Shown: positions 1 to 64,000 of the stretch, piece after piece | Position numbering within the stretch: position 1 is the first letter of the stretch | Layout of the letters: the number at the start of each line of letters is the position of its first letter | Source: an uncultured Alphaproteobacteria bacterium | Lineage (GTDB): Bacteria; Pseudomonadota; Alphaproteobacteria; Rhodobacterales; Rhodobacteraceae | DNA: 64,000 bases | Direction: 5' to 3' | Assembly: GCA_929200255.1 (NCBI GenBank) | Contig: CAKMYZ010000004.1 | Location: forward strand, 124,001-188,000 | Notes under the pieces: generated by a model | Told to the model about the DNA's origin: nothing | Database searches by the model: none | What the model saw: the letters and a program-made list of their open reading frames with translations, nothing else | Translations under genes and position numbers: made by a program

Positions 1-327
1 AGCGTTGTCCATCAGCTCGAGATCGGCCGAACTGAGGTCAGTTGTGGCGGGGACAATTGCAAGCCGATCAACGTCGGTTTTCTGGATCGCATAGGCCAGT
101 GTCACCTCGCCTGAGAGCAAATCATAGGTTGTCGCCTCGCGCTGGTCGTGACTGATGCCAAGTCCGGTTGAGGCATTACCTTGAGGGTCAAGGTCGATCA
201 GCAGAACCTGTTTGCCTTGTTCGGCCAAGGCAGCGCCAAGGTTAATCGTGGTCGTCGTTTTGCCAACGCCACCCTTTTGGTTGGCTATCGCAATAATGAG
301 AGGCCCTGTCTGGGTGTCATTGACCAC
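1..327 (-). CDS. parA: Chromosome partitioning ATPase ParA (N-terminal part, runs off window start)
   Basis: Reverse-strand reading from GTG at 327 gives [53 protein letters not shown], with deviant Walker A KGGVGKTT; adjacent to rsmG/mnmG. Confidence 0.93.
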
Positions 328-940
328 GGGGTTCTATCCTTTGAATGGCGAGTATGCAGGCCTGAGGATCAGTGAAACTGGCACGATCTTCAAGCCGAAA
401 GCACCATGATTTTCGTGCTTCAGCAATTTCTTGTTTCACCTGTCTTCCTTTGGGAAGAAGGGCAACACCGTCAGGTGAAAGATGCCTAGAGGCCATGCCG
501 AGAAGGGTAGATAGTGGTGCTAGCGCACGGGCGGATACTACATCTGCCTCTTGAGGGGCGACGTCATCAATGCGTTTTGCAATCACATCGACCCGTAATG
601 ACAGCTCTCTCGCTGCTGTCTGCAGGAATGCTGCCTTACGCTGATCACTTTCTATCAGGATAAATTGCGCCTTAGGCTGCTTTGTCTTGCCTAGAATCGC
701 CATGACGATGCCAGGGAAACCGCCACCGCTTCCCAGATCAACCCAATTTTGGAAGAGAGTGGGGGCGTATTGATAAAGCTGTACCGAATCGACAATGTGC
801 CTGTCCCAGATATCGTCCGAGGTGTTTCGAGAAATGAGGTTGATCTTTCGCGTCCATTTAGCGGCTAGCCTCGCGAAGACCTCAAGATCTGCCATTGTTT
901 CACGTGAAACATCAACTCCGGCAATCTGACTTATCATCAA
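317..940 (-). CDS. rsmG: 16S rRNA (guanine527-N7)-methyltransferase RsmG
   Basis: [18 protein letters not shown] motif; gidB position between mnmG and parA. Confidence 0.95.
896..911. promoter_or_regulatory. parS: parS centromere site (TGTTTCACGTGAAACA)
   Basis: Perfect 16-bp palindrome matching the ParB parS consensus, inside the rsmG 5' coding region. Confidence 0.95.
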
Positions 941-2812
941 TCAGACCGCCTTTGATAGCTTCTTGGTCGCCCCGATTAGCAGCATGAGCGCAGCTGGGGT
1001 CATTCCTTCAATCCGACTGGCGTGCGCAATCGTCGCTGGGCGCGTTTCGTTGAGTTTTGTCAAAAGCTCGTTGGAGATACCCCTGATTGATGAGAGGTCC
1101 AGCGAATCGGGAATGACATGCTTTTCATCACGCTCCATTGCTGCGATGTCACGTTCTTGTCGGGCGATGTAATGCGCGTATAGCGCGTCCCGCTTTACCT
1201 GATCTTGTATATCATCTTGAATACCATCAACATCTTGACCCAGATCTCTCAGATGTCCGAAATTGAAATCGGTGAGCGCTAACGCATCCAGCGCTGTGCG
1301 GCGCGGACCGTCGGCGTTAAGTTTAATGCCTCGCCCCGCCATTTCGCGTGCTGAAAGGCTGATCTCTGACAACTTTTTCTTGGCTTTCGTGATCTGATCC
1401 ATCTTGGCAGAGAATAGCATCCAGCGATCTTCACCAACACAACCAAGTATGCGGCCGCGCTCTGTCAGCCGCTGGTCAGCGTTATCCGCCCGCAGTGACA
1501 GCCGAAACTCTGCGCGAGAGGTAAACATGCGGTAAGGTTCAGACACCCCGCGCGTGATCAGATCATCAATCATCACCCCAATGTAGGATTCGCGACGGCT
1601 GAAAATGATTGGCTCTGCCACTTTCGACTTCGCCGCGGCATTCAAGCCCGCAACAAGACCTTGTGCCGCTGCCTCTTCATAACCCGTCGTGCCGTTGATC
1701 TGCCCAGCAAGATAGAGACCCGGGACATCGCGAAGTTCAAGGGTTGCGCGCAGGGCGCGCGGATCAACATAGTCATATTCAATCGCATAGCCCGGTTGCA
1801 AAATCTTTGCCTTTTCAAGGCCATAGATAGAATGCACATAATCCTCTTGCACATCCTCCGGCAACGATGTGGAGATCCCGTTGGGGTAAACGGTGTGGTC
1901 AGTCACCCCTTCAGGTTCAAGAAAGATCTGGTGCGATTCTTTGTCTGCAAAGCGCACAACCTTGTCCTCGATAGACGGGCAATAGCGCGGACCAACGCCG
2001 TCAATCTGCCCACCATACATGGCAGATCGGTCTAGGTTCGCGTGGATGATTTCATGTGTACGTGCGTTTGTATGCGTGATCCCGCAATCGATCTGCTTGG
2101 CCGACACACCCTTTGAAAGAAAGGAAAACAGGACCGGGTCAGCATCACTGGGCTGCACTTCGAGTTTATCCCAAGCGATGGTGCGCCCGTCCAGGCGAGG
2201 CGGAGTACCTGTTTTGAGCCGGCCAAGCGGCAACCCGAAACTATCAAGCCGTTCTGCCATCTTCACCGACGGATCATCACCGATACGTCCGCCTGGCCGT
2301 GACACATCGCCAATATGAATGATTCCGCGCAGGAACGTACCTGTCGTCAGGATGACGCTATCAGAACGCAATGTACTACCATCCCGCAGCACAACCCCAG
2401 CGGCGCGGGCACTATCCATCACCAAATCAACGGCTTCGCCCTCAACAATCGTCAGGTTTTTAAGGGTCGACAGCTCCCCTTGCATGCTTGTGCGGTAAAT
2501 TTCACGGTCTGCCTGCGCCCGTGGACCTTGCACAGCGGGGCCTTTCTTGCGGTTCAGAAGGCGGAACTGGATGCCGGCCCTGTCGGCCACGCGCCCCATG
2601 ACACCATCAAGCGCATCGATTTCCCGGACAAGGTGGCCCTTGCCCAGGCCGCCAATCGCTGGGTTGCAGGACATAACGCCAATGGACCGCCGGGTCAGCG
2701 TCACCAGCGCCACGCGCACATCCATGCGCGCAGCGGCATGTGCGGCCTCTGCTCCGGCATGGCCACCACCTATAACGATGACGTCGTAGTCGCGATGTTT
2801 CACGTGAAACAC
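941..2812 (-). CDS. mnmG: tRNA uridine-5-carboxymethylaminomethyl(34) synthesis enzyme MnmG (GidA)
   Basis: [19 protein letters not shown] motif, [22 protein letters not shown]; full length. Confidence 0.97.
2796..2811. promoter_or_regulatory. parS: parS centromere site (TGTTTCACGTGAAACA)
   Basis: Second perfect 16-bp parS palindrome, encoding the MFHVKH start of MnmG. Confidence 0.95.
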
Positions 2813-2815
2813 TCC

Positions 2816-4096
2816 CTACTTTCCAATGCAAAAACTGGAAAAAATCTCATCCAACACATGCTCTACATCAACCCGACCCACGATACTATCCACCGCTCGG
2901 ATTGCCGACCGCAAGTCCTCCGCGATCAAATCCGTCATTCCTGTCCCGGACTTCAGCGCATCCTCGGCCTCGGATAAGTAGTCGATCGCGCGCAGCATTG
3001 CGATCCTGTGCCTTTCGCGCATCGCCACACCGACACTTGCGACCTTCTTCTGCAATCGTTCGGACACTTCGGCAATCAATGCATCAACACCGGCACCAGT
3101 AAGCCCGGACACGCCCAATACATCGACCCCCTTCAGGTCAGCCTTCGCTAGTACCAGCAGGTCATCCGGCCCAAGGTTATCCCTCATTTCGGCATCATCC
3201 ATCACCAGGTGCACGCGCAGATCCGCCTGCGTCGCCCGTTCCCGCGCTCTGGCAACACCCAATTCCTCTATCGCATCATCCGTATCACGCAACCCTGCAG
3301 TATCCAGCATCGTCACTGGCAACCCATCAAGATCCATCTGCACCTCGATCACGTCACGCGTGGTTCCTGCAATCTCGGATGTAATCGCCACATCGCGCCC
3401 AGCCAGACGGTTCAACAATGTGGATTTTCCTACATTTGGTGCCCCGATAATTGCCACCTCAAACCCATCTCTCACACGCTCAGCAATGCGCACCCCATCC
3501 GCCTCGCGACGCATCTCTACCATGACACGCTGAAGCAGCCCGATGACCTCTGGACTGACATCCACAGGGACCTCCTCATCAGCAAAGTCTATTGTCGCCT
3601 CCAGCAACGCGGCAGCCCGGATCAATGAAGCCCGCCAACCTTCCGCCAAGGCACCCAACGCGCCCGAGAACACACGGATTGCCTGCTTGCGCTGCCGCTC
3701 CGTCTCGGCATCAATCAAATCCGCGAGCCCTTCAACCTCGGCCAGGTTCAGTCGCCCACTCTCCAGTGCTTGCCGTGTGAATTCGCCCGCCTCGGCTTGT
3801 CGGATCTCTGGCATCTCTGAAAGCACTTGAAGCACTGCCTTCACGATCGCCGGACTGCCATGCAGATGCAGCTCAACCACCTCTTCGCCAGTAAAGCTGT
3901 GCCCGGCGTCAAAGCGCAAAATCAGCGCCTCATCAAGCAGTGCCCCAGTACCATCCCTCAACGCACGCAAACCACGTTTGGCCGGTACCGCCCTGCACAG
4001 TCTTTCGGTCGCAGGCACTGCGAATGGCCCGGACAATCGCACGATAGCAATACCTGCCCGGCCCTGCGCAGTTGCTAGGGCGAAAATTGTATCCAT
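2816..4096 (-). CDS. mnmE: tRNA uridine-5-carboxymethylaminomethyl(34) synthesis GTPase MnmE (TrmE)
   Basis: [37 protein letters not shown]-terminal CIGK. Confidence 0.97.
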
Positions 4097-4125
4097 GTCT
4101 TAACCCATTGTATTATAACAATAAG

Positions 4126-5397
4126 TTACGTGTTCATTGAATCAAAGAAGTCCGAATTCGTTTTGGTCTGTTTCAGCTTCCCAATCAGGAATTCAATCGC
4201 ATCTGTTGTACCCATCGGGTTCAGAATGCGACGCAGAACATAGGTCTTTGCCAAATCACCCTTATCCACCAGAAGCTCTTCCTTCCGTGTACCGGATTTC
4301 AGGATATCCATCGCCGGGAAGACGCGCTTGTCCGCCACCTTACGGTCAAGAACAATCTCGCTGTTGCCCGTGCCTTTGAACTCTTCAAAGATCACCTCGT
4401 CCATCCGACTTCCGGTATCGATCAGGGCCGTCGCAATGATGGTCAGTGACCCACCTTCCTCGATATTCCGTGCCGCACCAAAAAACCGCTTGGGGCGCTG
4501 CAGCGCATTGGCGTCCACACCACCTGTCAGCACCTTACCGGAGGATGGTACCGTGGTGTTGAACGCGCGGCCAAGGCGCGTGATTGAATCCAGCAAAATC
4601 ACCACGTCTCGCTTGTGCTCGACCAGGCGCTTAGCTTTCTCGATCACCATCTCGGACACTGCAACATGTCGCGTCGCCGGTTCGTCAAAGGTCGATGACA
4701 CAACCTCACCTTTCACGGACCGCTGCATATCCGTCACCTCTTCAGGGCGTTCATCAATCAACAGTACAATCAGATAACACTCCGGGTGGTTCTTCTCGAT
4801 CGAATTCGCAATATTCTGCAACAGAACCGTTTTACCCGTACGTGGTGGCGCAACGATCAAAGATCGCTGTCCTTTCCCTATCGGTGACACCAGATCGATG
4901 ATCCGCGCAGACCGGTCTTTCACCGTTGGGTCATCGACTTCCATATTCAGTCGCTCATCAGGGTAAAGCGGGGTCAGGTTGTCAAAGGCAACCTTATGCT
5001 TAGCCTTCTCTGGCTCTTCAAAGTTAATCGTCTCCACTGACGTCAGCGCAAAGTAGCGTTCGCTATCGTTTGGCTCTTTCATGACGCCTTCTACCGTATC
5101 ACCCGTGCGCAGCGAATGCTGGCGGATCATATCGGGCGAGACATAAATATCATCTGGGCCAGGCAGGTAGTTCGCCTCGGGCGACCGCAAGAAGCCGAAA
5201 CCATCCTGCAGAACTTCCAGCACCCCATCACCACCGATGACCCACTCTTCATCTGCCCGCTCTTTGAGGATGGCGAACATCATGTCGCCCTTCCGCATGG
5301 TCGAGGCGTTTTCGATCTCTAGTTCTTCAGCCAAGGACAACAAATCTTTCGGGCTTTGTGCCTTCAGATCAGCAAGGTTCAGACGGTGCTGTGACAT
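4126..5397 (-). CDS. rho: Transcription termination factor Rho
   Basis: [31 protein letters not shown]; full length 423 aa. Confidence 0.98.
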
Positions 5398-5516
5398 ACA
5401 TAAATCCAGTGCAGGTACTTGTGTCCCGCATTTCGAAGATTGGAATGGAAATCGCTATCCCGGACGGGTAGCGCGGTCAGACATAGGGAGTGTACCTGAC
5501 AGAGTCAATCAATGGT

Positions 5517-5978
5517 TCAGAATGGCCGGACAACGATAGCAACAACAATCAAGACCATCAAAACCGTCGGAACCTCATTGATCATCCGATAGGTTCGACC
5601 TGTCCGCGTGTTTGTTCCTGCCACAAATTCTTTGCGCCGCGCTGCCATCCAACCATGTGCACCCGTCATCAGGATCACTGAAACAATCTTCACCCATGAC
5701 CAGACAGCACCCCAATCAAAAGCGCCAAGACCAATCATGATCAAACCAGCGACCCAAGCCACAATCATCGCCGGGTTCATGATCACCCGCAGCAGTTTTT
5801 CTTCCATAACCAGAAAAGTATGATCAAGCTCTGATCCAACGCTGGCACGCTCCGCATGATAGACAAACAACCTTGGTAAATAGAACAACCCAGCCATCCA
5901 TGCGATCACTGCCATGATATGCACTGCTTTAATCCAGGGAAAAATACTGTCCAAAAAAGCGATCATGGGTCCTTCCAT
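5517..5978 (-). CDS. hemJ: Protoporphyrinogen IX oxidase HemJ-type membrane protein
   Basis: PWIKAVHIMAVIAWMAGLFYLPRLFVYHAE, typical HemJ N-terminus; position next to rho. Confidence 0.88.
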   Translation of the reverse strand: MEGPMIAFLDSIFPWIKAVHIMAVIAWMAGLFYLPRLFVYHAERASVGSELDHTFLVMEEKLLRVIMNPAMIVAWVAGLIMIGLGAFDWGAVWSWVKIVSVILMTGAHGWMAARRKEFVAGTNTRTGRTYRMINEVPTVLMVLIVVAIVVRPF

Positions 5979-6374
5979 ATTCAGTGCCCTTCCTTTCTTT
6001 AATAAATATAGAGAGAAAGAAAAGATGTTGTTGTTGTTAGCATAAGGAAATCTGTGGGTTATCTATTCATCCGCAGAGTTATCCCAAGGCTGTTCGACAG
6101 ATCATTTATCAGGAATGGAAGAGGAAAACGAAATAAATTAATTATTATCAGATAGTTATGTGATATCTGTCTGATCACAGAAACCGATCCATACTGCTTG
6201 ACAGTCAAGTCTTGCTAGATTCTTCCACAATCCCGATTTATCCTCATCCACAGTGGAAAACACCAGGTGGCAAAACCAAAAACATAAACTTTCGCCAATA
6301 TCCAACCAACGGTGCTACTTCTACCCAAATCTACCCGCGCAACGACACAGAGATTGTCCCAAAGGTTATCCACA
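5979..6374. other. Candidate chromosomal replication origin (oriC)
   Basis: About 395 bp AT-rich intergenic region with perfect DnaA box TTATCCACA (6366-6374), near-matches TTATCCTCA (6238-6246) and TCATCCACA (6244-6252), weaker TTATCCCAA (6079-6087), AT-rich stretch ~6129-6165; between hemJ/rho/parS region and maf-aroE-coaE-dnaQ. Confidence 0.75.
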
Positions 6375-6973
6375 TGAACGATCGGCTCATATTGGCTTCT
6401 GGTTCAGAAATCCGTGCCCAATTGCTTCAAAACGCGGGCCTGACCTTTGACGTTATTATAGCGCGGATCGACGAACAGGCCATCCGCGCATCGCTTCAGG
6501 CAGAGAATGCTACGCCCCGTGATATCGCTGATACACTGGCGGAAATGAAAGCACGACGTGTCGCGGCCAAACACCCAGATGCGTTAGTGATCGGGTGTGA
6601 TCAAATCCTTGCGCATGGGCAAACGATCCTGTCCAAACCCAAAACACCAGCTGAAGCCCTCACCCAACTTCAATCCCTGCGCGGCCAAACGCATCAGCTA
6701 CTCTCGGCCGCCATCATCTATGGCGAAGGTAAACCACTTTGGCGGCATGTGGGCACGGTGCGCCTGCATATGCGTGATGCCTCCGATACCTATCTGGAAG
6801 ACTACATTGCCCGGAACTGGGATAGTATTCGCCACGCAGTGGGTGCCTACAAGCTGGAAGAAGAAGGAGTGCGACTTTTTACACGCATCGACGGAGATTA
6901 TTTTAATGTTCTGGGCTTACCGCTTCTAGAGCTCTTGTCATACCTCACGCTTCGCGGAACATTGTCAGCATGA
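6374..6973 (+). CDS. maf: Maf family nucleoside triphosphate pyrophosphatase
   Basis: MNDRLILASGSEIRAQLLQNAGL; start placed at 6374 inside the longer ORF. Confidence 0.92.
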   Translation: MNDRLILASGSEIRAQLLQNAGLTFDVIIARIDEQAIRASLQAENATPRDIADTLAEMKARRVAAKHPDALVIGCDQILAHGQTILSKPKTPAEALTQLQSLRGQTHQLLSAAIIYGEGKPLWRHVGTVRLHMRDASDTYLEDYIARNWDSIRHAVGAYKLEEEGVRLFTRIDGDYFNVLGLPLLELLSYLTLRGTLSA

Positions 6974-7797
6974 CCAGTCTGCCACGTGCCGCGGTGATCG
7001 GAAACCCGATCAGCCATTCCCTATCGCCGAAACTGCACAGCTATTGGCTGAACCGATATGGGTTGGATGGGGAATACACGGCAATCGAAGTAACCGAAGA
7101 TGCGCTGGAGACAACGCTGCGCGACCTACCAAAGCAAGGTTTTATCGGGGCCAATGTTACGATCCCACATAAGGTCAGCGTGATGCAGTTCGCGGATCAG
7201 ATCACGGACCGGGCGACATTGATTGGTGCCGCAAATACGCTGATCTTCAAAGAAGATGGGCGAATTTTTGCGGATAATACAGATGGATACGGCTTCATGG
7301 CCAACCTTCGCCAGGGTGCGCCACATTGGGATCCGAAGGCAGGCCCTGCCGCGATTTTCGGCGCTGGTGGTGCCGCTCGCGCGATCATTGTTGCACTCGC
7401 TGATGCCGGTGTCCCAGAGATCATCATTTCCAATCGCACACGCCCCAAGGCCGAAGCATTGCGCGCCGATTTTGGTGCGCGGGTGACGGTGTTAGATTGG
7501 GTTCAAGCCGATATGATGCTGGAGGACGCGAATACCGTCATCAACACTACCTCGCTTGGCATGGTCGGCGGCCAGGAATTCAAGGTCTCACTCGACAACC
7601 TGCGCCCCGACGCGGTGGTGACCGATATTGTCTACACCCCGCTGCGCACGTCCTTCCTTGATGCTGCAGAAAAGAAGGGATGCACGACAGTGGATGGTCT
7701 TGGCATGCTGTTGCATCAGGGTGTGCCGGGTTTCGAACGCTGGTTCGGGAAGCGCCCCGAGGTTGACGATGCCACGCGCCAGGCCGTTCTCGCATGA
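6970..7797 (+). CDS. aroE: Shikimate dehydrogenase
   Basis: AAVIGNPISHSLSPKLHSYWL, NVTIPHK, GAGGAARA. Confidence 0.96.
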   Translation: MTSLPRAAVIGNPISHSLSPKLHSYWLNRYGLDGEYTAIEVTEDALETTLRDLPKQGFIGANVTIPHKVSVMQFADQITDRATLIGAANTLIFKEDGRIFADNTDGYGFMANLRQGAPHWDPKAGPAAIFGAGGAARAIIVALADAGVPEIIISNRTRPKAEALRADFGARVTVLDWVQADMMLEDANTVINTTSLGMVGGQEFKVSLDNLRPDAVVTDIVYTPLRTSFLDAAEKKGCTTVDGLGMLLHQGVPGFERWFGKRPEVDDATRQAVLA

Positions 7798-8384
7798 CTT
7801 ATCTGTTGGGGCTAACCGGTTCCATCGGAATGGGAAAATCGACAACGGCCCAAATGTTCCGTGACGAAGGCATCCCGGTCTGGGATGCTGATGCGGCGGT
7901 GCATGAACTATACGCCAAAGGTGGGGCAGCTGTGCCGGCGTTTGAAAGGGCAATGCCCGAGGCCGTCATTGATGGCGCCATCAGTCGCGACGTACTACGG
8001 ACCATGATCGCCGAAGATCTGGGCGTCATCGGCAAAATCGAGGAAATTGTACATCCGCTTGTTACCCGGCACCGGATGGATTTTCTCAAGGAAACAGAGA
8101 CACCACTTGTTGTCCTTGATATCCCGCTCTTGTTCGAAACCAGCGCGCAGGATTGGTTGTCATCGGTATTGGTTGTCTCTGTACCTGCAGACGTTCAAAA
8201 GGCCCGTGTCATGGCGCGGCCCGGAATGACCAAAAGTCAGTTTGAACGCATTCTGAATCTTCAGGTCTCTGACGCAGAAAAGCGCGAACGCGCTGACCAT
8301 GTGATTGAAACCCTGGATATGGACGCGACCCGTAACGCCGTGCAAAATCTGATTGCTGAACTGATAGGTCCACTTGATGCGTGA
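7794..8384 (+). CDS. coaE: Dephospho-CoA kinase
   Basis: [30 protein letters not shown]. Confidence 0.96.
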
Positions 8385-9108
8385 AATCGTCCTCGATACA
8401 GAAACAACAGGGTTTGAACCGGGTGAGGGTGACCGGATTGTCGAAATCGGTGCTGTAGAGTTGATCGGGCATGTCCCGACCGGACGCACCTACCATCAAT
8501 ACATCAACCCACAACGATCTATGCCAGCCGAAGCCTTTGGCGTGCATGGCATTGGCCCTGATTTGTTGGAGCCACCGCAGAAACCCGAACCCGGTCAGGA
8601 AACACTGCGTGATAAGCCCGTGTTCAAAGACATTGCGCAGGCATTTGTCGATTTCATCGGTGATGCGAAACTGGTCATTCACAACGCTGCCTTTGACATG
8701 AAATTCCTCAATGCAGAGCTCGGTTGGGTGAACCGCCCTTTGCTTCCCTTGGATCAGGCTGTTGATACGTTGGCCATAGCGCGTCGAAAGTTCCCGGGCT
8801 CACCAGCGTCACTTGATGCGCTGTGTCGTCGCTTTGCTATCGATAACAGTTCGCGCACGCTGCATGGTGCCTTGCTTGACAGTGAGATTTTGGCTGAAGT
8901 CTATCTGGAACTCATCGGCGGGCGTCAGCCCGATTTTGCACTGGCTACCGACACGCGCAGCAGATCGGCGGATGGCGGATTGGATGATTGGCGACCATCG
9001 CCACGCCTAGCGGCTTTGCCAAGCAAGATCACCAATGAAGAAGCCGCCGCCCATGCTGCGTTTTTGGATCAGTTGGGCGACGGCGCATTGTGGAAAAAGC
9101 AGGGCTAA
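8374..9108 (+). CDS. dnaQ: DNA polymerase III subunit epsilon
   Basis: [28 protein letters not shown] exonuclease I motif. Confidence 0.96.
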
Positions 9109-9118
9109 GTGTCGTGTC

Positions 9119-9625
9119 TTAGTTGGCTTTTTCTTTCGCAGCTTTTTCTGCTTCCGCGCGGCGGGCCAATTCTGTGCGATAAAGTGCCAGGAAATCGATC
9201 GTATCAAGGTTCAACGGCGGGAAGCCACCGTCGCGGGTCACGTCACTGACAATGCGGCGCACGAATGGGAATGTCATACGGGGGCATTCGATCAGCAGGT
9301 AGGGGTGCATCTGCTCTTCCGGCACGCCTTCGACCTGGAAAACGCCTGCATATTCCAGTTCAAGCACGAAAAGCGGCTCTGCCTTTTCTTTAGTTTTGCT
9401 GGTGATGTTCAGCTTGGTAATGACCTCATACTGATCTTTCTGTTTGCGCTTGCGCGCATCAAGGTTCACCTGCACCTGAATTTCTGGCTGTGCGTCCCCT
9501 GTCACACCTTTTTGGGCCAGGATATTCTCGAACGACATGTCGCGAATATATTGCGCAAGGATACGGCTGGTGATCTGAGGTTGCTGTGGCGGGGTAGCTG
9601 CACCGTTTTCGGGTGTATCGGACAT
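9119..9625 (-). CDS. secB: Protein-export chaperone SecB
   Basis: YIRDMSFENILA, LLIECPRMTFPFVRRIVSDVTRDGGFPPLNLDTIDF. Confidence 0.96.
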   Translation of the reverse strand: MSDTPENGAATPPQQPQITSRILAQYIRDMSFENILAQKGVTGDAQPEIQVQVNLDARKRKQKDQYEVITKLNITSKTKEKAEPLFVLELEYAGVFQVEGVPEEQMHPYLLIECPRMTFPFVRRIVSDVTRDGGFPPLNLDTIDFLALYRTELARRAEAEKAAKEKAN

Positions 9626-9683
9626 TGGAATGGGCTCCAGTTTAAAAAGATTTTCGCGTTCCTATCAGCCTATTTCTAAAGGC

Positions 9684-10166
9684 TCAATCCCGCGTCCACT
9701 CTGACGGCCCATCGCGGCGGCTTTTCTGCGGTGTCACGTCTTCGAATTCACCGTCAATCACCCTGTCGCCTGTTTGCCGCGGGCGCTGGGCAGGGCCTTG
9801 ACCCATTTCAAACTGCTGTACTTTCACCTTACCTTTTACCCATTGGAACACCGCACGTCGTACACCGGGCACCAGAAGCGACAGACCAACGGCATCCGTA
9901 AAAAACCCGGGCGTCAACAATAGCGCCCCGGCAAAAAGGATCATTGCGCCATTCGCCAACGGCTCTGTCGGGTCCTGCAGGTCTTTGAACGAATTTTGCA
10001 GTTTACTCAGCTCTTGCAGACCCTGACTGCGCACAAGGTAAGATCCGGCGATTGCCGTCAACAGCACGATGAGCAGCGTCCACCAGATACCAATGAATCC
10101 ACCAACCTGTATGAACAGGGCGATTTCGATCATTGGAATCGCAATAAACGCCAGCAATAGCCACAT
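9684..10166 (-). CDS. fxsA: FxsA family membrane protein
   Basis: LLLAFIAIPMIEIALFIQVGGFIG, GALLLTPGFFTDAVGLSLLVP. Confidence 0.88.
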   Translation of the reverse strand: MWLLLAFIAIPMIEIALFIQVGGFIGIWWTLLIVLLTAIAGSYLVRSQGLQELSKLQNSFKDLQDPTEPLANGAMILFAGALLLTPGFFTDAVGLSLLVPGVRRAVFQWVKGKVKVQQFEMGQGPAQRPRQTGDRVIDGEFEDVTPQKSRRDGPSEWTRD

Positions 10167-10277
10167 TGGGTCAGCCTTTCACAACATGTTCAGGGGCAAG
10201 GTGGACTTGGCCTTCCCTCCGCCCTACATAAGGAATGAAAGGGTGTGTTTCCATGCCTTCCCCGATACGAGGTCACA

Positions 10278-10940
10278 ATGAATTCTCCGCTTATTCAGCT
10301 TTTGGTGCTTGCTGGCATCGCTGTGTTCCTGGTTTTGCGCCTGCGTGGCACGCTGGGTACCCGTGAGGGTTTTGAGAAACCAGCGGTCACCCGACCGAAC
10401 CCAAGCAGCCGGACGGGCAAGCCTGATTTCGATGTGATCGAAGGCGGCCCTGATCTGGATATTACCGACCATGTGGCGGAAGACTCTGACGCGGCCAAAG
10501 CACTTGCGACGATGAAACGTGTGGATCCTACGTTCAACGTAAGTGAATTTCTGGGTGGTGCCCGCGGTGCCTATGAAATGATCCTGATGGCCTTTGAAAA
10601 CGGTGATCTGGATAGCATTGTGCCGTTCATTTCAGAAGACGTATACGAAGCCTTTGCCGGCGTGGTTGATGAACGCCAGCGTCAGGGATTGACCATCGAC
10701 GCTAAATTCATCGGCATCAGCGACATGACCCTGACGGAGGCTGAATTTGACGAAGCCACCAAAGAAGGCGAAGTCAGTGTACGCTTCAAAAGTGAGATGA
10801 CTTCTGTTGTTCGCGACAACGCCGGTGACATTATCGAAGGCAGTGATACAGAGATCAAACGCCAGAAAGACGCCTGGACCTTTGCTCGCAAAATGGATTC
10901 TGGCGATCCAAACTGGCGGCTTGTTGCCACGGGCGAATGA
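10278..10940 (+). CDS. Tim44/TimA domain-containing protein
   Basis: N-terminal TM then EFLGGARGAYEMILMAFENGDLDSIVPFISEDVYEAF; start at 10278. Confidence 0.85.
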   Translation: MNSPLIQLLVLAGIAVFLVLRLRGTLGTREGFEKPAVTRPNPSSRTGKPDFDVIEGGPDLDITDHVAEDSDAAKALATMKRVDPTFNVSEFLGGARGAYEMILMAFENGDLDSIVPFISEDVYEAFAGVVDERQRQGLTIDAKFIGISDMTLTEAEFDEATKEGEVSVRFKSEMTSVVRDNAGDIIEGSDTEIKRQKDAWTFARKMDSGDPNWRLVATGE

Positions 10941-11968
10941 TTGCAAGCCGGGCCGTAGCGATTGGATTGTCACTGGTAGTTGCAGGCAGTGTTATGGCTG
11001 AACCGACTTACACCCAACTTTCTTATCAAGACCTCAATGACTGGCCGTCTGATGATCATCAGGCGGCCTTGGATGTTTTTTTGAATACCTGTGGTGATAT
11101 GCAGGATCGCGAATGGGCGATCTTATGTGATTTTGCCCAGACCGGTCCGGAGCCGCGTGGTTTCTTTGAAAAATTTTTTCGTCCGATCCTGATCGAGGAT
11201 GGAGAACCGATGCTGTTTACTGGTTATTTTGAACCAGAACTGCCCGGATCGCGGATCCGGGGAGATGCCTATCAGTACCCGATCTATGCCGTACCGGATG
11301 ATCTGGTGCCGGGTGAACCATATTATACCCGCCGCCAAATCGAAGAGGATCGACCACTTCAAGGCCAAGGTTTGGAGCTGGCTTGGCTGATTGACCCCGT
11401 CGATCTGTTTTTCCTGCAAGTGCAGGGATCAGGCCGTATTCGATTGCCGGATGGCACGGTGATGCGTGTCGGCTATGGGGCCAAAAACGGACGTGAATAT
11501 TCCTCTATCGGGATGAAGCTGGTTGAACGTGGAGTCTTTGCCGAACATGAGGTGTCAGCGGCGGTTATTCGCAACTGGGTCGCCCAAAACCGTGAAGAAG
11601 GCCGCGCACTTTTGTGGGAAAATGAAAGCTATGTCTTCTTTCGCGAAGTCAGCGAAGTGCCGGCTGACCTTGGCCCGCTTGGTGCGATGAACCGGTCAAT
11701 CACACCGCATCGGTCCATCGCCGTTGATCCGGAATTTGTGCCCTTGGGTGCGCCGGTCTGGATTGCAAAAGAAGGGGCCGGGCCGATAAACCGTTTGATG
11801 GTCGCACAGGACACAGGTTCTGCCATCAAGGGGGCGCAGCGCGCTGACATCTTTTTTGGGACAGGTGAGCAAGCTGGGCTGGAGGCTGGGCAAATCAAGG
11901 ATGGGGGTCGTATGGTTGTCCTGCTGCCTGCCACGATTGCGCATCGCTTGATGGTTGCCCAACGTTGA
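10937..11968 (+). CDS. mltA: Membrane-bound lytic murein transglycosylase A (MltA, 3D domain)
   Basis: FTGYFEPELPGS, FLQVQGSGRIRLPDG, MVAQDTGSAIKGAQRADIFFGTG. Confidence 0.94.
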   Translation: MIASRAVAIGLSLVVAGSVMAEPTYTQLSYQDLNDWPSDDHQAALDVFLNTCGDMQDREWAILCDFAQTGPEPRGFFEKFFRPILIEDGEPMLFTGYFEPELPGSRIRGDAYQYPIYAVPDDLVPGEPYYTRRQIEEDRPLQGQGLELAWLIDPVDLFFLQVQGSGRIRLPDGTVMRVGYGAKNGREYSSIGMKLVERGVFAEHEVSAAVIRNWVAQNREEGRALLWENESYVFFREVSEVPADLGPLGAMNRSITPHRSIAVDPEFVPLGAPVWIAKEGAGPINRLMVAQDTGSAIKGAQRADIFFGTGEQAGLEAGQIKDGGRMVVLLPATIAHRLMVAQR

Positions 11969-12558
11969 TGCGAAAGCCGCGCCATCTGTCACAAGAGGAA
12001 CGCGCCCTTTGGGATCGTGTTGCCGATCGCACAGTGCCGCTGCATCCGAACCAAAAGCGATCTGCCCCTGATCCATCCCCAAATCCCAAACCAAAACCGA
12101 CGACACGCGCAGCGGACCCGTTGCCACAGTTTCGAGTGGGGCAAAAGGCAGACCCGGAACGCAAGCACGATGTGATGCGCCCTTTGGTTGACCGCCTGGC
12201 AGCTGCGCCGGTGAATATGGACAACAAATCCTTTGGCAAGATGAAGCGTGGCAAGCTGAAGCCCGAGGCGCGGATTGATCTGCATGGCATGACATTGGCA
12301 GAGGCGCATCCGGAACTGGTCGCTTTTATCCTTGGGTCGCAGGCTGTCGGGCGGCGGTTGGTTCTGGTGATCACCGGCAAGGGCAAAGATCGCGATGAAG
12401 GTGACCCGATCCCCACCCGTTTCGGTGTGTTGCGGCATCAGGTGCCGAAATGGCTATCCTTGCCGCCTTTGTCGCAGGCCATCCTACAAGTGACGCCGGC
12501 CCATATGCGCCATGGCGGGCATGGGGCCTACTACGTGTATTTACGACGAAGCCGCTAA
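11968..12558 (+). CDS. Smr/MutS2 C-terminal domain protein
   Basis: RIDLHGMTLAEAHPEL, LVLVITGKGKDRD, HGGHGAYYVYLRR. Confidence 0.9.
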   Translation: MRKPRHLSQEERALWDRVADRTVPLHPNQKRSAPDPSPNPKPKPTTRAADPLPQFRVGQKADPERKHDVMRPLVDRLAAAPVNMDNKSFGKMKRGKLKPEARIDLHGMTLAEAHPELVAFILGSQAVGRRLVLVITGKGKDRDEGDPIPTRFGVLRHQVPKWLSLPPLSQAILQVTPAHMRHGGHGAYYVYLRRSR

Positions 12559-13776
12559 TGCTTCTTGCGCTCGGCGGGTTGGTACAATGAGGATCAGCGC
12601 AGCAAAGGCGAACATTGCGGCATATCCCAGTTGCTGCACCTCAAACCCCACACCAACGTCGATCAACCATCCGCTCAACCCTGGCCCAATCGCTGATCCA
12701 AGCACCATCAAAGCTGCTGCCGCGGATTTGATCGATCCGATGTTTTTGGTGCCATAGAATTCGGCCCAGCACGCGTTTAGCAGTGTCGCCTGTCCGCCGC
12801 CGGCGATCCCCATCAAGACGACAGCCAGGGCCGTCCAACCCAACGAAGGTGCATACCAATGCAGGATGAAGGCGATCACATAGGGGATCAGATAGACCGG
12901 CAAAAGGCGCACCGCCCCTATCCTGTCAATCGCCCAACCATAGCCAACCGTGGACAGCGATAATGCGAGGGTGCCAAGTGGAAAGACCGAAACCAGCGCC
13001 AGATGCGACCAGCCCTTCACCTCAGCGAAATGGACCTGATGAAACCAGAACGCTGTGCCGAAGCCGGAAAATGACATGACGGCAGGCATCATCGCCCAGA
13101 ACAGCGGGTGGCGCAGCGCCTCGGCGCGGGTCCACTGTTTGCCATGCATGCCGGTGGGTTGTGTCGTTTCCGCCATCGCCTGTGGGGTGCGTTCCAACCG
13201 TAGCAGCCGGTACAAGACGAAACAGGCCAATACGCAGAACCCGGCAAAGCCGATCCAAAGCGTGCGCCACTCAATCATGGTTTTCAGCCAAACCATGGTC
13301 AGCGGCAGTGTGGCCTCTCCAAACATAAAGCCGAACGATGCAACAGCCAATGCGCGTCCGCGCGTTGCCACGAACCAACGGGCCATCGCGACCACCGCCA
13401 CATGGCTGGTCATGCCTTGGCCGGTAAACCGCAGCGCAAAAATCACCAAAGGCAGCAAGGCTGCGACGGCGTTAAATGCCATAAAGAGGCAGGCCGCCGC
13501 GAGCATCAGGACAACCACGATGCCCAGACTTCGCACCCGGAAACTATCGGCCAATCCCCCCGCAAAGACCATCAGTGCGGCCGACGCCCCGGTGCCGACC
13601 ATATAGATCAGACCCCAGTCCCCATTTGACAGGCCATAGGCCGCGCGGATTTCACCGCCAAAGATCGAGATAAAAAAGGTTTGCCCAAAGCTGGACAGAA
13701 ACGACAACAGGAAACCGGCCCCAAGAAAGGGCAGGTTTTCACGGATAAAGCGAAGGTATCCTGTTTCTGTGCTCAT
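12541..13776 (-). CDS. MFS transporter
   Basis: 411 aa with ~12 hydrophobic segments, MFS-type fold. Confidence 0.85.
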   Translation of the reverse strand: MSTETGYLRFIRENLPFLGAGFLLSFLSSFGQTFFISIFGGEIRAAYGLSNGDWGLIYMVGTGASAALMVFAGGLADSFRVRSLGIVVVLMLAAACLFMAFNAVAALLPLVIFALRFTGQGMTSHVAVVAMARWFVATRGRALAVASFGFMFGEATLPLTMVWLKTMIEWRTLWIGFAGFCVLACFVLYRLLRLERTPQAMAETTQPTGMHGKQWTRAEALRHPLFWAMMPAVMSFSGFGTAFWFHQVHFAEVKGWSHLALVSVFPLGTLALSLSTVGYGWAIDRIGAVRLLPVYLIPYVIAFILHWYAPSLGWTALAVVLMGIAGGGQATLLNACWAEFYGTKNIGSIKSAAAALMVLGSAIGPGLSGWLIDVGVGFEVQQLGYAAMFAFAALILIVPTRRAQEALAASS

Positions 13777-14091
13777 CCGTCCTTGATGATCCGGTCAGCG
13801 CTGAGGTGAAAGCCCTAAAACAAAATGCGCTATCGATTTGCCATGCGTGATAGCGATGGACCAACGCACCCTCGCAGATTCTGAAGCCGATATAGCTGGT
13901 CATCGCGACTGTGGCAGAGAAATGGATCTGGAGGAGCTGCCAAGGCGCGCTTTCCATCACCGCCATGACACCAAAGTCCCGCAGAAACCGGATGTTCGCC
14001 ATCGACATTTGAAAAAGGTCCAGCGTTGCATAGGCAAAGACCACCGTCAGAAAGGCAGCACGACCACAGCGAGATATTGGTTCAGACGCAT
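13739..14091 (-). pseudogene. Small predicted membrane protein downstream of hslU, apparent frameshift (~14047-14054)
   Basis: ATG at 14091 (TGATG overlap with hslU stop) reads [14 protein letters not shown]; the adjacent frame continues LTVVFAYATLDLFQMSMANIRFLRDFGVMAVMESAPWQLLQIHFSATVAMTSYIGFRICEGALVHRY. Confidence 0.55.
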
Positions 14092-15398
14092 CACAACACG
14101 TAGCGGCTGACGTCCATTGATCGCGACAGTTCACCCAAGTGCTGTTCTACAAATGCGCTATCAACCGCGATCTCATCCCCGGCGCGATCTGGCGCGTTGA
14201 ACGACAAATCCTCAAACACCCGCTCGATCACCGTATAGAGCCTGCGCGCCCCGATGTTTTCGATGGCTTCGTTCACCTCTGCCGCGATCTTGGCCAGTGC
14301 CTTGATCCCATCTACGGTGAAGGTCACTGTCACCTCTTCGGTTTTCATCAGCGCAGAGTATTGCAGGGTTAGCGCGTTGTCCGTTTCGGTCAGGATGCGC
14401 ACAAAATCGTCTTCGGTCAGCGCGCGAAGCTCAACCCGGATCGGCAGGCGGCCTTGCAGTTCGGGCAGCAGGTCGGACGGCTTGGCCACGTGGAACGCGC
14501 CGGATGCGATGAAAAGGATATGATCCGTTTTGATCGGCCCATGTTTGGTGGACACGGTTGTGCCTTCGATCAGCGGCAGCAGGTCGCGCTGCACACCTTC
14601 ACGCGACACATCTGCGCCGCGGGCATCAGCGCGGGCGCAAACCTTGTCGATCTCGTCCAGAAATACGATGCCATTCTGCTCGACCGCTTCCAACGCGGCC
14701 TTGGTCACGCTTTCGTCGTCCAGCAGTTTGTCTGCCTCATCCGCGATGAGCGCGTCATAGCTGTCTGCCACGGTCATCTTCTTCTTAACTGTGCGCCCGC
14801 CCATGGCCTTGCCGAACAAATCGCCCAGGTTCATCATACCACCCATCCCGCCGGGCTGGCTGGGGATTTCGAAACCACTCATTGGATTCGATGTATCGGC
14901 AAGCTCCAACTCGATCATAGTATCGTCGAGCTCTCCTGATTTCAGTTTTTTGCGGAACATTTCGCGCGTGCCGTCGCGTGCATCAGCGCCAGCCACGGCG
15001 GTAATGACACGCTCTTCTGCAGCGTTGCGCGCCTTGGCCTTCACGTCCTCGCGCATGTGTTCGCGGGTATCGATGATAGCGGTATCAACCAGATCGCGGA
15101 TGATCTGCTCGACGTCACGCCCGACATAGCCGACTTCGGTAAACTTTGTTGCTTCGACCTTAAGGAAGGGTGCGCGCGCCAGTTTCGCCAAACGGCGCGA
15201 GATTTCGGTTTTGCCTACACCAGTGGGCCCGATCATCAGGATGTTCTTTGGATAGACCTCGTCGCGCAGATCATCGCCCAGCTGCTTGCGCCGCCAGCGG
15301 TTGCGCAGGGCGACGGCGACGGCACGTTTGGCGTCTTTCTGGCCGATGATGAAACGGTCAAGTTCCGAAACGATTTCGCGGGGGGTCAGATCAGTCAT
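14091..15398 (-). CDS. hslU: ATP-dependent protease ATPase subunit HslU
   Basis: [47 protein letters not shown]. Confidence 0.97.
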
Positions 15399-15406
15399 AT
15401 TTGCTT

Positions 15407-16465
15407 TCAAACTTGCGATGGGGGTAGGCGGTGCAGTGGGATAAAGCCGGGCATCAGGCGCAAGATGCGCGCCCTAATCCGTTCCCAGAACGCGCCGAGC
15501 AGAAGGAGGACAACACCGAGGATCAGTACGGTGAGCGCCGCACCGTCGCCATCAAAAACGGTCGCGGCGAGCGCCACGATATAACCAATGGCCGCAATCA
15601 GGAATGAGCGGCGGTCAATCACTATGGCGACCACCGCAAAGAGCATCAACACCGCGAGCAGGATCAGGTTGCTGTCTTGATCCAACAACGAAAGCGCCAT
15701 GGTGTTCACCAATGCGGGGGCAGCCACCACATGCAGCCAAAACCCGTTGGCCGAGCGGCGGGTGACGCGGTGTGGGTCGCTCATATCGAACATCATCGCG
15801 ACAGCGAAGACGAGAATGCCCAGCACCAGTGTGATCCAGGCAAACGGGCCGCCAGCGGAAAGAAGAAAAAACTCACTCATATCCGCCACGCGTCCTTCGC
15901 GGCTTGCCGCATAGACAATCGCGGTGATGAACAACCCGACCGCGATCATGGCCATGGCGAAAGGCACGCGGAAGCGCCACCAATAGACGAGGACCGCGAG
16001 GGTCGATAGCAACAGCGGCAATGGCACGCTGGAAAAGTCATTTTGCGCGATCATGAAGGGCTCGGACATCACCGCGGTAATGCCAAAGGCCGCGTTGGCC
16101 GCGAACATGATTGCCAAGGCGATGGCGGGGGCCACCATCCGCCGTTTGCGCACAAAATATTCAGACAAGAGCCACAGGATACCCGCCCCCATGAGTGATA
16201 CGACCATGGCATAGTTCTGCAGGTTCACGATCTCATCACCCAAGGCAAGTGCCACAACGCCCCACCATCCGATGGACAGGATCAACAGGCCGATGACGAT
16301 GAAAATCTCGTTGAACCCTTTGAACAATTCAAAGGGTTCATCGCCGGGGCTGAGATTTTCGCGCGCACCCCGGCGGCTGTCCGATAGGCTGATCAGCCCG
16401 GCGGCCTGTTTTTCGTTGAGTAGGCCACTGCCAACAGCGGCACGAAGATCGTCGCGTTCAATCAT
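15407..16465 (-). CDS. Multi-spanning predicted membrane protein encoded between hslV and hslU
   Basis: 352 aa with ~9 hydrophobic segments; ATGA overlap with hslV stop. Confidence 0.85.
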
Positions 16466-17019
16466 GGTTCAATTACCTCAACTGTCAGGTTGCCGTTGGT
16501 GTAGACGCAGATATCAGCGGCAATCGCCATTGCCTTGCGCGCCACTGTCTCTGCGTCTTTGTCGCTTTCCATCATGGCGCGCCCGGCGGCGAGCGCAAAG
16601 TTCCCGCCTGATCCGATGGCTGCGATATCATGTTCGGGTTCGAGGACGTCACCTGCACCGGTGATGACCAACAGGTCAGTCCCGTCGCTGACGATGAGCA
16701 TGGCTTCGAGTTTTTGCAGGTATTTGTCGGTGCGCCAGTCCTTGGCCAACTCGACCGAGGCACGGGCCAATTGGCCCGGTGTCGCCTCCAGCTTCTTTTC
16801 GAGCCGCTCAAGCAGCGTAAAAGCATCTGCCGTGGATCCGGCAAAGCCACAAATCACATCCTGCCCGCCGGGTGACAGACGCCGAACCTTGCGCGCGGTC
16901 CCTTTGATTACGGTTTGGCCAAGGCTGACCTGCCCGTCGCCGGCGATCACAACCTGCCCGCCTTTGCGCACACCTACAATTGTGGTGCCATGCCAACCGG
17001 GAAATTCTTCGTTTGCCAT
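16462..17019 (-). CDS. hslV: ATP-dependent protease proteolytic subunit HslV
   Basis: [40 protein letters not shown]. Confidence 0.97.
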
Positions 17020-17119
17020 CGTCTGCTCCTGAAAACCGTTGCGTTCTATATGGCGGGGGGTTTGCCGCCAAACAACCCCGGGTGGCCTGTTCCCGCTTGG
17101 GTAAGGGTGGACCCAATAA

Positions 17120-17147
17120 AAAAGGGCGCCGCAATGGGCGCCCTTTT
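17120..17147 (-). terminator. Rho-independent (bidirectional) terminator of trxA
   Basis: AAAAGGGCGCC-GCAATG-GGCGCCCTTTT perfect 11-bp stem. Confidence 0.85.
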
Positions 17148-17168
17148 CACGAGATCGGAAGCTTCAGC

Positions 17169-17489
17169 TTAGATCGACTCTTCAATCCAACCTTGGATGG
17201 CGGCCTTGGGGGCGGCGCCTGCTTTGTTCGATACAACTTCACCGTTCTTGAAGACGAAAAGCGCCGGAATGCCGCGCACACCCATCTGAGCGGGTGAGTT
17301 GGGGTTTTCATCAACGTTCACTTTGACGATCTTGACCTTGCCTTCCATCTCGGCGGAAAGTTCTTCCAATGCAGGGCCGATCTGCTTGCATGGGCCACAC
17401 CATTCTGCCCAGAAATCCACCACTACTGGGATGTCGGACTGGCGCACTTCGGCGTCAAAGGTCGCGTCTGTTACTGCTACGGTTGCCAT
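17169..17489 (-). CDS. trxA: Thioredoxin
   Basis: [21 protein letters not shown]. Confidence 0.97.
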
Positions 17490-17548
17490 CAGGTCACTCC
17501 TTGGCGAAAAACATTAGAGCCGGAACCTATGAACCGGGGCGGTATTGG

Positions 17549-20500
17549 TCAAGGTGTCGCAACATCGATCATGGCTTCGTGAAGTAGATCGTCAGGCAAC
17601 ACCATCAAATCGCCTGTGTGTGTCCACAGGATTGCCGCCTCGATATTGTGATCTGGGTATATCTTGTGGAGAGCCATCGCATATGCCCCAAGCTGTCGTG
17701 TCAGGCCAAGTGGAGTTTGCTCCGGCCTCTTGGGCACAATACGGTTCGACTTATAGTCAATCGCCGTGATTTTATCAGGTCCGACGATCAGGCGATCAAT
17801 CGCACCATGGATGCGCCCGATGCCCGGAAGTTCGGCGGTGATATCAACTTCGCGCAGCGCGTCATCGGTCCAAAGCCATTGTAAGCTCGGCTGATCGAGC
17901 AATCCGCAAACCTCATCCACCAATGCGCTGTCATCGGATTGGATTAGTTGCAAGCCAAGGCTGTGCCGTTCCTCTAGCGGGGCCGTTGGCAGGTGCTCCA
18001 AAAGGCGGTGAATCAGGGTGCCGCGCGCCTTGGCGTCCTCTTCATCAAGTTCGGCCGGATCGCCTGGCAGCACCTTGGCGCCGCCCAATTCGGAGGGCGC
18101 AATGGTTTGGGGTTTTGCAGGAAGCGCCAGCCAGTCAAAGCCGGGGGGGGTTACCTGGGGTATTGGTTTTTGATCCGGGATCACCAGGTCAAGTTTGTCC
18201 CAATCACCTTCGGCAACGCGGCGGATTGCCAGATCACCGTGCATTGCATCAAAATCGCCGCGCTGCGCCATCCCGTCGGCCACGATATTGTACCAGCTTG
18301 CGTCGCCGTCACCGACATCACCTGCTGCCCCGACAATCAGCCATTTTTCGGCGCGGGTCATGGCCACATAAAGCAGGCGCATCCGTTCGCGGGCTTGTTT
18401 GGCCACAACATCGTCGCGCAGGGCAGCCACCGCCGGGGCGGATTCATTGGTTGGTGTTTTCCAGATCACCTGGTCCCCGGCAGGCAGTATTTCCTGCTTG
18501 GCCTGAATGTCCCGTTTGGCGGTGTCCGGCAGGATGACAATCGGCGCCTCAAGCCCCTTTGCCCCATGTACGGTCATCACGCGAATGCGGTCACCCTGAC
18601 TGTCCATCTGGCGCTTGATTTCAAGGTCATCGGTCTCCATCCAGGTCAGGAAGCCGGTCAGGCTGGGCACGCCGGTGCTTTCGTAGGCAAGCGCCTGAGA
18701 CAGTAGCGCATCGATTCCGTCTTCGGCTTCTGGCCCTAAACGTGCCAGCAGTTTGCGCCGCCCGTCATGGCGGGTGAGGATACGTTCAATCAGATCATAA
18801 GGGCGCAGGAAATCGGCCTGCCCGCGCAGATCATCAATGATCGCAAGCGTTTCACTATGCGCAGAGCCACGCAACGCAGTCCAAAGATAGCTGTCCTTGC
18901 CCCGGTGATGTGCCAGCGTGAAGAGAGCCTGCTCTGACCAGTCAAACAAGGGTGACCGCAGGGCCGCGGCGAGCGAGAGGTCATCCTCTGGCAGGGCCAG
19001 AAAGCTGAGCAATGCAGCAAGGTCTTTGACCGCCAGTTCGGCACCGACGCGCAAGCGGTCTGCGCCTGCGATTTTGAGGTCGGCAGCCTTGCAGGCCCGA
19101 ATGATCTCTGAAAACAGCTCTGACCGGCGCTGCACAAGGATCAGGAAATCGCCCTCGGTGATCGGGCGGCGTTGGTATGTGCCGGTGTTTTCAACCTCAA
19201 CGGGGATCGTGTCATTGGCGATCATATGCTTGATCTGGGACGCCACGCGCTGGGCCATGATCACCGTGTGATCTGTGGCACTTGGCAGATCGACAGGTTC
19301 GTACCAAAGCCTGTCGTCGTTCTCTTTGGATTTTTCTACCGCGGGCCAAAGATCAACGCGCCCCGGCATCGCATCCTTGAAAGCGATATGATTCAGGCCC
19401 TCGTCCATTCCGGCGGCACGGTCACCCTGAAAGGTTGCATCAACGACTGACAAGATCGCCTGTGATGACCGGAAAGAATGATCCAGCGAGGTGATGTTGA
19501 AGGGTTTGCCAATCGCCTCATGTGCTGTCTGAAAGTATTCTTTCATCTGGTCAAATGCGGCGGGATCGGCCCCTTGGAAAGAATAGATGGATTGCTTCTT
19601 GTCACCCACGACAAACACCGTGCGTTCGCGGTCAGTCCGCGCGCCTTCACCGGTCGCAAATTCCTGTGTGAGCTGTTTGATCACGGCCCATTGGGTGGGG
19701 CTGGTGTCCTGGGCTTCGTCCACCAGAATGTGATCAATGCCGCCGTCAAGCCGGAACAGCACCCATTGCGCCACGGCTGGATCGGTCAAAAGCGCCTTGG
19801 CTTTGCGGATCAGATCGTCAAAATCCAAGGCTCCCATGGCTAGCTTGTGATCAGCGTAGGCAGGCAGAAAAGCCTGTGCAAAGTGGTAGAGCGCGGTTGT
19901 CCTTTCAAACGCGATCAGCCCTAGCCGAAGTGGGCGAATATCTTCGACCCGCCCCATGAGCACCTCAACATCCGCAATCAGGTCGGGGCGGGCGTTGCGG
20001 GTTGCCTTGGTGGGGAAGGTGCCGATTTTCGCAGTAAAGGGTGCCTTGCCGGATTTGGTGAGGAAAACATCCTCAAGACCTTTGAGAATGTCGTTTGGAC
20101 TGGCATCAGCGTGTAACAGCCCATTCAGGGCATTTGCGGCTTTGATGTCATTTGTGGATCCTGTGGCACAGGCTGCTGCAAGTTGTTCCAGCACGTCTTT
20201 GTCAAAGACATCGTCACAGAGCTTTTGCACATTCAGCCCTATGGGCAGATCAAACTTTTGCAGAAGCGCGGCTTCATCAAATGGTTCCTGGAAGTTGTCG
20301 CCGTTCTTCGCAATCTCGGCTGTGAATTTACCAAGGTCGTCACCAGTAAAATGCTGCAAAAGTTGCCGCACAACATCTGCCTTGGGCCCCATGAGAAACC
20401 CATCCACCACACCGGCGCGCAGCAATTCTGCGTCCCGCTCTTCCATTTCGCGGAACTGTGGGCTGACCTGGGCCTCAAGCGGGAACCGCCGCAGAACGCC

Positions 20501-20884
20501 CGCACAAAACGAATGGATCGTCTGGATTTTCAGCCCACCCGGCGCCTCAATCGCGCGGGCAAAGAGGGTGCGCGCCTGTGCGAGCTGCACGCCATCTATC
20601 TGGCGGTCGACGCCCAGTGTAGTCAGCTCTGCCCGCAGGTCCGCATCGGGCATCATCGCCCATGCGCCCAGCCGCTTGAACAGGCGGTTCTGCATCTCAG
20701 CGGCGGCGGCTTTGGTGTAGGTCAGGCAAAGGATGTTCTGGGGCGAGACTTCTTCCAGCAGCAACCGGGCAACGCGGTCGGTCAGCACCCGCGTTTTGCC
20801 TGATCCGGCATTGGCCGATAGCCAGGTAGAATATCCCGGATCTGCGGCTTCGACCTGCCGCTGCGTTGCGTCGTCACGCATCAT
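17549..20884 (-). CDS. addA: Double-strand break repair helicase/nuclease AddA
   Basis: WLSANAGSGKTRVLTDRVARLLL UvrD/Rep motif I; HILVDEAQDTSPTQW; C-terminal nuclease IDYKSNR; next to addB. Confidence 0.96.
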   Translation of the reverse strand: MMRDDATQRQVEAADPGYSTWLSANAGSGKTRVLTDRVARLLLEEVSPQNILCLTYTKAAAAEMQNRLFKRLGAWAMMPDADLRAELTTLGVDRQIDGVQLAQARTLFARAIEAPGGLKIQTIHSFCAGVLRRFPLEAQVSPQFREMEERDAELLRAGVVDGFLMGPKADVVRQLLQHFTGDDLGKFTAEIAKNGDNFQEPFDEAALLQKFDLPIGLNVQKLCDDVFDKDVLEQLAAACATGSTNDIKAANALNGLLHADASPNDILKGLEDVFLTKSGKAPFTAKIGTFPTKATRNARPDLIADVEVLMGRVEDIRPLRLGLIAFERTTALYHFAQAFLPAYADHKLAMGALDFDDLIRKAKALLTDPAVAQWVLFRLDGGIDHILVDEAQDTSPTQWAVIKQLTQEFATGEGARTDRERTVFVVGDKKQSIYSFQGADPAAFDQMKEYFQTAHEAIGKPFNITSLDHSFRSSQAILSVVDATFQGDRAAGMDEGLNHIAFKDAMPGRVDLWPAVEKSKENDDRLWYEPVDLPSATDHTVIMAQRVASQIKHMIANDTIPVEVENTGTYQRRPITEGDFLILVQRRSELFSEIIRACKAADLKIAGADRLRVGAELAVKDLAALLSFLALPEDDLSLAAALRSPLFDWSEQALFTLAHHRGKDSYLWTALRGSAHSETLAIIDDLRGQADFLRPYDLIERILTRHDGRRKLLARLGPEAEDGIDALLSQALAYESTGVPSLTGFLTWMETDDLEIKRQMDSQGDRIRVMTVHGAKGLEAPIVILPDTAKRDIQAKQEILPAGDQVIWKTPTNESAPAVAALRDDVVAKQARERMRLLYVAMTRAEKWLIVGAAGDVGDGDASWYNIVADGMAQRGDFDAMHGDLAIRRVAEGDWDKLDLVIPDQKPIPQVTPPGFDWLALPAKPQTIAPSELGGAKVLPGDPAELDEEDAKARGTLIHRLLEHLPTAPLEERHSLGLQLIQSDDSALVDEVCGLLDQPSLQWLWTDDALREVDITAELPGIGRIHGAIDRLIVGPDKITAIDYKSNRIVPKRPEQTPLGLTRQLGAYAMALHKIYPDHNIEAAILWTHTGDLMVLPDDLLHEAMIDVATP

Positions 20885-23820
20885 GTCAGCACCTCTGGTG
20901 CAGGTTCATCGCTGGTGTCCCATTCGCCATACCGCGATAGGTGGTCGTATGGCCCGTGGTCGGTTTTCAGAAAGAGGGCGAGCCGCGCAGTATATCCGCG
21001 TGTCGGATCATCCCAATTGCCAAAAAGCGTCTCTAACTCTGCCCAAACCTGATCAGGTGGTTGTTTGGCAAGCGGTGCTGGGACGATGTTCATCCCGGCG
21101 TTGACACCGATGAAACTGGCACCTGTGACGTGGCGCTCGCCGATTTTTTCAAACGCACCGTGTTCGACCATTGCGGCCTCCAGCAACAGCTGCTTGTCGA
21201 ATTTTTCCTGCTGCGGTCCGGTTGGCATGATGCCGGTTTTGTAGTCGTAGATCAGTGCTTCGCCCGCTTCAGTCAGGTCAATGCGATCTGCATTGCAGGT
21301 CAGCAAGACGCCTGATGGCGCAACGACGATTTCGCCCTCCACCTCCTGCTCAAAAGGCTTGGCCTGGGCCTGCCGGGTCGCTTCGCCTGCCAGAAAGATA
21401 TCAACAGAGCGTTCCATGCGCGCCATCCATTGGGCGCGGATCGTCGGCCAAGGGCAGTCCTTGGTGAACTCTTCCAGTGCGACTTGTATCAACAGATCGC
21501 GGTGATCCGGTCCGCCCTTTGCCTTGATAAACCGCTCAAGAATGCGATGGATGATGATCCCGCGCAGTGGCGCGTCGGCGCTGGGCACAAGCGGGTCCAA
21601 TGGATCCAACCGAAGCGTCTTGCGCGCATAAATAGCAAATGGGTCGCGGATCAGCGTCTTGATCTGCGTGACCGAAAGCCGATCCGGGCGCGCTGCAACA
21701 GGTGGGCAAGGCGAGGGGCGGGGTGCGGGTGCGGTGCGTTCCTTGGGTGTCGACAGCGCATGCGCCATCGCCAGCCAGTGATCGCCGCGCGCCTGCATCG
21801 CCTTCAATGCCTCTGGCCCGTGCTGTTCTGGCAGACCTTTCAGCAAATTGGTCAGGCGGTTCACCCAACGCGATGGCACCGTTTCAGCATCCGCCGAACG
21901 CTTTGCGCGGGTGACCCACACTTCTGGCCCGGCAATGGCCAGCTGATAATCATGCGCGGACAGCCCGATCTTTCGTTCGGGCAGCAAAAGCCCCGCTTGC
22001 GCGCGCATCATGCGGTTGAGCCACGGATCAGGCGCGGGTGCTTCGGGCCAGACGCCATCGTTCATGCCGCCCAGAATGGTCAGATCAACACCATGCACGC
22101 GGGCCTCTAATGTACCCCAGATCAGGATGTCGGGGTGGCCGACATCGCGGTCACGCACGACGCCATCCGCAATGATACCCCCAAAGAGTGCCGCATAATC
22201 ACGCGCCGTCATTAGACCACCCGCGCCAGCGGCAAGTCTGAGCGTTTCACAAACACGCCGCGCTTCTCGCCCGGCGGCTTTGTCCCACAGCCCCCCTGTT
22301 TCTGCGCCATCTGGACCAGCAGAGAGAGCTTCGGCCAGCGCGATGTGTTGCGCATAATAGACGCCCAAATCCTGCTCCCCACTGTCTTGCAAACCGCAAA
22401 CTAATGGGGTCAGCCATGCCGTCCAATTGGCGCGGCGCTCGTCTTTGCTGGCCCAGCGGTCCAGATCGCCGGCTGTCGGGAAAGGCGGTCCATGGCGGCG
22501 CAGATGCAGTTCCAGTTCATGCGTATGACGCAGATGATCGCCCCGATCGGGGCGATTTGAATGGCACAGCGGATGTTTGAGCAGGATCAGCAAGGCTTCA
22601 CCAGTGAGCGGCTTGCAATAAAGGTCGGCCACATGGCGCAGGAACCGCCCCGGCGCAGATTGTGGGAGTGGTAGGCCCGCGCTGTCATCGGGCGTGATAT
22701 CCCACCGATCAAGCGCCGCAGTCACCTGTCGGGTTAACATACGGTCGGGCGAGATGAGAGCAGCAGTTTTGTTTTCATCGACAGCTTGGCGCAATCGTAG
22801 TGCGATTGCCTCTGCCTCAGCACGCGGGCTGCTGGCCTCGACCAGTGTCAGTGCAGCGGTTGGGGCCAACATATCGCCCAGTTCAGGGCCATCGCTGCGC
22901 CATTGATCTGTCACAGGTGCGGGCCGCAGGGACAGCGAAATCAGCTTGTTGCGTTGGGCGTCGGCCGGCGCGCGGGTGGACCACTTCCCGACGTCGTCAT
23001 GCGCAAAGTCGATCAGGTCCATCAAATGCCGAAATCGGTACTGTGGATGATCCTCTGGGGGTATCTCTTCCGGTGTGGTTTGTTGCATCCCCTGCCAAAC
23101 CTGCCCTGGCAGATCAAAGTCATACCCGGGGAGAATGATCGCCCCCTGCGGCAGCTTTGCAACTGCCTGCATGAAAAGGGCCGTCGCACCGCGCGACCCG
23201 GTTGAGCCCGCCACGATGACCGGATGCGCAGGTGGTGTGGTTTGCCAGCTTTCGGCCAATGCCTCGACCACCATACGCTGCCGCGCTTCTTTGTCCGGGG
23301 GTTCTTGCCCGGAGGCGAAGAAGGGTGTGATGATTTTTAAGAACCGCAGCGCGCGCTCCCAATGGCCGGATTGGTCGGATACATCCAGTGCGGCGATGGC
23401 ATCGGGGGCCACCCCTTCGCCCTGCATTTCATCCATCAAGGCCGCAAGGCTGTCCGATAGATCATAAAGTGCCGCGCGTGGTGCCAGATCAGGTTCCTGA
23501 TCAAGCAGTTTACTGATGAATTGCGACAATTGCAGGCGGCGCTCAAGCGGTGGAACCGCTGGACGCAGGGCCAGTGTGATCGGGTCATCGGCCAATTCCG
23601 TCACCAGGCGAATGCGCGGCAAAAGCCGGGCGGGACCGTTGTCAAAAACGCTGCGAATACGCCGCCGCATCCGCGTGGTGTTGACGTAAATTTCCACCTT
23701 GGCCCAGTCATGTGGTGCCAGATCCGCAAAGCGCTCTTCCAGCCCTTCAACAAGGCCTTGGGCAAAATCGACACCTGGCGAGCTGCCAAAGATGCGCGGT
23801 CTGTCGGTTGGGTCAAACAT
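20881..23820 (-). CDS. addB: Double-strand break repair protein AddB
   Basis: Alphaproteobacterial AddB-like; C-terminal PD-(D/E)XK nuclease ALIYDYKTG; start placed at 23820 (MFDPTDRPRIFGSSPGVDFAQGL). Confidence 0.93.
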   Translation of the reverse strand: MFDPTDRPRIFGSSPGVDFAQGLVEGLEERFADLAPHDWAKVEIYVNTTRMRRRIRSVFDNGPARLLPRIRLVTELADDPITLALRPAVPPLERRLQLSQFISKLLDQEPDLAPRAALYDLSDSLAALMDEMQGEGVAPDAIAALDVSDQSGHWERALRFLKIITPFFASGQEPPDKEARQRMVVEALAESWQTTPPAHPVIVAGSTGSRGATALFMQAVAKLPQGAIILPGYDFDLPGQVWQGMQQTTPEEIPPEDHPQYRFRHLMDLIDFAHDDVGKWSTRAPADAQRNKLISLSLRPAPVTDQWRSDGPELGDMLAPTAALTLVEASSPRAEAEAIALRLRQAVDENKTAALISPDRMLTRQVTAALDRWDITPDDSAGLPLPQSAPGRFLRHVADLYCKPLTGEALLILLKHPLCHSNRPDRGDHLRHTHELELHLRRHGPPFPTAGDLDRWASKDERRANWTAWLTPLVCGLQDSGEQDLGVYYAQHIALAEALSAGPDGAETGGLWDKAAGREARRVCETLRLAAGAGGLMTARDYAALFGGIIADGVVRDRDVGHPDILIWGTLEARVHGVDLTILGGMNDGVWPEAPAPDPWLNRMMRAQAGLLLPERKIGLSAHDYQLAIAGPEVWVTRAKRSADAETVPSRWVNRLTNLLKGLPEQHGPEALKAMQARGDHWLAMAHALSTPKERTAPAPRPSPCPPVAARPDRLSVTQIKTLIRDPFAIYARKTLRLDPLDPLVPSADAPLRGIIIHRILERFIKAKGGPDHRDLLIQVALEEFTKDCPWPTIRAQWMARMERSVDIFLAGEATRQAQAKPFEQEVEGEIVVAPSGVLLTCNADRIDLTEAGEALIYDYKTGIMPTGPQQEKFDKQLLLEAAMVEHGAFEKIGERHVTGASFIGVNAGMNIVPAPLAKQPPDQVWAELETLFGNWDDPTRGYTARLALFLKTDHGPYDHLSRYGEWDTSDEPAPEVLT

Positions 23821-24484
23821 GCAGCATGGCCTCGGCGATTGGGATGCTCTCAGGTTGACCAACGTCGCACCATTGCCCGCCGTAAAGCGCACCATAAAGC
23901 CCGCCGCGTGCCGCGATCTGATCCCAGACCATATTCATGGAAAAGGCGCGCTCTGCGATGTCTTGCAAGGCCTCGGTCTGGATAATCTGGACGCCCGTGT
24001 AAATCGCACCCGACGCCCTTTGCAGCCGCCCGTCACCGTCAATGTCGAAATCCCCTTTGCCCGGATGCCCGTGGGCGTTTTCGGTGGCGACTATCAACAA
24101 CAGCGCCTCCATCTTGTCGTCCCACGCATTCAGAAGATGCGTCACCGGATTTGGGCCTTTCCAGACTGCATCGGTGTTCATCGTTAGCACAGGGCTTGCG
24201 CCAAGTAGCGGCAGCGCGTGCCGCAGGCCACCGCCGGTCTCGCGCAGCTTGTCCGATTCATCGGAAAAGAGGATGTTTTGCCCGGCAAGGTGATCGCGGA
24301 TAATCTGACCCTTGTAGTGCAGGTTTACCACTTTCGTGCCGGTCTGTGCTGTTGTTGCCACGTCAAGCGCATGATCGATAAGTGGCTTGCCTGCCACCGG
24401 GATCAGGGGTTTGGGCCGATCGGCCGTCAGCGCGCCCATCCGGGTGCCCAACCCGGCCGCAAAAAGAAGGATTGGCAGTGTCAT
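23813..24484 (-). CDS. murU: Nucleotidyltransferase, probable N-acetylmuramate alpha-1-phosphate uridylyltransferase (MurU)
   Basis: PILLFAAGLGTRMGALTADRPKPLIPVAGKPLIDHAL; adjacent to amgK-like kinase. Confidence 0.8.
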   Translation of the reverse strand: MTLPILLFAAGLGTRMGALTADRPKPLIPVAGKPLIDHALDVATTAQTGTKVVNLHYKGQIIRDHLAGQNILFSDESDKLRETGGGLRHALPLLGASPVLTMNTDAVWKGPNPVTHLLNAWDDKMEALLLIVATENAHGHPGKGDFDIDGDGRLQRASGAIYTGVQIIQTEALQDIAERAFSMNMVWDQIAARGGLYGALYGGQWCDVGQPESIPIAEAMLHV

Positions 24485-25461
24485 GGGGTCAATCCGTTCA
24501 GGATGTCTGTTGTGGGTGGCGGGACGACAGCAAGCACCGCGCGTTTCAAGCGGCCCAACGCGGGGCTTTCAAGATCGCGCAGGATGTTGGCCCAGACGCG
24601 CGGCATGAAGGCCAGATATCGTGGTTTTTGATGCTCTGTTGCCAGTCGGGCAAAGACCCCAAGAATACGCAGGTTTCGTTGCACCCCAAGGCAGGCCAAC
24701 TGCGCGCGAAATTTGGCGGGCGCATTGGTGCGGGTGCAATAGTCGTTGATGGTTTGGCTGACGATGTTTTGTGGGATATCGCGCCGCACGTCGCGCAAAA
24801 AAGAAGCGAGGTCGTAGCCCTCGGGTGCAATGAATGCGTCCTGAAAATCGAGCAGTCCAACACGGTCGTTGCCCTTGCGTTCGGGTCGCCAGATCAAGTT
24901 TTCCGCATGAAAATCGCGGAGGGCGAGTGTGTTTGGGTTGTGTGCATTGGTGGATAGCGCGCTTTCGATCTCCGCCTGCAAATCTTCAACCGACGATCGT
25001 GTATAATGGGTACCTAGGATATCGATCATTTGCGCGCCGACCTGTGGCGTCATGACGGGTAGGTCGTTGGGCGCGCTCACTGTTCTGAGCACGATCAGCA
25101 CATCTGTTGCTGCAGTATTGAGCATCGCCTGATCCCCCGGTTTTTCCCTAAGCTGCGCCGCAAAATCTTTGCTGCCGAGGTCCTCAATGGCCATCAACCC
25201 CTGGTCTGCCGCATGGGCGAGGATACGGGGGGCAGAAAGACCATTGTCATTCAGGAACTCAGCCAACCTTGCAAATTTTGTGGTTTCGTCGCCGCTCTCC
25301 GGCGGGGCATCCATGAGGATGGCGGTATTGTTGCCTTTGCGCAGTCGCAGGTATTGCCGGGATGATGCATCGGCGGCAATTGGCGTTTGTTCCCAACCGA
25401 CCCAGGGAGAGTTTTGCAGGAATGCTGCAATGAGTGCTGCACGATCAACCACGCAGGGCAC
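24481..25461 (-). CDS. amgK: Aminoglycoside phosphotransferase-fold sugar kinase, probable AmgK
   Basis: ALRDFHAENLIWRPERKGNDRVGLLDFQDAFIAPEGYDLASFL (APH motif); adjacent to murU and tsaE. Confidence 0.8.
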   Translation of the reverse strand: MPCVVDRAALIAAFLQNSPWVGWEQTPIAADASSRQYLRLRKGNNTAILMDAPPESGDETTKFARLAEFLNDNGLSAPRILAHAADQGLMAIEDLGSKDFAAQLREKPGDQAMLNTAATDVLIVLRTVSAPNDLPVMTPQVGAQMIDILGTHYTRSSVEDLQAEIESALSTNAHNPNTLALRDFHAENLIWRPERKGNDRVGLLDFQDAFIAPEGYDLASFLRDVRRDIPQNIVSQTINDYCTRTNAPAKFRAQLACLGVQRNLRILGVFARLATEHQKPRYLAFMPRVWANILRDLESPALGRLKRAVLAVVPPPTTDILNGLTP

Positions 25462-25909
25462 TCAAACGCTTAGCCCATTCCGCAGGGCCAGAGATTGTCA
25501 ATTCATGGTGGTCGTCCCCGGCGCTAAAGGCCAAACGGAGTGCATTTGGTGGTGTCGCGACACCCAGCCGATCCGGCCATTCGACAAGGCAAATCGCGGC
25601 CTCAAACGCAGCATCGAGGCCAAGCTCCAGCGCTTCATCAGGATCGGTTAGTCGATAAAGATCGCAATGCCAGAGATCAGCGGCGTCATCTTCATAGGTC
25701 TGAACCAATGTGAATGTTGGTGACGGCACCTCTTCCATGCGGCCCAGCCGCGCCCGGATCAACGCGCGCGCAAAGGCGGATTTGCCAGCACCGATTTCGC
25801 CGTCGAGCAAAAGCGTATCACCGGGCTGTAAAACAGGCGCAATCCTTGTGGCAAGTGCGGTTGTTGCTTCCTCATCCGCCAGCAATGTTTGAAGTATTTG
25901 TAGGGCCAT
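25445..25909 (-). CDS. tsaE: tRNA threonylcarbamoyladenosine biosynthesis ATPase TsaE
   Basis: LLLDGEIGAGKSAFARALIRARLG; VPSPTFTLVQTYE. Confidence 0.95.
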   Translation of the reverse strand: MALQILQTLLADEEATTALATRIAPVLQPGDTLLLDGEIGAGKSAFARALIRARLGRMEEVPSPTFTLVQTYEDDAADLWHCDLYRLTDPDEALELGLDAAFEAAICLVEWPDRLGVATPPNALRLAFSAGDDHHELTISGPAEWAKRLSALRG

Positions 25910-25950
25910 GGCCCAAGACTATGGTCTTGAGCACCTGCTGCAAGCGGAAA

Positions 25951-27561
25951 TCACCCTTTGCCAACCTGGATCACCGGGCTTGGCGCGACAAGTTTCCGGA
26001 TCGTGGGACGCATGGATGGGGCGATGCTAAAGCGGACCATTGTCATACCGCCTGAAATGGGGTGGGCGTGGCACCGCAGGCGGCGCCCATCCTCAAGCAT
26101 CACATCATCTGACCACACCTTGCGCGCGTCCAGTCGTTGAATGACCTCTGTCATTTCGTCCCACATCGCACTGGGTACGGCCCGAGATTGCCAGATTGCC
26201 ATTTCGCTGGCCAGTTCCCGGCGCTCCAGCATGAGCTCCGGTCGTGTGTTCCATAGGTGGGAGTAGGCATGGTTGGACATCATCAGCGTGCCAGCGCGTG
26301 AAAAGACGGCAATGCCGTCGGGAAGCGCGTCCAGAACGGCCTGCCCGGTTTCAATGTCGGTGCGAAAACGCCGGGTGAGCGAAACCTCTGCAGTGATATC
26401 TTCGAACAAGAAGGCAAAGGCTCCGTCGGGATGCGGTTTGCCGATCACCCGCAGCGTTTGCCCGTCAGGCAATGACCAGTTGGCACTATAGGTTCCCTTT
26501 TTCGCAGCATCTTCAACGGCGGCAAACTGATCGCGCCAGGAAACGTAGTCGCGCGGTTCGGGCATCATGCGCAACTCGCGCAATCGGTCCAGCACTGTTT
26601 CGATACAGGGCTGTGTGCTTAGAAATTCGACAGGCAGATTTGTCATATCAAGGAGGGCAGGGTTGAACATGGCCAGCTGCCGGTTGCGATCAAAAATAGC
26701 AAGACCGGTGGAAAGTTGGGCGAAAGTCTTACCCAGTGTCTGAACAAAGTTGCGACGGGCCCGATCTGCTCGCATGATGGCATTGGCATCCGACGCGAAA
26801 TGCAGCGTCCCACCATTGCGGTTGATCACGGTGACATCGAGCCAATGGAGGTCTTCTTCGTCGGTTAGTTTGACAGATTTGCGATAGCTCTGCCCATCGT
26901 CGGCTGTTTGTTGCAAGGCTGCAGCAAGCAATTTTAGCGAGACCGGCTCACTGTCTGTTTCACGGCGGCTCAACCGCTCAGAAAATGACATAAATGTTTG
27001 ATTGGACCAGGTCACATTCCCTGTAACATCGGTCTGCCAGATCAGTTGTGGTGCATGATGTGCGACGTCGCGCAGTAAGTCATTCTGTGCAAAGTACAGA
27101 TCGCGTGACAAGGCTGAAAGCGGATCCTCTTCGGGTATGGTGTTCCGGCAGACAGCAGTGATGCGCACAGAGTGGGCGTTTCGATCAACCTCAAGCAGCA
27201 GATTGGGGTTGTCCTGACTTATCAATCGGGTCAGGCCGAGGGTGTTGTTCTTCAAGACGTTGCCCAGATCCGGAAACGGCCCACGAAAGGCATCCAATAC
27301 AGCGTCATAGTCAGACTGTTGCGACGATCGATGCCCGATCAACGCGAGCGCATCCGCCGTCGCGTCGATCAGGACATCGCCACGAAACAGAAAGACGGGG
27401 GTCTGTACCTTTCCGGTTTGGGCAATCTCTGGTTGGGTTCTTGCGGGCCATTTGCCTTTGCCCCACATCACCAAGATCAGTGATGTGCTCAGCATCACGG
27501 CAAAGCCAATTACTGTCAGATCAAAAAAAGTCATCGACATCGGGAACCCATCCTCGCCCAC
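25951..27561 (-). CDS. PAS-domain membrane protein without recognisable kinase domain
   Basis: N-terminal TM, repeated PAS-like segments (LSTGLAIFDRNRQLAMFNPALLDMTNLP; LPDGIAVFSRAGTLMMSNHAYSHLW); no H-box or ATPase motifs. Confidence 0.75.
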   Translation of the reverse strand: MGEDGFPMSMTFFDLTVIGFAVMLSTSLILVMWGKGKWPARTQPEIAQTGKVQTPVFLFRGDVLIDATADALALIGHRSSQQSDYDAVLDAFRGPFPDLGNVLKNNTLGLTRLISQDNPNLLLEVDRNAHSVRITAVCRNTIPEEDPLSALSRDLYFAQNDLLRDVAHHAPQLIWQTDVTGNVTWSNQTFMSFSERLSRRETDSEPVSLKLLAAALQQTADDGQSYRKSVKLTDEEDLHWLDVTVINRNGGTLHFASDANAIMRADRARRNFVQTLGKTFAQLSTGLAIFDRNRQLAMFNPALLDMTNLPVEFLSTQPCIETVLDRLRELRMMPEPRDYVSWRDQFAAVEDAAKKGTYSANWSLPDGQTLRVIGKPHPDGAFAFLFEDITAEVSLTRRFRTDIETGQAVLDALPDGIAVFSRAGTLMMSNHAYSHLWNTRPELMLERRELASEMAIWQSRAVPSAMWDEMTEVIQRLDARKVWSDDVMLEDGRRLRCHAHPISGGMTMVRFSIAPSMRPTIRKLVAPSPVIQVGKG

Positions 27562-27623
27562 ATGCTGATGTACAATCGATTATGAAGGTTAATGCGGCCT
27601 TAATTGAAGAGGCCAGAGTCAAT

Positions 27624-29021
27624 TTATGCCTTGATTGGTCTGTTCTTCCCCAGCGGTCGACTTACCCGTGCTTCGTCCTGCTGTAGCGTGTTACCAGGCC
27701 AGACGATATCGACAATGGCCCCGCCAGTTGCCTGACCTTTCCAGTTCGCCTGCCCGTGGAGGCGGCTGTTTGAAAAGGTAAGGGTGGCACCCGAGCGTTC
27801 CAGCAGCGTTTTTGCGATGAAAAGTCCCAGCCCCATCCCTTCGTATCCCGGTCGCCTGGCACCGTCTTCCATAACGCGCCGACGCCGGACATATGGATCA
27901 CCAATCCGGCCCAAAACCGAAGGTGGAAACCCTTGTCCATCGTCAGAGATTCGCACACCGATCCCATCTTCGGACCACGTCAGATCAACGGTGACATGCG
28001 CATTCGCAAAATCGACCGCGTTCTGAACCAGGTTGCGTAGTCCATGAATGATCTCGGGTTGTCTTGGGATGATCGGTTGGCTTTGGCTCGAACCCTCCTC
28101 CGGTTCAATGTGGAATGTCACCGTCTTGCCGCGTGACAAATGTGGCTCTGCGGCTTCGCGCACGACAGCCTCTAGCGGTGCGTGCCGCAAATGCAGGTCG
28201 TCTTTGCCTGCGCGCCCCATTGAATGCAGTATATCGCGGCAGCGGTCGGCCTGTTGGCGGATCAACTCTGCATCTTCGCGCAGCTCGGGGCTGTTCTCTA
28301 GTTCTTCCTTCAGTTCGCTACTGACCAGTTTGATTGTGGCAAGAGGCGTACCAAGTTCGTGGGCCGCAGCGGCCACCACACCACCTAGGTCAGTCAGCTT
28401 CTGTTCGCGCGACAGCGCAAGTTGCGTGGCCAAGAGCGCCTCGCTCATCACATGCATTTCGTTTGTGACCTGACGGGCGTAAAGCGCCAGAAAGGCTGAC
28501 CCAATGAGCAGAGCGAGCCAGAAACCAAACTGAAAAAGGAGCGGCAGAGCAAGCTCTGTACCATCGGCCAGAACTAAGGGAATATGCGTGCGGCTGATCA
28601 CAGTGATCAGCCCCATGGCAACCAGCCCCAAAAGAACCGTGCCGCGCAAGGGCAAGACAGTCGCGGCGATGGTGACAGGAGCCAAAACCATCATTGCAAA
28701 TGGGTTGTTTAACCCACCGGTGAGATAAAGCAGGGCGCTGAGTTGTAGAAGATCAAAGGCGAGCCATACTATTGCTTCATTTTCCTTTAGGCGCCTGTTT
28801 TCAGGATACAGAGAAACAGAAAGCAGGTTGGCAAAAACGGAGGTCACAATGACAAGGGCCACTGGAGGCACATCAATTTGTAGGTCATAGAACCGTACAG
28901 CGACAAATATCGCAGTTGTCTGACCAATCACAGCGAACCAGCGCAAGGTAACAAGTGTCCGTAATCGCACCCAGTTGCTACGGTTCTGTGCCTCAAAAAG
29001 CTGTGCATTGCTGGTTGGCAT
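27624..29021 (-). CDS. regB: Redox sensor histidine kinase RegB/PrrB/ActS
   Basis: Six TM, GGLNNPF quinone motif, H-box AAAAHELGTPLATIKL, conserved Cys in RQQADRCRDILHSMG; start placed at 29021. Confidence 0.93.
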   Translation of the reverse strand: MPTSNAQLFEAQNRSNWVRLRTLVTLRWFAVIGQTTAIFVAVRFYDLQIDVPPVALVIVTSVFANLLSVSLYPENRRLKENEAIVWLAFDLLQLSALLYLTGGLNNPFAMMVLAPVTIAATVLPLRGTVLLGLVAMGLITVISRTHIPLVLADGTELALPLLFQFGFWLALLIGSAFLALYARQVTNEMHVMSEALLATQLALSREQKLTDLGGVVAAAAHELGTPLATIKLVSSELKEELENSPELREDAELIRQQADRCRDILHSMGRAGKDDLHLRHAPLEAVVREAAEPHLSRGKTVTFHIEPEEGSSQSQPIIPRQPEIIHGLRNLVQNAVDFANAHVTVDLTWSEDGIGVRISDDGQGFPPSVLGRIGDPYVRRRRVMEDGARRPGYEGMGLGLFIAKTLLERSGATLTFSNSRLHGQANWKGQATGGAIVDIVWPGNTLQQDEARVSRPLGKNRPIKA

Positions 29022-29169
29022 TGGCAATCCAAAGTTGCTAAACTTCAAGCATAGTGCGATTGCACCCTTGTTCAATGACGTGATGCTGTATGTGAATTGG
29101 AACAGAGCAACAGAGTTGACCTGCTGCTTTGTGGCACTACCTCGGGCTAAAAGTGGGGTTGGAACCAGA

Positions 29170-29721
29170 ATGAATAGGGAACCGTTGGATTTGGGCGAAG
29201 ACAAGAGCCTTCTCATCGTAGACGATGATGAAGCGTTTCTGCGTCGCCTCGCAAAGGCGATGGGAAAACGCGGGTTCGATGTTGAGATGGCCGGATCCGT
29301 TGCCGCAGGTAAGGCGATCGCTGTTGCCCGCCCACCTGCCTATGCGGTTGTTGATTTGCGGCTTGAGGATGGCAATGGGCTGGATGTCGTGGAAGCGCTG
29401 CGCACCCGTCGCCCCGAAAGCCGGATTGTCGTGCTGACGGGGTACGGGGCGATCGCAACGGCCGTTGCGGCCGTGAAGATCGGTGCGACGGATTACCTGT
29501 CGAAGCCCGCCGATGCCAATGACGTCACAAATGCGTTGCTGGCCCGTCAGGATGAGCTCCCACCGCCACCCGAAAACCCCATGAGCGCGGATCGGGTTCG
29601 CTGGGAGCATATTCAGCGCGTGTACGAACTGTGCGATCGCAATGTTTCTGAAACCGCACGCCGTCTGTCGATGCATCGCCGCACCTTGCAGCGAATCCTG
29701 GCCAAGCGCAGCCCGCGCTAG
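29170..29721 (+). CDS. regA: Response regulator RegA/PrrA/ActR
   Basis: SLLIVDDDEAFLRRLAKAMGKRGF receiver; Fis-type HTH NVSETARRLSMHRRTLQRILAKR; start placed at 29170. Confidence 0.95.
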   Translation: MNREPLDLGEDKSLLIVDDDEAFLRRLAKAMGKRGFDVEMAGSVAAGKAIAVARPPAYAVVDLRLEDGNGLDVVEALRTRRPESRIVVLTGYGAIATAVAAVKIGATDYLSKPADANDVTNALLARQDELPPPPENPMSADRVRWEHIQRVYELCDRNVSETARRLSMHRRTLQRILAKRSPR

Positions 29722-29731
29722 GATCAGGGCC

Positions 29732-30601
29732 CTAGGCCGCGGCAAGCAGCCACGATTTGAGGATGCGCGCCTTGGTGGACAGCACGCCCTTTGGATGGAC
29801 GATGTAGTAGCCCAACCCTTTGGGTTGCCGTTGCATGAGACCAATCAGGTTTCCGTCGTTGATGTCGGTTGCGACCAATGCGCTTGATGCCACGCTTAGC
29901 GCTTTGCCCGCCCGCACAGCAGCCATCACCATACCGAATGTGGGCACGTCATTGACAGAACTTTTTGACACGTCGATGCCAGAGTCGAGGACCCAGCGAC
30001 GGGCTTCTTTGTGCATCGACTCAAAGATCCAGGGCAGGCCATCTAGATCATGGAATGTTTTGATCTCGCGCCCTTTCAAAAGCGAAGGTGCGCCAATCAC
30101 CGTGAAATCAGCAGGCAGCAAATGTGTTGCCTCCAATCCGGGCCAATCCCCTTTTCCGTAGCGCACCGCCAGATCGATACCGTCTCTGCGCAGGTCGATC
30201 ACGGTGACATTGGGGTTGATGGACAGGCCAAAGTCCGGGTGCTTCGCCCAGAAGTCCGCAAATCGCGGCATCAGCCAGTTTTCGGCAAAGCTTGGCGTGA
30301 CAGAGAGGGCGATAGGGCGCGTTTCGGCATCAGCCGTCACCGCATGGACACCTTCGATGATTTGCCCGAACCCATCTGAAAGCGCAGCGCCCAAGATCGC
30401 GCCGACCTCTGTTAGCGCCATGCCGCGCCCGTCGCGGACCAGTAAGGAGGTGTTTAGTTCTGCCTCAACCGATCGGACGTGTTGGGCAATGGCCGCATGG
30501 GTGACATTCAGTTCAGCCGCGGCGGCTGTAAATGATCCTAGCCTTGCGGCGGCCTCAAACGCGCGGAGGGCTGCGAGAGAAGGCATGTTACGCCAGTTCA
30601 T
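29732..30601 (-). CDS. LysR family transcriptional regulator (GcvA-like)
   Basis: MPSLAALRAFEAAARLGSFTAAAAELNVTHAAIAQHVRSVEAEL. Confidence 0.92.
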   Translation of the reverse strand: MNWRNMPSLAALRAFEAAARLGSFTAAAAELNVTHAAIAQHVRSVEAELNTSLLVRDGRGMALTEVGAILGAALSDGFGQIIEGVHAVTADAETRPIALSVTPSFAENWLMPRFADFWAKHPDFGLSINPNVTVIDLRRDGIDLAVRYGKGDWPGLEATHLLPADFTVIGAPSLLKGREIKTFHDLDGLPWIFESMHKEARRWVLDSGIDVSKSSVNDVPTFGMVMAAVRAGKALSVASSALVATDINDGNLIGLMQRQPKGLGYYIVHPKGVLSTKARILKSWLLAAA

Positions 30602-30697
30602 ATGATAGTCCAGCTTTCATTTCAGAAACCATAATGAGTCGCAATATAATTTCGAAGTCAATAGAAAACGGATATCACAGCCTCGAAAGGAAAAGCC

Positions 30698-30862
30698 ATG
30701 CTTTCACTTCTTATAGACGGTGTTCTTAACCGCCGCCGCCCATCCAAGTGGGACGCACCACAGCATTTCAAGTCTCCACACTACCCCCGCAGCACTGCCG
30801 AGCGGGAGCGCGAAGAGGCAGAGCGTCGCCACAGGGCAATGCGCAATGCCGGTTTATGGTAG
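30698..30862 (+). CDS. Small hypothetical protein (54 aa)
   Basis: ATG preceded by purine-rich GAAAGGAAAAGCC; MLSLLIDGVLNRRRPSKWDAPQHFKSPHYPRSTAEREREEAERRHRAMRNAGLW; below the ORF track cutoff. Confidence 0.55.
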   Translation: MLSLLIDGVLNRRRPSKWDAPQHFKSPHYPRSTAEREREEAERRHRAMRNAGLW

Positions 30863-30868
30863 TCAGGA

Positions 30869-31345
30869 TCAGGGGTTTCCCGAAGACAGCGAAATCACCT
30901 GACGCTCACCATCCGAAGAGATGACAACGACCGAGGTGTCCGTGATCTCTTCGATCTCCCAGTTCCCGATCTTCTCTCCGACCCTCCGTCTGAGAAGGTC
31001 GGGACGATTGGACAACCGCATCAAGGCAATGCGATCATTCTCGTCATTCACAATACCTGTCAGGCTTAACGTGATAGCGACAGGTGCTGGCTCTGCCACC
31101 GTGGCGATCACAGGGGGCCGGCGCGTGATATGGAACAGCGGACGCTCAACAAGGTTTTGGGCCCCTTGCGCAAGCACTTCTATTGCATTTGGTGCGTCGT
31201 CGGACGGGGTGGATTGTGTTGTTGGCGGTGGTGCTGCCTGACCATCGCGACCCAGTGGCATCCAAATGACACCAGCCAAAACAACGCAAATCAGCCCCGC
31301 CGCGAGCGGGACCGTGGTTTGGATATGCGGAGACAGTTTGATCAT
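30869..31345 (-). CDS. gspC: Type II secretion protein C-like (GspC/PilP-like)
   Basis: Single N-terminal TM, C-terminal LSLTGIVNDENDRIALMRLSNRPDLLRRRVGEKIGNWEIEEITDTSVVV (HR-domain-like); within gsp cluster. Confidence 0.75.
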   Translation of the reverse strand: MIKLSPHIQTTVPLAAGLICVVLAGVIWMPLGRDGQAAPPPTTQSTPSDDAPNAIEVLAQGAQNLVERPLFHITRRPPVIATVAEPAPVAITLSLTGIVNDENDRIALMRLSNRPDLLRRRVGEKIGNWEIEEITDTSVVVISSDGERQVISLSSGNP

Positions 31346-31875
31346 TGTGATGCAAACCCGCTCAACTTGAGCTGGATCGCCAAGGGTCGCTCATCCACGT
31401 TGCGATTGTTGCTGCGCGCACGGCGGAGCGAGATACTGTCGACCACAATCATTGGGTCGTGGCTTGCCAGACTTTCCATGAAGCTGCCAAGCTCGTTTTC
31501 CTGTACGACGCCATTGAGCGTCAGAGCTAGCCGCAGAGATCCGTTCAATGGTTCGACCTGATCGGCACGAATAACCTCTAGCCTGACTTGATATTCGTCC
31601 GCCAATGCCTGCATGTCACTTTGCATCTGCGCTTGCGCCAGTTGCGGTGTCTCACTGACATAGAATGTATTTTGCATCAGCGCGCCCGCCTGTGGCTGTG
31701 CGGCACGTTCCGCCATTGCAATGGCATCCAGCTGGTCACTGATCCCCGCGTATTTGCTGCGGGCGATATTCGTCAGAACCAGTGTGAGCACAATCAGCAG
31801 GATAGATGTTCCAACAACCAGCAGTGTCCCGAAACGCCGAACAAGTGTTGGGTTATGAAAGGTAAAGTTACTCAT
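31342..31875 (-). CDS. gspM: Type II secretion protein M-like (GspM)
   Basis: Single TM, periplasmic ferredoxin-like segment; between gspL- and gspC-like genes. Confidence 0.65.
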   Translation of the reverse strand: MSNFTFHNPTLVRRFGTLLVVGTSILLIVLTLVLTNIARSKYAGISDQLDAIAMAERAAQPQAGALMQNTFYVSETPQLAQAQMQSDMQALADEYQVRLEVIRADQVEPLNGSLRLALTLNGVVQENELGSFMESLASHDPMIVVDSISLRRARSNNRNVDERPLAIQLKLSGFASQ

Positions 31876-32939
31876 CAGATTTCACCTGTCAGAACAGCGT
31901 TGATGCGGAACCGTTCGAGATTTTGGGTGTTGTCGCGGGTCACTGGAGAACCAAATTCGATGTCCTTCAGCGAGGGTAGTGCGGCTAGCAGCCGTGTCAC
32001 CTCAGCAGCTGAAGGTGCAAACCCGATGATTGTAACGTCCTCGCCATCAACCAGCATCTGTTCCAGCCAGACGCCGTCTGGCAGCGCGTTGGCCATGGTG
32101 CCGATGATTGTCAGGCGGGCGTTTCCCATGTCACGTCGTTCTTGCAGGCCACGGGTGACGGCCTGTTCTGCCGCCAATTCACGTAGTTTGGCCGTTGCTT
32201 CGTTAGCTTGTTCCGTCACGCTATTGCTACGTATGGATTGGACGAAGAAAAGTGCGGTGGCGGAGGCAAAGAATAGGGTAAAGGCGCCGATCGGGAACCG
32301 CAGTGTGGGTGGAATTTTCCTGAGATGTGCCAAAATGCTTCCAGCGGATGCCAGCCGCGAGGGCTTATCGAGCCAATACGGTGCAACCGCGACACGAAGC
32401 GAGCCATCCGGGCGGTGCCGCCGCGCAAGGTTGATGGATTTGCCTGTGTGCTCCATGGCATCAAGAACCCAATCCACGGCTCCCTTCAACACGATCGCCG
32501 CCTCAACGATCCAGTCGCCGTTGGGCGTTTCCTTTGCCGACCAAAACCAGACAGATTGATCACTTTGTATGGGAGAGCGGAATTCCAGTTCTGTCTCGAT
32601 GATTGCCTCAAGGTCGTTGAATGGGCCGTTGGGAACCTGGAACGTCAGATCAAAAGCGGTGCGTCCGGCAAAGACGATATCAATCTCTTTTTCAGGCAGA
32701 TCTTCCAGACAAATCGTCAATTCACCTAAATTCGAGAAATTCATCACATCTTCGTCCAGCCGCAGGGCATAGGATGTGTCGCCAAGAAAAAGTTCAGGCG
32801 GGGGCGATTTCTTGGGGATTCGCGGCGGTTCGTGCAGCATCGAGATGCTGGTCGACGCAAGATTCGCCAATTTAGTGAAGGTATTAACGGATTTTTGTGC
32901 CGCCGATGGGTTAGATGGCATGTCTGGTGATGGTGTCAT
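31875..32939 (-). CDS. gspL: Type II secretion protein L-like (GspL/PilN-like)
   Basis: Cytoplasmic actin-like N-terminal region, TM, PilN-like C-terminus (LTIIGTMANALPDGVWLEQMLVDGEDVTIIGFAPSAAEVTRLLAAL). Confidence 0.75.
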   Translation of the reverse strand: MTPSPDMPSNPSAAQKSVNTFTKLANLASTSISMLHEPPRIPKKSPPPELFLGDTSYALRLDEDVMNFSNLGELTICLEDLPEKEIDIVFAGRTAFDLTFQVPNGPFNDLEAIIETELEFRSPIQSDQSVWFWSAKETPNGDWIVEAAIVLKGAVDWVLDAMEHTGKSINLARRHRPDGSLRVAVAPYWLDKPSRLASAGSILAHLRKIPPTLRFPIGAFTLFFASATALFFVQSIRSNSVTEQANEATAKLRELAAEQAVTRGLQERRDMGNARLTIIGTMANALPDGVWLEQMLVDGEDVTIIGFAPSAAEVTRLLAALPSLKDIEFGSPVTRDNTQNLERFRINAVLTGEI

Positions 32940-32965
32940 GCCGAAACAAAGTCCCTGAACGAATT

Positions 32966-32994
32966 ACGCTGAGAGGCACTTTGCCCCTCAGCGT
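32966..32994. terminator. Hairpin between DUF1501 gene and gspL
   Basis: ACGCTGAGAGGC-ACTTT-GCCCCTCAGCGT, 12 positions with one mismatch; no strong U-tract on the - strand. Confidence 0.5.
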
Positions 32995-33023
32995 CAGACT
33001 TTTCAACCATGTCAGTTTTGGTG

Positions 33024-34340
33024 TTACGCGATACCCCGGGTAAACAGGTTGTGGTTTGTGAAAGAGTGGTTTGGGAAGACCGTCGAGATCAGACCCTCAG
33101 GCATACCCATATGGAGGACCATGATTTCACCAACGACATCACGGAATTCAGTGACATGCGGCAGGTAGCGCCCGAACCGTAGCTGATCTTCAGCAATTGA
33201 TGTGACGTCCGGTCCAAGACCGCCCATTGTCGAGCCACCAAATGCGAACCAGGATGACGCGTGCCCGTGGTCGGTACCGATTGTGCCGTTCTCTTTGACG
33301 GTTCGGCCGAATTCGGTGCAAACCAGAACCACAACATCATCGATGCCTGTACCCATGTCACGATAGAACGTCAGCAGGTCGTTGGCGCCCTGGCGCATCC
33401 GGCTATGATAGCGAAAGTTCGGGTCGCTAAAGCGGTTTGCATTGTTTGCGCCCGGGATTTGGTTGGAGTGCGTATCCCAACCAATGTTGAAGTCCATCGC
33501 AGCCACTTCAAGCGGCACGCCAGCCTTCAACAATTGTGCGGCTAGGCGCAGACCACGGCCAAGGCCGCTGTTGGAATATTCCATACCCCCTGCCTCGACC
33601 ACATAGTTCAATCCAGCGGCCTGCACTTCGGCAATCGAATCAAGCATCACCAGCTGGTTGTCACGCAGATCACCTTCCAGCCCAGGCTGGTCGATCTCGT
33701 GCATAGCGATGTCGCGCATCATATCCGTCAAGCGGTTATCAGCACAGCCAGAGCCGCTGCAAAGGACGGGGTGCTCTAAGTTGAAGCCATTGCGGTCATT
33801 CACGGCGGGGACGACAATACTGCCACGCTGTTCGGTGCTGAGCGATCTTTTCCCCAGAACGGCGCCGCGCAGTGGGTGGTCTGGCCCGGTGATGTTCTGC
33901 ATGTAGCGGTTCAGATAGCCGTCGATGATGTTGTTGCGCGCACCAGTGCCAATCCAGCGCTGGTTATCAAAGTGCGACCGGTTACCGTCGCTGATCGCTG
34001 TGGCGGGAGCGATCATCAGGCGGCCAGCATCCCAGATTTCCATCAGCGGCTCAAGATTCGGGTTCAGGGCACGATAGGTGCTACCAAGGCTGATCGCTGA
34101 GTTTGCGTCGCTTGACACGGGGGCATCAATCGCCAGATTGGGCCGATGTTGATAATAGGCCATGTCTCCGACAGGTGGGACAAGGTGTAGACCATCGGCC
34201 CCACCACGCATGAATATCTTGATGAAAGACTTACCTTCGGTGCTTTGGCCGAAAGAAAACTTTGGTGCGCCGGCGACACCTGCCATGCTTGCAGCGGCCA
34301 CCATTGCTGAGGACTTCAGGAATTCTCTACGGTTTTTCAA
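33024..34340 (-). CDS. DUF1501 domain-containing protein with Tat-like signal
   Basis: MKNRREFLKSSAMVAAASMAG twin-arginine signal; VCTEFGRTVKENGTIGTDHGHASSWFAFGG typical of DUF1501. Confidence 0.9.
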   Translation of the reverse strand: MKNRREFLKSSAMVAAASMAGVAGAPKFSFGQSTEGKSFIKIFMRGGADGLHLVPPVGDMAYYQHRPNLAIDAPVSSDANSAISLGSTYRALNPNLEPLMEIWDAGRLMIAPATAISDGNRSHFDNQRWIGTGARNNIIDGYLNRYMQNITGPDHPLRGAVLGKRSLSTEQRGSIVVPAVNDRNGFNLEHPVLCSGSGCADNRLTDMMRDIAMHEIDQPGLEGDLRDNQLVMLDSIAEVQAAGLNYVVEAGGMEYSNSGLGRGLRLAAQLLKAGVPLEVAAMDFNIGWDTHSNQIPGANNANRFSDPNFRYHSRMRQGANDLLTFYRDMGTGIDDVVVLVCTEFGRTVKENGTIGTDHGHASSWFAFGGSTMGGLGPDVTSIAEDQLRFGRYLPHVTEFRDVVGEIMVLHMGMPEGLISTVFPNHSFTNHNLFTRGIA

Positions 34341-34376
34341 TTTGGATACCTTTCCTAATCGGATGGGAGCCGAGGC

Positions 34377-37001
34377 TTATTGCAGTTGGAGGCTTGGGAG
34401 GACGACCAGAAGACCGACCGCACGTTGGTACGCTTCGTTTTCGTTCTGACCAACGGGATCAAAAATACCGTCTTCGTCCTTCAGCAGTTCAATGAGGGCT
34501 TCATACTCTTCCAGTGTGAACCGGTCTGCGGTTGCGATCGTCAGCAGGTAAGCCGCAACTTCTTCTGCGGTCACAAGCCCAGCATCGGCCACCATAGTAC
34601 CTACATCAAAATTGTAGTCATTTTCACGGAAAGAGACTTCAACGATCGACCGATATTGACCCATCAACGCAGCAGAGTTCATCCACGCATCACCATTTTC
34701 GGGCAACCCGGTGGGAACAAGGAATGTGAAGGGGTCATAGCCTGCGTTGACAGCACCGGTCCGGAAGCGCTCGAAGAACGTGCCATCGTCGTCACCGGCG
34801 TCCGGTGACATCCCGAGGGCACGGATTACACCAACAACGAATTCGTAAGGCGTACGGCCCTTGTTGCGCTGATATTCAACATTTGTGATGAAGTCTGGTG
34901 CGGTCAGGACGGCACGCAGAACCTCGCCCATATCGCCATCTGTTGCGACCCATGCTGCTGTGCACAGATCAACAAAGCTTGCCGGCGGTTCATCCGCCAC
35001 AAACTTTTGGACGATCTTGCCGCAAACATAAGAGTGTGTGCGCGGATCATCGGCGAGGATCGCAATCAACTCTTCGCCTTCTTGGACACCGGCAGCACCG
35101 CTGCGGCCAGGAATTGTTACGTTCAGGAAGGGGATCACCTTGTCGTCGGTGTCATGGCGATCCGCACGAAAATTGAAGTCGTATGTTGCAGAGTCATCTT
35201 CATCGTTGGGATTGGTGCGTACGTAGTTCCAACCGGTAAAGATCTCTGACACGGCCACAACGTCGTCGTCGCCATAGCCACCATCAACACCAACGGTGTG
35301 AAGTTCCAGAATCTCGCGACCGTAGTTTTCGTTGATGTTGCCGACACGGCTTTGGTCGTTATCGAGGAATTGCGACATCAAAGGGCTGCGTGCGGAGTAG
35401 AGCAGTAGATCTTCAAAGCGACCAAAGGCGTTCTCGCGGAAGAATACGCGATCATCGATCGCCTGGACGCGAACGCTGCTGTTTTTATTGGCAGCGTGGA
35501 AGTGGTTGCTCCAGAATTGGCCCATCACATCCTGCAACTGCTTCTCTGAAAACGCGGAATGCGCCATGTTGTGGAAGAACAAGCGGTTGGTAATGTTGCC
35601 ATTGCTGGTGTTATCACGGCGTAACATCTGGTCGAAGTTCATGGACCGGAATGCTGCATCGCTGATGCTGTCGGGGTTCAGCTGTTCTGCAACATAGGCA
35701 TTGAAACCCATCGCACGGACCCGCGTGTACAGATCTTCGGTTGCGCCAAAGCTCATGCGGGACAGGGCCTGACCGACGCCGTCGGCAGTAACGCCGGTTG
35801 TGAATTCGTAAGATATTGGCGCGCTTGCAACATTCGAGTTGCTTGCGGATCCGCCGGTCAGCGTTACCGCAACGTCACCGGTGGTCAAATCTTCCGGGAA
35901 GAGGCGTACAGCAAACTGACCCGTTGCTCTGCCCACATCGACCGTTGTTGTACGGCCAGAGGGTGCAATCGTGACGTTGACGATGTCGAATGTCAGCGGG
36001 TCCATCACTGCCCCGAACAGCGTTTGGCCGGTGTAGGACACAACACCGGCAGCTGTTGCGCCAGCGGTGATCTGCACTGCTTCTGTCAATGTTACATCGG
36101 TTGGCGGTGTCAGCGCACTGGAAGTAGCCGTGCCATCAGGCACAGGTGTTGGTGTGGGGGTCGGTGTTGGTGTGGGGGTTGGTGTGGGGGTTGGTGTTGG
36201 TGTTGGTGTTGGTGTGGGGGTCGGTGTTGGTGTAGGGGTCGGCGTCGGTGTGTTGCCACCGCCACCACCAGTTGCCTGCATCACAGAGTTGATCGCACCC
36301 TCAACGGACCTGCGAAACACACCGCCACCACCGCCACTACGGCTACCGCCGTCAGAACCGGGTGCTGTCGCGCTTTGAGTTGCCGAAGCTTCGGCTATGC
36401 GCGCAGAAGTTGTTTTAGAAGAGGTGCCACCAATCACAAATGGTTCGCGGGTTGTTGTCGTATTCGCTGACGCGACTTGCATTTCTGTCGCAGGTGATGC
36501 CTGAGGAGACGAGGAACCAGATACTGGAGAAATCGAAGCCAAGAGCGTCTGTGCCTGCTCGTCTGTCAGCGCTTGTGCCACATTCGCAAGGCTCGCTGGG
36601 GTATCACCCAAAGCATAGAATGAAACCAATGCAATCTGCTCGACTGATAGGTCTTGCCCATCGAATTCGATCAGGTGATCGCCCGCTTTCAGCGACGTGA
36701 TCGCCCGAAATGGCTGTGCTGCGGCGTTGCCGCCAGTGGGTACGACCAAAATAGCTGACCCATCAACGGAGAGTGTCAGGCTGCGGTCAGCAGGAGCTGT
36801 GAAAACATATGTGCCGTCAGCTGGAACGGAAACACGCAGCGGAATAATGGTCGAACGCGTTTCAAGGGAAGCTGCGGTGAGCGCACTATCGGCGTTACCA
36901 AGTTTATTTGCGATTGCGGCTTCTTGAGCCAGGGCACTCGTGGCCATGGCGGAGACAAAAATTGGTGTGGCGACGAGCAGTCTGGTGCTGACAAGTTTCA
37001 T
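34377..37001 (-). CDS. DUF1800 domain-containing secreted protein with (Thr-Pro)n linker
   Basis: Signal peptide [27 protein letters not shown]-terminal [29 protein letters not shown]...[31 protein letters not shown] (DUF1800); start placed at 37001. Confidence 0.9.
36140..36255. repeat. Hexanucleotide microsatellite encoding (TP)n in the DUF1800 gene
   Basis: Tandem NGGNGT units (plus strand) encoding ~18 Thr-Pro repeats on - strand. Confidence 0.95.
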
Positions 37002-37329
37002 GTTTGTGCTCTCTGCTAGTTGTTTCGTCGGCAGGCTGTGTGCAGGCCAACCAGGTAAACTGAATATGAACGAAGATGCTTTGGGAGATCGCATGAAATC
37101 AACTTCGTCCATAGTTTTGACACGAATAGGCGTGAAAACGCTTAGAACCGTTGCCAATTCGCGGACACTTGCCAGAATATTAGCGATATATCCATCTTTT
37201 TGCGCTAATTAGGCCAACTTGCCGCAAACTTAGACATGGATTTACCCTGTCCGGACCAACTACTGTTGCAAATGGAAACAGTAGAATCACGCGGCAGCTC
37301 TATCTGCCCTCGAATCAAAGGCAAAAGAC

Positions 37330-39012
37330 TTGCTTGTTGACGTCCCAATGCGCGGCCGCATACCGGCGATTTTCCTCGAGAATGGAACGCTGTCTGATCA
37401 CGATCTACGAAAGGTCAATGATGCAGCGGCGGCGACCGGTCAGCCGGTGCGCGCAGTGCTAGACCGACTTGGGCTGATTTCGCAGAAGGAATGGGCGCGC
37501 GCCTGTGCTGAACACCTGAATAGCCCATTGGTCACGTTGGATGATATGCCAGCGCGATTGCCAGAAGACCCGCGCTTGTCAGCGGACTACCTGCGCCGCT
37601 CGGCCATTGTTCCACTTGAAATTGCAGCGGACCGCGCCTTCTTTGCCGTCGCCGATCCCTTTGATGACAATGCCATTGCTGCGCTTGAGATGATTTTCGG
37701 CGCGGGGCTGTCTGTGGGCATTGCCACCGACCGCGACATTGAAATGGCGATGACCCGCGATAAAGCTGCGGCGCAGGCTGAGGCGCCCGATGCCAGCGAC
37801 CTGGTCGCACCTGCGGGTGGGCTTGACCTTGATACTGACAAGCTGACAGAGCTCGCGAACAATGCGCCGACTGTCCGTTATTTGGAAACACTGTTTGATG
37901 CCGCAATTGAGATGCGCGCAACGGATATCCATCTTGAGCCTGTACAGGCTGCGACGTCTGCGCGCGTGCGCTTGCGGGTCGATGGTGAGTTGACCGAAGT
38001 ACAAAGCCCTGACCCCGGTATTTACGAAGGTGTCGTGTCCCGCCTCAAGATCCTTGCCGGGATGGACATCAGCGAACGCCGTCTGCCGCAGGATGGCCGT
38101 ATCCGTCAGCGCCTGTCTGGGCGCGAGATCGATATGCGTGTGGCCAGCGCGCCGATGATCCACGGCGAAGCGATTGTGCTGCGCCTGTTGGATAATCTTG
38201 AAGGTCTTTCAAAACTGGAAGACCTGCAATTGCCCGCGCATGTGTCAGAACGGTTGGGCGCCGCAATTGCGCAACCCAATGGTCTGATCCTTGTGACGGG
38301 GCCGACGGGCAGCGGTAAGACAACAACATTGCATGCAGCCATGAACGCGCTGAATGACATCCGGCGCAAGATTGTTACCATTGAAAACCCCGTTGAAATC
38401 CAGAGCCCCGGCTTGCAGCAGATCGAGGTGAATGCCGAATTGGGTTGGACCTTTGCTGCCGCCTTGCGCACCGTGCTGCGTCACGATCCTGATGTCATAA
38501 TGGTGGGCGAAATCCGTGATAGTGAGACAGCTGAACTTGCGGTGCGCGCCGCCATGACCGGCCACCTTGTGTTTTCCACGTTGCACACTAACAGTGCCCA
38601 TGACGCTGCCACCCGGCTGATTGATCTTGGTGTGCCGGAATATCTGATGAAATCAGTGGCTCGTCTTGTCGCGGCACAGCGTCTTGTGCGGCGGGTCTGC
38701 CCGAATTGTGCCGTAGACGCTGACGATCAGGCCCGCACACTACTTACACAGCTGGGTGGGCGCAGGGTTGAGCATACAAACCCCGTCGCATGGAATCTGA
38801 AAAAAGCTGTAGGTTGTGATGCCTGTAACCAGACCGGCTACCGGGGTCGAATAGCCCTGTTTGAGGCAATGGAACCTGAAGAACTTGCCGTTGCGGATAG
38901 CGATGCGCCAACTGGCGTGCGCACGATGGCAACTGAAGGCCTGCGTATGATTGCGGAGGGGCAGACGACTTTGGAAGAAGTGATACGCGTTCTTGGTATG
39001 AAATCCTTCTAA
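37330..39012 (+). CDS. gspE: Type II secretion ATPase GspE
   Basis: GPTGSGKTTTLHAAMNALN Walker A; VGEIRDSETAELAVRAAMTGHLVFSTLHTN; zinc motif CPNC...CDAC. Confidence 0.95.
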   Translation: MLVDVPMRGRIPAIFLENGTLSDHDLRKVNDAAAATGQPVRAVLDRLGLISQKEWARACAEHLNSPLVTLDDMPARLPEDPRLSADYLRRSAIVPLEIAADRAFFAVADPFDDNAIAALEMIFGAGLSVGIATDRDIEMAMTRDKAAAQAEAPDASDLVAPAGGLDLDTDKLTELANNAPTVRYLETLFDAAIEMRATDIHLEPVQAATSARVRLRVDGELTEVQSPDPGIYEGVVSRLKILAGMDISERRLPQDGRIRQRLSGREIDMRVASAPMIHGEAIVLRLLDNLEGLSKLEDLQLPAHVSERLGAAIAQPNGLILVTGPTGSGKTTTLHAAMNALNDIRRKIVTIENPVEIQSPGLQQIEVNAELGWTFAAALRTVLRHDPDVIMVGEIRDSETAELAVRAAMTGHLVFSTLHTNSAHDAATRLIDLGVPEYLMKSVARLVAAQRLVRRVCPNCAVDADDQARTLLTQLGGRRVEHTNPVAWNLKKAVGCDACNQTGYRGRIALFEAMEPEELAVADSDAPTGVRTMATEGLRMIAEGQTTLEEVIRVLGMKSF

Positions 39013-39024
39013 AGGCAGGACAAA

Positions 39025-40254
39025 GTGGAGCAGGGGCAGAAGTCATTTACATATGTCGCGCGTGATGCGACGGGGGCAAAGCAGTCTGGTCAGATCTTGG
39101 GTGTTGACCAAAAAGATGCCACGCGTGCCCTGCGCGAACTGGGCCTGTTTCCGGTTAGCCTGACTGCTGGCGGTCACGCCGGGGGGGCAACCACCAAAGG
39201 TTTAGCCCGACGCCGGGCTGATCAGCTTACACCGCGGCAAACCACCGATTTTCTGGTGCGACTTGCCAAACTGTCGGGCCGCCAGATTCAGTCGGAGCGT
39301 GCACTGGCCATTATCGGGGATGGTGGCGAAGACCCGATCTCAAAAACCGCGCTGCGTGTGCGGGACCGGTTGCGCGAGGGCGCGGCCCTGTCAGCGGCTT
39401 TGCAGGAAAAGGCAGGTGTGGATGATCCGGTCACCTTGTCACTGATCAGCGGGGCAGAGGTTTCGGGCGACATGGCAACAGCGCTGTCAACGGCCGCCGA
39501 TATCATGCAGAACAGGCTTGATACCCGCCGCCGGATTGTGACGGGCCTGATGTATCCCGGTATTCTGCTGACGGTCGCGGTGCTGTCTGTCGGCCTTATC
39601 ATGGTTGCGATCATTCCGCAGTTCGTGCCCTTGGTTGAAGACCGGATCGAGCTGGTGCCAACAATGGGCCGTGCTGTTTTTGCTGTGTCCAGCCTGCTTT
39701 CCGCACTTTGGCCGATCATCGCACTTGGGATGATTGGGCTGGGTCTGGCAGTCTATCTAGCGGCGCGGCGCGGATTGCTGGCTGGAATACTGGCCCGGCT
39801 GGGCAATCGCGTACCGATTATTCGCCGCCTTGTGCTGCGCAATCAGATGATGCTGTTGTTACATGTGCTTGGCGCCATGCTCAGCCGTGAAATCACGCTG
39901 AGCGGGGCGTTGCGTGTGGTGTCCAAGTCCGCGCCAGGTGGGCCGGTCCGTACCGGAATGGCCGATGTGACCGAACAGGTCGAAAGCGGCGCGGCCCTTT
40001 CGACGGCACTGCGCACAACAGACCTGCTGCCGCGCGAGTCGATCGAGATGATCCGCATCGGCGAAGAGGCCGGTGATCTGGGTGGCATGATAAGCCGGAC
40101 CTCAGGCGATATGCGGGAAGCCGCTGATCGTGACCTAGAGAGATTTTTGTTACTTTTCCAACCCGCACTTATTGTAGGTGTCGGGTTGATGATCGGAGTA
40201 AGCCTTTATGCCCTGTTTTCAGCTATCGTTTCCGTCAATGCCATCTCGTTCTAG
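39025..40254 (+). CDS. gspF: Type II secretion inner-membrane platform protein GspF
   Basis: SFTYVARDATGAKQSGQI N-terminus; repeated T2SSF domains; GTG start. Confidence 0.94.
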   Translation: MEQGQKSFTYVARDATGAKQSGQILGVDQKDATRALRELGLFPVSLTAGGHAGGATTKGLARRRADQLTPRQTTDFLVRLAKLSGRQIQSERALAIIGDGGEDPISKTALRVRDRLREGAALSAALQEKAGVDDPVTLSLISGAEVSGDMATALSTAADIMQNRLDTRRRIVTGLMYPGILLTVAVLSVGLIMVAIIPQFVPLVEDRIELVPTMGRAVFAVSSLLSALWPIIALGMIGLGLAVYLAARRGLLAGILARLGNRVPIIRRLVLRNQMMLLLHVLGAMLSREITLSGALRVVSKSAPGGPVRTGMADVTEQVESGAALSTALRTTDLLPRESIEMIRIGEEAGDLGGMISRTSGDMREAADRDLERFLLLFQPALIVGVGLMIGVSLYALFSAIVSVNAISF

Positions 40255-40675
40255 AAGACGGCCCGCGCGCCGCAGGCCAGCAGAGGCGGGTTTCTCATTG
40301 GTCGAGATGCTGGTTGTCGTCGCCATTGTCGGCCTGTTGATCGGGCTGGTGGGCACCGGTGCGATCCGGCAACTCCAATCTTCGCGGGTCAGTGCCGCTG
40401 AGGCGCAGATTTCACAATTGCGCAGCGCATTGGACATTTTTCTGATCGAAACGGGACGCTATCCAACCCAGGACGAAGGGCTAACCGCGCTGATTGCGAA
40501 CCCGACCAATGTACCCGGCTGGGCGGGCCCCTACCTGCGTGATGGCAACCTGCCCACTGATCCATGGGGCGGTGCCTACATCTATATGCTCGAGCAGGGT
40601 CAGGTCCGAGTGCGGTCGCTTGGCGCGGACCAGAGGGCCGGCGGTACTGGCGTTGATGCCGATGTGGAAGGTTAG
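40238..40675 (+). CDS. gspG: Type II secretion major pseudopilin GspG
   Basis: EAGFSLVEMLVVVAIVGLLIGL prepilin motif; TQDEGLTALIANPTNVPGWAGPYLRDGNLPTDPWGGAY. Confidence 0.95.
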   Translation: MPSRSRRRPARRRPAEAGFSLVEMLVVVAIVGLLIGLVGTGAIRQLQSSRVSAAEAQISQLRSALDIFLIETGRYPTQDEGLTALIANPTNVPGWAGPYLRDGNLPTDPWGGAYIYMLEQGQVRVRSLGADQRAGGTGVDADVEG

Positions 40676-41090
40676 ACGCCCGACACGAGACCGCAGCGCG
40701 CAGGGTTTTGCTGCGGTAGAGATGCTGGTCACAGTTGCCATTGTGGTGCTGATCGGCACGATCTCAATCTTTGCGCTGGGCCGTACTGACAAGGCACAGT
40801 TGGAAAACGATGTGGCGTCTATCGCGCTGATGTTTCAACAGGCCCGTTTACAAGCCGCTGAAACAGGTCGCCCGGTCGAGGTGATTTATTCGCAACCAGA
40901 CATGAGCATATCAACACCGCTTGAGATCCATGTTTTTGGGCGCGGTGTGACCAGCCCGACAGAGTCGGCGACAATCATCATCCGCCCCTCAGGCGAAAGC
41001 GAAGGTCTGGAACTGGAACTTGTGTCTGGTGATCTGAACCGCACCGTTGGGGTTGACTGGCTCACCGGGCAAGTGAGGGTGTCACCATGA
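40656..41090 (+). CDS. gspH: Type II secretion minor pseudopilin GspH
   Basis: AQGFAAVEMLVTVAIVVLIGTISIFAL prepilin motif; position in operon. Confidence 0.85.
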   Translation: MPMWKVRRPTRDRSAQGFAAVEMLVTVAIVVLIGTISIFALGRTDKAQLENDVASIALMFQQARLQAAETGRPVEVIYSQPDMSISTPLEIHVFGRGVTSPTESATIIIRPSGESEGLELELVSGDLNRTVGVDWLTGQVRVSP

Positions 41091-41485
41091 GGCGTCGCCG
41101 CGCATCGCGAGGCTTTACCCTCGTGGAAACGCTGGTGTCGCTCGCCATTGCGACGATGGCAGTGGCGGGTTTCTATCAGGCGCTGTCGCAAGGCCTGTTC
41201 ATGGAGCGTCGCGCCGGCACGCAGGCAGAACAGATGCTGGTGGCCACGCAGGTGCTGGACCGTGTCGGCATCGACCTGCCTTTGCGCATCGGTTTGCAAG
41301 ACAGCGGCACGATGCAAGGATTGGAATGGTCATTGGCTGTCACTGACCGTGGCACTGCCGATATGGCGTTAGGCCCGGTCCAGCCCGGAGAGCTGCTGTT
41401 TATATATGTCACTGTCGGTTCGACGCGCGCCGATGGCAGCCCGTTGGTGCTGCGTGGTATTCGGTATCGGCAGACGCCGCTATGA
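41087..41485 (+). CDS. gspI: Type II secretion minor pseudopilin GspI
   Basis: SRGFTLVETLVSLAIATMAVAGFYQAL prepilin motif. Confidence 0.88.
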   Translation: MRRRRASRGFTLVETLVSLAIATMAVAGFYQALSQGLFMERRAGTQAEQMLVATQVLDRVGIDLPLRIGLQDSGTMQGLEWSLAVTDRGTADMALGPVQPGELLFIYVTVGSTRADGSPLVLRGIRYRQTPL

Positions 41486-42153
41486 TATCGCGCAGAAAAT
41501 ATCGCCGCCGTCAGGCCCAACGCGGCTTTGTGCTGGCTGAGGCGCTGGTTGCCTTGACGGTTGCGGCCCTGACCCTTGCGTTGATGACAAGTGCGACCTG
41601 GGGCCTGCGTCAAACGGCCATGCAGCCTAGCCGGTTGCAGCAAGAGGCCACTGATTGGCTTACTGCGCGCCGTGTCTTGCAGGCCTGGGCCGGGTCGGCG
41701 ACGACGGATGGCATCGAAGAGGTGGCCGGGCGGTTTGTCGGCTCGCCAACCCGGATGCGGCTGGTGGTTGATGATGGCACGATCCGGACGGACCGCCCGG
41801 TGATGATCAGCCTTGATATTGCACGGGGCGAAGATGGATTTTATCGCCTTGATGCATCGCGCCACTTTGACATACGCGATGTGCGGCTGGTGGATGAAAC
41901 TGCCCGCCCCAGCACCGTGATCATCACGGATGCGCCTTTGCGGCTTGTTTACTTCTTTGCGTCGCGTAACAGCCTTAATGGCGGTGACTGGACGTATGAG
42001 CCGCAGCCAGAACAAGGCTTGCCCTCTGCCGTCGCGTTGGAGCGCGGTGCGGAACGTATGATCGTGGCCAGGATGCCTGCGACACACAGTGCGTCTTGCG
42101 TGGCGCGCACTGGAATTGTCGGGTTGGAGAATAACGCGTGCGCATTGCGATGA
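41482..42153 (+). CDS. gspJ: Type II secretion minor pseudopilin GspJ
   Basis: QRGFVLAEALVALTVAALTLALM prepilin-like motif; position in operon. Confidence 0.8.
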   Translation: MISRRKYRRRQAQRGFVLAEALVALTVAALTLALMTSATWGLRQTAMQPSRLQQEATDWLTARRVLQAWAGSATTDGIEEVAGRFVGSPTRMRLVVDDGTIRTDRPVMISLDIARGEDGFYRLDASRHFDIRDVRLVDETARPSTVIITDAPLRLVYFFASRNSLNGGDWTYEPQPEQGLPSAVALERGAERMIVARMPATHSASCVARTGIVGLENNACALR

Positions 42154-42989
42154 CCCTCCCCACCAGAGGTCGCTTTCGCGGGTTTATCTTGCTGACTGTC
42201 CTTTGGATGTCGCTGGGAATGCTGCTGGCCGCGGCAAGTTATCTGGCGACGCAGCGCCAGACGGCCCTGTCAACGCGGGCCGAGGTGGAAACCGGGCGCG
42301 CGGTTGAACTGGCCCGAAGCGGGCTGAACGTCGCGCTGGCTGATCTGGGTCGCTATGAAGCCGATCAGCCACGCAGCGCGCGTGACGGCTCTGCCGTGAC
42401 GATCACAATGGCAGAAGGGCAGGTGACCTACCGGATATATGATGAGGGCGGCAAGCTCGATATCAATCAGGCGCCGGTGCAACTTCTGGGGCCAACGTTG
42501 CAGCAACTTGGCGACGGACAAGGCATTGATGCATTCGACGCTGTGACGATCGCACGGGCCATTATCACACAACGCGGCGAAGACGGTGCCCGCGGCAGTT
42601 TCCGTTCAATCGCGCTGTTGCTGTCTGAGCTTGGTTTCCCGCAAGAGGCCAGTATTGATGCCCGCCGTATTTTGACAACGTATAACGTTGACGAACAGAT
42701 CAACCCAGTCACGGCCCCGCCTGAACTGCTGGCCGCAATACCGGGGCTAGGGCCAAGCGATGTAAGCACCATCGTTGAGCGGCGCAGTCAGGGGCTTTCT
42801 ATGCCGCGGTTGGGGAGTGCGTCTGTCTGGCTTGGGGGGACAGAGGGCCCGGTCTATACCGTGCAGGCCGAAGGCGTTTTGACCAGCGGCGTGCGTGCGC
42901 AGATTATCGCGACAGTGGCTATTCAGGGCCTTAGCTTTCGGGGTGGTCGCACCGAATACGATTTCCTGGGCATGGAAATCCTCAGGTGA
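42138..42989 (+). CDS. gspK: Type II secretion minor pseudopilin GspK
   Basis: RGFILLTVLWMSLGMLLAAASYLA; YRIYDEGGKLDINQAPVQLL; IPGLGPSDVSTIVERR. Confidence 0.88.
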   Translation: MRIAMTLPTRGRFRGFILLTVLWMSLGMLLAAASYLATQRQTALSTRAEVETGRAVELARSGLNVALADLGRYEADQPRSARDGSAVTITMAEGQVTYRIYDEGGKLDINQAPVQLLGPTLQQLGDGQGIDAFDAVTIARAIITQRGEDGARGSFRSIALLLSELGFPQEASIDARRILTTYNVDEQINPVTAPPELLAAIPGLGPSDVSTIVERRSQGLSMPRLGSASVWLGGTEGPVYTVQAEGVLTSGVRAQIIATVAIQGLSFRGGRTEYDFLGMEILR

Positions 42990-43636
42990 GTAGCGCGCTG
43001 ATCACGGGCGGTTTGTCTTTGCTGGTCTTGTGCATTGCACTGTTTCTGGGGCCGCTGCCATTTGTTGTGCGGGGGTATCTGAGGGCCGGTTTCGGACCCA
43101 CAACAGCACGGCGTTGGACGCGGCCAACAACTCTTGGTTTTGGCATTGGCCTGATCTCAGCAGTGGTGGCGATCACCATGATTGATGCCAGATTTGCGCT
43201 GGGCGCGGCGCTGCTTTGTCTGTTGTTTGTTTTGGCGAGCATTGATTGGCAGTGGCGGTGGTTACCTATCGAATGGACGCTGGGCGTCATCGCGCTGGGG
43301 GTTATTTTCGGCTTTCAGTCAGGTCATCCGCTTCAGGTGCTGGTGCAAATGGTGGTCCCTGCGCTGGCTTTGTTGATTATGCGACAAACCGTGCTTTGGG
43401 TCGTAAAAAAAGAGGCGATGGGCCTTGGTGACATTTGGCTGGTGCTCGGATTGGGGGCCTTCCTCACAATGTCGCAGAGCTTTTTCCTCATTGGGTTTTC
43501 GGCGCTATCCGGATTGGGCGAAGTGGCACTCCGTCGCGTTTGGAGCGGCGCGTCGACGCAAAACAAAGTCGTGTCATACGGGACACACCTGTGTATCATT
43601 TTCGTCATTATCCGCAATTTCCCAACATTCTGGTAA
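42986..43636 (+). CDS. gspO: Prepilin peptidase (A24, peptidase domain only)
   Basis: ASIDWQWRWLP and KKEAMGLGDIWLVLGLGAFL (GxGD aspartyl motif), multi-TM; GTG start. Confidence 0.82.
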   Translation: MSSALITGGLSLLVLCIALFLGPLPFVVRGYLRAGFGPTTARRWTRPTTLGFGIGLISAVVAITMIDARFALGAALLCLLFVLASIDWQWRWLPIEWTLGVIALGVIFGFQSGHPLQVLVQMVVPALALLIMRQTVLWVVKKEAMGLGDIWLVLGLGAFLTMSQSFFLIGFSALSGLGEVALRRVWSGASTQNKVVSYGTHLCIIFVIIRNFPTFW

Positions 43637-43703
43637 GTCAGCACTGCTAAGGTGAACGGAGTATAACCATGCGCACCCGGGCAAAAGATCAGGGGCGCTG
43701 CTG

Positions 43704-46127
43704 ATGAGGCAGAGTATGAAAAAGTTTATGGCAATCACGGCTGCGGCTGTGATCCTGTCGGCTTGTGAGAATCTTCCACAAGTGGATAGGACAGAAGGTA
43801 ATACTGACCTGCGCGGATGGCAGCTGGCCAATATTTTTGGAAACAACAGCGATTCTGCGGGATCAAATCGTCAGCAGGGGCGCGTGACAGGTGGTCAGAA
43901 TGTGCGTGCCGGGCAGGGCACGATCTTTCCGGGCCGTCAGCCGCTTCTGGTGGACAGTGACTTTGTCAATGAAAACGGCGAACGGACCGTTTCGCTAAAC
44001 CTCGTTGGTGTTGATATCGAATCTGCCGCCGCTGCCATTTTGGGTGAGCTGTTGCAGATCAACTATGTGATTGATCCCGGCGTGCAGGGGACGGTGAATA
44101 TCAGGTCATCTCAGCCTGTGACCCGGACCACTGCGATTGAGGTGTTCGAACTTGCGTTGAAGCAGAACAATGCGGTGCTTGTGCGTCGCGGGGATATCTT
44201 TGCCATCGCGCCCTTGTCGGCTGACTTGTCGATTTCACCCTCCACGGCACGCGATGTTCTGCCGGGCTACACGCTGCGTGTTATTCCACTGCGCAATATT
44301 GGCGCGCAGGAGATGGCCGCGATTTTGCAACCCTTTGCAGGTGACGGTATTGTCGGCATTGATGCGCAACGTAACATTCTGGTTCTCGCCGGTACGTCTG
44401 TCGATCAGCAATCCTGGCAGGAAACCATTCAGAGCTTTGACGTCGACTGGCTTGCCAACCGTTCGGTCGGTATCTTCCCGATCAATGGTCGGTCGGCCCA
44501 GTCGATCGTGAACGGGCTTGAGCGTGTTGTCGAAACGGATGAAGCCTTTGAGCCGATTGCTGTCTTTGAGGTGATCCCGGAAAACAACTCGATCCTTGCT
44601 GTGGCCAAGACGCCGCGTGCGCTAGAGAATGTTGCCGTCTGGATCAGCCGTTTGACGCAGGACGGCGCAAACGACGCGCAAGTGTATTCATATGACATGA
44701 AATATGCCCGTGCGGCTGATATCGCGCCAACCTTGTCGCAGATCCTTGGTATTTCGGTTGAAACAACAACCGAAGACGCAGAGGTCATTGAGGCAAGTGC
44801 GGATTTCTTCACACCGCAGGGGACGCTGAACGCGACACGTGTCGTGGCCAGCGAAGCAACAAATACGCTTTTGATCCACTCAACACCTGATGAGTACAAC
44901 CGTATCCTTGGCATTCTGCATCGCCTGGACGTGCCACAGAGGCAGGTACTGGTCGAGGCCACGATTGTCGAAGTTTCGCTGAACAATGACCTACGCTACG
45001 GTGTGCAGTACTTCCTCGAAGATGGTGGTGGTCGTCTGGGCCTGACCCAGGGTGAGACAATCAACGTTTCGCCAACCCTGCCAGGGTTCAGTTTCACAAT
45101 GGGTGGCAACCCTGCCAACGCTGTGATTGACGCCTTGGACACGGTGACCCGGATCAATGTGATCTCGTCGCCTAACCTGATGATCCTGAACAATGAATCT
45201 GCCCGTCTGGTGGTGGGTGATCAGGTGCCAACATCCGTGCGCACTGCGCAGGATGGCACGACAGCCGATGATGTCTTTGTGAACACGGTCGAATATCGCG
45301 ACACTGGTGTGATCTTTGAAGTGACACCACGCATCAACTCATCAGGTTCCGTCATCCTGAACATCGGCCAAGAGGTGAGCCTTGTGGGTGAAACCGATCC
45401 CGCCACAGGCAACCCGATTATTTCGCAGCGTGTCATCAACAGCTCAGTCTCTGTCGACAGCGGTGAGACGATTGTGCTGGGTGGTTTGTTCTCTGACAGC
45501 CGGACCTCCAGCAATGGCGGCATCCCGATCCTGAAGGATCTGCCCGTTGCAGGTCACCTGTTTGGCAATTCGACCGATGGTCGCGCACAGACCGAGCTTT
45601 TGGTACTGATCACGCCACGGATCGTGAACAATGCCATGGACGCCCGCCGTGTGACACAGCAGTTGCGCTCTCGTGTGCAGTCGTTGCAGTCCGCTGGCCC
45701 GTCATTGAGCACGAATGTGAATGTGCCATCAATGCGCAGCACGAACTCGGGCCTGATCATGGACGCAAGTGAGGCCAATCGTGCTGCGATTGCCGAGGCG
45801 ACGCGTGCCGCGATGGCAGCTCCGGCAGCGGTCGAAGCGCCAGCGGCGATTGCAGTGCCCGCGCCGGTTGCGGTGACGCCAGCTGCTGCCAGCCAAATGC
45901 CTGCGGGTCGCCATATCGCTGTCTTGGGGTCGTTCAGTTCGGCTGACAATGCCCAGAGCCATTGGGCCAATCTGGTCAGCGCAAACGCAGCGGTCCTTGG
46001 TCAGATGACCCCAAGTTTCCGTCAGGCTGGTGGTTTGACGATGGTGACTGTGGGGCCCATGTCGCGCGACGCGGCCAGCCAGATCTGCATTGATGTGAAG
46101 ACAGATTGCTTTACGGCGACGCAGTAG
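43704..46127 (+). CDS. gspD: Type II secretion secretin GspD, lipoprotein signal plus C-terminal SPOR-like domain
   Basis: MKKFMAITAAAVILSAC lipobox; VNLVGVDIESAAAAILGELLQINYVIDPGVQGTVNIRSSQPV; secretin core RINVISSPNLMILNNESARLVVGDQVP; C-terminal HIAVLGSFSSADNAQSHWANLVSANAAVLG...VTVGPMS. Confidence 0.94.
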   Translation: MRQSMKKFMAITAAAVILSACENLPQVDRTEGNTDLRGWQLANIFGNNSDSAGSNRQQGRVTGGQNVRAGQGTIFPGRQPLLVDSDFVNENGERTVSLNLVGVDIESAAAAILGELLQINYVIDPGVQGTVNIRSSQPVTRTTAIEVFELALKQNNAVLVRRGDIFAIAPLSADLSISPSTARDVLPGYTLRVIPLRNIGAQEMAAILQPFAGDGIVGIDAQRNILVLAGTSVDQQSWQETIQSFDVDWLANRSVGIFPINGRSAQSIVNGLERVVETDEAFEPIAVFEVIPENNSILAVAKTPRALENVAVWISRLTQDGANDAQVYSYDMKYARAADIAPTLSQILGISVETTTEDAEVIEASADFFTPQGTLNATRVVASEATNTLLIHSTPDEYNRILGILHRLDVPQRQVLVEATIVEVSLNNDLRYGVQYFLEDGGGRLGLTQGETINVSPTLPGFSFTMGGNPANAVIDALDTVTRINVISSPNLMILNNESARLVVGDQVPTSVRTAQDGTTADDVFVNTVEYRDTGVIFEVTPRINSSGSVILNIGQEVSLVGETDPATGNPIISQRVINSSVSVDSGETIVLGGLFSDSRTSSNGGIPILKDLPVAGHLFGNSTDGRAQTELLVLITPRIVNNAMDARRVTQQLRSRVQSLQSAGPSLSTNVNVPSMRSTNSGLIMDASEANRAAIAEATRAAMAAPAAVEAPAAIAVPAPVAVTPAAASQMPAGRHIAVLGSFSSADNAQSHWANLVSANAAVLGQMTPSFRQAGGLTMVTVGPMSRDAASQICIDVKTDCFTATQ

Positions 46128-46145
46128 TATCGATCATGAGACATG

Positions 46146-46181
46146 AAAGGGCCCGCGCTGATAACTCAGCGGGGGCCCTTT
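46146..46181 (+). terminator. Rho-independent terminator after gspD
   Basis: AAAGGGCCCGCGCTGA-TAAC-TCAGCGGGGGCCCTTT hairpin. Confidence 0.8.
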
Positions 46182-46305
46182 GTGCCTTCGGGCATCAATC
46201 ACGTAATCTTTTACCACTGGGGGTGGACCACCAGGTCCGTTGCATTACATTGCGCCACGACTGGGGCGAACGGTCAAGATAACTGGATCGAAGAGGAAAA
46301 CGATC

Positions 46306-46749
46306 ATGAACAAGTTTACAATCGCAGCAGCCCTTGCTGTCCTTTCAGCGCCCGCTTTTGCCGACGGCCATGCTTCGACCCAAGGCGATGCAGCCGCAGG
46401 CGAACAGCAATTCAAACGCCAGTGTGTTGCATGCCACGTCGTGGCCGATGCATCGGGCGAAGTCCTTGCTGGTCGCAATGCGCGCACTGGTCCGAACCTG
46501 TTTGGCCTCGCTGGGCGCCAGCTGGGGGCAATTGAAGGGTATCGTTACGGTGATGCTATCGCTGATCTGGGCGAAACCGGTGCGGTGTGGACCGAAGAAT
46601 CCTTTGTTGCTTATGTTCAGGATCCAACGGGCTGGCTGCGCGACGCGCTGGATGATCGCCGCGCACGCGGCAAGATGGCCTATCAGGTTCGTCAGGAGGA
46701 TCAGGCCTATGACCTGTATGCCTACCTTGCGACCTTTGCTGCTGAGTAA
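46306..46749 (+). CDS. Periplasmic class I cytochrome c (c2/c550-like)
   Basis: Signal MNKFTIAAALAVLSAPAFA; QFKRQCVACHVV haem motif; ARTGPNLFGLAGRQ. Confidence 0.92.
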   Translation: MNKFTIAAALAVLSAPAFADGHASTQGDAAAGEQQFKRQCVACHVVADASGEVLAGRNARTGPNLFGLAGRQLGAIEGYRYGDAIADLGETGAVWTEESFVAYVQDPTGWLRDALDDRRARGKMAYQVRQEDQAYDLYAYLATFAAE

Positions 46750-46771
46750 GCCGCGATGGCTGACAATTTGG

Positions 46772-46802
46772 GGCCGTCAGAGGAAACTCTGACGGCCTTT
46801 TT
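46772..46802 (+). terminator. Rho-independent terminator after cytochrome c gene
   Basis: GGCCGTCAGAG-GAAA-CTCTGACGGCC-TTTTT perfect 11-bp stem with GAAA tetraloop. Confidence 0.92.
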
Positions 46803-46945
46803 AGTTTGCAGTATCAATGCGGCGGTGGTTGCTGGGCCTTCTTCATGCGTCAGATGGCCAAGGCCCTGGAGCCGGATGAAAAGCCACTGCAAATTCATGA
46901 TATCTGACCTCTTGAACCTCCCTTCAAACGGTGAAACCATTGGGG

Positions 46946-48742
46946 ATGGAACATTACATCAAATCATGGGCCGAGGTTGCCCCCCGACTGGTCGCTGTGG
47001 CCGCGGGGCGCGAAAAGGCTGATCTGGTCATTCGCGGTGCCAAGCTGGTGAATGTGCAGACCCGCGAAATCCTAGAGTGGCAAGTGGCGGTGTCCGAAGG
47101 GCGCTTTGCGTATGTAGGTCTCGATGCCTCGTATTGCATTGGCGACGACACACGGGTGATAGAGGCAGCAGGCCGCTATCTGATCCCCGGTCTGTGTGAC
47201 GGTCATATGCATATTGAATCGGGTATGCTGACACCCGCTGAATTTGCTGCCGCTGTAATCCCCCACGGCACCACAACCATGTTCACTGACCCGCATGAGA
47301 TCGCCAATGTGTTGGGTCTGCGCGGCGTGCGCATGATGCATGACGAGGCACTGATGCAGCCCGTCAATATCTACACCCAAATGCCATCCTGCGCGCCTTC
47401 TGCACCGGGGCTTGAGACCACAGGGTTTGAGATTTCCGCGGCCGACGTGGCCGAGGCGATGGCGTGGCCCGGCATCATCGGGTTGGGAGAGATGATGAAC
47501 TTTCCCGGCGTGATCAACGGCGATCCTCAGATGCTGGCGGAAATGGCTGCAACCATGAACGCGGGCAAAACCGTAGGCGGGCATTACGCATCGCCCGACA
47601 AGGGCACAGCGTTTTCTGCCTATGTCGCCGGTGGTGCGGCAGATGATCACGAAGGCACGGCTGAGGCCGATGCGATTGCGCGCGTGCGAAACGGGATGCG
47701 GTCAATGATGCGTCTTGGGTCGGCGTGGTATGATGTGGAAAGTCAGATCACTGCTGTCACAAAAAAGGGTCTTGATCCGCGCAACTTTATTCTTTGTACC
47801 GATGATTGCATGGCAGGCACACTTGTCAACGACGGCCATATGAACCGGGTGGTGCGCCATGCGATTGCTTGTGGCTGTGATCCGATCATTGCCTTGCAGA
47901 TGGCGACGATCAACACGGCCACGCATTTCGGGTTAGAGCGTGAATTGGGCTCTATCGCGCCGGGGCGGCGCGCCGACATGATTTTGACATCGGACCTTAC
48001 GACATTGCCGATTGAAGAGGTTATCGCCCGGGGGCAGACCGTTGCGAAGGACGGCAAGATCACCGTTGATTGCCCGCATTATGATTGGCCTGCAGATGCC
48101 CGTCAGACCGTGAATATGGGTAAGATGCTGGATGATGCGGATTTCGCGATCACTGCGCCCGACGGCAAAAACAAGGTCAGAGCCAAGGTTATTGGTGTCG
48201 TGGAAAACCAAGCGCCGACTGAAGCACTGATGGCTGAACTGCCCGTTGTTGATGGATTGGTTGAAGGTGAAGGGGACACGTATCAGATTGCCTTGGTTGA
48301 ACGGCATCAAGGGACGGGAAAGGTCGTAAACGGCTTTGTTTCCGGCTTTGGATACACTGGCAAAATGGCCATGGCGTCGACCGTCGCGCATGACAGTCAT
48401 CATATGATTGTGGTGGGCACGGATCGCGCCATGATGGCGGCGGCTGCCAACCGTCTGGGCGAAGTAGGTGGCGGCGTGACCGTCTGGAAAGAGGGGAAGG
48501 AGATTGCGCTGGTTGAGCTCCCCATCGCCGGGCTGATGTCTGATTGCCCTGCTGCCGAAGTTGCCGCAAAGGCCGATCAGATGGTTGCCGCAATGGCCGC
48601 CTGCGGCTGCACATTAAATAACGCCTATATGCAGCATTCGTTGCTGGCGCTTGTCGTCATCCCATCTTTACGGATATCTGATCTTGGCTTGGTGGATGTC
48701 GACAAATTTGAAATTACCGAGATATTCGAGGAAAACGCATGA
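46946..48742 (+). CDS. ade: Adenine deaminase
   Basis: GLCDGHMHIESGMLTPAEFAAAVIPHGTTTMFTDPHEIANVLG; amidohydrolase family. Confidence 0.93.
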   Translation: MEHYIKSWAEVAPRLVAVAAGREKADLVIRGAKLVNVQTREILEWQVAVSEGRFAYVGLDASYCIGDDTRVIEAAGRYLIPGLCDGHMHIESGMLTPAEFAAAVIPHGTTTMFTDPHEIANVLGLRGVRMMHDEALMQPVNIYTQMPSCAPSAPGLETTGFEISAADVAEAMAWPGIIGLGEMMNFPGVINGDPQMLAEMAATMNAGKTVGGHYASPDKGTAFSAYVAGGAADDHEGTAEADAIARVRNGMRSMMRLGSAWYDVESQITAVTKKGLDPRNFILCTDDCMAGTLVNDGHMNRVVRHAIACGCDPIIALQMATINTATHFGLERELGSIAPGRRADMILTSDLTTLPIEEVIARGQTVAKDGKITVDCPHYDWPADARQTVNMGKMLDDADFAITAPDGKNKVRAKVIGVVENQAPTEALMAELPVVDGLVEGEGDTYQIALVERHQGTGKVVNGFVSGFGYTGKMAMASTVAHDSHHMIVVGTDRAMMAAAANRLGEVGGGVTVWKEGKEIALVELPIAGLMSDCPAAEVAAKADQMVAAMAACGCTLNNAYMQHSLLALVVIPSLRISDLGLVDVDKFEITEIFEENA

Positions 48743-50220
48743 ATATGGCTCAAGAGGTGTCAATCCGGACACCTGATGTTCCCAAACCCGAAAGCTTTAC
48801 CGACGCCAAGCAGGCGGTCGCACGACTTCAGGAGCTTTACCAGACCGCAGTTAACTTCCTGTCAGAGAATTTTGCGAAGGCCCTGAGCGAGGGGCAGCTC
48901 GATGCGCGGGTCCGGGCGTTCTATCCAGAAATCCGCCTGACAACGACGACCTATGCCAAGACCGACACGCGCCTGTCATTTGGTCATGTGGCAGAGCCGG
49001 GTGTCTATGCGACAACGGTCACCCGCCCTGATCTTTTTGCGTCCTATCTAGAGCAGCAGATTGCGTTGTTGATCGAAAGCCACGGAGTGCCGGTGGTGAT
49101 CGGCGTGTCCTGCACAGCGATGCCGGTTCATTTTGCCGCTGCAAATGATCCCGGGTTGACCGTACCACAAGATGGCTCGATGGAATTTAACTTGCGTGAT
49201 AACTTCGACGTACCGGACCTGAGCACAACCCATGACAATATCGTCAATGGTGAGGCCTTCACCTATCCTGACGGTGCGCGGCCGCTGGCGCCTTTTACGG
49301 CGCAACGTGTTGACTATTCGCTTGCCCGCTTGGCGCATTACACTGCGACCGCAGCCGAGCATTTCCAGAACCATGTGCTGTTCACCAACTACCAGTTCTA
49401 CGTTGAAGAGTTTGAATCCTACGCCCGCCATATGCTGGCGGATCCCGACAGTGGCTATACCAGCTTTGTGAGCACCGGGAATGTTGAGATTACAAAGTCG
49501 GATGCGCCGATCCCGGTTCCCGGCAAACTGCCCCAGATGCCGACGTATCATCTCAAACGCGAGAACGGCAGCGGGATCACATTGGTGAACATCGGTGTCG
49601 GCCCATCAAACGCAAAGACCGCGACCGACCACATTGCCGTGTTGCGGCCGCATGCATGGCTGATGGTGGGTCACTGCGCCGGGCTGCGCAATTCGCAGCG
49701 GCTGGGTGATTTCGTGCTGGCACACGCCTACCTGCGTGAAGATCATGTGCTTGATGATGACCTGCCAGTTTGGGTGCCGATCCCCGCACTTGCTGAAATA
49801 CAGATTGCACTTGAAACCGCAGTGGCGGATGTGACGGAATTGGAAGGTTATGACCTCAAACGGATCATGCGGACGGGCACAGTTGCAACGATTGACAACC
49901 GCAACTGGGAGTTGCGCGAACAGGCAGGCCCGGTGCAGCGTCTGTCGCAGTCGCGGGCCATTGCGCTGGATATGGAAAGCGCCACGATTGCGGCGAATGG
50001 TTTTCGCTTCCGGGTCCCTTATGGCACGCTGCTTTGTGTCAGTGACAAACCTTTGCACGGAGAGCTGAAACTGCCTGGCATGGCTTCAGAGTTCTACAAA
50101 ACACAGGTCGCAGCGCATCTGATGATCGGCATTCGGGCGATGGAACGGTTGCGTGAAATGCCGCTGGAGCGCATCCACAGCCGGAAATTGCGCAGTTTTG
50201 AAGAGACCGCCTTCCTCTGA
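48739..50220 (+). CDS. amn: AMP nucleosidase
   Basis: ALDMESATIAANGFRFRVPYGTLLCVSDKPLHGELKLPGMA; full length 493 aa. Confidence 0.94.
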   Translation: MNMAQEVSIRTPDVPKPESFTDAKQAVARLQELYQTAVNFLSENFAKALSEGQLDARVRAFYPEIRLTTTTYAKTDTRLSFGHVAEPGVYATTVTRPDLFASYLEQQIALLIESHGVPVVIGVSCTAMPVHFAAANDPGLTVPQDGSMEFNLRDNFDVPDLSTTHDNIVNGEAFTYPDGARPLAPFTAQRVDYSLARLAHYTATAAEHFQNHVLFTNYQFYVEEFESYARHMLADPDSGYTSFVSTGNVEITKSDAPIPVPGKLPQMPTYHLKRENGSGITLVNIGVGPSNAKTATDHIAVLRPHAWLMVGHCAGLRNSQRLGDFVLAHAYLREDHVLDDDLPVWVPIPALAEIQIALETAVADVTELEGYDLKRIMRTGTVATIDNRNWELREQAGPVQRLSQSRAIALDMESATIAANGFRFRVPYGTLLCVSDKPLHGELKLPGMASEFYKTQVAAHLMIGIRAMERLREMPLERIHSRKLRSFEETAFL

Positions 50221-50351
50221 GGGCATAAAAAGCGGCAAAAAACGCGTTTTTCCCTTCTTTTCTTACACTAATCGTTGTGGTGTGACACAAGATACCGTTT
50301 AATGTGCCCGTAACAGGCCCTACTGCTGGGGCAAATGAGGAGAACAGTAAA

Positions 50352-50642
50352 ATGGCAACAAAACCACTGACAAAAGCGCAGCTTGTATCTGCACTCGCCG
50401 ATGAAACAGGCATGGACAAGAAAGCAGCAGGCGCCGCACTTGACGCTGTGACAGGCATCATCACCAAAGAAGTATCCGGCGGCGGCGCTGTAACACTTCC
50501 CGGTGTTGGCAAGATCTACTGCCGCGAGCGTCCAGAGCGTATGGTTCGCAACCCTGCCACGGGTGAGCAGATCAAGAAAGACGCTGACAAGGTTGTCAAA
50601 ATGACAATCGCCAAAGCGCTGAAAGACAGCGTGAACGGCTAA
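50352..50642 (+). CDS. hup: HU family DNA-binding protein
   Basis: LTKAQLVSALADETGMDKKAAGAALDAVTGIITKEVSGGGAVTLPGVGKIYCRERPERMVRNPATGE. Confidence 0.95.
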   Translation: MATKPLTKAQLVSALADETGMDKKAAGAALDAVTGIITKEVSGGGAVTLPGVGKIYCRERPERMVRNPATGEQIKKDADKVVKMTIAKALKDSVNG

Positions 50643-50669
50643 GCAACCAAGCAATTGAGATACAGAAGG

Positions 50670-50695
50670 GCCAGACATAGAGTCTGGCTCTTTTT
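50670..50695 (+). terminator. Rho-independent terminator after hup
   Basis: GCCAGAC-ATAGA-GTCTGGC-TC-TTTTT. Confidence 0.85.
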
Positions 50696-50714
50696 CGTTG
50701 GGAATGACCCAAGG

Positions 50715-51521
50715 CTAACAGCTCATTTCGATTCCATCCAAGAAGTGGATAACATCTTTTGTCATAATCTGCTTCTTATGGGTCAGTTTTTGTACGGGGC
50801 TGGTTCTGATCTGATCGCGTTGCTGGGCGTTATTATCGACGCCACCGCTGATGATGCGATTTAGCTGGTGTACCGGTATCGCGCTTAACTTTGGGACTTG
50901 CTGCCAGCGCGATTGCACATCTTTTTGGTGCCTAACCAGATGTTCAAACAGATAGTGAAGCCAAAAGTACGGCGGCTCCCCGTTCCGAAAGGGCCCCCAG
51001 TTCCAATAGGCTGCAGAGATGGCGCGCATCTCTTCGGCAATGACACTGTCGGTGTTTGCGGCGAGAAACCAGCTCGAGATGATGCGGCTGGCGTTAGGCT
51101 TATGGAAGGCAAAGAACTCACATTGGTTAAAGATTTGCGGTAGCCAATGATCTAGCGGCCGGAGGCAAAGCACTGACGCATCGATCCAAACACCACCGTG
51201 TTGTTGCAAGATCGCGATCCGCAGCATGTCGGAGTAATGCGTGACGGACATGGGTCGCGGAAGAGTGCCACGTGGTAAGATTGCGTTGGCGGCATCCTGA
51301 TCGAGTAAGATCACTTCCCAGGTTGGGTTGTGACGTTGCCAGCTTTCTGCGCAAAACTGCACGATATCCGGCGCATGTTCAAAGCCTTTATCCCAAAACA
51401 GATGAATGCGGCGCGGCAGTTCCAGCGAGAAGTGCTCCCGCTTCGATTTCCGCGCCCATTGCAGGTCATCCGACAAGGGCTGCATTTGTTTCAGAAATGA
51501 GGAGATCGATAGGTCTGACAT
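50715..51521 (-). CDS. Capsular polysaccharide synthesis/glycosyltransferase-like protein (DXD-type)
   Basis: RRIHLFWDKGFEHAPDIVQFCAESWQRHNPTWEVILLDQ; HYSDMLRIAILQQHGGVWIDASVLC. Confidence 0.85.
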   Translation of the reverse strand: MSDLSISSFLKQMQPLSDDLQWARKSKREHFSLELPRRIHLFWDKGFEHAPDIVQFCAESWQRHNPTWEVILLDQDAANAILPRGTLPRPMSVTHYSDMLRIAILQQHGGVWIDASVLCLRPLDHWLPQIFNQCEFFAFHKPNASRIISSWFLAANTDSVIAEEMRAISAAYWNWGPFRNGEPPYFWLHYLFEHLVRHQKDVQSRWQQVPKLSAIPVHQLNRIISGGVDNNAQQRDQIRTSPVQKLTHKKQIMTKDVIHFLDGIEMSC

Positions 51522-51628
51522 TTGCGCTATTCTGTAGTGCGATGTTTCGAATGGTAACGGGAAAATTCCCCATGACCAACAATACAAACACAGCTAACAG
51601 GGGTGTTGAGCGGAACGGTTAGGTGTGC

Positions 51629-52492
51629 ATGGATATCAAAGCAATCGGCATGGGTCTTGCGTTTGCCCTGATGTGGTCATCCGCTTTTACCTCGGCTCGC
51701 GTTATCGTTGAATACGCGCCGCCGCTGTCTGCGCTCGCGTTGCGGTTTCTCATTTCTGGCCTTTTGGGTGTTCTGGTCGCATGGATATTGGGACAATCAG
51801 CGCGGCTGAGCCGCACGCAATGGTTTGGCGTTGTGATCTTTGGCATTTGCCAGAACGCGCTTTATCTTGGGCTGAACTTTGTTGCGATGCAGACGATCCC
51901 AGCCTCCCTAGCCGCGATCATTGCCTCAACAATGCCTTTGCTGGTGGCGCTTGCGGGTTGGCTGATCTTTGGCAATCGGGTTAGGCCGCTGGGGGTCGCG
52001 GGGTTGATTGCTGGAGTCTTGGGGGTCGTGCTGATTATGGGCGCGCGGCTGCAAGGTGGTATTGATGTCTACGGTCTGATCCTGTGCGTGATCGGCGTTA
52101 TATCCCTGACTATCGCGACCCTGGCCGTGTTGGGCGCATCCTCTGGTGGGAATGTTCTGATGATCGTGGGATTGCAGATGCTGGTCGGTAGTGCGATCCT
52201 TTGGGTGCCCGCGCTGACGTTTGAGGTTTGGGACGTCACCTGGAACTGGCAACTGGTTGTTGCCTTTGCCTACACCACGCTGGTGCCGGGATTGGCTGCA
52301 ACGCTCGTGTGGTTCCTGCTGGTTGGGCGCATCGGTGCGGTGAAGGCCTCGACCTTTCACTTTCTCAATCCATTTTTGGGGGTGGCCATTGCCGCCGTAA
52401 TCCTGAGCGAGGAGATCGGCGCGTTAGACGTGCTGGGCGTGACGATTATCGCAGGTGGGATTTTGGCGGTGCAATTGTCCAAGCAGACCTGA
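51629..52492 (+). CDS. EamA/DMT family transporter
   Basis: Ten TM-like segments; GLAFALMWSSAFTSARVIVEYAPPLSALALRFLISG. Confidence 0.92.
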   Translation: MDIKAIGMGLAFALMWSSAFTSARVIVEYAPPLSALALRFLISGLLGVLVAWILGQSARLSRTQWFGVVIFGICQNALYLGLNFVAMQTIPASLAAIIASTMPLLVALAGWLIFGNRVRPLGVAGLIAGVLGVVLIMGARLQGGIDVYGLILCVIGVISLTIATLAVLGASSGGNVLMIVGLQMLVGSAILWVPALTFEVWDVTWNWQLVVAFAYTTLVPGLAATLVWFLLVGRIGAVKASTFHFLNPFLGVAIAAVILSEEIGALDVLGVTIIAGGILAVQLSKQT

Positions 52493-52495
52493 CAG

Positions 52496-53142
52496 CTACC
52501 AGTCTGGTCCGGGTACACCAAGCTCGCTTGCAAGCTGGCGCAGGTAGCCATGCATGACGTTTACCCTTTCCAACGCCAATGTCCGTCCGGTTTCAGTCTG
52601 CATAGTCTCGGGCAGTTTCAAAAGCTTTTGAGCAAAGTGATCTATCGCAAAACGACTGTCATCCAATTGGCGTCGTTCAGCAAATGGGTCCTCCGGATCA
52701 AACAAGGGCCGCGCCAGCAACCCAGATACTGCAAAACAACGCGCGATCCCCAGTGCGCCCAACGCTTCAATACGGTCCGCGTCCTGAAGTATTTTGGCCT
52801 CTTTGGTTCTCGGGTGGATATTGGCGGAGAACGCGTGCGCCTCAATAGCGTGTTGGGTCTGCAAAATTTGATCCTGCGTCAGCCCAGTTTTCCTAGCAAT
52901 AACTCCGCTGCGGCTGCGGATTTCTGTGAGGCCAGATGCCGCTCCGGGTGATCCTTGGGGAGCGTTATAAGATCATGCATGTAACATGCGGCAAGCAGGA
53001 CAATCCGATCACAGGGGCCTTCCTTAGACGCTATGAGTTCTGAGTTGCACCAGACCCGATCAGCATGAGAAAGATCATGAGCTGTATCCCGAACCGGTTT
53101 GGTTTTGAGCGCTTTGCGCAGCTTGTTTCGCAGGACATTCAT
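52496..53142 (-). pseudogene. HD-domain phosphohydrolase, apparently frameshifted near 52881-52885
   Basis: Frame 1 HDLSHADRVW...AACYMHDLI...ELLLGKLG* then -1 frame [50 protein letters not shown]. Confidence 0.75.
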
Positions 53143-54242
53143 CCGATCTGTCCACGCACTCCGCCCGTTTGCCCGCGGTCCAACAGCAAGTGATCAAGGA
53201 TCACGCAAGCCATCATCGCCTCGCCCACTGGCACAGCCCGGATGCCAACGCATGGATCATGGCGGCCTTTGGTGATCACTTCGGTTTCAGACCCATCCAT
53301 CCGGATCGACTTGCGCGGCGACAGGATTGATGATGTTGGTTTGACTGCAAAGCGCACCACAATATCCTGCCCTGTGCTGATCCCACCAAGGATCCCACCA
53401 GCATGGTTTGACCCGTATTCCGGTCCGCCTTGGCCCATGAAAATCTCGTCCGCATTGTCGCGACCTGTCAATGCCGCGGCGCCCATGCCTTCACCAATCT
53501 CAACGCCTTTGACGGCGTTGATCGACATCATGGCTGCCGCGAGATCAGTGTCTAACTTGGCATATACCGGTGCGCCGATCCCCGCTGGCACGCCGCGCGC
53601 CACAACCTCGATGATTGCCCCGACCGAGTTATGATCATCCTTGCGTAGCCATGCCAGATAGTCGTTCCACTCTGTAGCAGCATCCGCATCCGGGCTGAAG
53701 AAATCATTCTTGTCGATCTCGCTCCAATCCATCTTGGAACGATCGATCTGCTTTGTGCCCATCTGGGTCATGTATCCCTTGATCTGCACGTTGGGTGCGA
53801 TCATCTGGATCACTTCGCGTGCCACACCGCCAGCTGCAACTCGCGCGGCTGTTTCGCGGGCCGAAGATCGGCCACCGCCGCGATAGTCGCGCAACCCGTA
53901 TTTCTGGTGATAGGTGATATCCGCATGTCCGGGCCGGAACGTATTGGCGATATCGCCATAGTCCTTTGACCGCTGGTCGGTGTTCTGGATCATCAGTTGG
54001 ATCGGTGTGCCTGTCGTCTTCCCGTCAAATACGCCGGATAGAATTTCAACCGCGTCCGCCTCGTTCCGCTGGGTTGTATTCTTGTTGAGGCCGGGGCGGC
54101 GTTTGTCCATCCACTGCTGGATCATTGGCGCCTCGAGCGGCACGCCCGGCGGGCAGCCGTCGACCGTTGCACCCAAGGCAGGCCCATGGCTTTCACCCCA
54201 GGTGGTGAAGCGAAACAGATGACCGAAACTGTTGATCGACAT
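53139..54242 (-). CDS. aroC: Chorismate synthase
   Basis: [34 protein letters not shown]; start placed at 54242. Confidence 0.97.
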
Positions 54243-54342
54243 GGGCGCTCTCCCTTTGCTGATCGGGTCTAGCGGGGGTGGCAATGAGGCTCAAGCGCTT
54301 TCGCTTGCGTCCTGCGGCAATCCATCCTAGCTAGGGCGTACC

Positions 54343-54423
54343 TCGGGGGGCCAATCACTGGCTGAGATGTGCATCGCACGGACCCGTAGAACCTGAACCG
54401 GTTAAGACCGGCGGAGGGAAGGT
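54343..54423 (+). ncRNA. TPP riboswitch (THI element)
   Basis: CTGAGATG...GACCCGTAGAACCTGAACCGGTTAAGACCGGCGGAGGGAA, canonical THI-box core upstream of thiBPQ. Confidence 0.95.
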
Positions 54424-54472
54424 TTAGCAGTCACGCTATCCCCCATTCCGCCCGTTGCATTTGGAGGATACG

Positions 54473-55462
54473 ATGAAAAAGACCACCTATCTGCCAGTTG
54501 CTGCGGGACTTGTCCTTGGTGCCACGTGCGCCATGGCCGAGACCCCAGTGCTGCAAATCTTGACATATGACAGCTTTGTCAGCGAGTGGGGCCCCGGCCC
54601 CGCAATTGAGGCCGCATTTGAGGCTGAGTGTGCCTGCGATCTGCAATTCGTAGGCGCTGGCGATGGTGCTGCCTTGCTGGCACGTCTGCAGTTGGAAGGA
54701 CCACGCTCCGACGCAGACATCGTACTGGGCCTGGATACAAACCTGACTGCGGCGGCCCGTGAAACAGGTCTCTTTGCCGCGCATGGCATCGATGCCGATC
54801 TGGATTTGCCGATCGCATGGACGGATGCGGATTTTCTCCCGTTCGACTGGGGTTACTTCGCATTTGTTGGCAACGCCGGCTCGGAGGCGCCCACCTCTTT
54901 GCAGGCGCTGGCTGACAGTGACATCAAGGTCGTGATCCAGGACCCGCGTTCATCCACGCCCGGCCTTGGCCTGCTGATGTGGGTTCATACCGACTATGGA
55001 GAGAATGCGGGCGCGTTCTGGGCTGACTTGTCCGACAATATCGTGACCGTCACCCCCGGTTGGTCCGAGGCATACGGGATGTTCCTTGAGGGTGAGGCAG
55101 ACGCGGTACTGTCCTACACGACATCACCTGCTTATCACCTGATTGCGGAAGGGGACGACAGCAAGGTTGCCTGGAGCTTTGACGACGGTCACTACATGCA
55201 GGTTGAGGTCGCGGGCAAACTGGCAGGCACCGACCAGCCAGAGCTGGCAGACCAGTTCATGGCGTTCATGGTGTCTGACGGATTCCAAAGCGTGATCCCG
55301 ACCACCAACTGGATGTACCCTGCTGTGACGCCAAAGGATGGTTTGCCCGCCGGTTTCGAAACCCTGATCGATCCTGATGTCTGGCTTTTGTGGCCGTCAG
55401 AAGAGGCTGCTCGGCAACGCGACATGGCGTTGGAAGCATGGCGCACAGCCCTGTCGCAGTAA
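54473..55462 (+). CDS. thiB: Thiamine ABC transporter substrate-binding protein
   Basis: PVLQILTYDSFVSEWGPGPAIEAAFEAECACDLQFV; downstream of TPP riboswitch. Confidence 0.95.
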   Translation: MKKTTYLPVAAGLVLGATCAMAETPVLQILTYDSFVSEWGPGPAIEAAFEAECACDLQFVGAGDGAALLARLQLEGPRSDADIVLGLDTNLTAAARETGLFAAHGIDADLDLPIAWTDADFLPFDWGYFAFVGNAGSEAPTSLQALADSDIKVVIQDPRSSTPGLGLLMWVHTDYGENAGAFWADLSDNIVTVTPGWSEAYGMFLEGEADAVLSYTTSPAYHLIAEGDDSKVAWSFDDGHYMQVEVAGKLAGTDQPELADQFMAFMVSDGFQSVIPTTNWMYPAVTPKDGLPAGFETLIDPDVWLLWPSEEAARQRDMALEAWRTALSQ

Positions 55463-56967
55463 CCACCCGCTGGCCCGGTGCCGCTGCTGCGGCACTGGTG
55501 CTGATGCTGACCCTTGGCACGCTGGGCGCAGTTGCCTGGCGTGCCGAGTGGGGCAGTGGGTTGGACGCCGCTGATTGGGCGGCAATCCAATTTACCATCC
55601 TGCAATCCCTGCTTTCGGCAACGATCAGCGTCGCCCTCGCGGCCCCCGTCGCGCGCGCATTGGCGCGCAGGCGCTTTTGGGGGCGGCAATTGCTGATCAG
55701 TCTGTTGGGTGCGCCGTTCCTGTTGCCAGTGATTGTTGCCGTTCTGGGGCTTTTGGCGGTCTTCGGTCGTGACGGTATTCTCAACAGCGTATTGGCCGCG
55801 TTTGGCCTGCCGCCCATTTCGATTTATGGCCTGCATGGTGTGGTGCTGGCCCATGTCTTTTTTAACCTGCCTCTCGCCGTTCGGTTCATTCTGCAAGGCT
55901 GGCTTGCCATCCCGGCAGAGCGGTTTCGTCTGGCCGCATCACTTAATGCCCCCGTCGGCCGTCTGTTGGAATGGCCGATGCTGCGGGCGGTCGTGCCAAG
56001 CGCTTTCCTTGTGATCTTTCTGATCTGCCTGACAAGCTTTGCAGTCGCCCTGACGATGGGGGGTGGCCCGCGTGCCACGACGGTTGAGCTGGCGATTTAT
56101 CAGGCGCTGCGCTTTGATTTTGACCTTGGCAAGGCGGCACTGTTGGCCTGTATTCAGTTTGGGCTTTGTGTCGGTGCGGCCTTTCTGGCGTGGCGTCTGA
56201 CGGCGCGCGATGAGGTCGGCCCCGGCCTGGATCGCGTGGTGCAGCGATGGGACATGGGCCGGCCTGCATTGGATGGCTTCTGGATTCTGCTTGCGGCGCT
56301 GTTCCTGCTGGTGCCTTTGGTGATGGTCGTCTGGCGCGGCTTGCCGGGGCTGTTCGACCTGCCAGACAGCATCTGGGCCGCGGCGGGGCGGTCTGTTGTG
56401 GTCGCAGCCGGATCAGCGGTTTTATGTGTGAGCATGGCGCTGGCGCTGGCGCTGCGTGGCGGTGCGCTTGTTGCAGTGATCGGGGTTTTGCCTTTGGCAG
56501 CATCGGGTCTGGTTGTTGGTACCGGGGCGTTTTTGATCGTCTTTCCGATTGTGCGCCCCTCTGATGTGGCTTTACTGGTGACAATGCTCGCCAATGCCAC
56601 TTTGGCCTTGCCTTTTGCCCTGCGCAGCGTGGCACCTGCGGTGGGCAAAGTACTGGCCGAGTATGGCCGTCTGGCCGCATCGCTCGATCTGCGCGGCTGG
56701 AGCTTCGTTCGCTTGATCGTCCTGCCCCGTGTGCGCCGCCCTTTGGGTTTTGCCACTGGGTTGGCCGCTGCTTTGTCTATGGGCGATCTGGGGGTTATCG
56801 CGCTATTTGCGGGGCAAGGCGAGGAAACACTGCCGCTTGCCATGTACCGCCTGATGGGGGCCTATCGGATGGAGACAGCGGCGAGCGCTGGGTTGGTTTT
56901 GCTGGTGATCAGCTTTGCCCTGTTTTGGCTTTGTGATCGGGGAGGGCGCACTGATGCTGACGCTTGA
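55438..56967 (+). CDS. thiP: Thiamine ABC transporter permease
   Basis: Dual BPD-transport domains; GREFRL-like EAA segments; between thiB and thiQ. Confidence 0.92.
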   Translation: MAHSPVAVTTRWPGAAAAALVLMLTLGTLGAVAWRAEWGSGLDAADWAAIQFTILQSLLSATISVALAAPVARALARRRFWGRQLLISLLGAPFLLPVIVAVLGLLAVFGRDGILNSVLAAFGLPPISIYGLHGVVLAHVFFNLPLAVRFILQGWLAIPAERFRLAASLNAPVGRLLEWPMLRAVVPSAFLVIFLICLTSFAVALTMGGGPRATTVELAIYQALRFDFDLGKAALLACIQFGLCVGAAFLAWRLTARDEVGPGLDRVVQRWDMGRPALDGFWILLAALFLLVPLVMVVWRGLPGLFDLPDSIWAAAGRSVVVAAGSAVLCVSMALALALRGGALVAVIGVLPLAASGLVVGTGAFLIVFPIVRPSDVALLVTMLANATLALPFALRSVAPAVGKVLAEYGRLAASLDLRGWSFVRLIVLPRVRRPLGFATGLAAALSMGDLGVIALFAGQGEETLPLAMYRLMGAYRMETAASAGLVLLVISFALFWLCDRGGRTDADA

Positions 56968-57646
56968 CAATCTATCTCTGCGCATGGGTTATTTTGCTTT
57001 AACCGCGAATGTCGAGATTGCGGTCGGCAAAGTCACTGCATTGATGGGCCCGTCGGGTGCAGGAAAGTCAACTTTGCTCTCCGCAATCGCGGGGTTTCTT
57101 GCGCCGGATGCAGGCCGTATCTTGTGGGACGGTCAGGACCTGACAGATATGCAACCCGGTGAGCGTCCGGTCAGCATGCTGTTTCAGGACAATAACCTGT
57201 TTCCGCATCTGACAGCGGCGCAAAACGTCGGGCTGGGCCTGCGACCCGATCTGCGCCTGTCCACCGAGCAATCAGCGAGCGTTGCGGGAGCGCTCACGTC
57301 TGTTGGCTTGTCCGGCTTTGCTGATCGCAAACCGGGGGCTCTTTCGGGGGGGCAGCAAAGTCGTGTCACGCTCGGTCGTATTCTGGTAGCGGGGCGGCCG
57401 ATTGTTCTTTTGGATGAGCCCTTTGCAGCTTTGGGCCCGGCGCTGAAAGACGACATGTTGGACCTGGTCAAAGCAAAGCTGATCGCCGCAGGTAAGACCG
57501 TGGTGATGGTGACGCATGACCCTGCCGATGCCCGCCGCATAGCTGATTTCGCTGCGGTAGTTGCCGACGGGGTGGTCAGCGCACCTGTCGCGACAGATGT
57601 GTTGCTTGATAACCCACCGCCTGTGCTGGCGGCTTATTTGGGGTAA
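56954..57646 (+). CDS. thiQ: Thiamine ABC transporter ATP-binding protein
   Basis: ALMGPSGAGKSTLLSAIAGFL; LSGGQQSRVTLGRILVAGRPIVLLDEPFAALGP. Confidence 0.94.
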   Translation: MLTLDNLSLRMGYFALTANVEIAVGKVTALMGPSGAGKSTLLSAIAGFLAPDAGRILWDGQDLTDMQPGERPVSMLFQDNNLFPHLTAAQNVGLGLRPDLRLSTEQSASVAGALTSVGLSGFADRKPGALSGGQQSRVTLGRILVAGRPIVLLDEPFAALGPALKDDMLDLVKAKLIAAGKTVVMVTHDPADARRIADFAAVVADGVVSAPVATDVLLDNPPPVLAAYLG

Positions 57647-57667
57647 GGTGGATCATGATCCACCTTA
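57644..57667. repeat. 24-bp perfect palindrome overlapping the thiQ stop codon
   Basis: TAAGGTGGATCATGATCCACCTTA. Confidence 0.9.
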
Positions 57668-57679
57668 CATAACACAAAA

Positions 57680-57700
57680 GGCCCGCCAGATTGGCGGGCC
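57680..57700 (-). terminator. Terminator between convergent thiQ and petC
   Basis: GGCCCGCCA-GAT-TGGCGGGCC; CCTTTTGTG follows on the - strand. Confidence 0.8.
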
Positions 57701-57725
57701 CTTGTCGTTGTCAGATCAGTTGATC

Positions 57726-58589
57726 TTAATCTTTGTTCTTATGCGGTGCCCAGAGACGCTTGTTGGTCAGGTAAAGCAGAACAGACAGGACTATCAGGAA
57801 TAGAACACCTGTCAGGCCAGCCTGTTTGCGTGCAACCAGCTTTGGCTCCGCTGTCCACATCAGGAATGCAGCAACGTCCTGCGCCACGGCTTCAATCTCG
57901 GTTGAGGAGCCATCTGCATAGACAACGTCGTCGCCCCAAAGCGGCTGCGCCATGGAAATCCAACTGCCTGGCACCATGTGGTGACCATGATCGTCAATAC
58001 AGCTTTCGGGAAAACCACCAGCGGCAAAGGCCACGTTATAAAAGCCGTCCATTGGCTCGCCCTCCTGCGCGCATTCAGGCTCTTCATGGTAGCCGGACAG
58101 CAAGGATGCAATGTATTCTGCGCCTCCCATGCCGTTGACAAACTGACTTATGCCGGTGCCATAGGGCCCGTGGAAACCAGCGCGCGCCTTTGCCATCAGG
58201 CTAAGGTCGGGTGCGTTGGACAGGCTTGAGCCGGGGAAGTGATCCGCCGGTGTCGCCGGGCGGAAGTCGCCTTCGCCGTCGAACAGCGACTGGTCAAATA
58301 CTTCGTAGAACTCAGCATAGGCGCGTGTCTGATCTTCAGGCAGGTGCGGGCCGCCTTCGTCATGCAGGGTGCGGAACGCAACAAGCTCCAGACCGTGACA
58401 GCCCGCACAAATCTCAGTGTAGACCTGAAGGCCGCGCTGAAGTTGCATCTGGTCGTAACTGCCAAATGGCCCCTCAAACGGGAAGTCGAAATCGGTGATC
58501 TCGGTCTCGACTTCTGCAGCGATGGCCTGCCCAGCGGTGAGGGCAAGCGTGATTGCAGCGGTGAGTGTGATTTTACGGAACATATTCAT
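57726..58589 (-). CDS. petC: Cytochrome c1 of the bc1 complex
   Basis: [28 protein letters not shown]-terminal TM; start placed at 58589. Confidence 0.96.
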
Positions 58590-58599
58590 TGGTCCTCTC

Positions 58600-59943
58600 T
58601 CACTCGGCCGGGTTGGCGACTGGCTTTGCGCCATCGCCTTTCGGCGCGTAGTGCGCGTTGAAGTCTTCTTCGATGGTCGATGGTGGCGTGGTCGGTTTTT
58701 CGATCACACCCAACAGCGGCAAGATGACAAGGAAGTAGGCAAACCAATAGGCCGACGCGATCAGCGAGATCCAATCGTAAGGATATTCAGCAGGGCGGGC
58801 ACCCACCCACATCAACACGACAAAGTCGATCACCAGCAACCAGAACCACCATTTGAACGTCGGACGGTACCGGCCAGAGCGGACGCTGGATGTGTCCAGC
58901 CATGGCGCCAGCGCCATCACCGCGATTGCACCAAACATCGCAAGCACACCAAAGAACTTTGCGTCGATGATGCCAAAGCTCAGGAATTGTACGATCTGTA
59001 CAACCCAGACGTCGGCGGTAAAGGCACGCAGGATCGCGTAGAACGGCAGGAAGTACCATTCCGGCACGATATGCGATGGTGTCGCCAGCGCGTTGGCCGG
59101 GATGTAGTTGTCCGGGTGGCCAAGGTAGTTCGGCATGAAGCCCACAACCGCCACAAACACCGCAAGGATAACCGCCAATGCAAACAGGTCCTTGATCACG
59201 AAGTATGGCCAGAACGGCAGCGTATCCTTGGCTGCGTCTTCTTTGGAGGTACGGCGAACTTCAACACCGGTTGGATTGTTGTTGCCCGTAGAGTGGAACG
59301 CCCAGACGTGAACAATCGTCAGACCCAGAAGAATGAAGGGCAGCAGATAGTGCAGTGAGAAGAAGCGGTTCAGCGCAGGTTGACCCACAGCAGACGCACC
59401 CAGCAGCCATGTTTGCACGCTATCGCCGATGAAGGGGATCGCACCAAACAGACCGGTGATCACGGCAGTACCGTGGAATGACATCTGCCCCCAGGGCAGC
59501 ACGTAACCCATAAACGCCGTGCCCATCATCAGCAGGTACATCAGCATGCCGACGATCCATGTGACTTCGCGTGGCGCTTTGTAAGAGCCGTAGTAGAGCG
59601 ACCGGAACATATGCAGGTAGACGGCGACAAAGAATAGCGATGCGCCATTCATGTGGAAATAGCGGATCATATGGCCGCCATTCACGTCACGCATGATGTG
59701 TTCGACCGACGCAAATGCCATATCGACATGCGGCACATAGTGCATGACCAGCACGATACCGGTGACGATTTGCAGCACAAGCGTGAAAACAAGAACAATA
59801 CCCCAGATCCACATCCAGTTCAGGTTCTTGGGTGTGGGGATCATCAGTGTGTCATAGAGCAAACCTACGATCGGCAGGCGGCTGTGAAGCCACTTCTCGG
59901 CGCCGGACTTTGGTTCGTAATGGTCGTGGGGAATTCCGCCCAT
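58600..59943 (-). CDS. petB: Cytochrome b of the bc1 complex
   Basis: [47 protein letters not shown]. Confidence 0.97.
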
Positions 59944-59955
59944 GGCTTTCTCTCC

Positions 59956-60513
59956 TTAACCCAGTTTGATTGTTGTTTCGTCCACAAAGGACGCGACAGG
60001 GACGGGCAGGTTGCGTGGCGCTGGGCCTTTGCGGATCCGACCGGATGTATCGTAGTGCGACCCATGGCAGGGGCAGAACCACCCATGGAAGTCACCCGCG
60101 TTGCCTAGTGGCACGCAGCCAAGGTGGGTGCATACACCCATCTGAACCAACCACTTACCGTCTTCTGACAGCGCACGGTTTTCGTCTGTTGCAGGTGCTT
60201 CACCAAGATTGGCATTATTGGCGTCGGCGTCCGGCAGATCGTCCACATCGACGGCACGGGCCTCGGCAATCTCTGCTTCGGTGCGGGACCGGATAAAGAC
60301 CGGCTTGCCCTGCCAAAGCACCGTGATTTGCGTCCCCGGTTCAACCGCGCCGATGTCAACACGGATCGAGGCGAGCGCCAAGACATCCGCGGACGGGTTC
60401 ATCTGGTTAACCAGTGGCCAAACCGCGGCGCCTGTCATTACAACGCCCGCACCAGCGGTTGCGTAATACAGAAAGTCGCGGCGTGTACCCTGATGATCAT
60501 CTGCATGTGACAC
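59956..60513 (-). CDS. petA: Rieske iron-sulfur subunit of the bc1 complex
   Basis: [46 protein letters not shown]. Confidence 0.97.
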
Positions 60514-60774
60514 GAGTTACATCTCCGATTCCGTTACAAGCCCGAGGGCTATCTTCAAAGAGTTCGGCCAAAACGCATTTTTGGCCAAGTTTCCCGCTGT
60601 TTATCCACCAAAACCTTTAACGTCCAGCGGACATTCGGGCGCAGTTTGATGCCTGAGGTTAGTTTCTTGTCTTCAAAGGACCCTCGTGGTGCCCTGTCCG
60701 GGAATCCCCCTCGCCTGCATCTTTGGATCGATTCGCAGCCAAGCGTCTGTCATCACAGTGAGGACATGATCAAA

Positions 60775-60807
60775 TTTCCGCCGATAAGTGCTTATCATAG
60801 GCGGAAA
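60775..60807. repeat. Nested inverted repeat in the petA/outer-membrane protein intergenic region
   Basis: TTTCCGCC-GATAAG-TG-CTTATC-ATA-GGCGGAAA. Confidence 0.85.
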
Positions 60808-60948
60808 AATTCCGGTTTCATGCCCGAGTTGTGACAGTGCCGCTACAATTGCCCGATCGCACTTCATGCTCGCTTAATGTTGTGTTGCCAGAATCTGCGT
60901 AGTTGCTCTAATTGCTCCAATACCACTCGAACTGGACGACACTCTGTC

Positions 60949-61593
60949 ATGAATCGCGCGCTTCTATTGTGCTTGGCACTTTTGGCTGCTCCGGCAACTG
61001 CACCTGCAGAGGTGCAGCTCAGCTTTTATGGCGGCGTCCAGTCTGCGCCACCATCTGACGTCACGATTCGTAACCCAGACACCGGTGACTCTGAGTTTTC
61101 GGTTGATTGGGAGGGTCGGTCTTTTGAGGCACCACCTTACTACGGTATCCGCGCCACGCGGTGGCAATCGCCGACTTTTGGCTATGGTTTGGATTTCGCC
61201 CATAACAAGGTCTATCCGACAGACGATTCCCTGCCTGCGGGCTATGATGTGCTTGAGATGACGGATGGCCTGAACACGCTGACCGTCAATGCCTATCGCC
61301 GCTGGGATCCAGTTGTCGGCAACCTCAGCCCCTATGTTGGTGGCGGTGTTGGCCTGTCGTTGCCCCATGTTGAGGTGACAAACGGCACGTCAGAGACATT
61401 TGGCTATCAGATCACCGGCCCGGCGGCGACATGGATCGCAGGTGCAACCATACCGATCAACGAACAATGGTCGGTCTTTGGTGAATACAAAGGGACCTAT
61501 TCGTCAAACACCGCCGATTTGGAATCCGGCGGTACGCTTGAGACCGATGTGGTGACGAACGCCCTCAATGTTGGCGTCAGCTTTAACTTCTAG
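60949..61593 (+). CDS. Outer-membrane beta-barrel protein, LpxQ-like (lipid A oxidase) candidate
   Basis: Signal MNRALLLCLALLAAPATAPA; VQLSFYGGVQSAPPSDV; C-terminal ...NALNVGVSFNF barrel end. Confidence 0.75.
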   Translation: MNRALLLCLALLAAPATAPAEVQLSFYGGVQSAPPSDVTIRNPDTGDSEFSVDWEGRSFEAPPYYGIRATRWQSPTFGYGLDFAHNKVYPTDDSLPAGYDVLEMTDGLNTLTVNAYRRWDPVVGNLSPYVGGGVGLSLPHVEVTNGTSETFGYQITGPAATWIAGATIPINEQWSVFGEYKGTYSSNTADLESGGTLETDVVTNALNVGVSFNF

Positions 61594-61598
61594 GCCGC

Positions 61599-62201
61599 TT
61601 ATTCAGGTTTGGTCGCAACCATGCTGTCGCGTTCCGAGAATTCGGCGTGCCAGTTCGCCAAAGCCTCATTCCCATTGCGCCAGCCACGCCCATCATGCCG
61701 CAGATCAATATAGGACAGTGCGCAGGCCACGCCAATCTGCCCGATGTTCAGCGGACCCGATAAATGGCTCATCCAGCGGCTGTTGATCGCGGAAATGCCA
61801 CGCGCAGCCTTGGCCCATTGTGCCTCGACCCAATCGGGTGATTGCTGTTCCTGGGGGCGTAGCCGCGCTTCGTAGGACATGGCCACCGTCGCGTCCATAA
61901 TGGCATCTGCTGTGGCTTCGAGCGTCAGAATTTCCCAGATGCGGCTTTGCGGATAAAGATTGCTGCCGGCATGGTCATCCAGAAAGCGGGTGATGACCCG
62001 GCTATCATAGATACCGGGGCCATCGGCGCGGATCAGCGCGGGGATTTTGCCCATGGGGTTTGCGGCTACAACCTCGGGGGCTGAATTCATCGGGGTTGTT
62101 GTGACATTCACCTCTTCAACGGTGTCCATCAGGTTTGCTTCACGCAGAAGGACGCGCACCTTGCGCACAAAAGGAGAGGCCGGAGAGATCAAGAGTTGCA
62201 T
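61599..62201 (-). CDS. Glutathione S-transferase family protein
   Basis: MQLLISPASPFVRKVRVLLREANL; ANPMGKIPALIRADGPGIYDSRVITRFLDD. Confidence 0.92.
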   Translation of the reverse strand: MQLLISPASPFVRKVRVLLREANLMDTVEEVNVTTTPMNSAPEVVAANPMGKIPALIRADGPGIYDSRVITRFLDDHAGSNLYPQSRIWEILTLEATADAIMDATVAMSYEARLRPQEQQSPDWVEAQWAKAARGISAINSRWMSHLSGPLNIGQIGVACALSYIDLRHDGRGWRNGNEALANWHAEFSERDSMVATKPE

Positions 62202-62225
62202 GCGGATGTATCCTTGTTTCGGGGA

Positions 62226-62858
62226 TCAGGGGAACAAGACCGGATCTTGCCCGGCTTGCCAAGGTGGATATTTCACCATGATCGCGCGGAACCGGTCAGA
62301 GGCCAGAAACGCGTCGAGCCACCGGGTTAGCGGCCCGAGCCCCTGCGCGTCAAACCACGCCCGGTCCGTATTCGCAAATTGCCGCACAAATGGAAGGATG
62401 GCCATATCAGAAAGCCTGCGCTTTGGCCCCATCAGGAACGGGCTCTGGTTCAGGCGATCATTGAGCGCTGTAAGAAAGACCATCGCCTTTGCCCGCTCTG
62501 TCGCTTCGTCACGGTCGGGAAAACGCACTGCATATTTGGTGTGATCCAGCGCCTGCTTGAACGGGCCATCACAGGTGTCGATCAGGTCAAACCCTTCTTG
62601 CGGCATGTCCAGCCAGCCTTCGGGGTCATTTTGGCGCAACGCCCATAGCATCACATCGCGGCTTTCCTCGATCACGGTATCGCCGTCTTGCACGACCGGT
62701 ACGGTGCCCTTGGGCGAGGCCGCGAGGAAAGGCGCTGGTTTTTCCCTCAGCAGGATTTCCTGAAGCTGCACTTGCCGCCCGCTGGATTGGATCGCCAGAC
62801 GGGCACGCATGGCGTAGGGGCAGCGCCGGAAGGACCAGAGAATGGGAAGCGTCGTCAT
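62226..62858 (-). CDS. Glutathione S-transferase family protein
   Basis: LWSFRRCPYAMRARLAIQSSG; SPKGTVPVVQDGDTVIEESRDVMLWAL. Confidence 0.9.
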   Translation of the reverse strand: MTTLPILWSFRRCPYAMRARLAIQSSGRQVQLQEILLREKPAPFLAASPKGTVPVVQDGDTVIEESRDVMLWALRQNDPEGWLDMPQEGFDLIDTCDGPFKQALDHTKYAVRFPDRDEATERAKAMVFLTALNDRLNQSPFLMGPKRRLSDMAILPFVRQFANTDRAWFDAQGLGPLTRWLDAFLASDRFRAIMVKYPPWQAGQDPVLFP

Positions 62859-64000
62859 GCTGTTAACTGCTGGCCAGCAAATCCTGTGATCCGGGCTTGC
62901 ACGATCTGGCTTTCGGGTTGGTCGCTGCCAAAAACAACTTCGGTAAATTGCTCTGTTCGGCCCATACGTGCGTTTTCCATCAGGACGCGATGGGTCTTGC
63001 CCGATTGCGCCTTGAGGTGACGATTGACCTGCGCGGACCCCGCCGCGCGCAACCGGCCTGCGCGTTCTTTGATCAGCCTACCGTTGACCGCTGGCATTTT
63101 GGCCGCAGGCGTGCCGGGGCGGGACGAATAGGGAAAGACGTGCAACCAGGTCAGGTCACATTCTTCAACCAGCGCAAGCGAGTTGGTGAACATCTCATCC
63201 GTTTCGGTGGGGAAACCGGCGATGATATCAGCGCCATAGGTCATATCCGGGCGCAGCCTGCGCGCCTCTTGGCAAAAAGCGATGGCATCGTCGCGCAAAT
63301 GGCGGCGCTTCATCCGCTTGAGGATCATGTTGTCGCCGTGTTGAAGCGACAGGTGAAGATGCGGCATCAGGCGCGGCTCGGTCGCGATGGCCCGCATGAG
63401 GTTTTCATCCACCTCGATACTGTCGATAGAGCTGATCCGCAGGCGCGGCAGGTCGGGTACCAGCCTCAGAATCCGCATGACCAGATCGCCCAGCTTTGGC
63501 TTGCTTGGCAGGTCCGCGCCCCAGCTGGTCAGGTCCACGCCTGTCAGTACGACCTCATTGTAGCCTTTGTCGACCAGCCGCTTGATCTGATCCACGACAA
63601 CACCGGCAGGGACCGAGCGGGAATTCCCGCGACCATAGGGAATGATGCAGAAAGTGCAGCGGTGATCACAGCCATTTTGGACCTGAACGTAGGCACGGCT
63701 GCGAGTTCCAAAGCCGTCAATCAGGTGGCCCGCCGTCTCGGTCACAGACATGATGTCGTCAACCTGCACCGGTTCGGTTTGGCCGATCAAATCAGGGGCA
63801 AGGCCTGCCCAAGTCGCCGGGTTCATCTTTTCGGTGTTACCAAGGACGACATCAACCTCGGCCATGTTGGCAAATGTGTCCGGCTCGGTCTGGGCAGCAC
63901 AGCCTGTCACAATCAGCTTGGCGTCGGGGTGATCACGGCGCAGCTTGCGGATATCCTGCCGCGCTTTGCGCACGGCCTCTGATGTCACCGCGCAGGTATT
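62855..64000 (-). CDS. mtaB: tRNA t6A37 methylthiotransferase MtaB (partial, runs off window end)
   Basis: YVQVQNGCDHRCTFCIIPYGRGNSRS radical SAM motif; NTCAVTSEAVRKARQDIRKLRRDHPDAKLIVTGCAAQ. Confidence 0.94.
   Translation of the reverse strand, partial: NTCAVTSEAVRKARQDIRKLRRDHPDAKLIVTGCAAQTEPDTFANMAEVDVVLGNTEKMNPATWAGLAPDLIGQTEPVQVDDIMSVTETAGHLIDGFGTRSRAYVQVQNGCDHRCTFCIIPYGRGNSRSVPAGVVVDQIKRLVDKGYNEVVLTGVDLTSWGADLPSKPKLGDLVMRILRLVPDLPRLRISSIDSIEVDENLMRAIATEPRLMPHLHLSLQHGDNMILKRMKRRHLRDDAIAFCQEARRLRPDMTYGADIIAGFPTETDEMFTNSLALVEECDLTWLHVFPYSSRPGTPAAKMPAVNGRLIKERAGRLRAAGSAQVNRHLKAQSGKTHRVLMENARMGRTEQFTEVVFGSDQPESQIVQARITGFAGQQLTA

What the first reader, a model, noticed from the sequence alone, without database searches (positions are those of the whole stretch)
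43704..46127. GspD secretin with both a lipobox and a C-terminal SPOR-like domain
The N-terminus MKKFMAITAAAVILSAC/ENLP is a lipoprotein signal, recalling self-piloting liposecretins such as HxcQ and explaining the missing pilotin. After an Ala/Pro-rich linker, the last ~75 residues (RHIAVLGSFSSADNAQSHWANLVSANAAVLGQMTPSFRQAGGLTMVTVGPMSRDAA) resemble SPOR domains that bind denuded septal peptidoglycan. A secretin combining self-targeting with a possible division-site/peptidoglycan anchor is unusual and suggests septal or polar placement of the secretion machine.
Basis: partly seen in the sequence, partly recalled or inferred. Interest (0 to 1): 0.72.

Follow-up and report, generated by a model that had tools for sequence, protein, structure and literature searches.

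The report
Secretin lipoprotein carrying a SPOR-fold tail
The outer-membrane pore protein of a bacterial protein-export machine carries at its far end a small domain of the kind that cell-division proteins use to grip the cell wall; the domain is real and maintained by selection, but it has lost the side chains normally used for that grip, so it is probably a wall anchor with altered specificity and not a proven septum-targeting tag.

Summary
Window 43716-46127 (+) encodes a GspD type II secretin (TIGR02517, 416 bits) with a lipobox (LSAC) and a C-terminal SPOR domain (PF05036, 26.7 bits against a cut-off of 21). AlphaFold2 gives a SPOR-like fold (pLDDT 89); the best solved matches include the CwlC and RlpA SPOR domains. 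Nineteen other Rhodobacteraceae genomes carry it, and 14 of 57 genomes of the genus. It is under strong purifying selection, unlike its linker, so it probably works. It is rare: Pfam finds SPOR in 2 of 58 alphaproteobacterial GspDs, in unrelated branches; another bears OmpA there.

The lipobox is commonplace in such secretins. A SPOR domain on a T2SS secretin is known (Legionella LspD), though N-terminally. The conserved glutamine and key arginine by which SPOR domains grip denuded glycan are absent from all 19 Rhodobacteraceae GspD-SPORs compared, whereas the glutamine is present in 29 of 29 other Rhodobacteraceae SPORs; the conserved phenylalanine remains. I favour a cell-wall tether with altered recognition; septal targeting is untested and weakened.

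The machine is consistently linked to a DUF1501/DUF1800 pair, its likely substrates. New variant of a known kind.

The parts
43716..46127 (+). gspD, T2SS liposecretin with C-terminal SPOR-fold domain (803 aa from the likelier start; ORF opens at 43704)
43755..43766 (+). lipobox LSAC, acylation Cys21 (numbering from 43704)
   Evidence: sequence; Cys invariant in orthologues; lipobox pattern in all 19
43995..44198 (+). N0 domain (PF21305)
44691..44945 (+). best-scoring Secretin_N stretch (PF03958; three stretches in all)
45132..45626 (+). secretin barrel domain (PF00263)
45681..45902 (+). Ala/Pro-rich linker, residues 660-733, about 74 aa, weakly conserved
45906..46124 (+). SPOR-fold domain (PF05036 match at residues 736-799)
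45921..45923 (+). Val740, at the position of the conserved glycan-binding Gln (RlpA Q270, FtsN Q251)
46041..46043 (+). Met780, at the position of RlpA R309 / FtsN R285
37330..39012 (+). gspE ATPase (T2SSE, MshEN)
39025..40254 (+). gspF
40208..40675 (+). gspG major pseudopilin
   Evidence: TIGR01710 over cut-off
40494..42989 (+). gspH, gspI, gspJ, gspK minor pseudopilins (four ORFs; the first ORF as listed begins inside gspG, its pseudopilin part lies further in)
   Evidence: order conserved
42986..43636 (+). prepilin peptidase (Peptidase_A24), gspO-like
34377..37157 (-). DUF1800 protein, divergent from gspE; candidate substrate
   Evidence: linkage
33024..34340 (-). DUF1501 protein with a weak Tat-signal match; candidate substrate
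30869..32939 (-). inner-membrane platform: gspL-like (PilN, 31875-32939), gspM (T2SSM_b, 31342-31875), short gspC/PilP-like ORF (30869-31345, no Pfam hit, role inferred)
   Evidence: homologues beside T2SS genes in other loci

Best explanation
This is the outer-membrane secretin of a complete T2SS that probably exports a linked DUF1501/DUF1800 pair. A lipidated N-terminus carries the monomer to the outer membrane without a pilotin. After the barrel, a flexible linker of about 74 residues dangles a SPOR-fold domain into the periplasm from each subunit, giving a ring of about 15 low-affinity grips that tether the pore to the cell wall. The domain descends from denuded-glycan-binding SPOR domains but has lost the Gln and Arg that read the muramic-acid carboxylate, so it probably binds peptidoglycan in an altered or relaxed way and works mainly as an anchor, not as a strict septal tag. 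Shown: domain architecture, fold (predicted model), conservation, selection, loss of the binding side chains, operon. Inferred: acylation, periplasmic placement of the tail and 15-fold copy number (from general knowledge of GspD structures), wall binding, substrates.
For: Architecture and fold. Constraint: dN/dS about 0.02-0.05 for core and 0.025-0.08 for SPOR in close pairs where it can be estimated, against mostly 0.12-0.33 for the linker outside the very closest pairs. SPOR kept in 20 of 21 members of the Rhodobacteraceae clade. No T2SSB, PulS/OutS or AspS found, so neither a known wall-linking scaffold nor a pilotin was seen. Wall-binding domains joined the secretin C terminus on separate branches: canonical Gln-bearing SPOR in L061 and L139, divergent SPOR-like in L166, OmpA in L119. 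Legionella LspD and PilQ AMIN are functional analogues. The Phe that shapes the glycan groove is kept in 19 of 19, and most published glycan contacts are main-chain.
Against: Gln270-equivalent 0 of 19 and Arg309-equivalent 0 of 19 in the clade, although other SPORs mostly keep them. No binding data. One orthologue (L036) lacks the domain altogether, so secretion does not strictly need it. The T2SSB search was weakly controlled (no control genome passed the cut-off).
Confidence: 0.45

Rival explanations
1. One reading: the SPOR domain binds denuded septal glycan and places the T2SS at the division site or new pole.
For: SPOR fold and Pfam match; conserved Phe and main-chain groove; PilQ is recruited to division sites through AMIN domains.
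Against: The Gln whose mutation reduces septal localisation of FtsN and DamX is Val, Tyr, Met or His in all 19; the R309 position has no Arg. 29 of 29 other Rhodobacteraceae SPORs keep the Gln, so the loss is specific to this protein.
Confidence: 0.22
2. The SPOR fold was repurposed for protein contacts: it clamps neighbouring subunits, replaces the pilotin-binding S-domain function, or recognises GspC or the DUF1501/DUF1800 cargo.
For: Loss of glycan-reading side chains together with strong purifying selection; consistent linkage to the DUF pair.
Against: The positions invariant or nearly invariant across the domain (Trp, Gly-Pro, two Cys, Phe, Ala) look like fold positions; no conserved new surface patch was identified. 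L061 carries a canonical SPOR on GspD and no DUF pair was found in its locus.
Confidence: 0.25
3. The tail is a decaying domain remnant without function.
For: Pfam score falls below the cut-off in some relatives (L045 19.7, L056 12.3 bits); L036 lost it.
Against: dN/dS of 0.025-0.08 in close pairs, below the linker; the fold-defining positions and Cys pair are kept in 19 sequences.
Confidence: 0.04

Closest known systems
Legionella LspD (T2SS secretin with predicted SPOR domain)
   Same: T2SS secretin fused to a SPOR domain; no canonical pilotin, GspA or GspB reported (PMC6617341, PMC9239104)
   Different: LspD has SPOR at the N terminus before N0 and no lipoprotein signal; here SPOR is C-terminal behind a long linker and there is a lipobox
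HxcQ / XpsD liposecretins
   Same: N-terminal lipobox on the secretin itself, pilotin not found
   Different: No SPOR domain is described for them in the papers read
PilQ with AMIN domains (type IVa pilus)
   Same: Secretin with its own peptidoglycan-binding domain, shown to direct midcell recruitment (PMC5285504)
   Different: Different domain, N-terminal, binding demonstrated; pilus, not T2SS
GspB/OutB and GspA
   Same: Tie the T2SS secretin to the cell wall (PMC9239104)
   Different: Separate proteins, not part of the secretin
FtsN-type SPOR proteins (L001 in the same genome)
   Same: SPOR fold, shared Trp and Cys positions
   Different: They keep the glycan-binding Gln and usually the Arg; GspD-SPOR is shorter in two loops and has lost both

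Membership tests
GspD T2SS secretin | TIGR02517 over cut-off; N0, Secretin_N and Secretin domains | tested here: met
   416 bits against 351; Pfam
GspD T2SS secretin | Located with other T2SS genes | tested here: met
   E, F, G, H, I, J, K, O, then D; L and M nearby on the other strand
SPOR domain (PF05036) | Profile score over gathering cut-off | tested here: met
   26.7 against 21 bits; some orthologues fall below it
SPOR domain (PF05036) | SPOR fold | tested here: met
   AF2 pLDDT 89.1; CwlC TM 0.72, RlpA SPOR 0.65 (E-values only about 1e-3)
Denuded-glycan-binding SPOR | Conserved Gln (RlpA Q270) | tested here: not met
   0 of 19 GspD-SPORs; 29 of 29 other Rhodobacteraceae SPORs
Denuded-glycan-binding SPOR | Basic patch, Arg at R309 / R311 positions | tested here: inconclusive
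   0 of 19 at both positions; an Arg on the neighbouring strand in many members could partly substitute, not resolved
Denuded-glycan-binding SPOR | Phe at F274 position | tested here: met
   19 of 19
Denuded-glycan-binding SPOR | Binds denuded peptidoglycan; septal localisation | not testable with these tools
   needs experiment
Liposecretin (HxcQ-like) | Lipobox with invariant Cys | tested here: met
Liposecretin (HxcQ-like) | No PulS/OutS or AspS pilotin | tested here: met
   no match in own genome, E. coli control positive
Liposecretin (HxcQ-like) | Acylation and Lol-dependent self-piloting | not testable with these tools
   needs labelling experiment

The most novel reading that the evidence does not exclude
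A SPOR domain that has given up denuded-glycan recognition and been kept under selection on a secretin to bind something else, either intact peptidoglycan or a T2SS partner or cargo: a SPOR fold with a new ligand.
Probability: 0.35. Interest if true: 0.6.

Novelty: new variant of a known kind. Interest (0 to 1): 0.43.

Why it matters
How a secretin ring is fixed in the wall differs between machines, and GspB, GspA, AMIN and N-terminal SPOR are the solutions found in the papers read. Here a C-terminal wall-domain arose on separate alphaproteobacterial branches (SPOR at least twice, OmpA once), which suggests a recurring need. The group also offers a natural comparison: canonical SPOR (L061, L139), altered SPOR (20 Rhodobacteraceae), and loss (L036), which makes the role of the glycan-binding Gln in secretin placement directly testable.

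Tried and rejected
Chance match: rejected by Pfam score, fold model and 19 orthologues. Common alphaproteobacterial GspD element: rejected, 2 of 58 by Pfam, and no C-terminal SPOR seen in the gammaproteobacterial tails read. Decaying tail: disfavoured by dN/dS. Single origin of all GspD-SPORs: the tree needs four label changes and the well-supported branches force at least two; L166's place is unsure (long branch). Origin from the division-type (FtsN-like) SPOR: clear for L061, L139 and L166, unresolved for the window's own subclade, where the other SPOR profile scores slightly better. Pairwise BLAST of the window SPOR with the two other SPORs of its genome was uninformative. PDB sequence search gave CwlC and FtsN at the top but not significantly. 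A literature search for a T2SS with DUF1501/DUF1800 found nothing.

Full report
What is there. The ORF at 43704-46127 (+) encodes 807 aa. NCBIfam calls it GspD above cut-off (416 against 351 bits). Pfam gives N0, three Secretin_N stretches, Secretin, and SPOR at 736-799 with 26.7 bits, cut-off 21.

Is the SPOR real? An AlphaFold2 model of residues 735-807 built on 20 related sequences has mean pLDDT 89.1 and the order E-H-H-E-E-H-E. Foldseek's top hit in the PDB is the CwlC SPOR (TM 0.72), with the RlpA SPOR in complex with denuded glycan third (TM 0.65), both at probability 1.00 though E-values are only about 1e-3; the de novo ferredoxin folds mixed in have TM near 0.35. The genome holds two other SPOR proteins: L001, FtsN-like by its place beside a nagZ-like gene, and L002, next to a D-alanyl-D-alanine carboxypeptidase-like gene (gene identities read from sequence, not tested).

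How widespread. A genome-contig scan gave 19 Rhodobacteraceae loci (Yoonia, Loktanella, Litoreibacter, Jannaschia, Silicimonas and unnamed) with the C-terminal SPOR, one Neomegalonema relative without it (L057), and a remote alphaproteobacterium, L061, with it. In the window's genus 14 of 57 genomes carry it; in a family sample of 397 genomes few carry a close relative at all, and one of these, L036, lacks the SPOR. Among 58 GspDs from a class-wide draw (including the window) Pfam finds SPOR in two, the window and L139, and OmpA in one, L119. L166 has a SPOR-like tail recognised by an FtsN-type profile (27.7 bits) but not by Pfam. In a maximum-likelihood tree of the GspD core, the Rhodobacteraceae clade is well supported and L036 nests inside it, so it probably lost the domain; L061 and L139 sit elsewhere; well-supported branches force at least two changes.

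The lipobox. Present in all 19 (pattern search), but also in 36 of 59 class-survey GspDs and 49 of 58 other relatives by the same crude pattern. It is the rule, not the oddity. No PulS/OutS or AspS pilotin was found in the genome, with E. coli positive as control. No GspB was found, but that control was weak.

Does it read denuded glycan? In RlpA the direct side-chain contacts are Q270, R302, R309 and R311, with F274 and L307 hydrophobic; Q251 and R285 of FtsN and Q351 of DamX are the matching residues whose mutation reduces septal localisation (PMC6895207). In the 19 Rhodobacteraceae GspD-SPORs compared (the window and 18 orthologues) the Gln is Val (10), Tyr (7), Met (1) or His (1); the R309 position is never Arg; the Phe is always kept. 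In 29 readable SPORs from other proteins of Rhodobacteraceae the Gln is always present. L061 and L139 keep it. This is specific loss. It does not prove loss of binding, because most contacts in RlpA are main-chain and an Arg on the neighbouring strand in many members could partly replace the patch (inference, not modelled).

Is it maintained? In close pairs, dN/dS is about 0.025-0.08 for SPOR, near the core's 0.02-0.05, while the linker is mostly 0.12-0.33 outside the very closest pairs; synonymous sites are saturated in more distant pairs, so those values were not used.

Context. The gene order E-F-G-H-I-J-K-O-D is conserved in the relatives, and a divergent DUF1800-DUF1501 pair lies upstream in nearly all loci long enough to show it; L049 has the platform genes there instead. 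All 14 genus genomes with this GspD also have DUF1800, 12 of them about 8 kb away on the same contig, the other two on different contigs. DUF1800 occurs without this T2SS too (28 of 57 genomes have it), so the tie is one-way. DUF1501 has a weak Tat-signal match and DUF1800 a long Thr-Pro repeat, fitting exported proteins; that they are the cargo is inference. No paper linking them to T2SS was found.

Comparison with what is known. Legionella LspD is a T2SS secretin with a predicted SPOR domain, N-terminal, without lipoprotein features. HxcQ is the self-piloting precedent. PilQ AMIN domains show that a secretin's own wall-binding domain can drive midcell recruitment. The present protein combines lipid anchor and C-terminal SPOR; I found no description of that arrangement in the library searched, which misses most subscription journals.

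Verdict. Observation confirmed. Interpretation partly supported: the domains are right, the lipobox is commonplace, and the septal claim is weakened by the loss of the residues that would make it. The best reading is a selected wall tether with altered recognition (0.45), with protein-contact repurposing (0.25) and septal placement (0.22) as live rivals.

Noticed in passing
window 33024-37157 (-): A DUF1501/DUF1800 pair is tightly linked to this T2SS across Rhodobacteraceae; DUF1800 carries a long Thr-Pro repeat. Likely cargo; no paper found on the link.
   Followed up: partly
L119:1339-4755 (+): An alphaproteobacterial GspD with a very long Pro-rich tail ending in an OmpA-family domain (PF00691, 30 bits), a different wall-binding domain at the same end.
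   Followed up: partly
L036:1465-3546 (+): An orthologue inside the SPOR-bearing clade that ends before the linker and SPOR, probably a secondary loss.
   Followed up: partly
G000 contigs C37, C23 and C35 (L173, L174, L175): The same genome encodes further secretins: two without a SPOR tail (682 and 674 aa) pass the GspD model, a third (763 aa open frame) matches weakly.
   Followed up: partly
G022:C1:1745477-1747354 and G827:C27:5792-6802: Second GspD matches with in-frame stops, possibly decaying copies.
   Followed up: no
window 30869-31345 (-): Short ORF beside gspM with a PilP/GspC-like look but no Pfam match; probably a reduced GspC.
   Followed up: no
window 45906-46124: Two Cys (C795, C802) are invariant in the domain alignment of GspD-SPORs and shared with FtsN-type SPORs; they could form a disulfide.
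   Followed up: no
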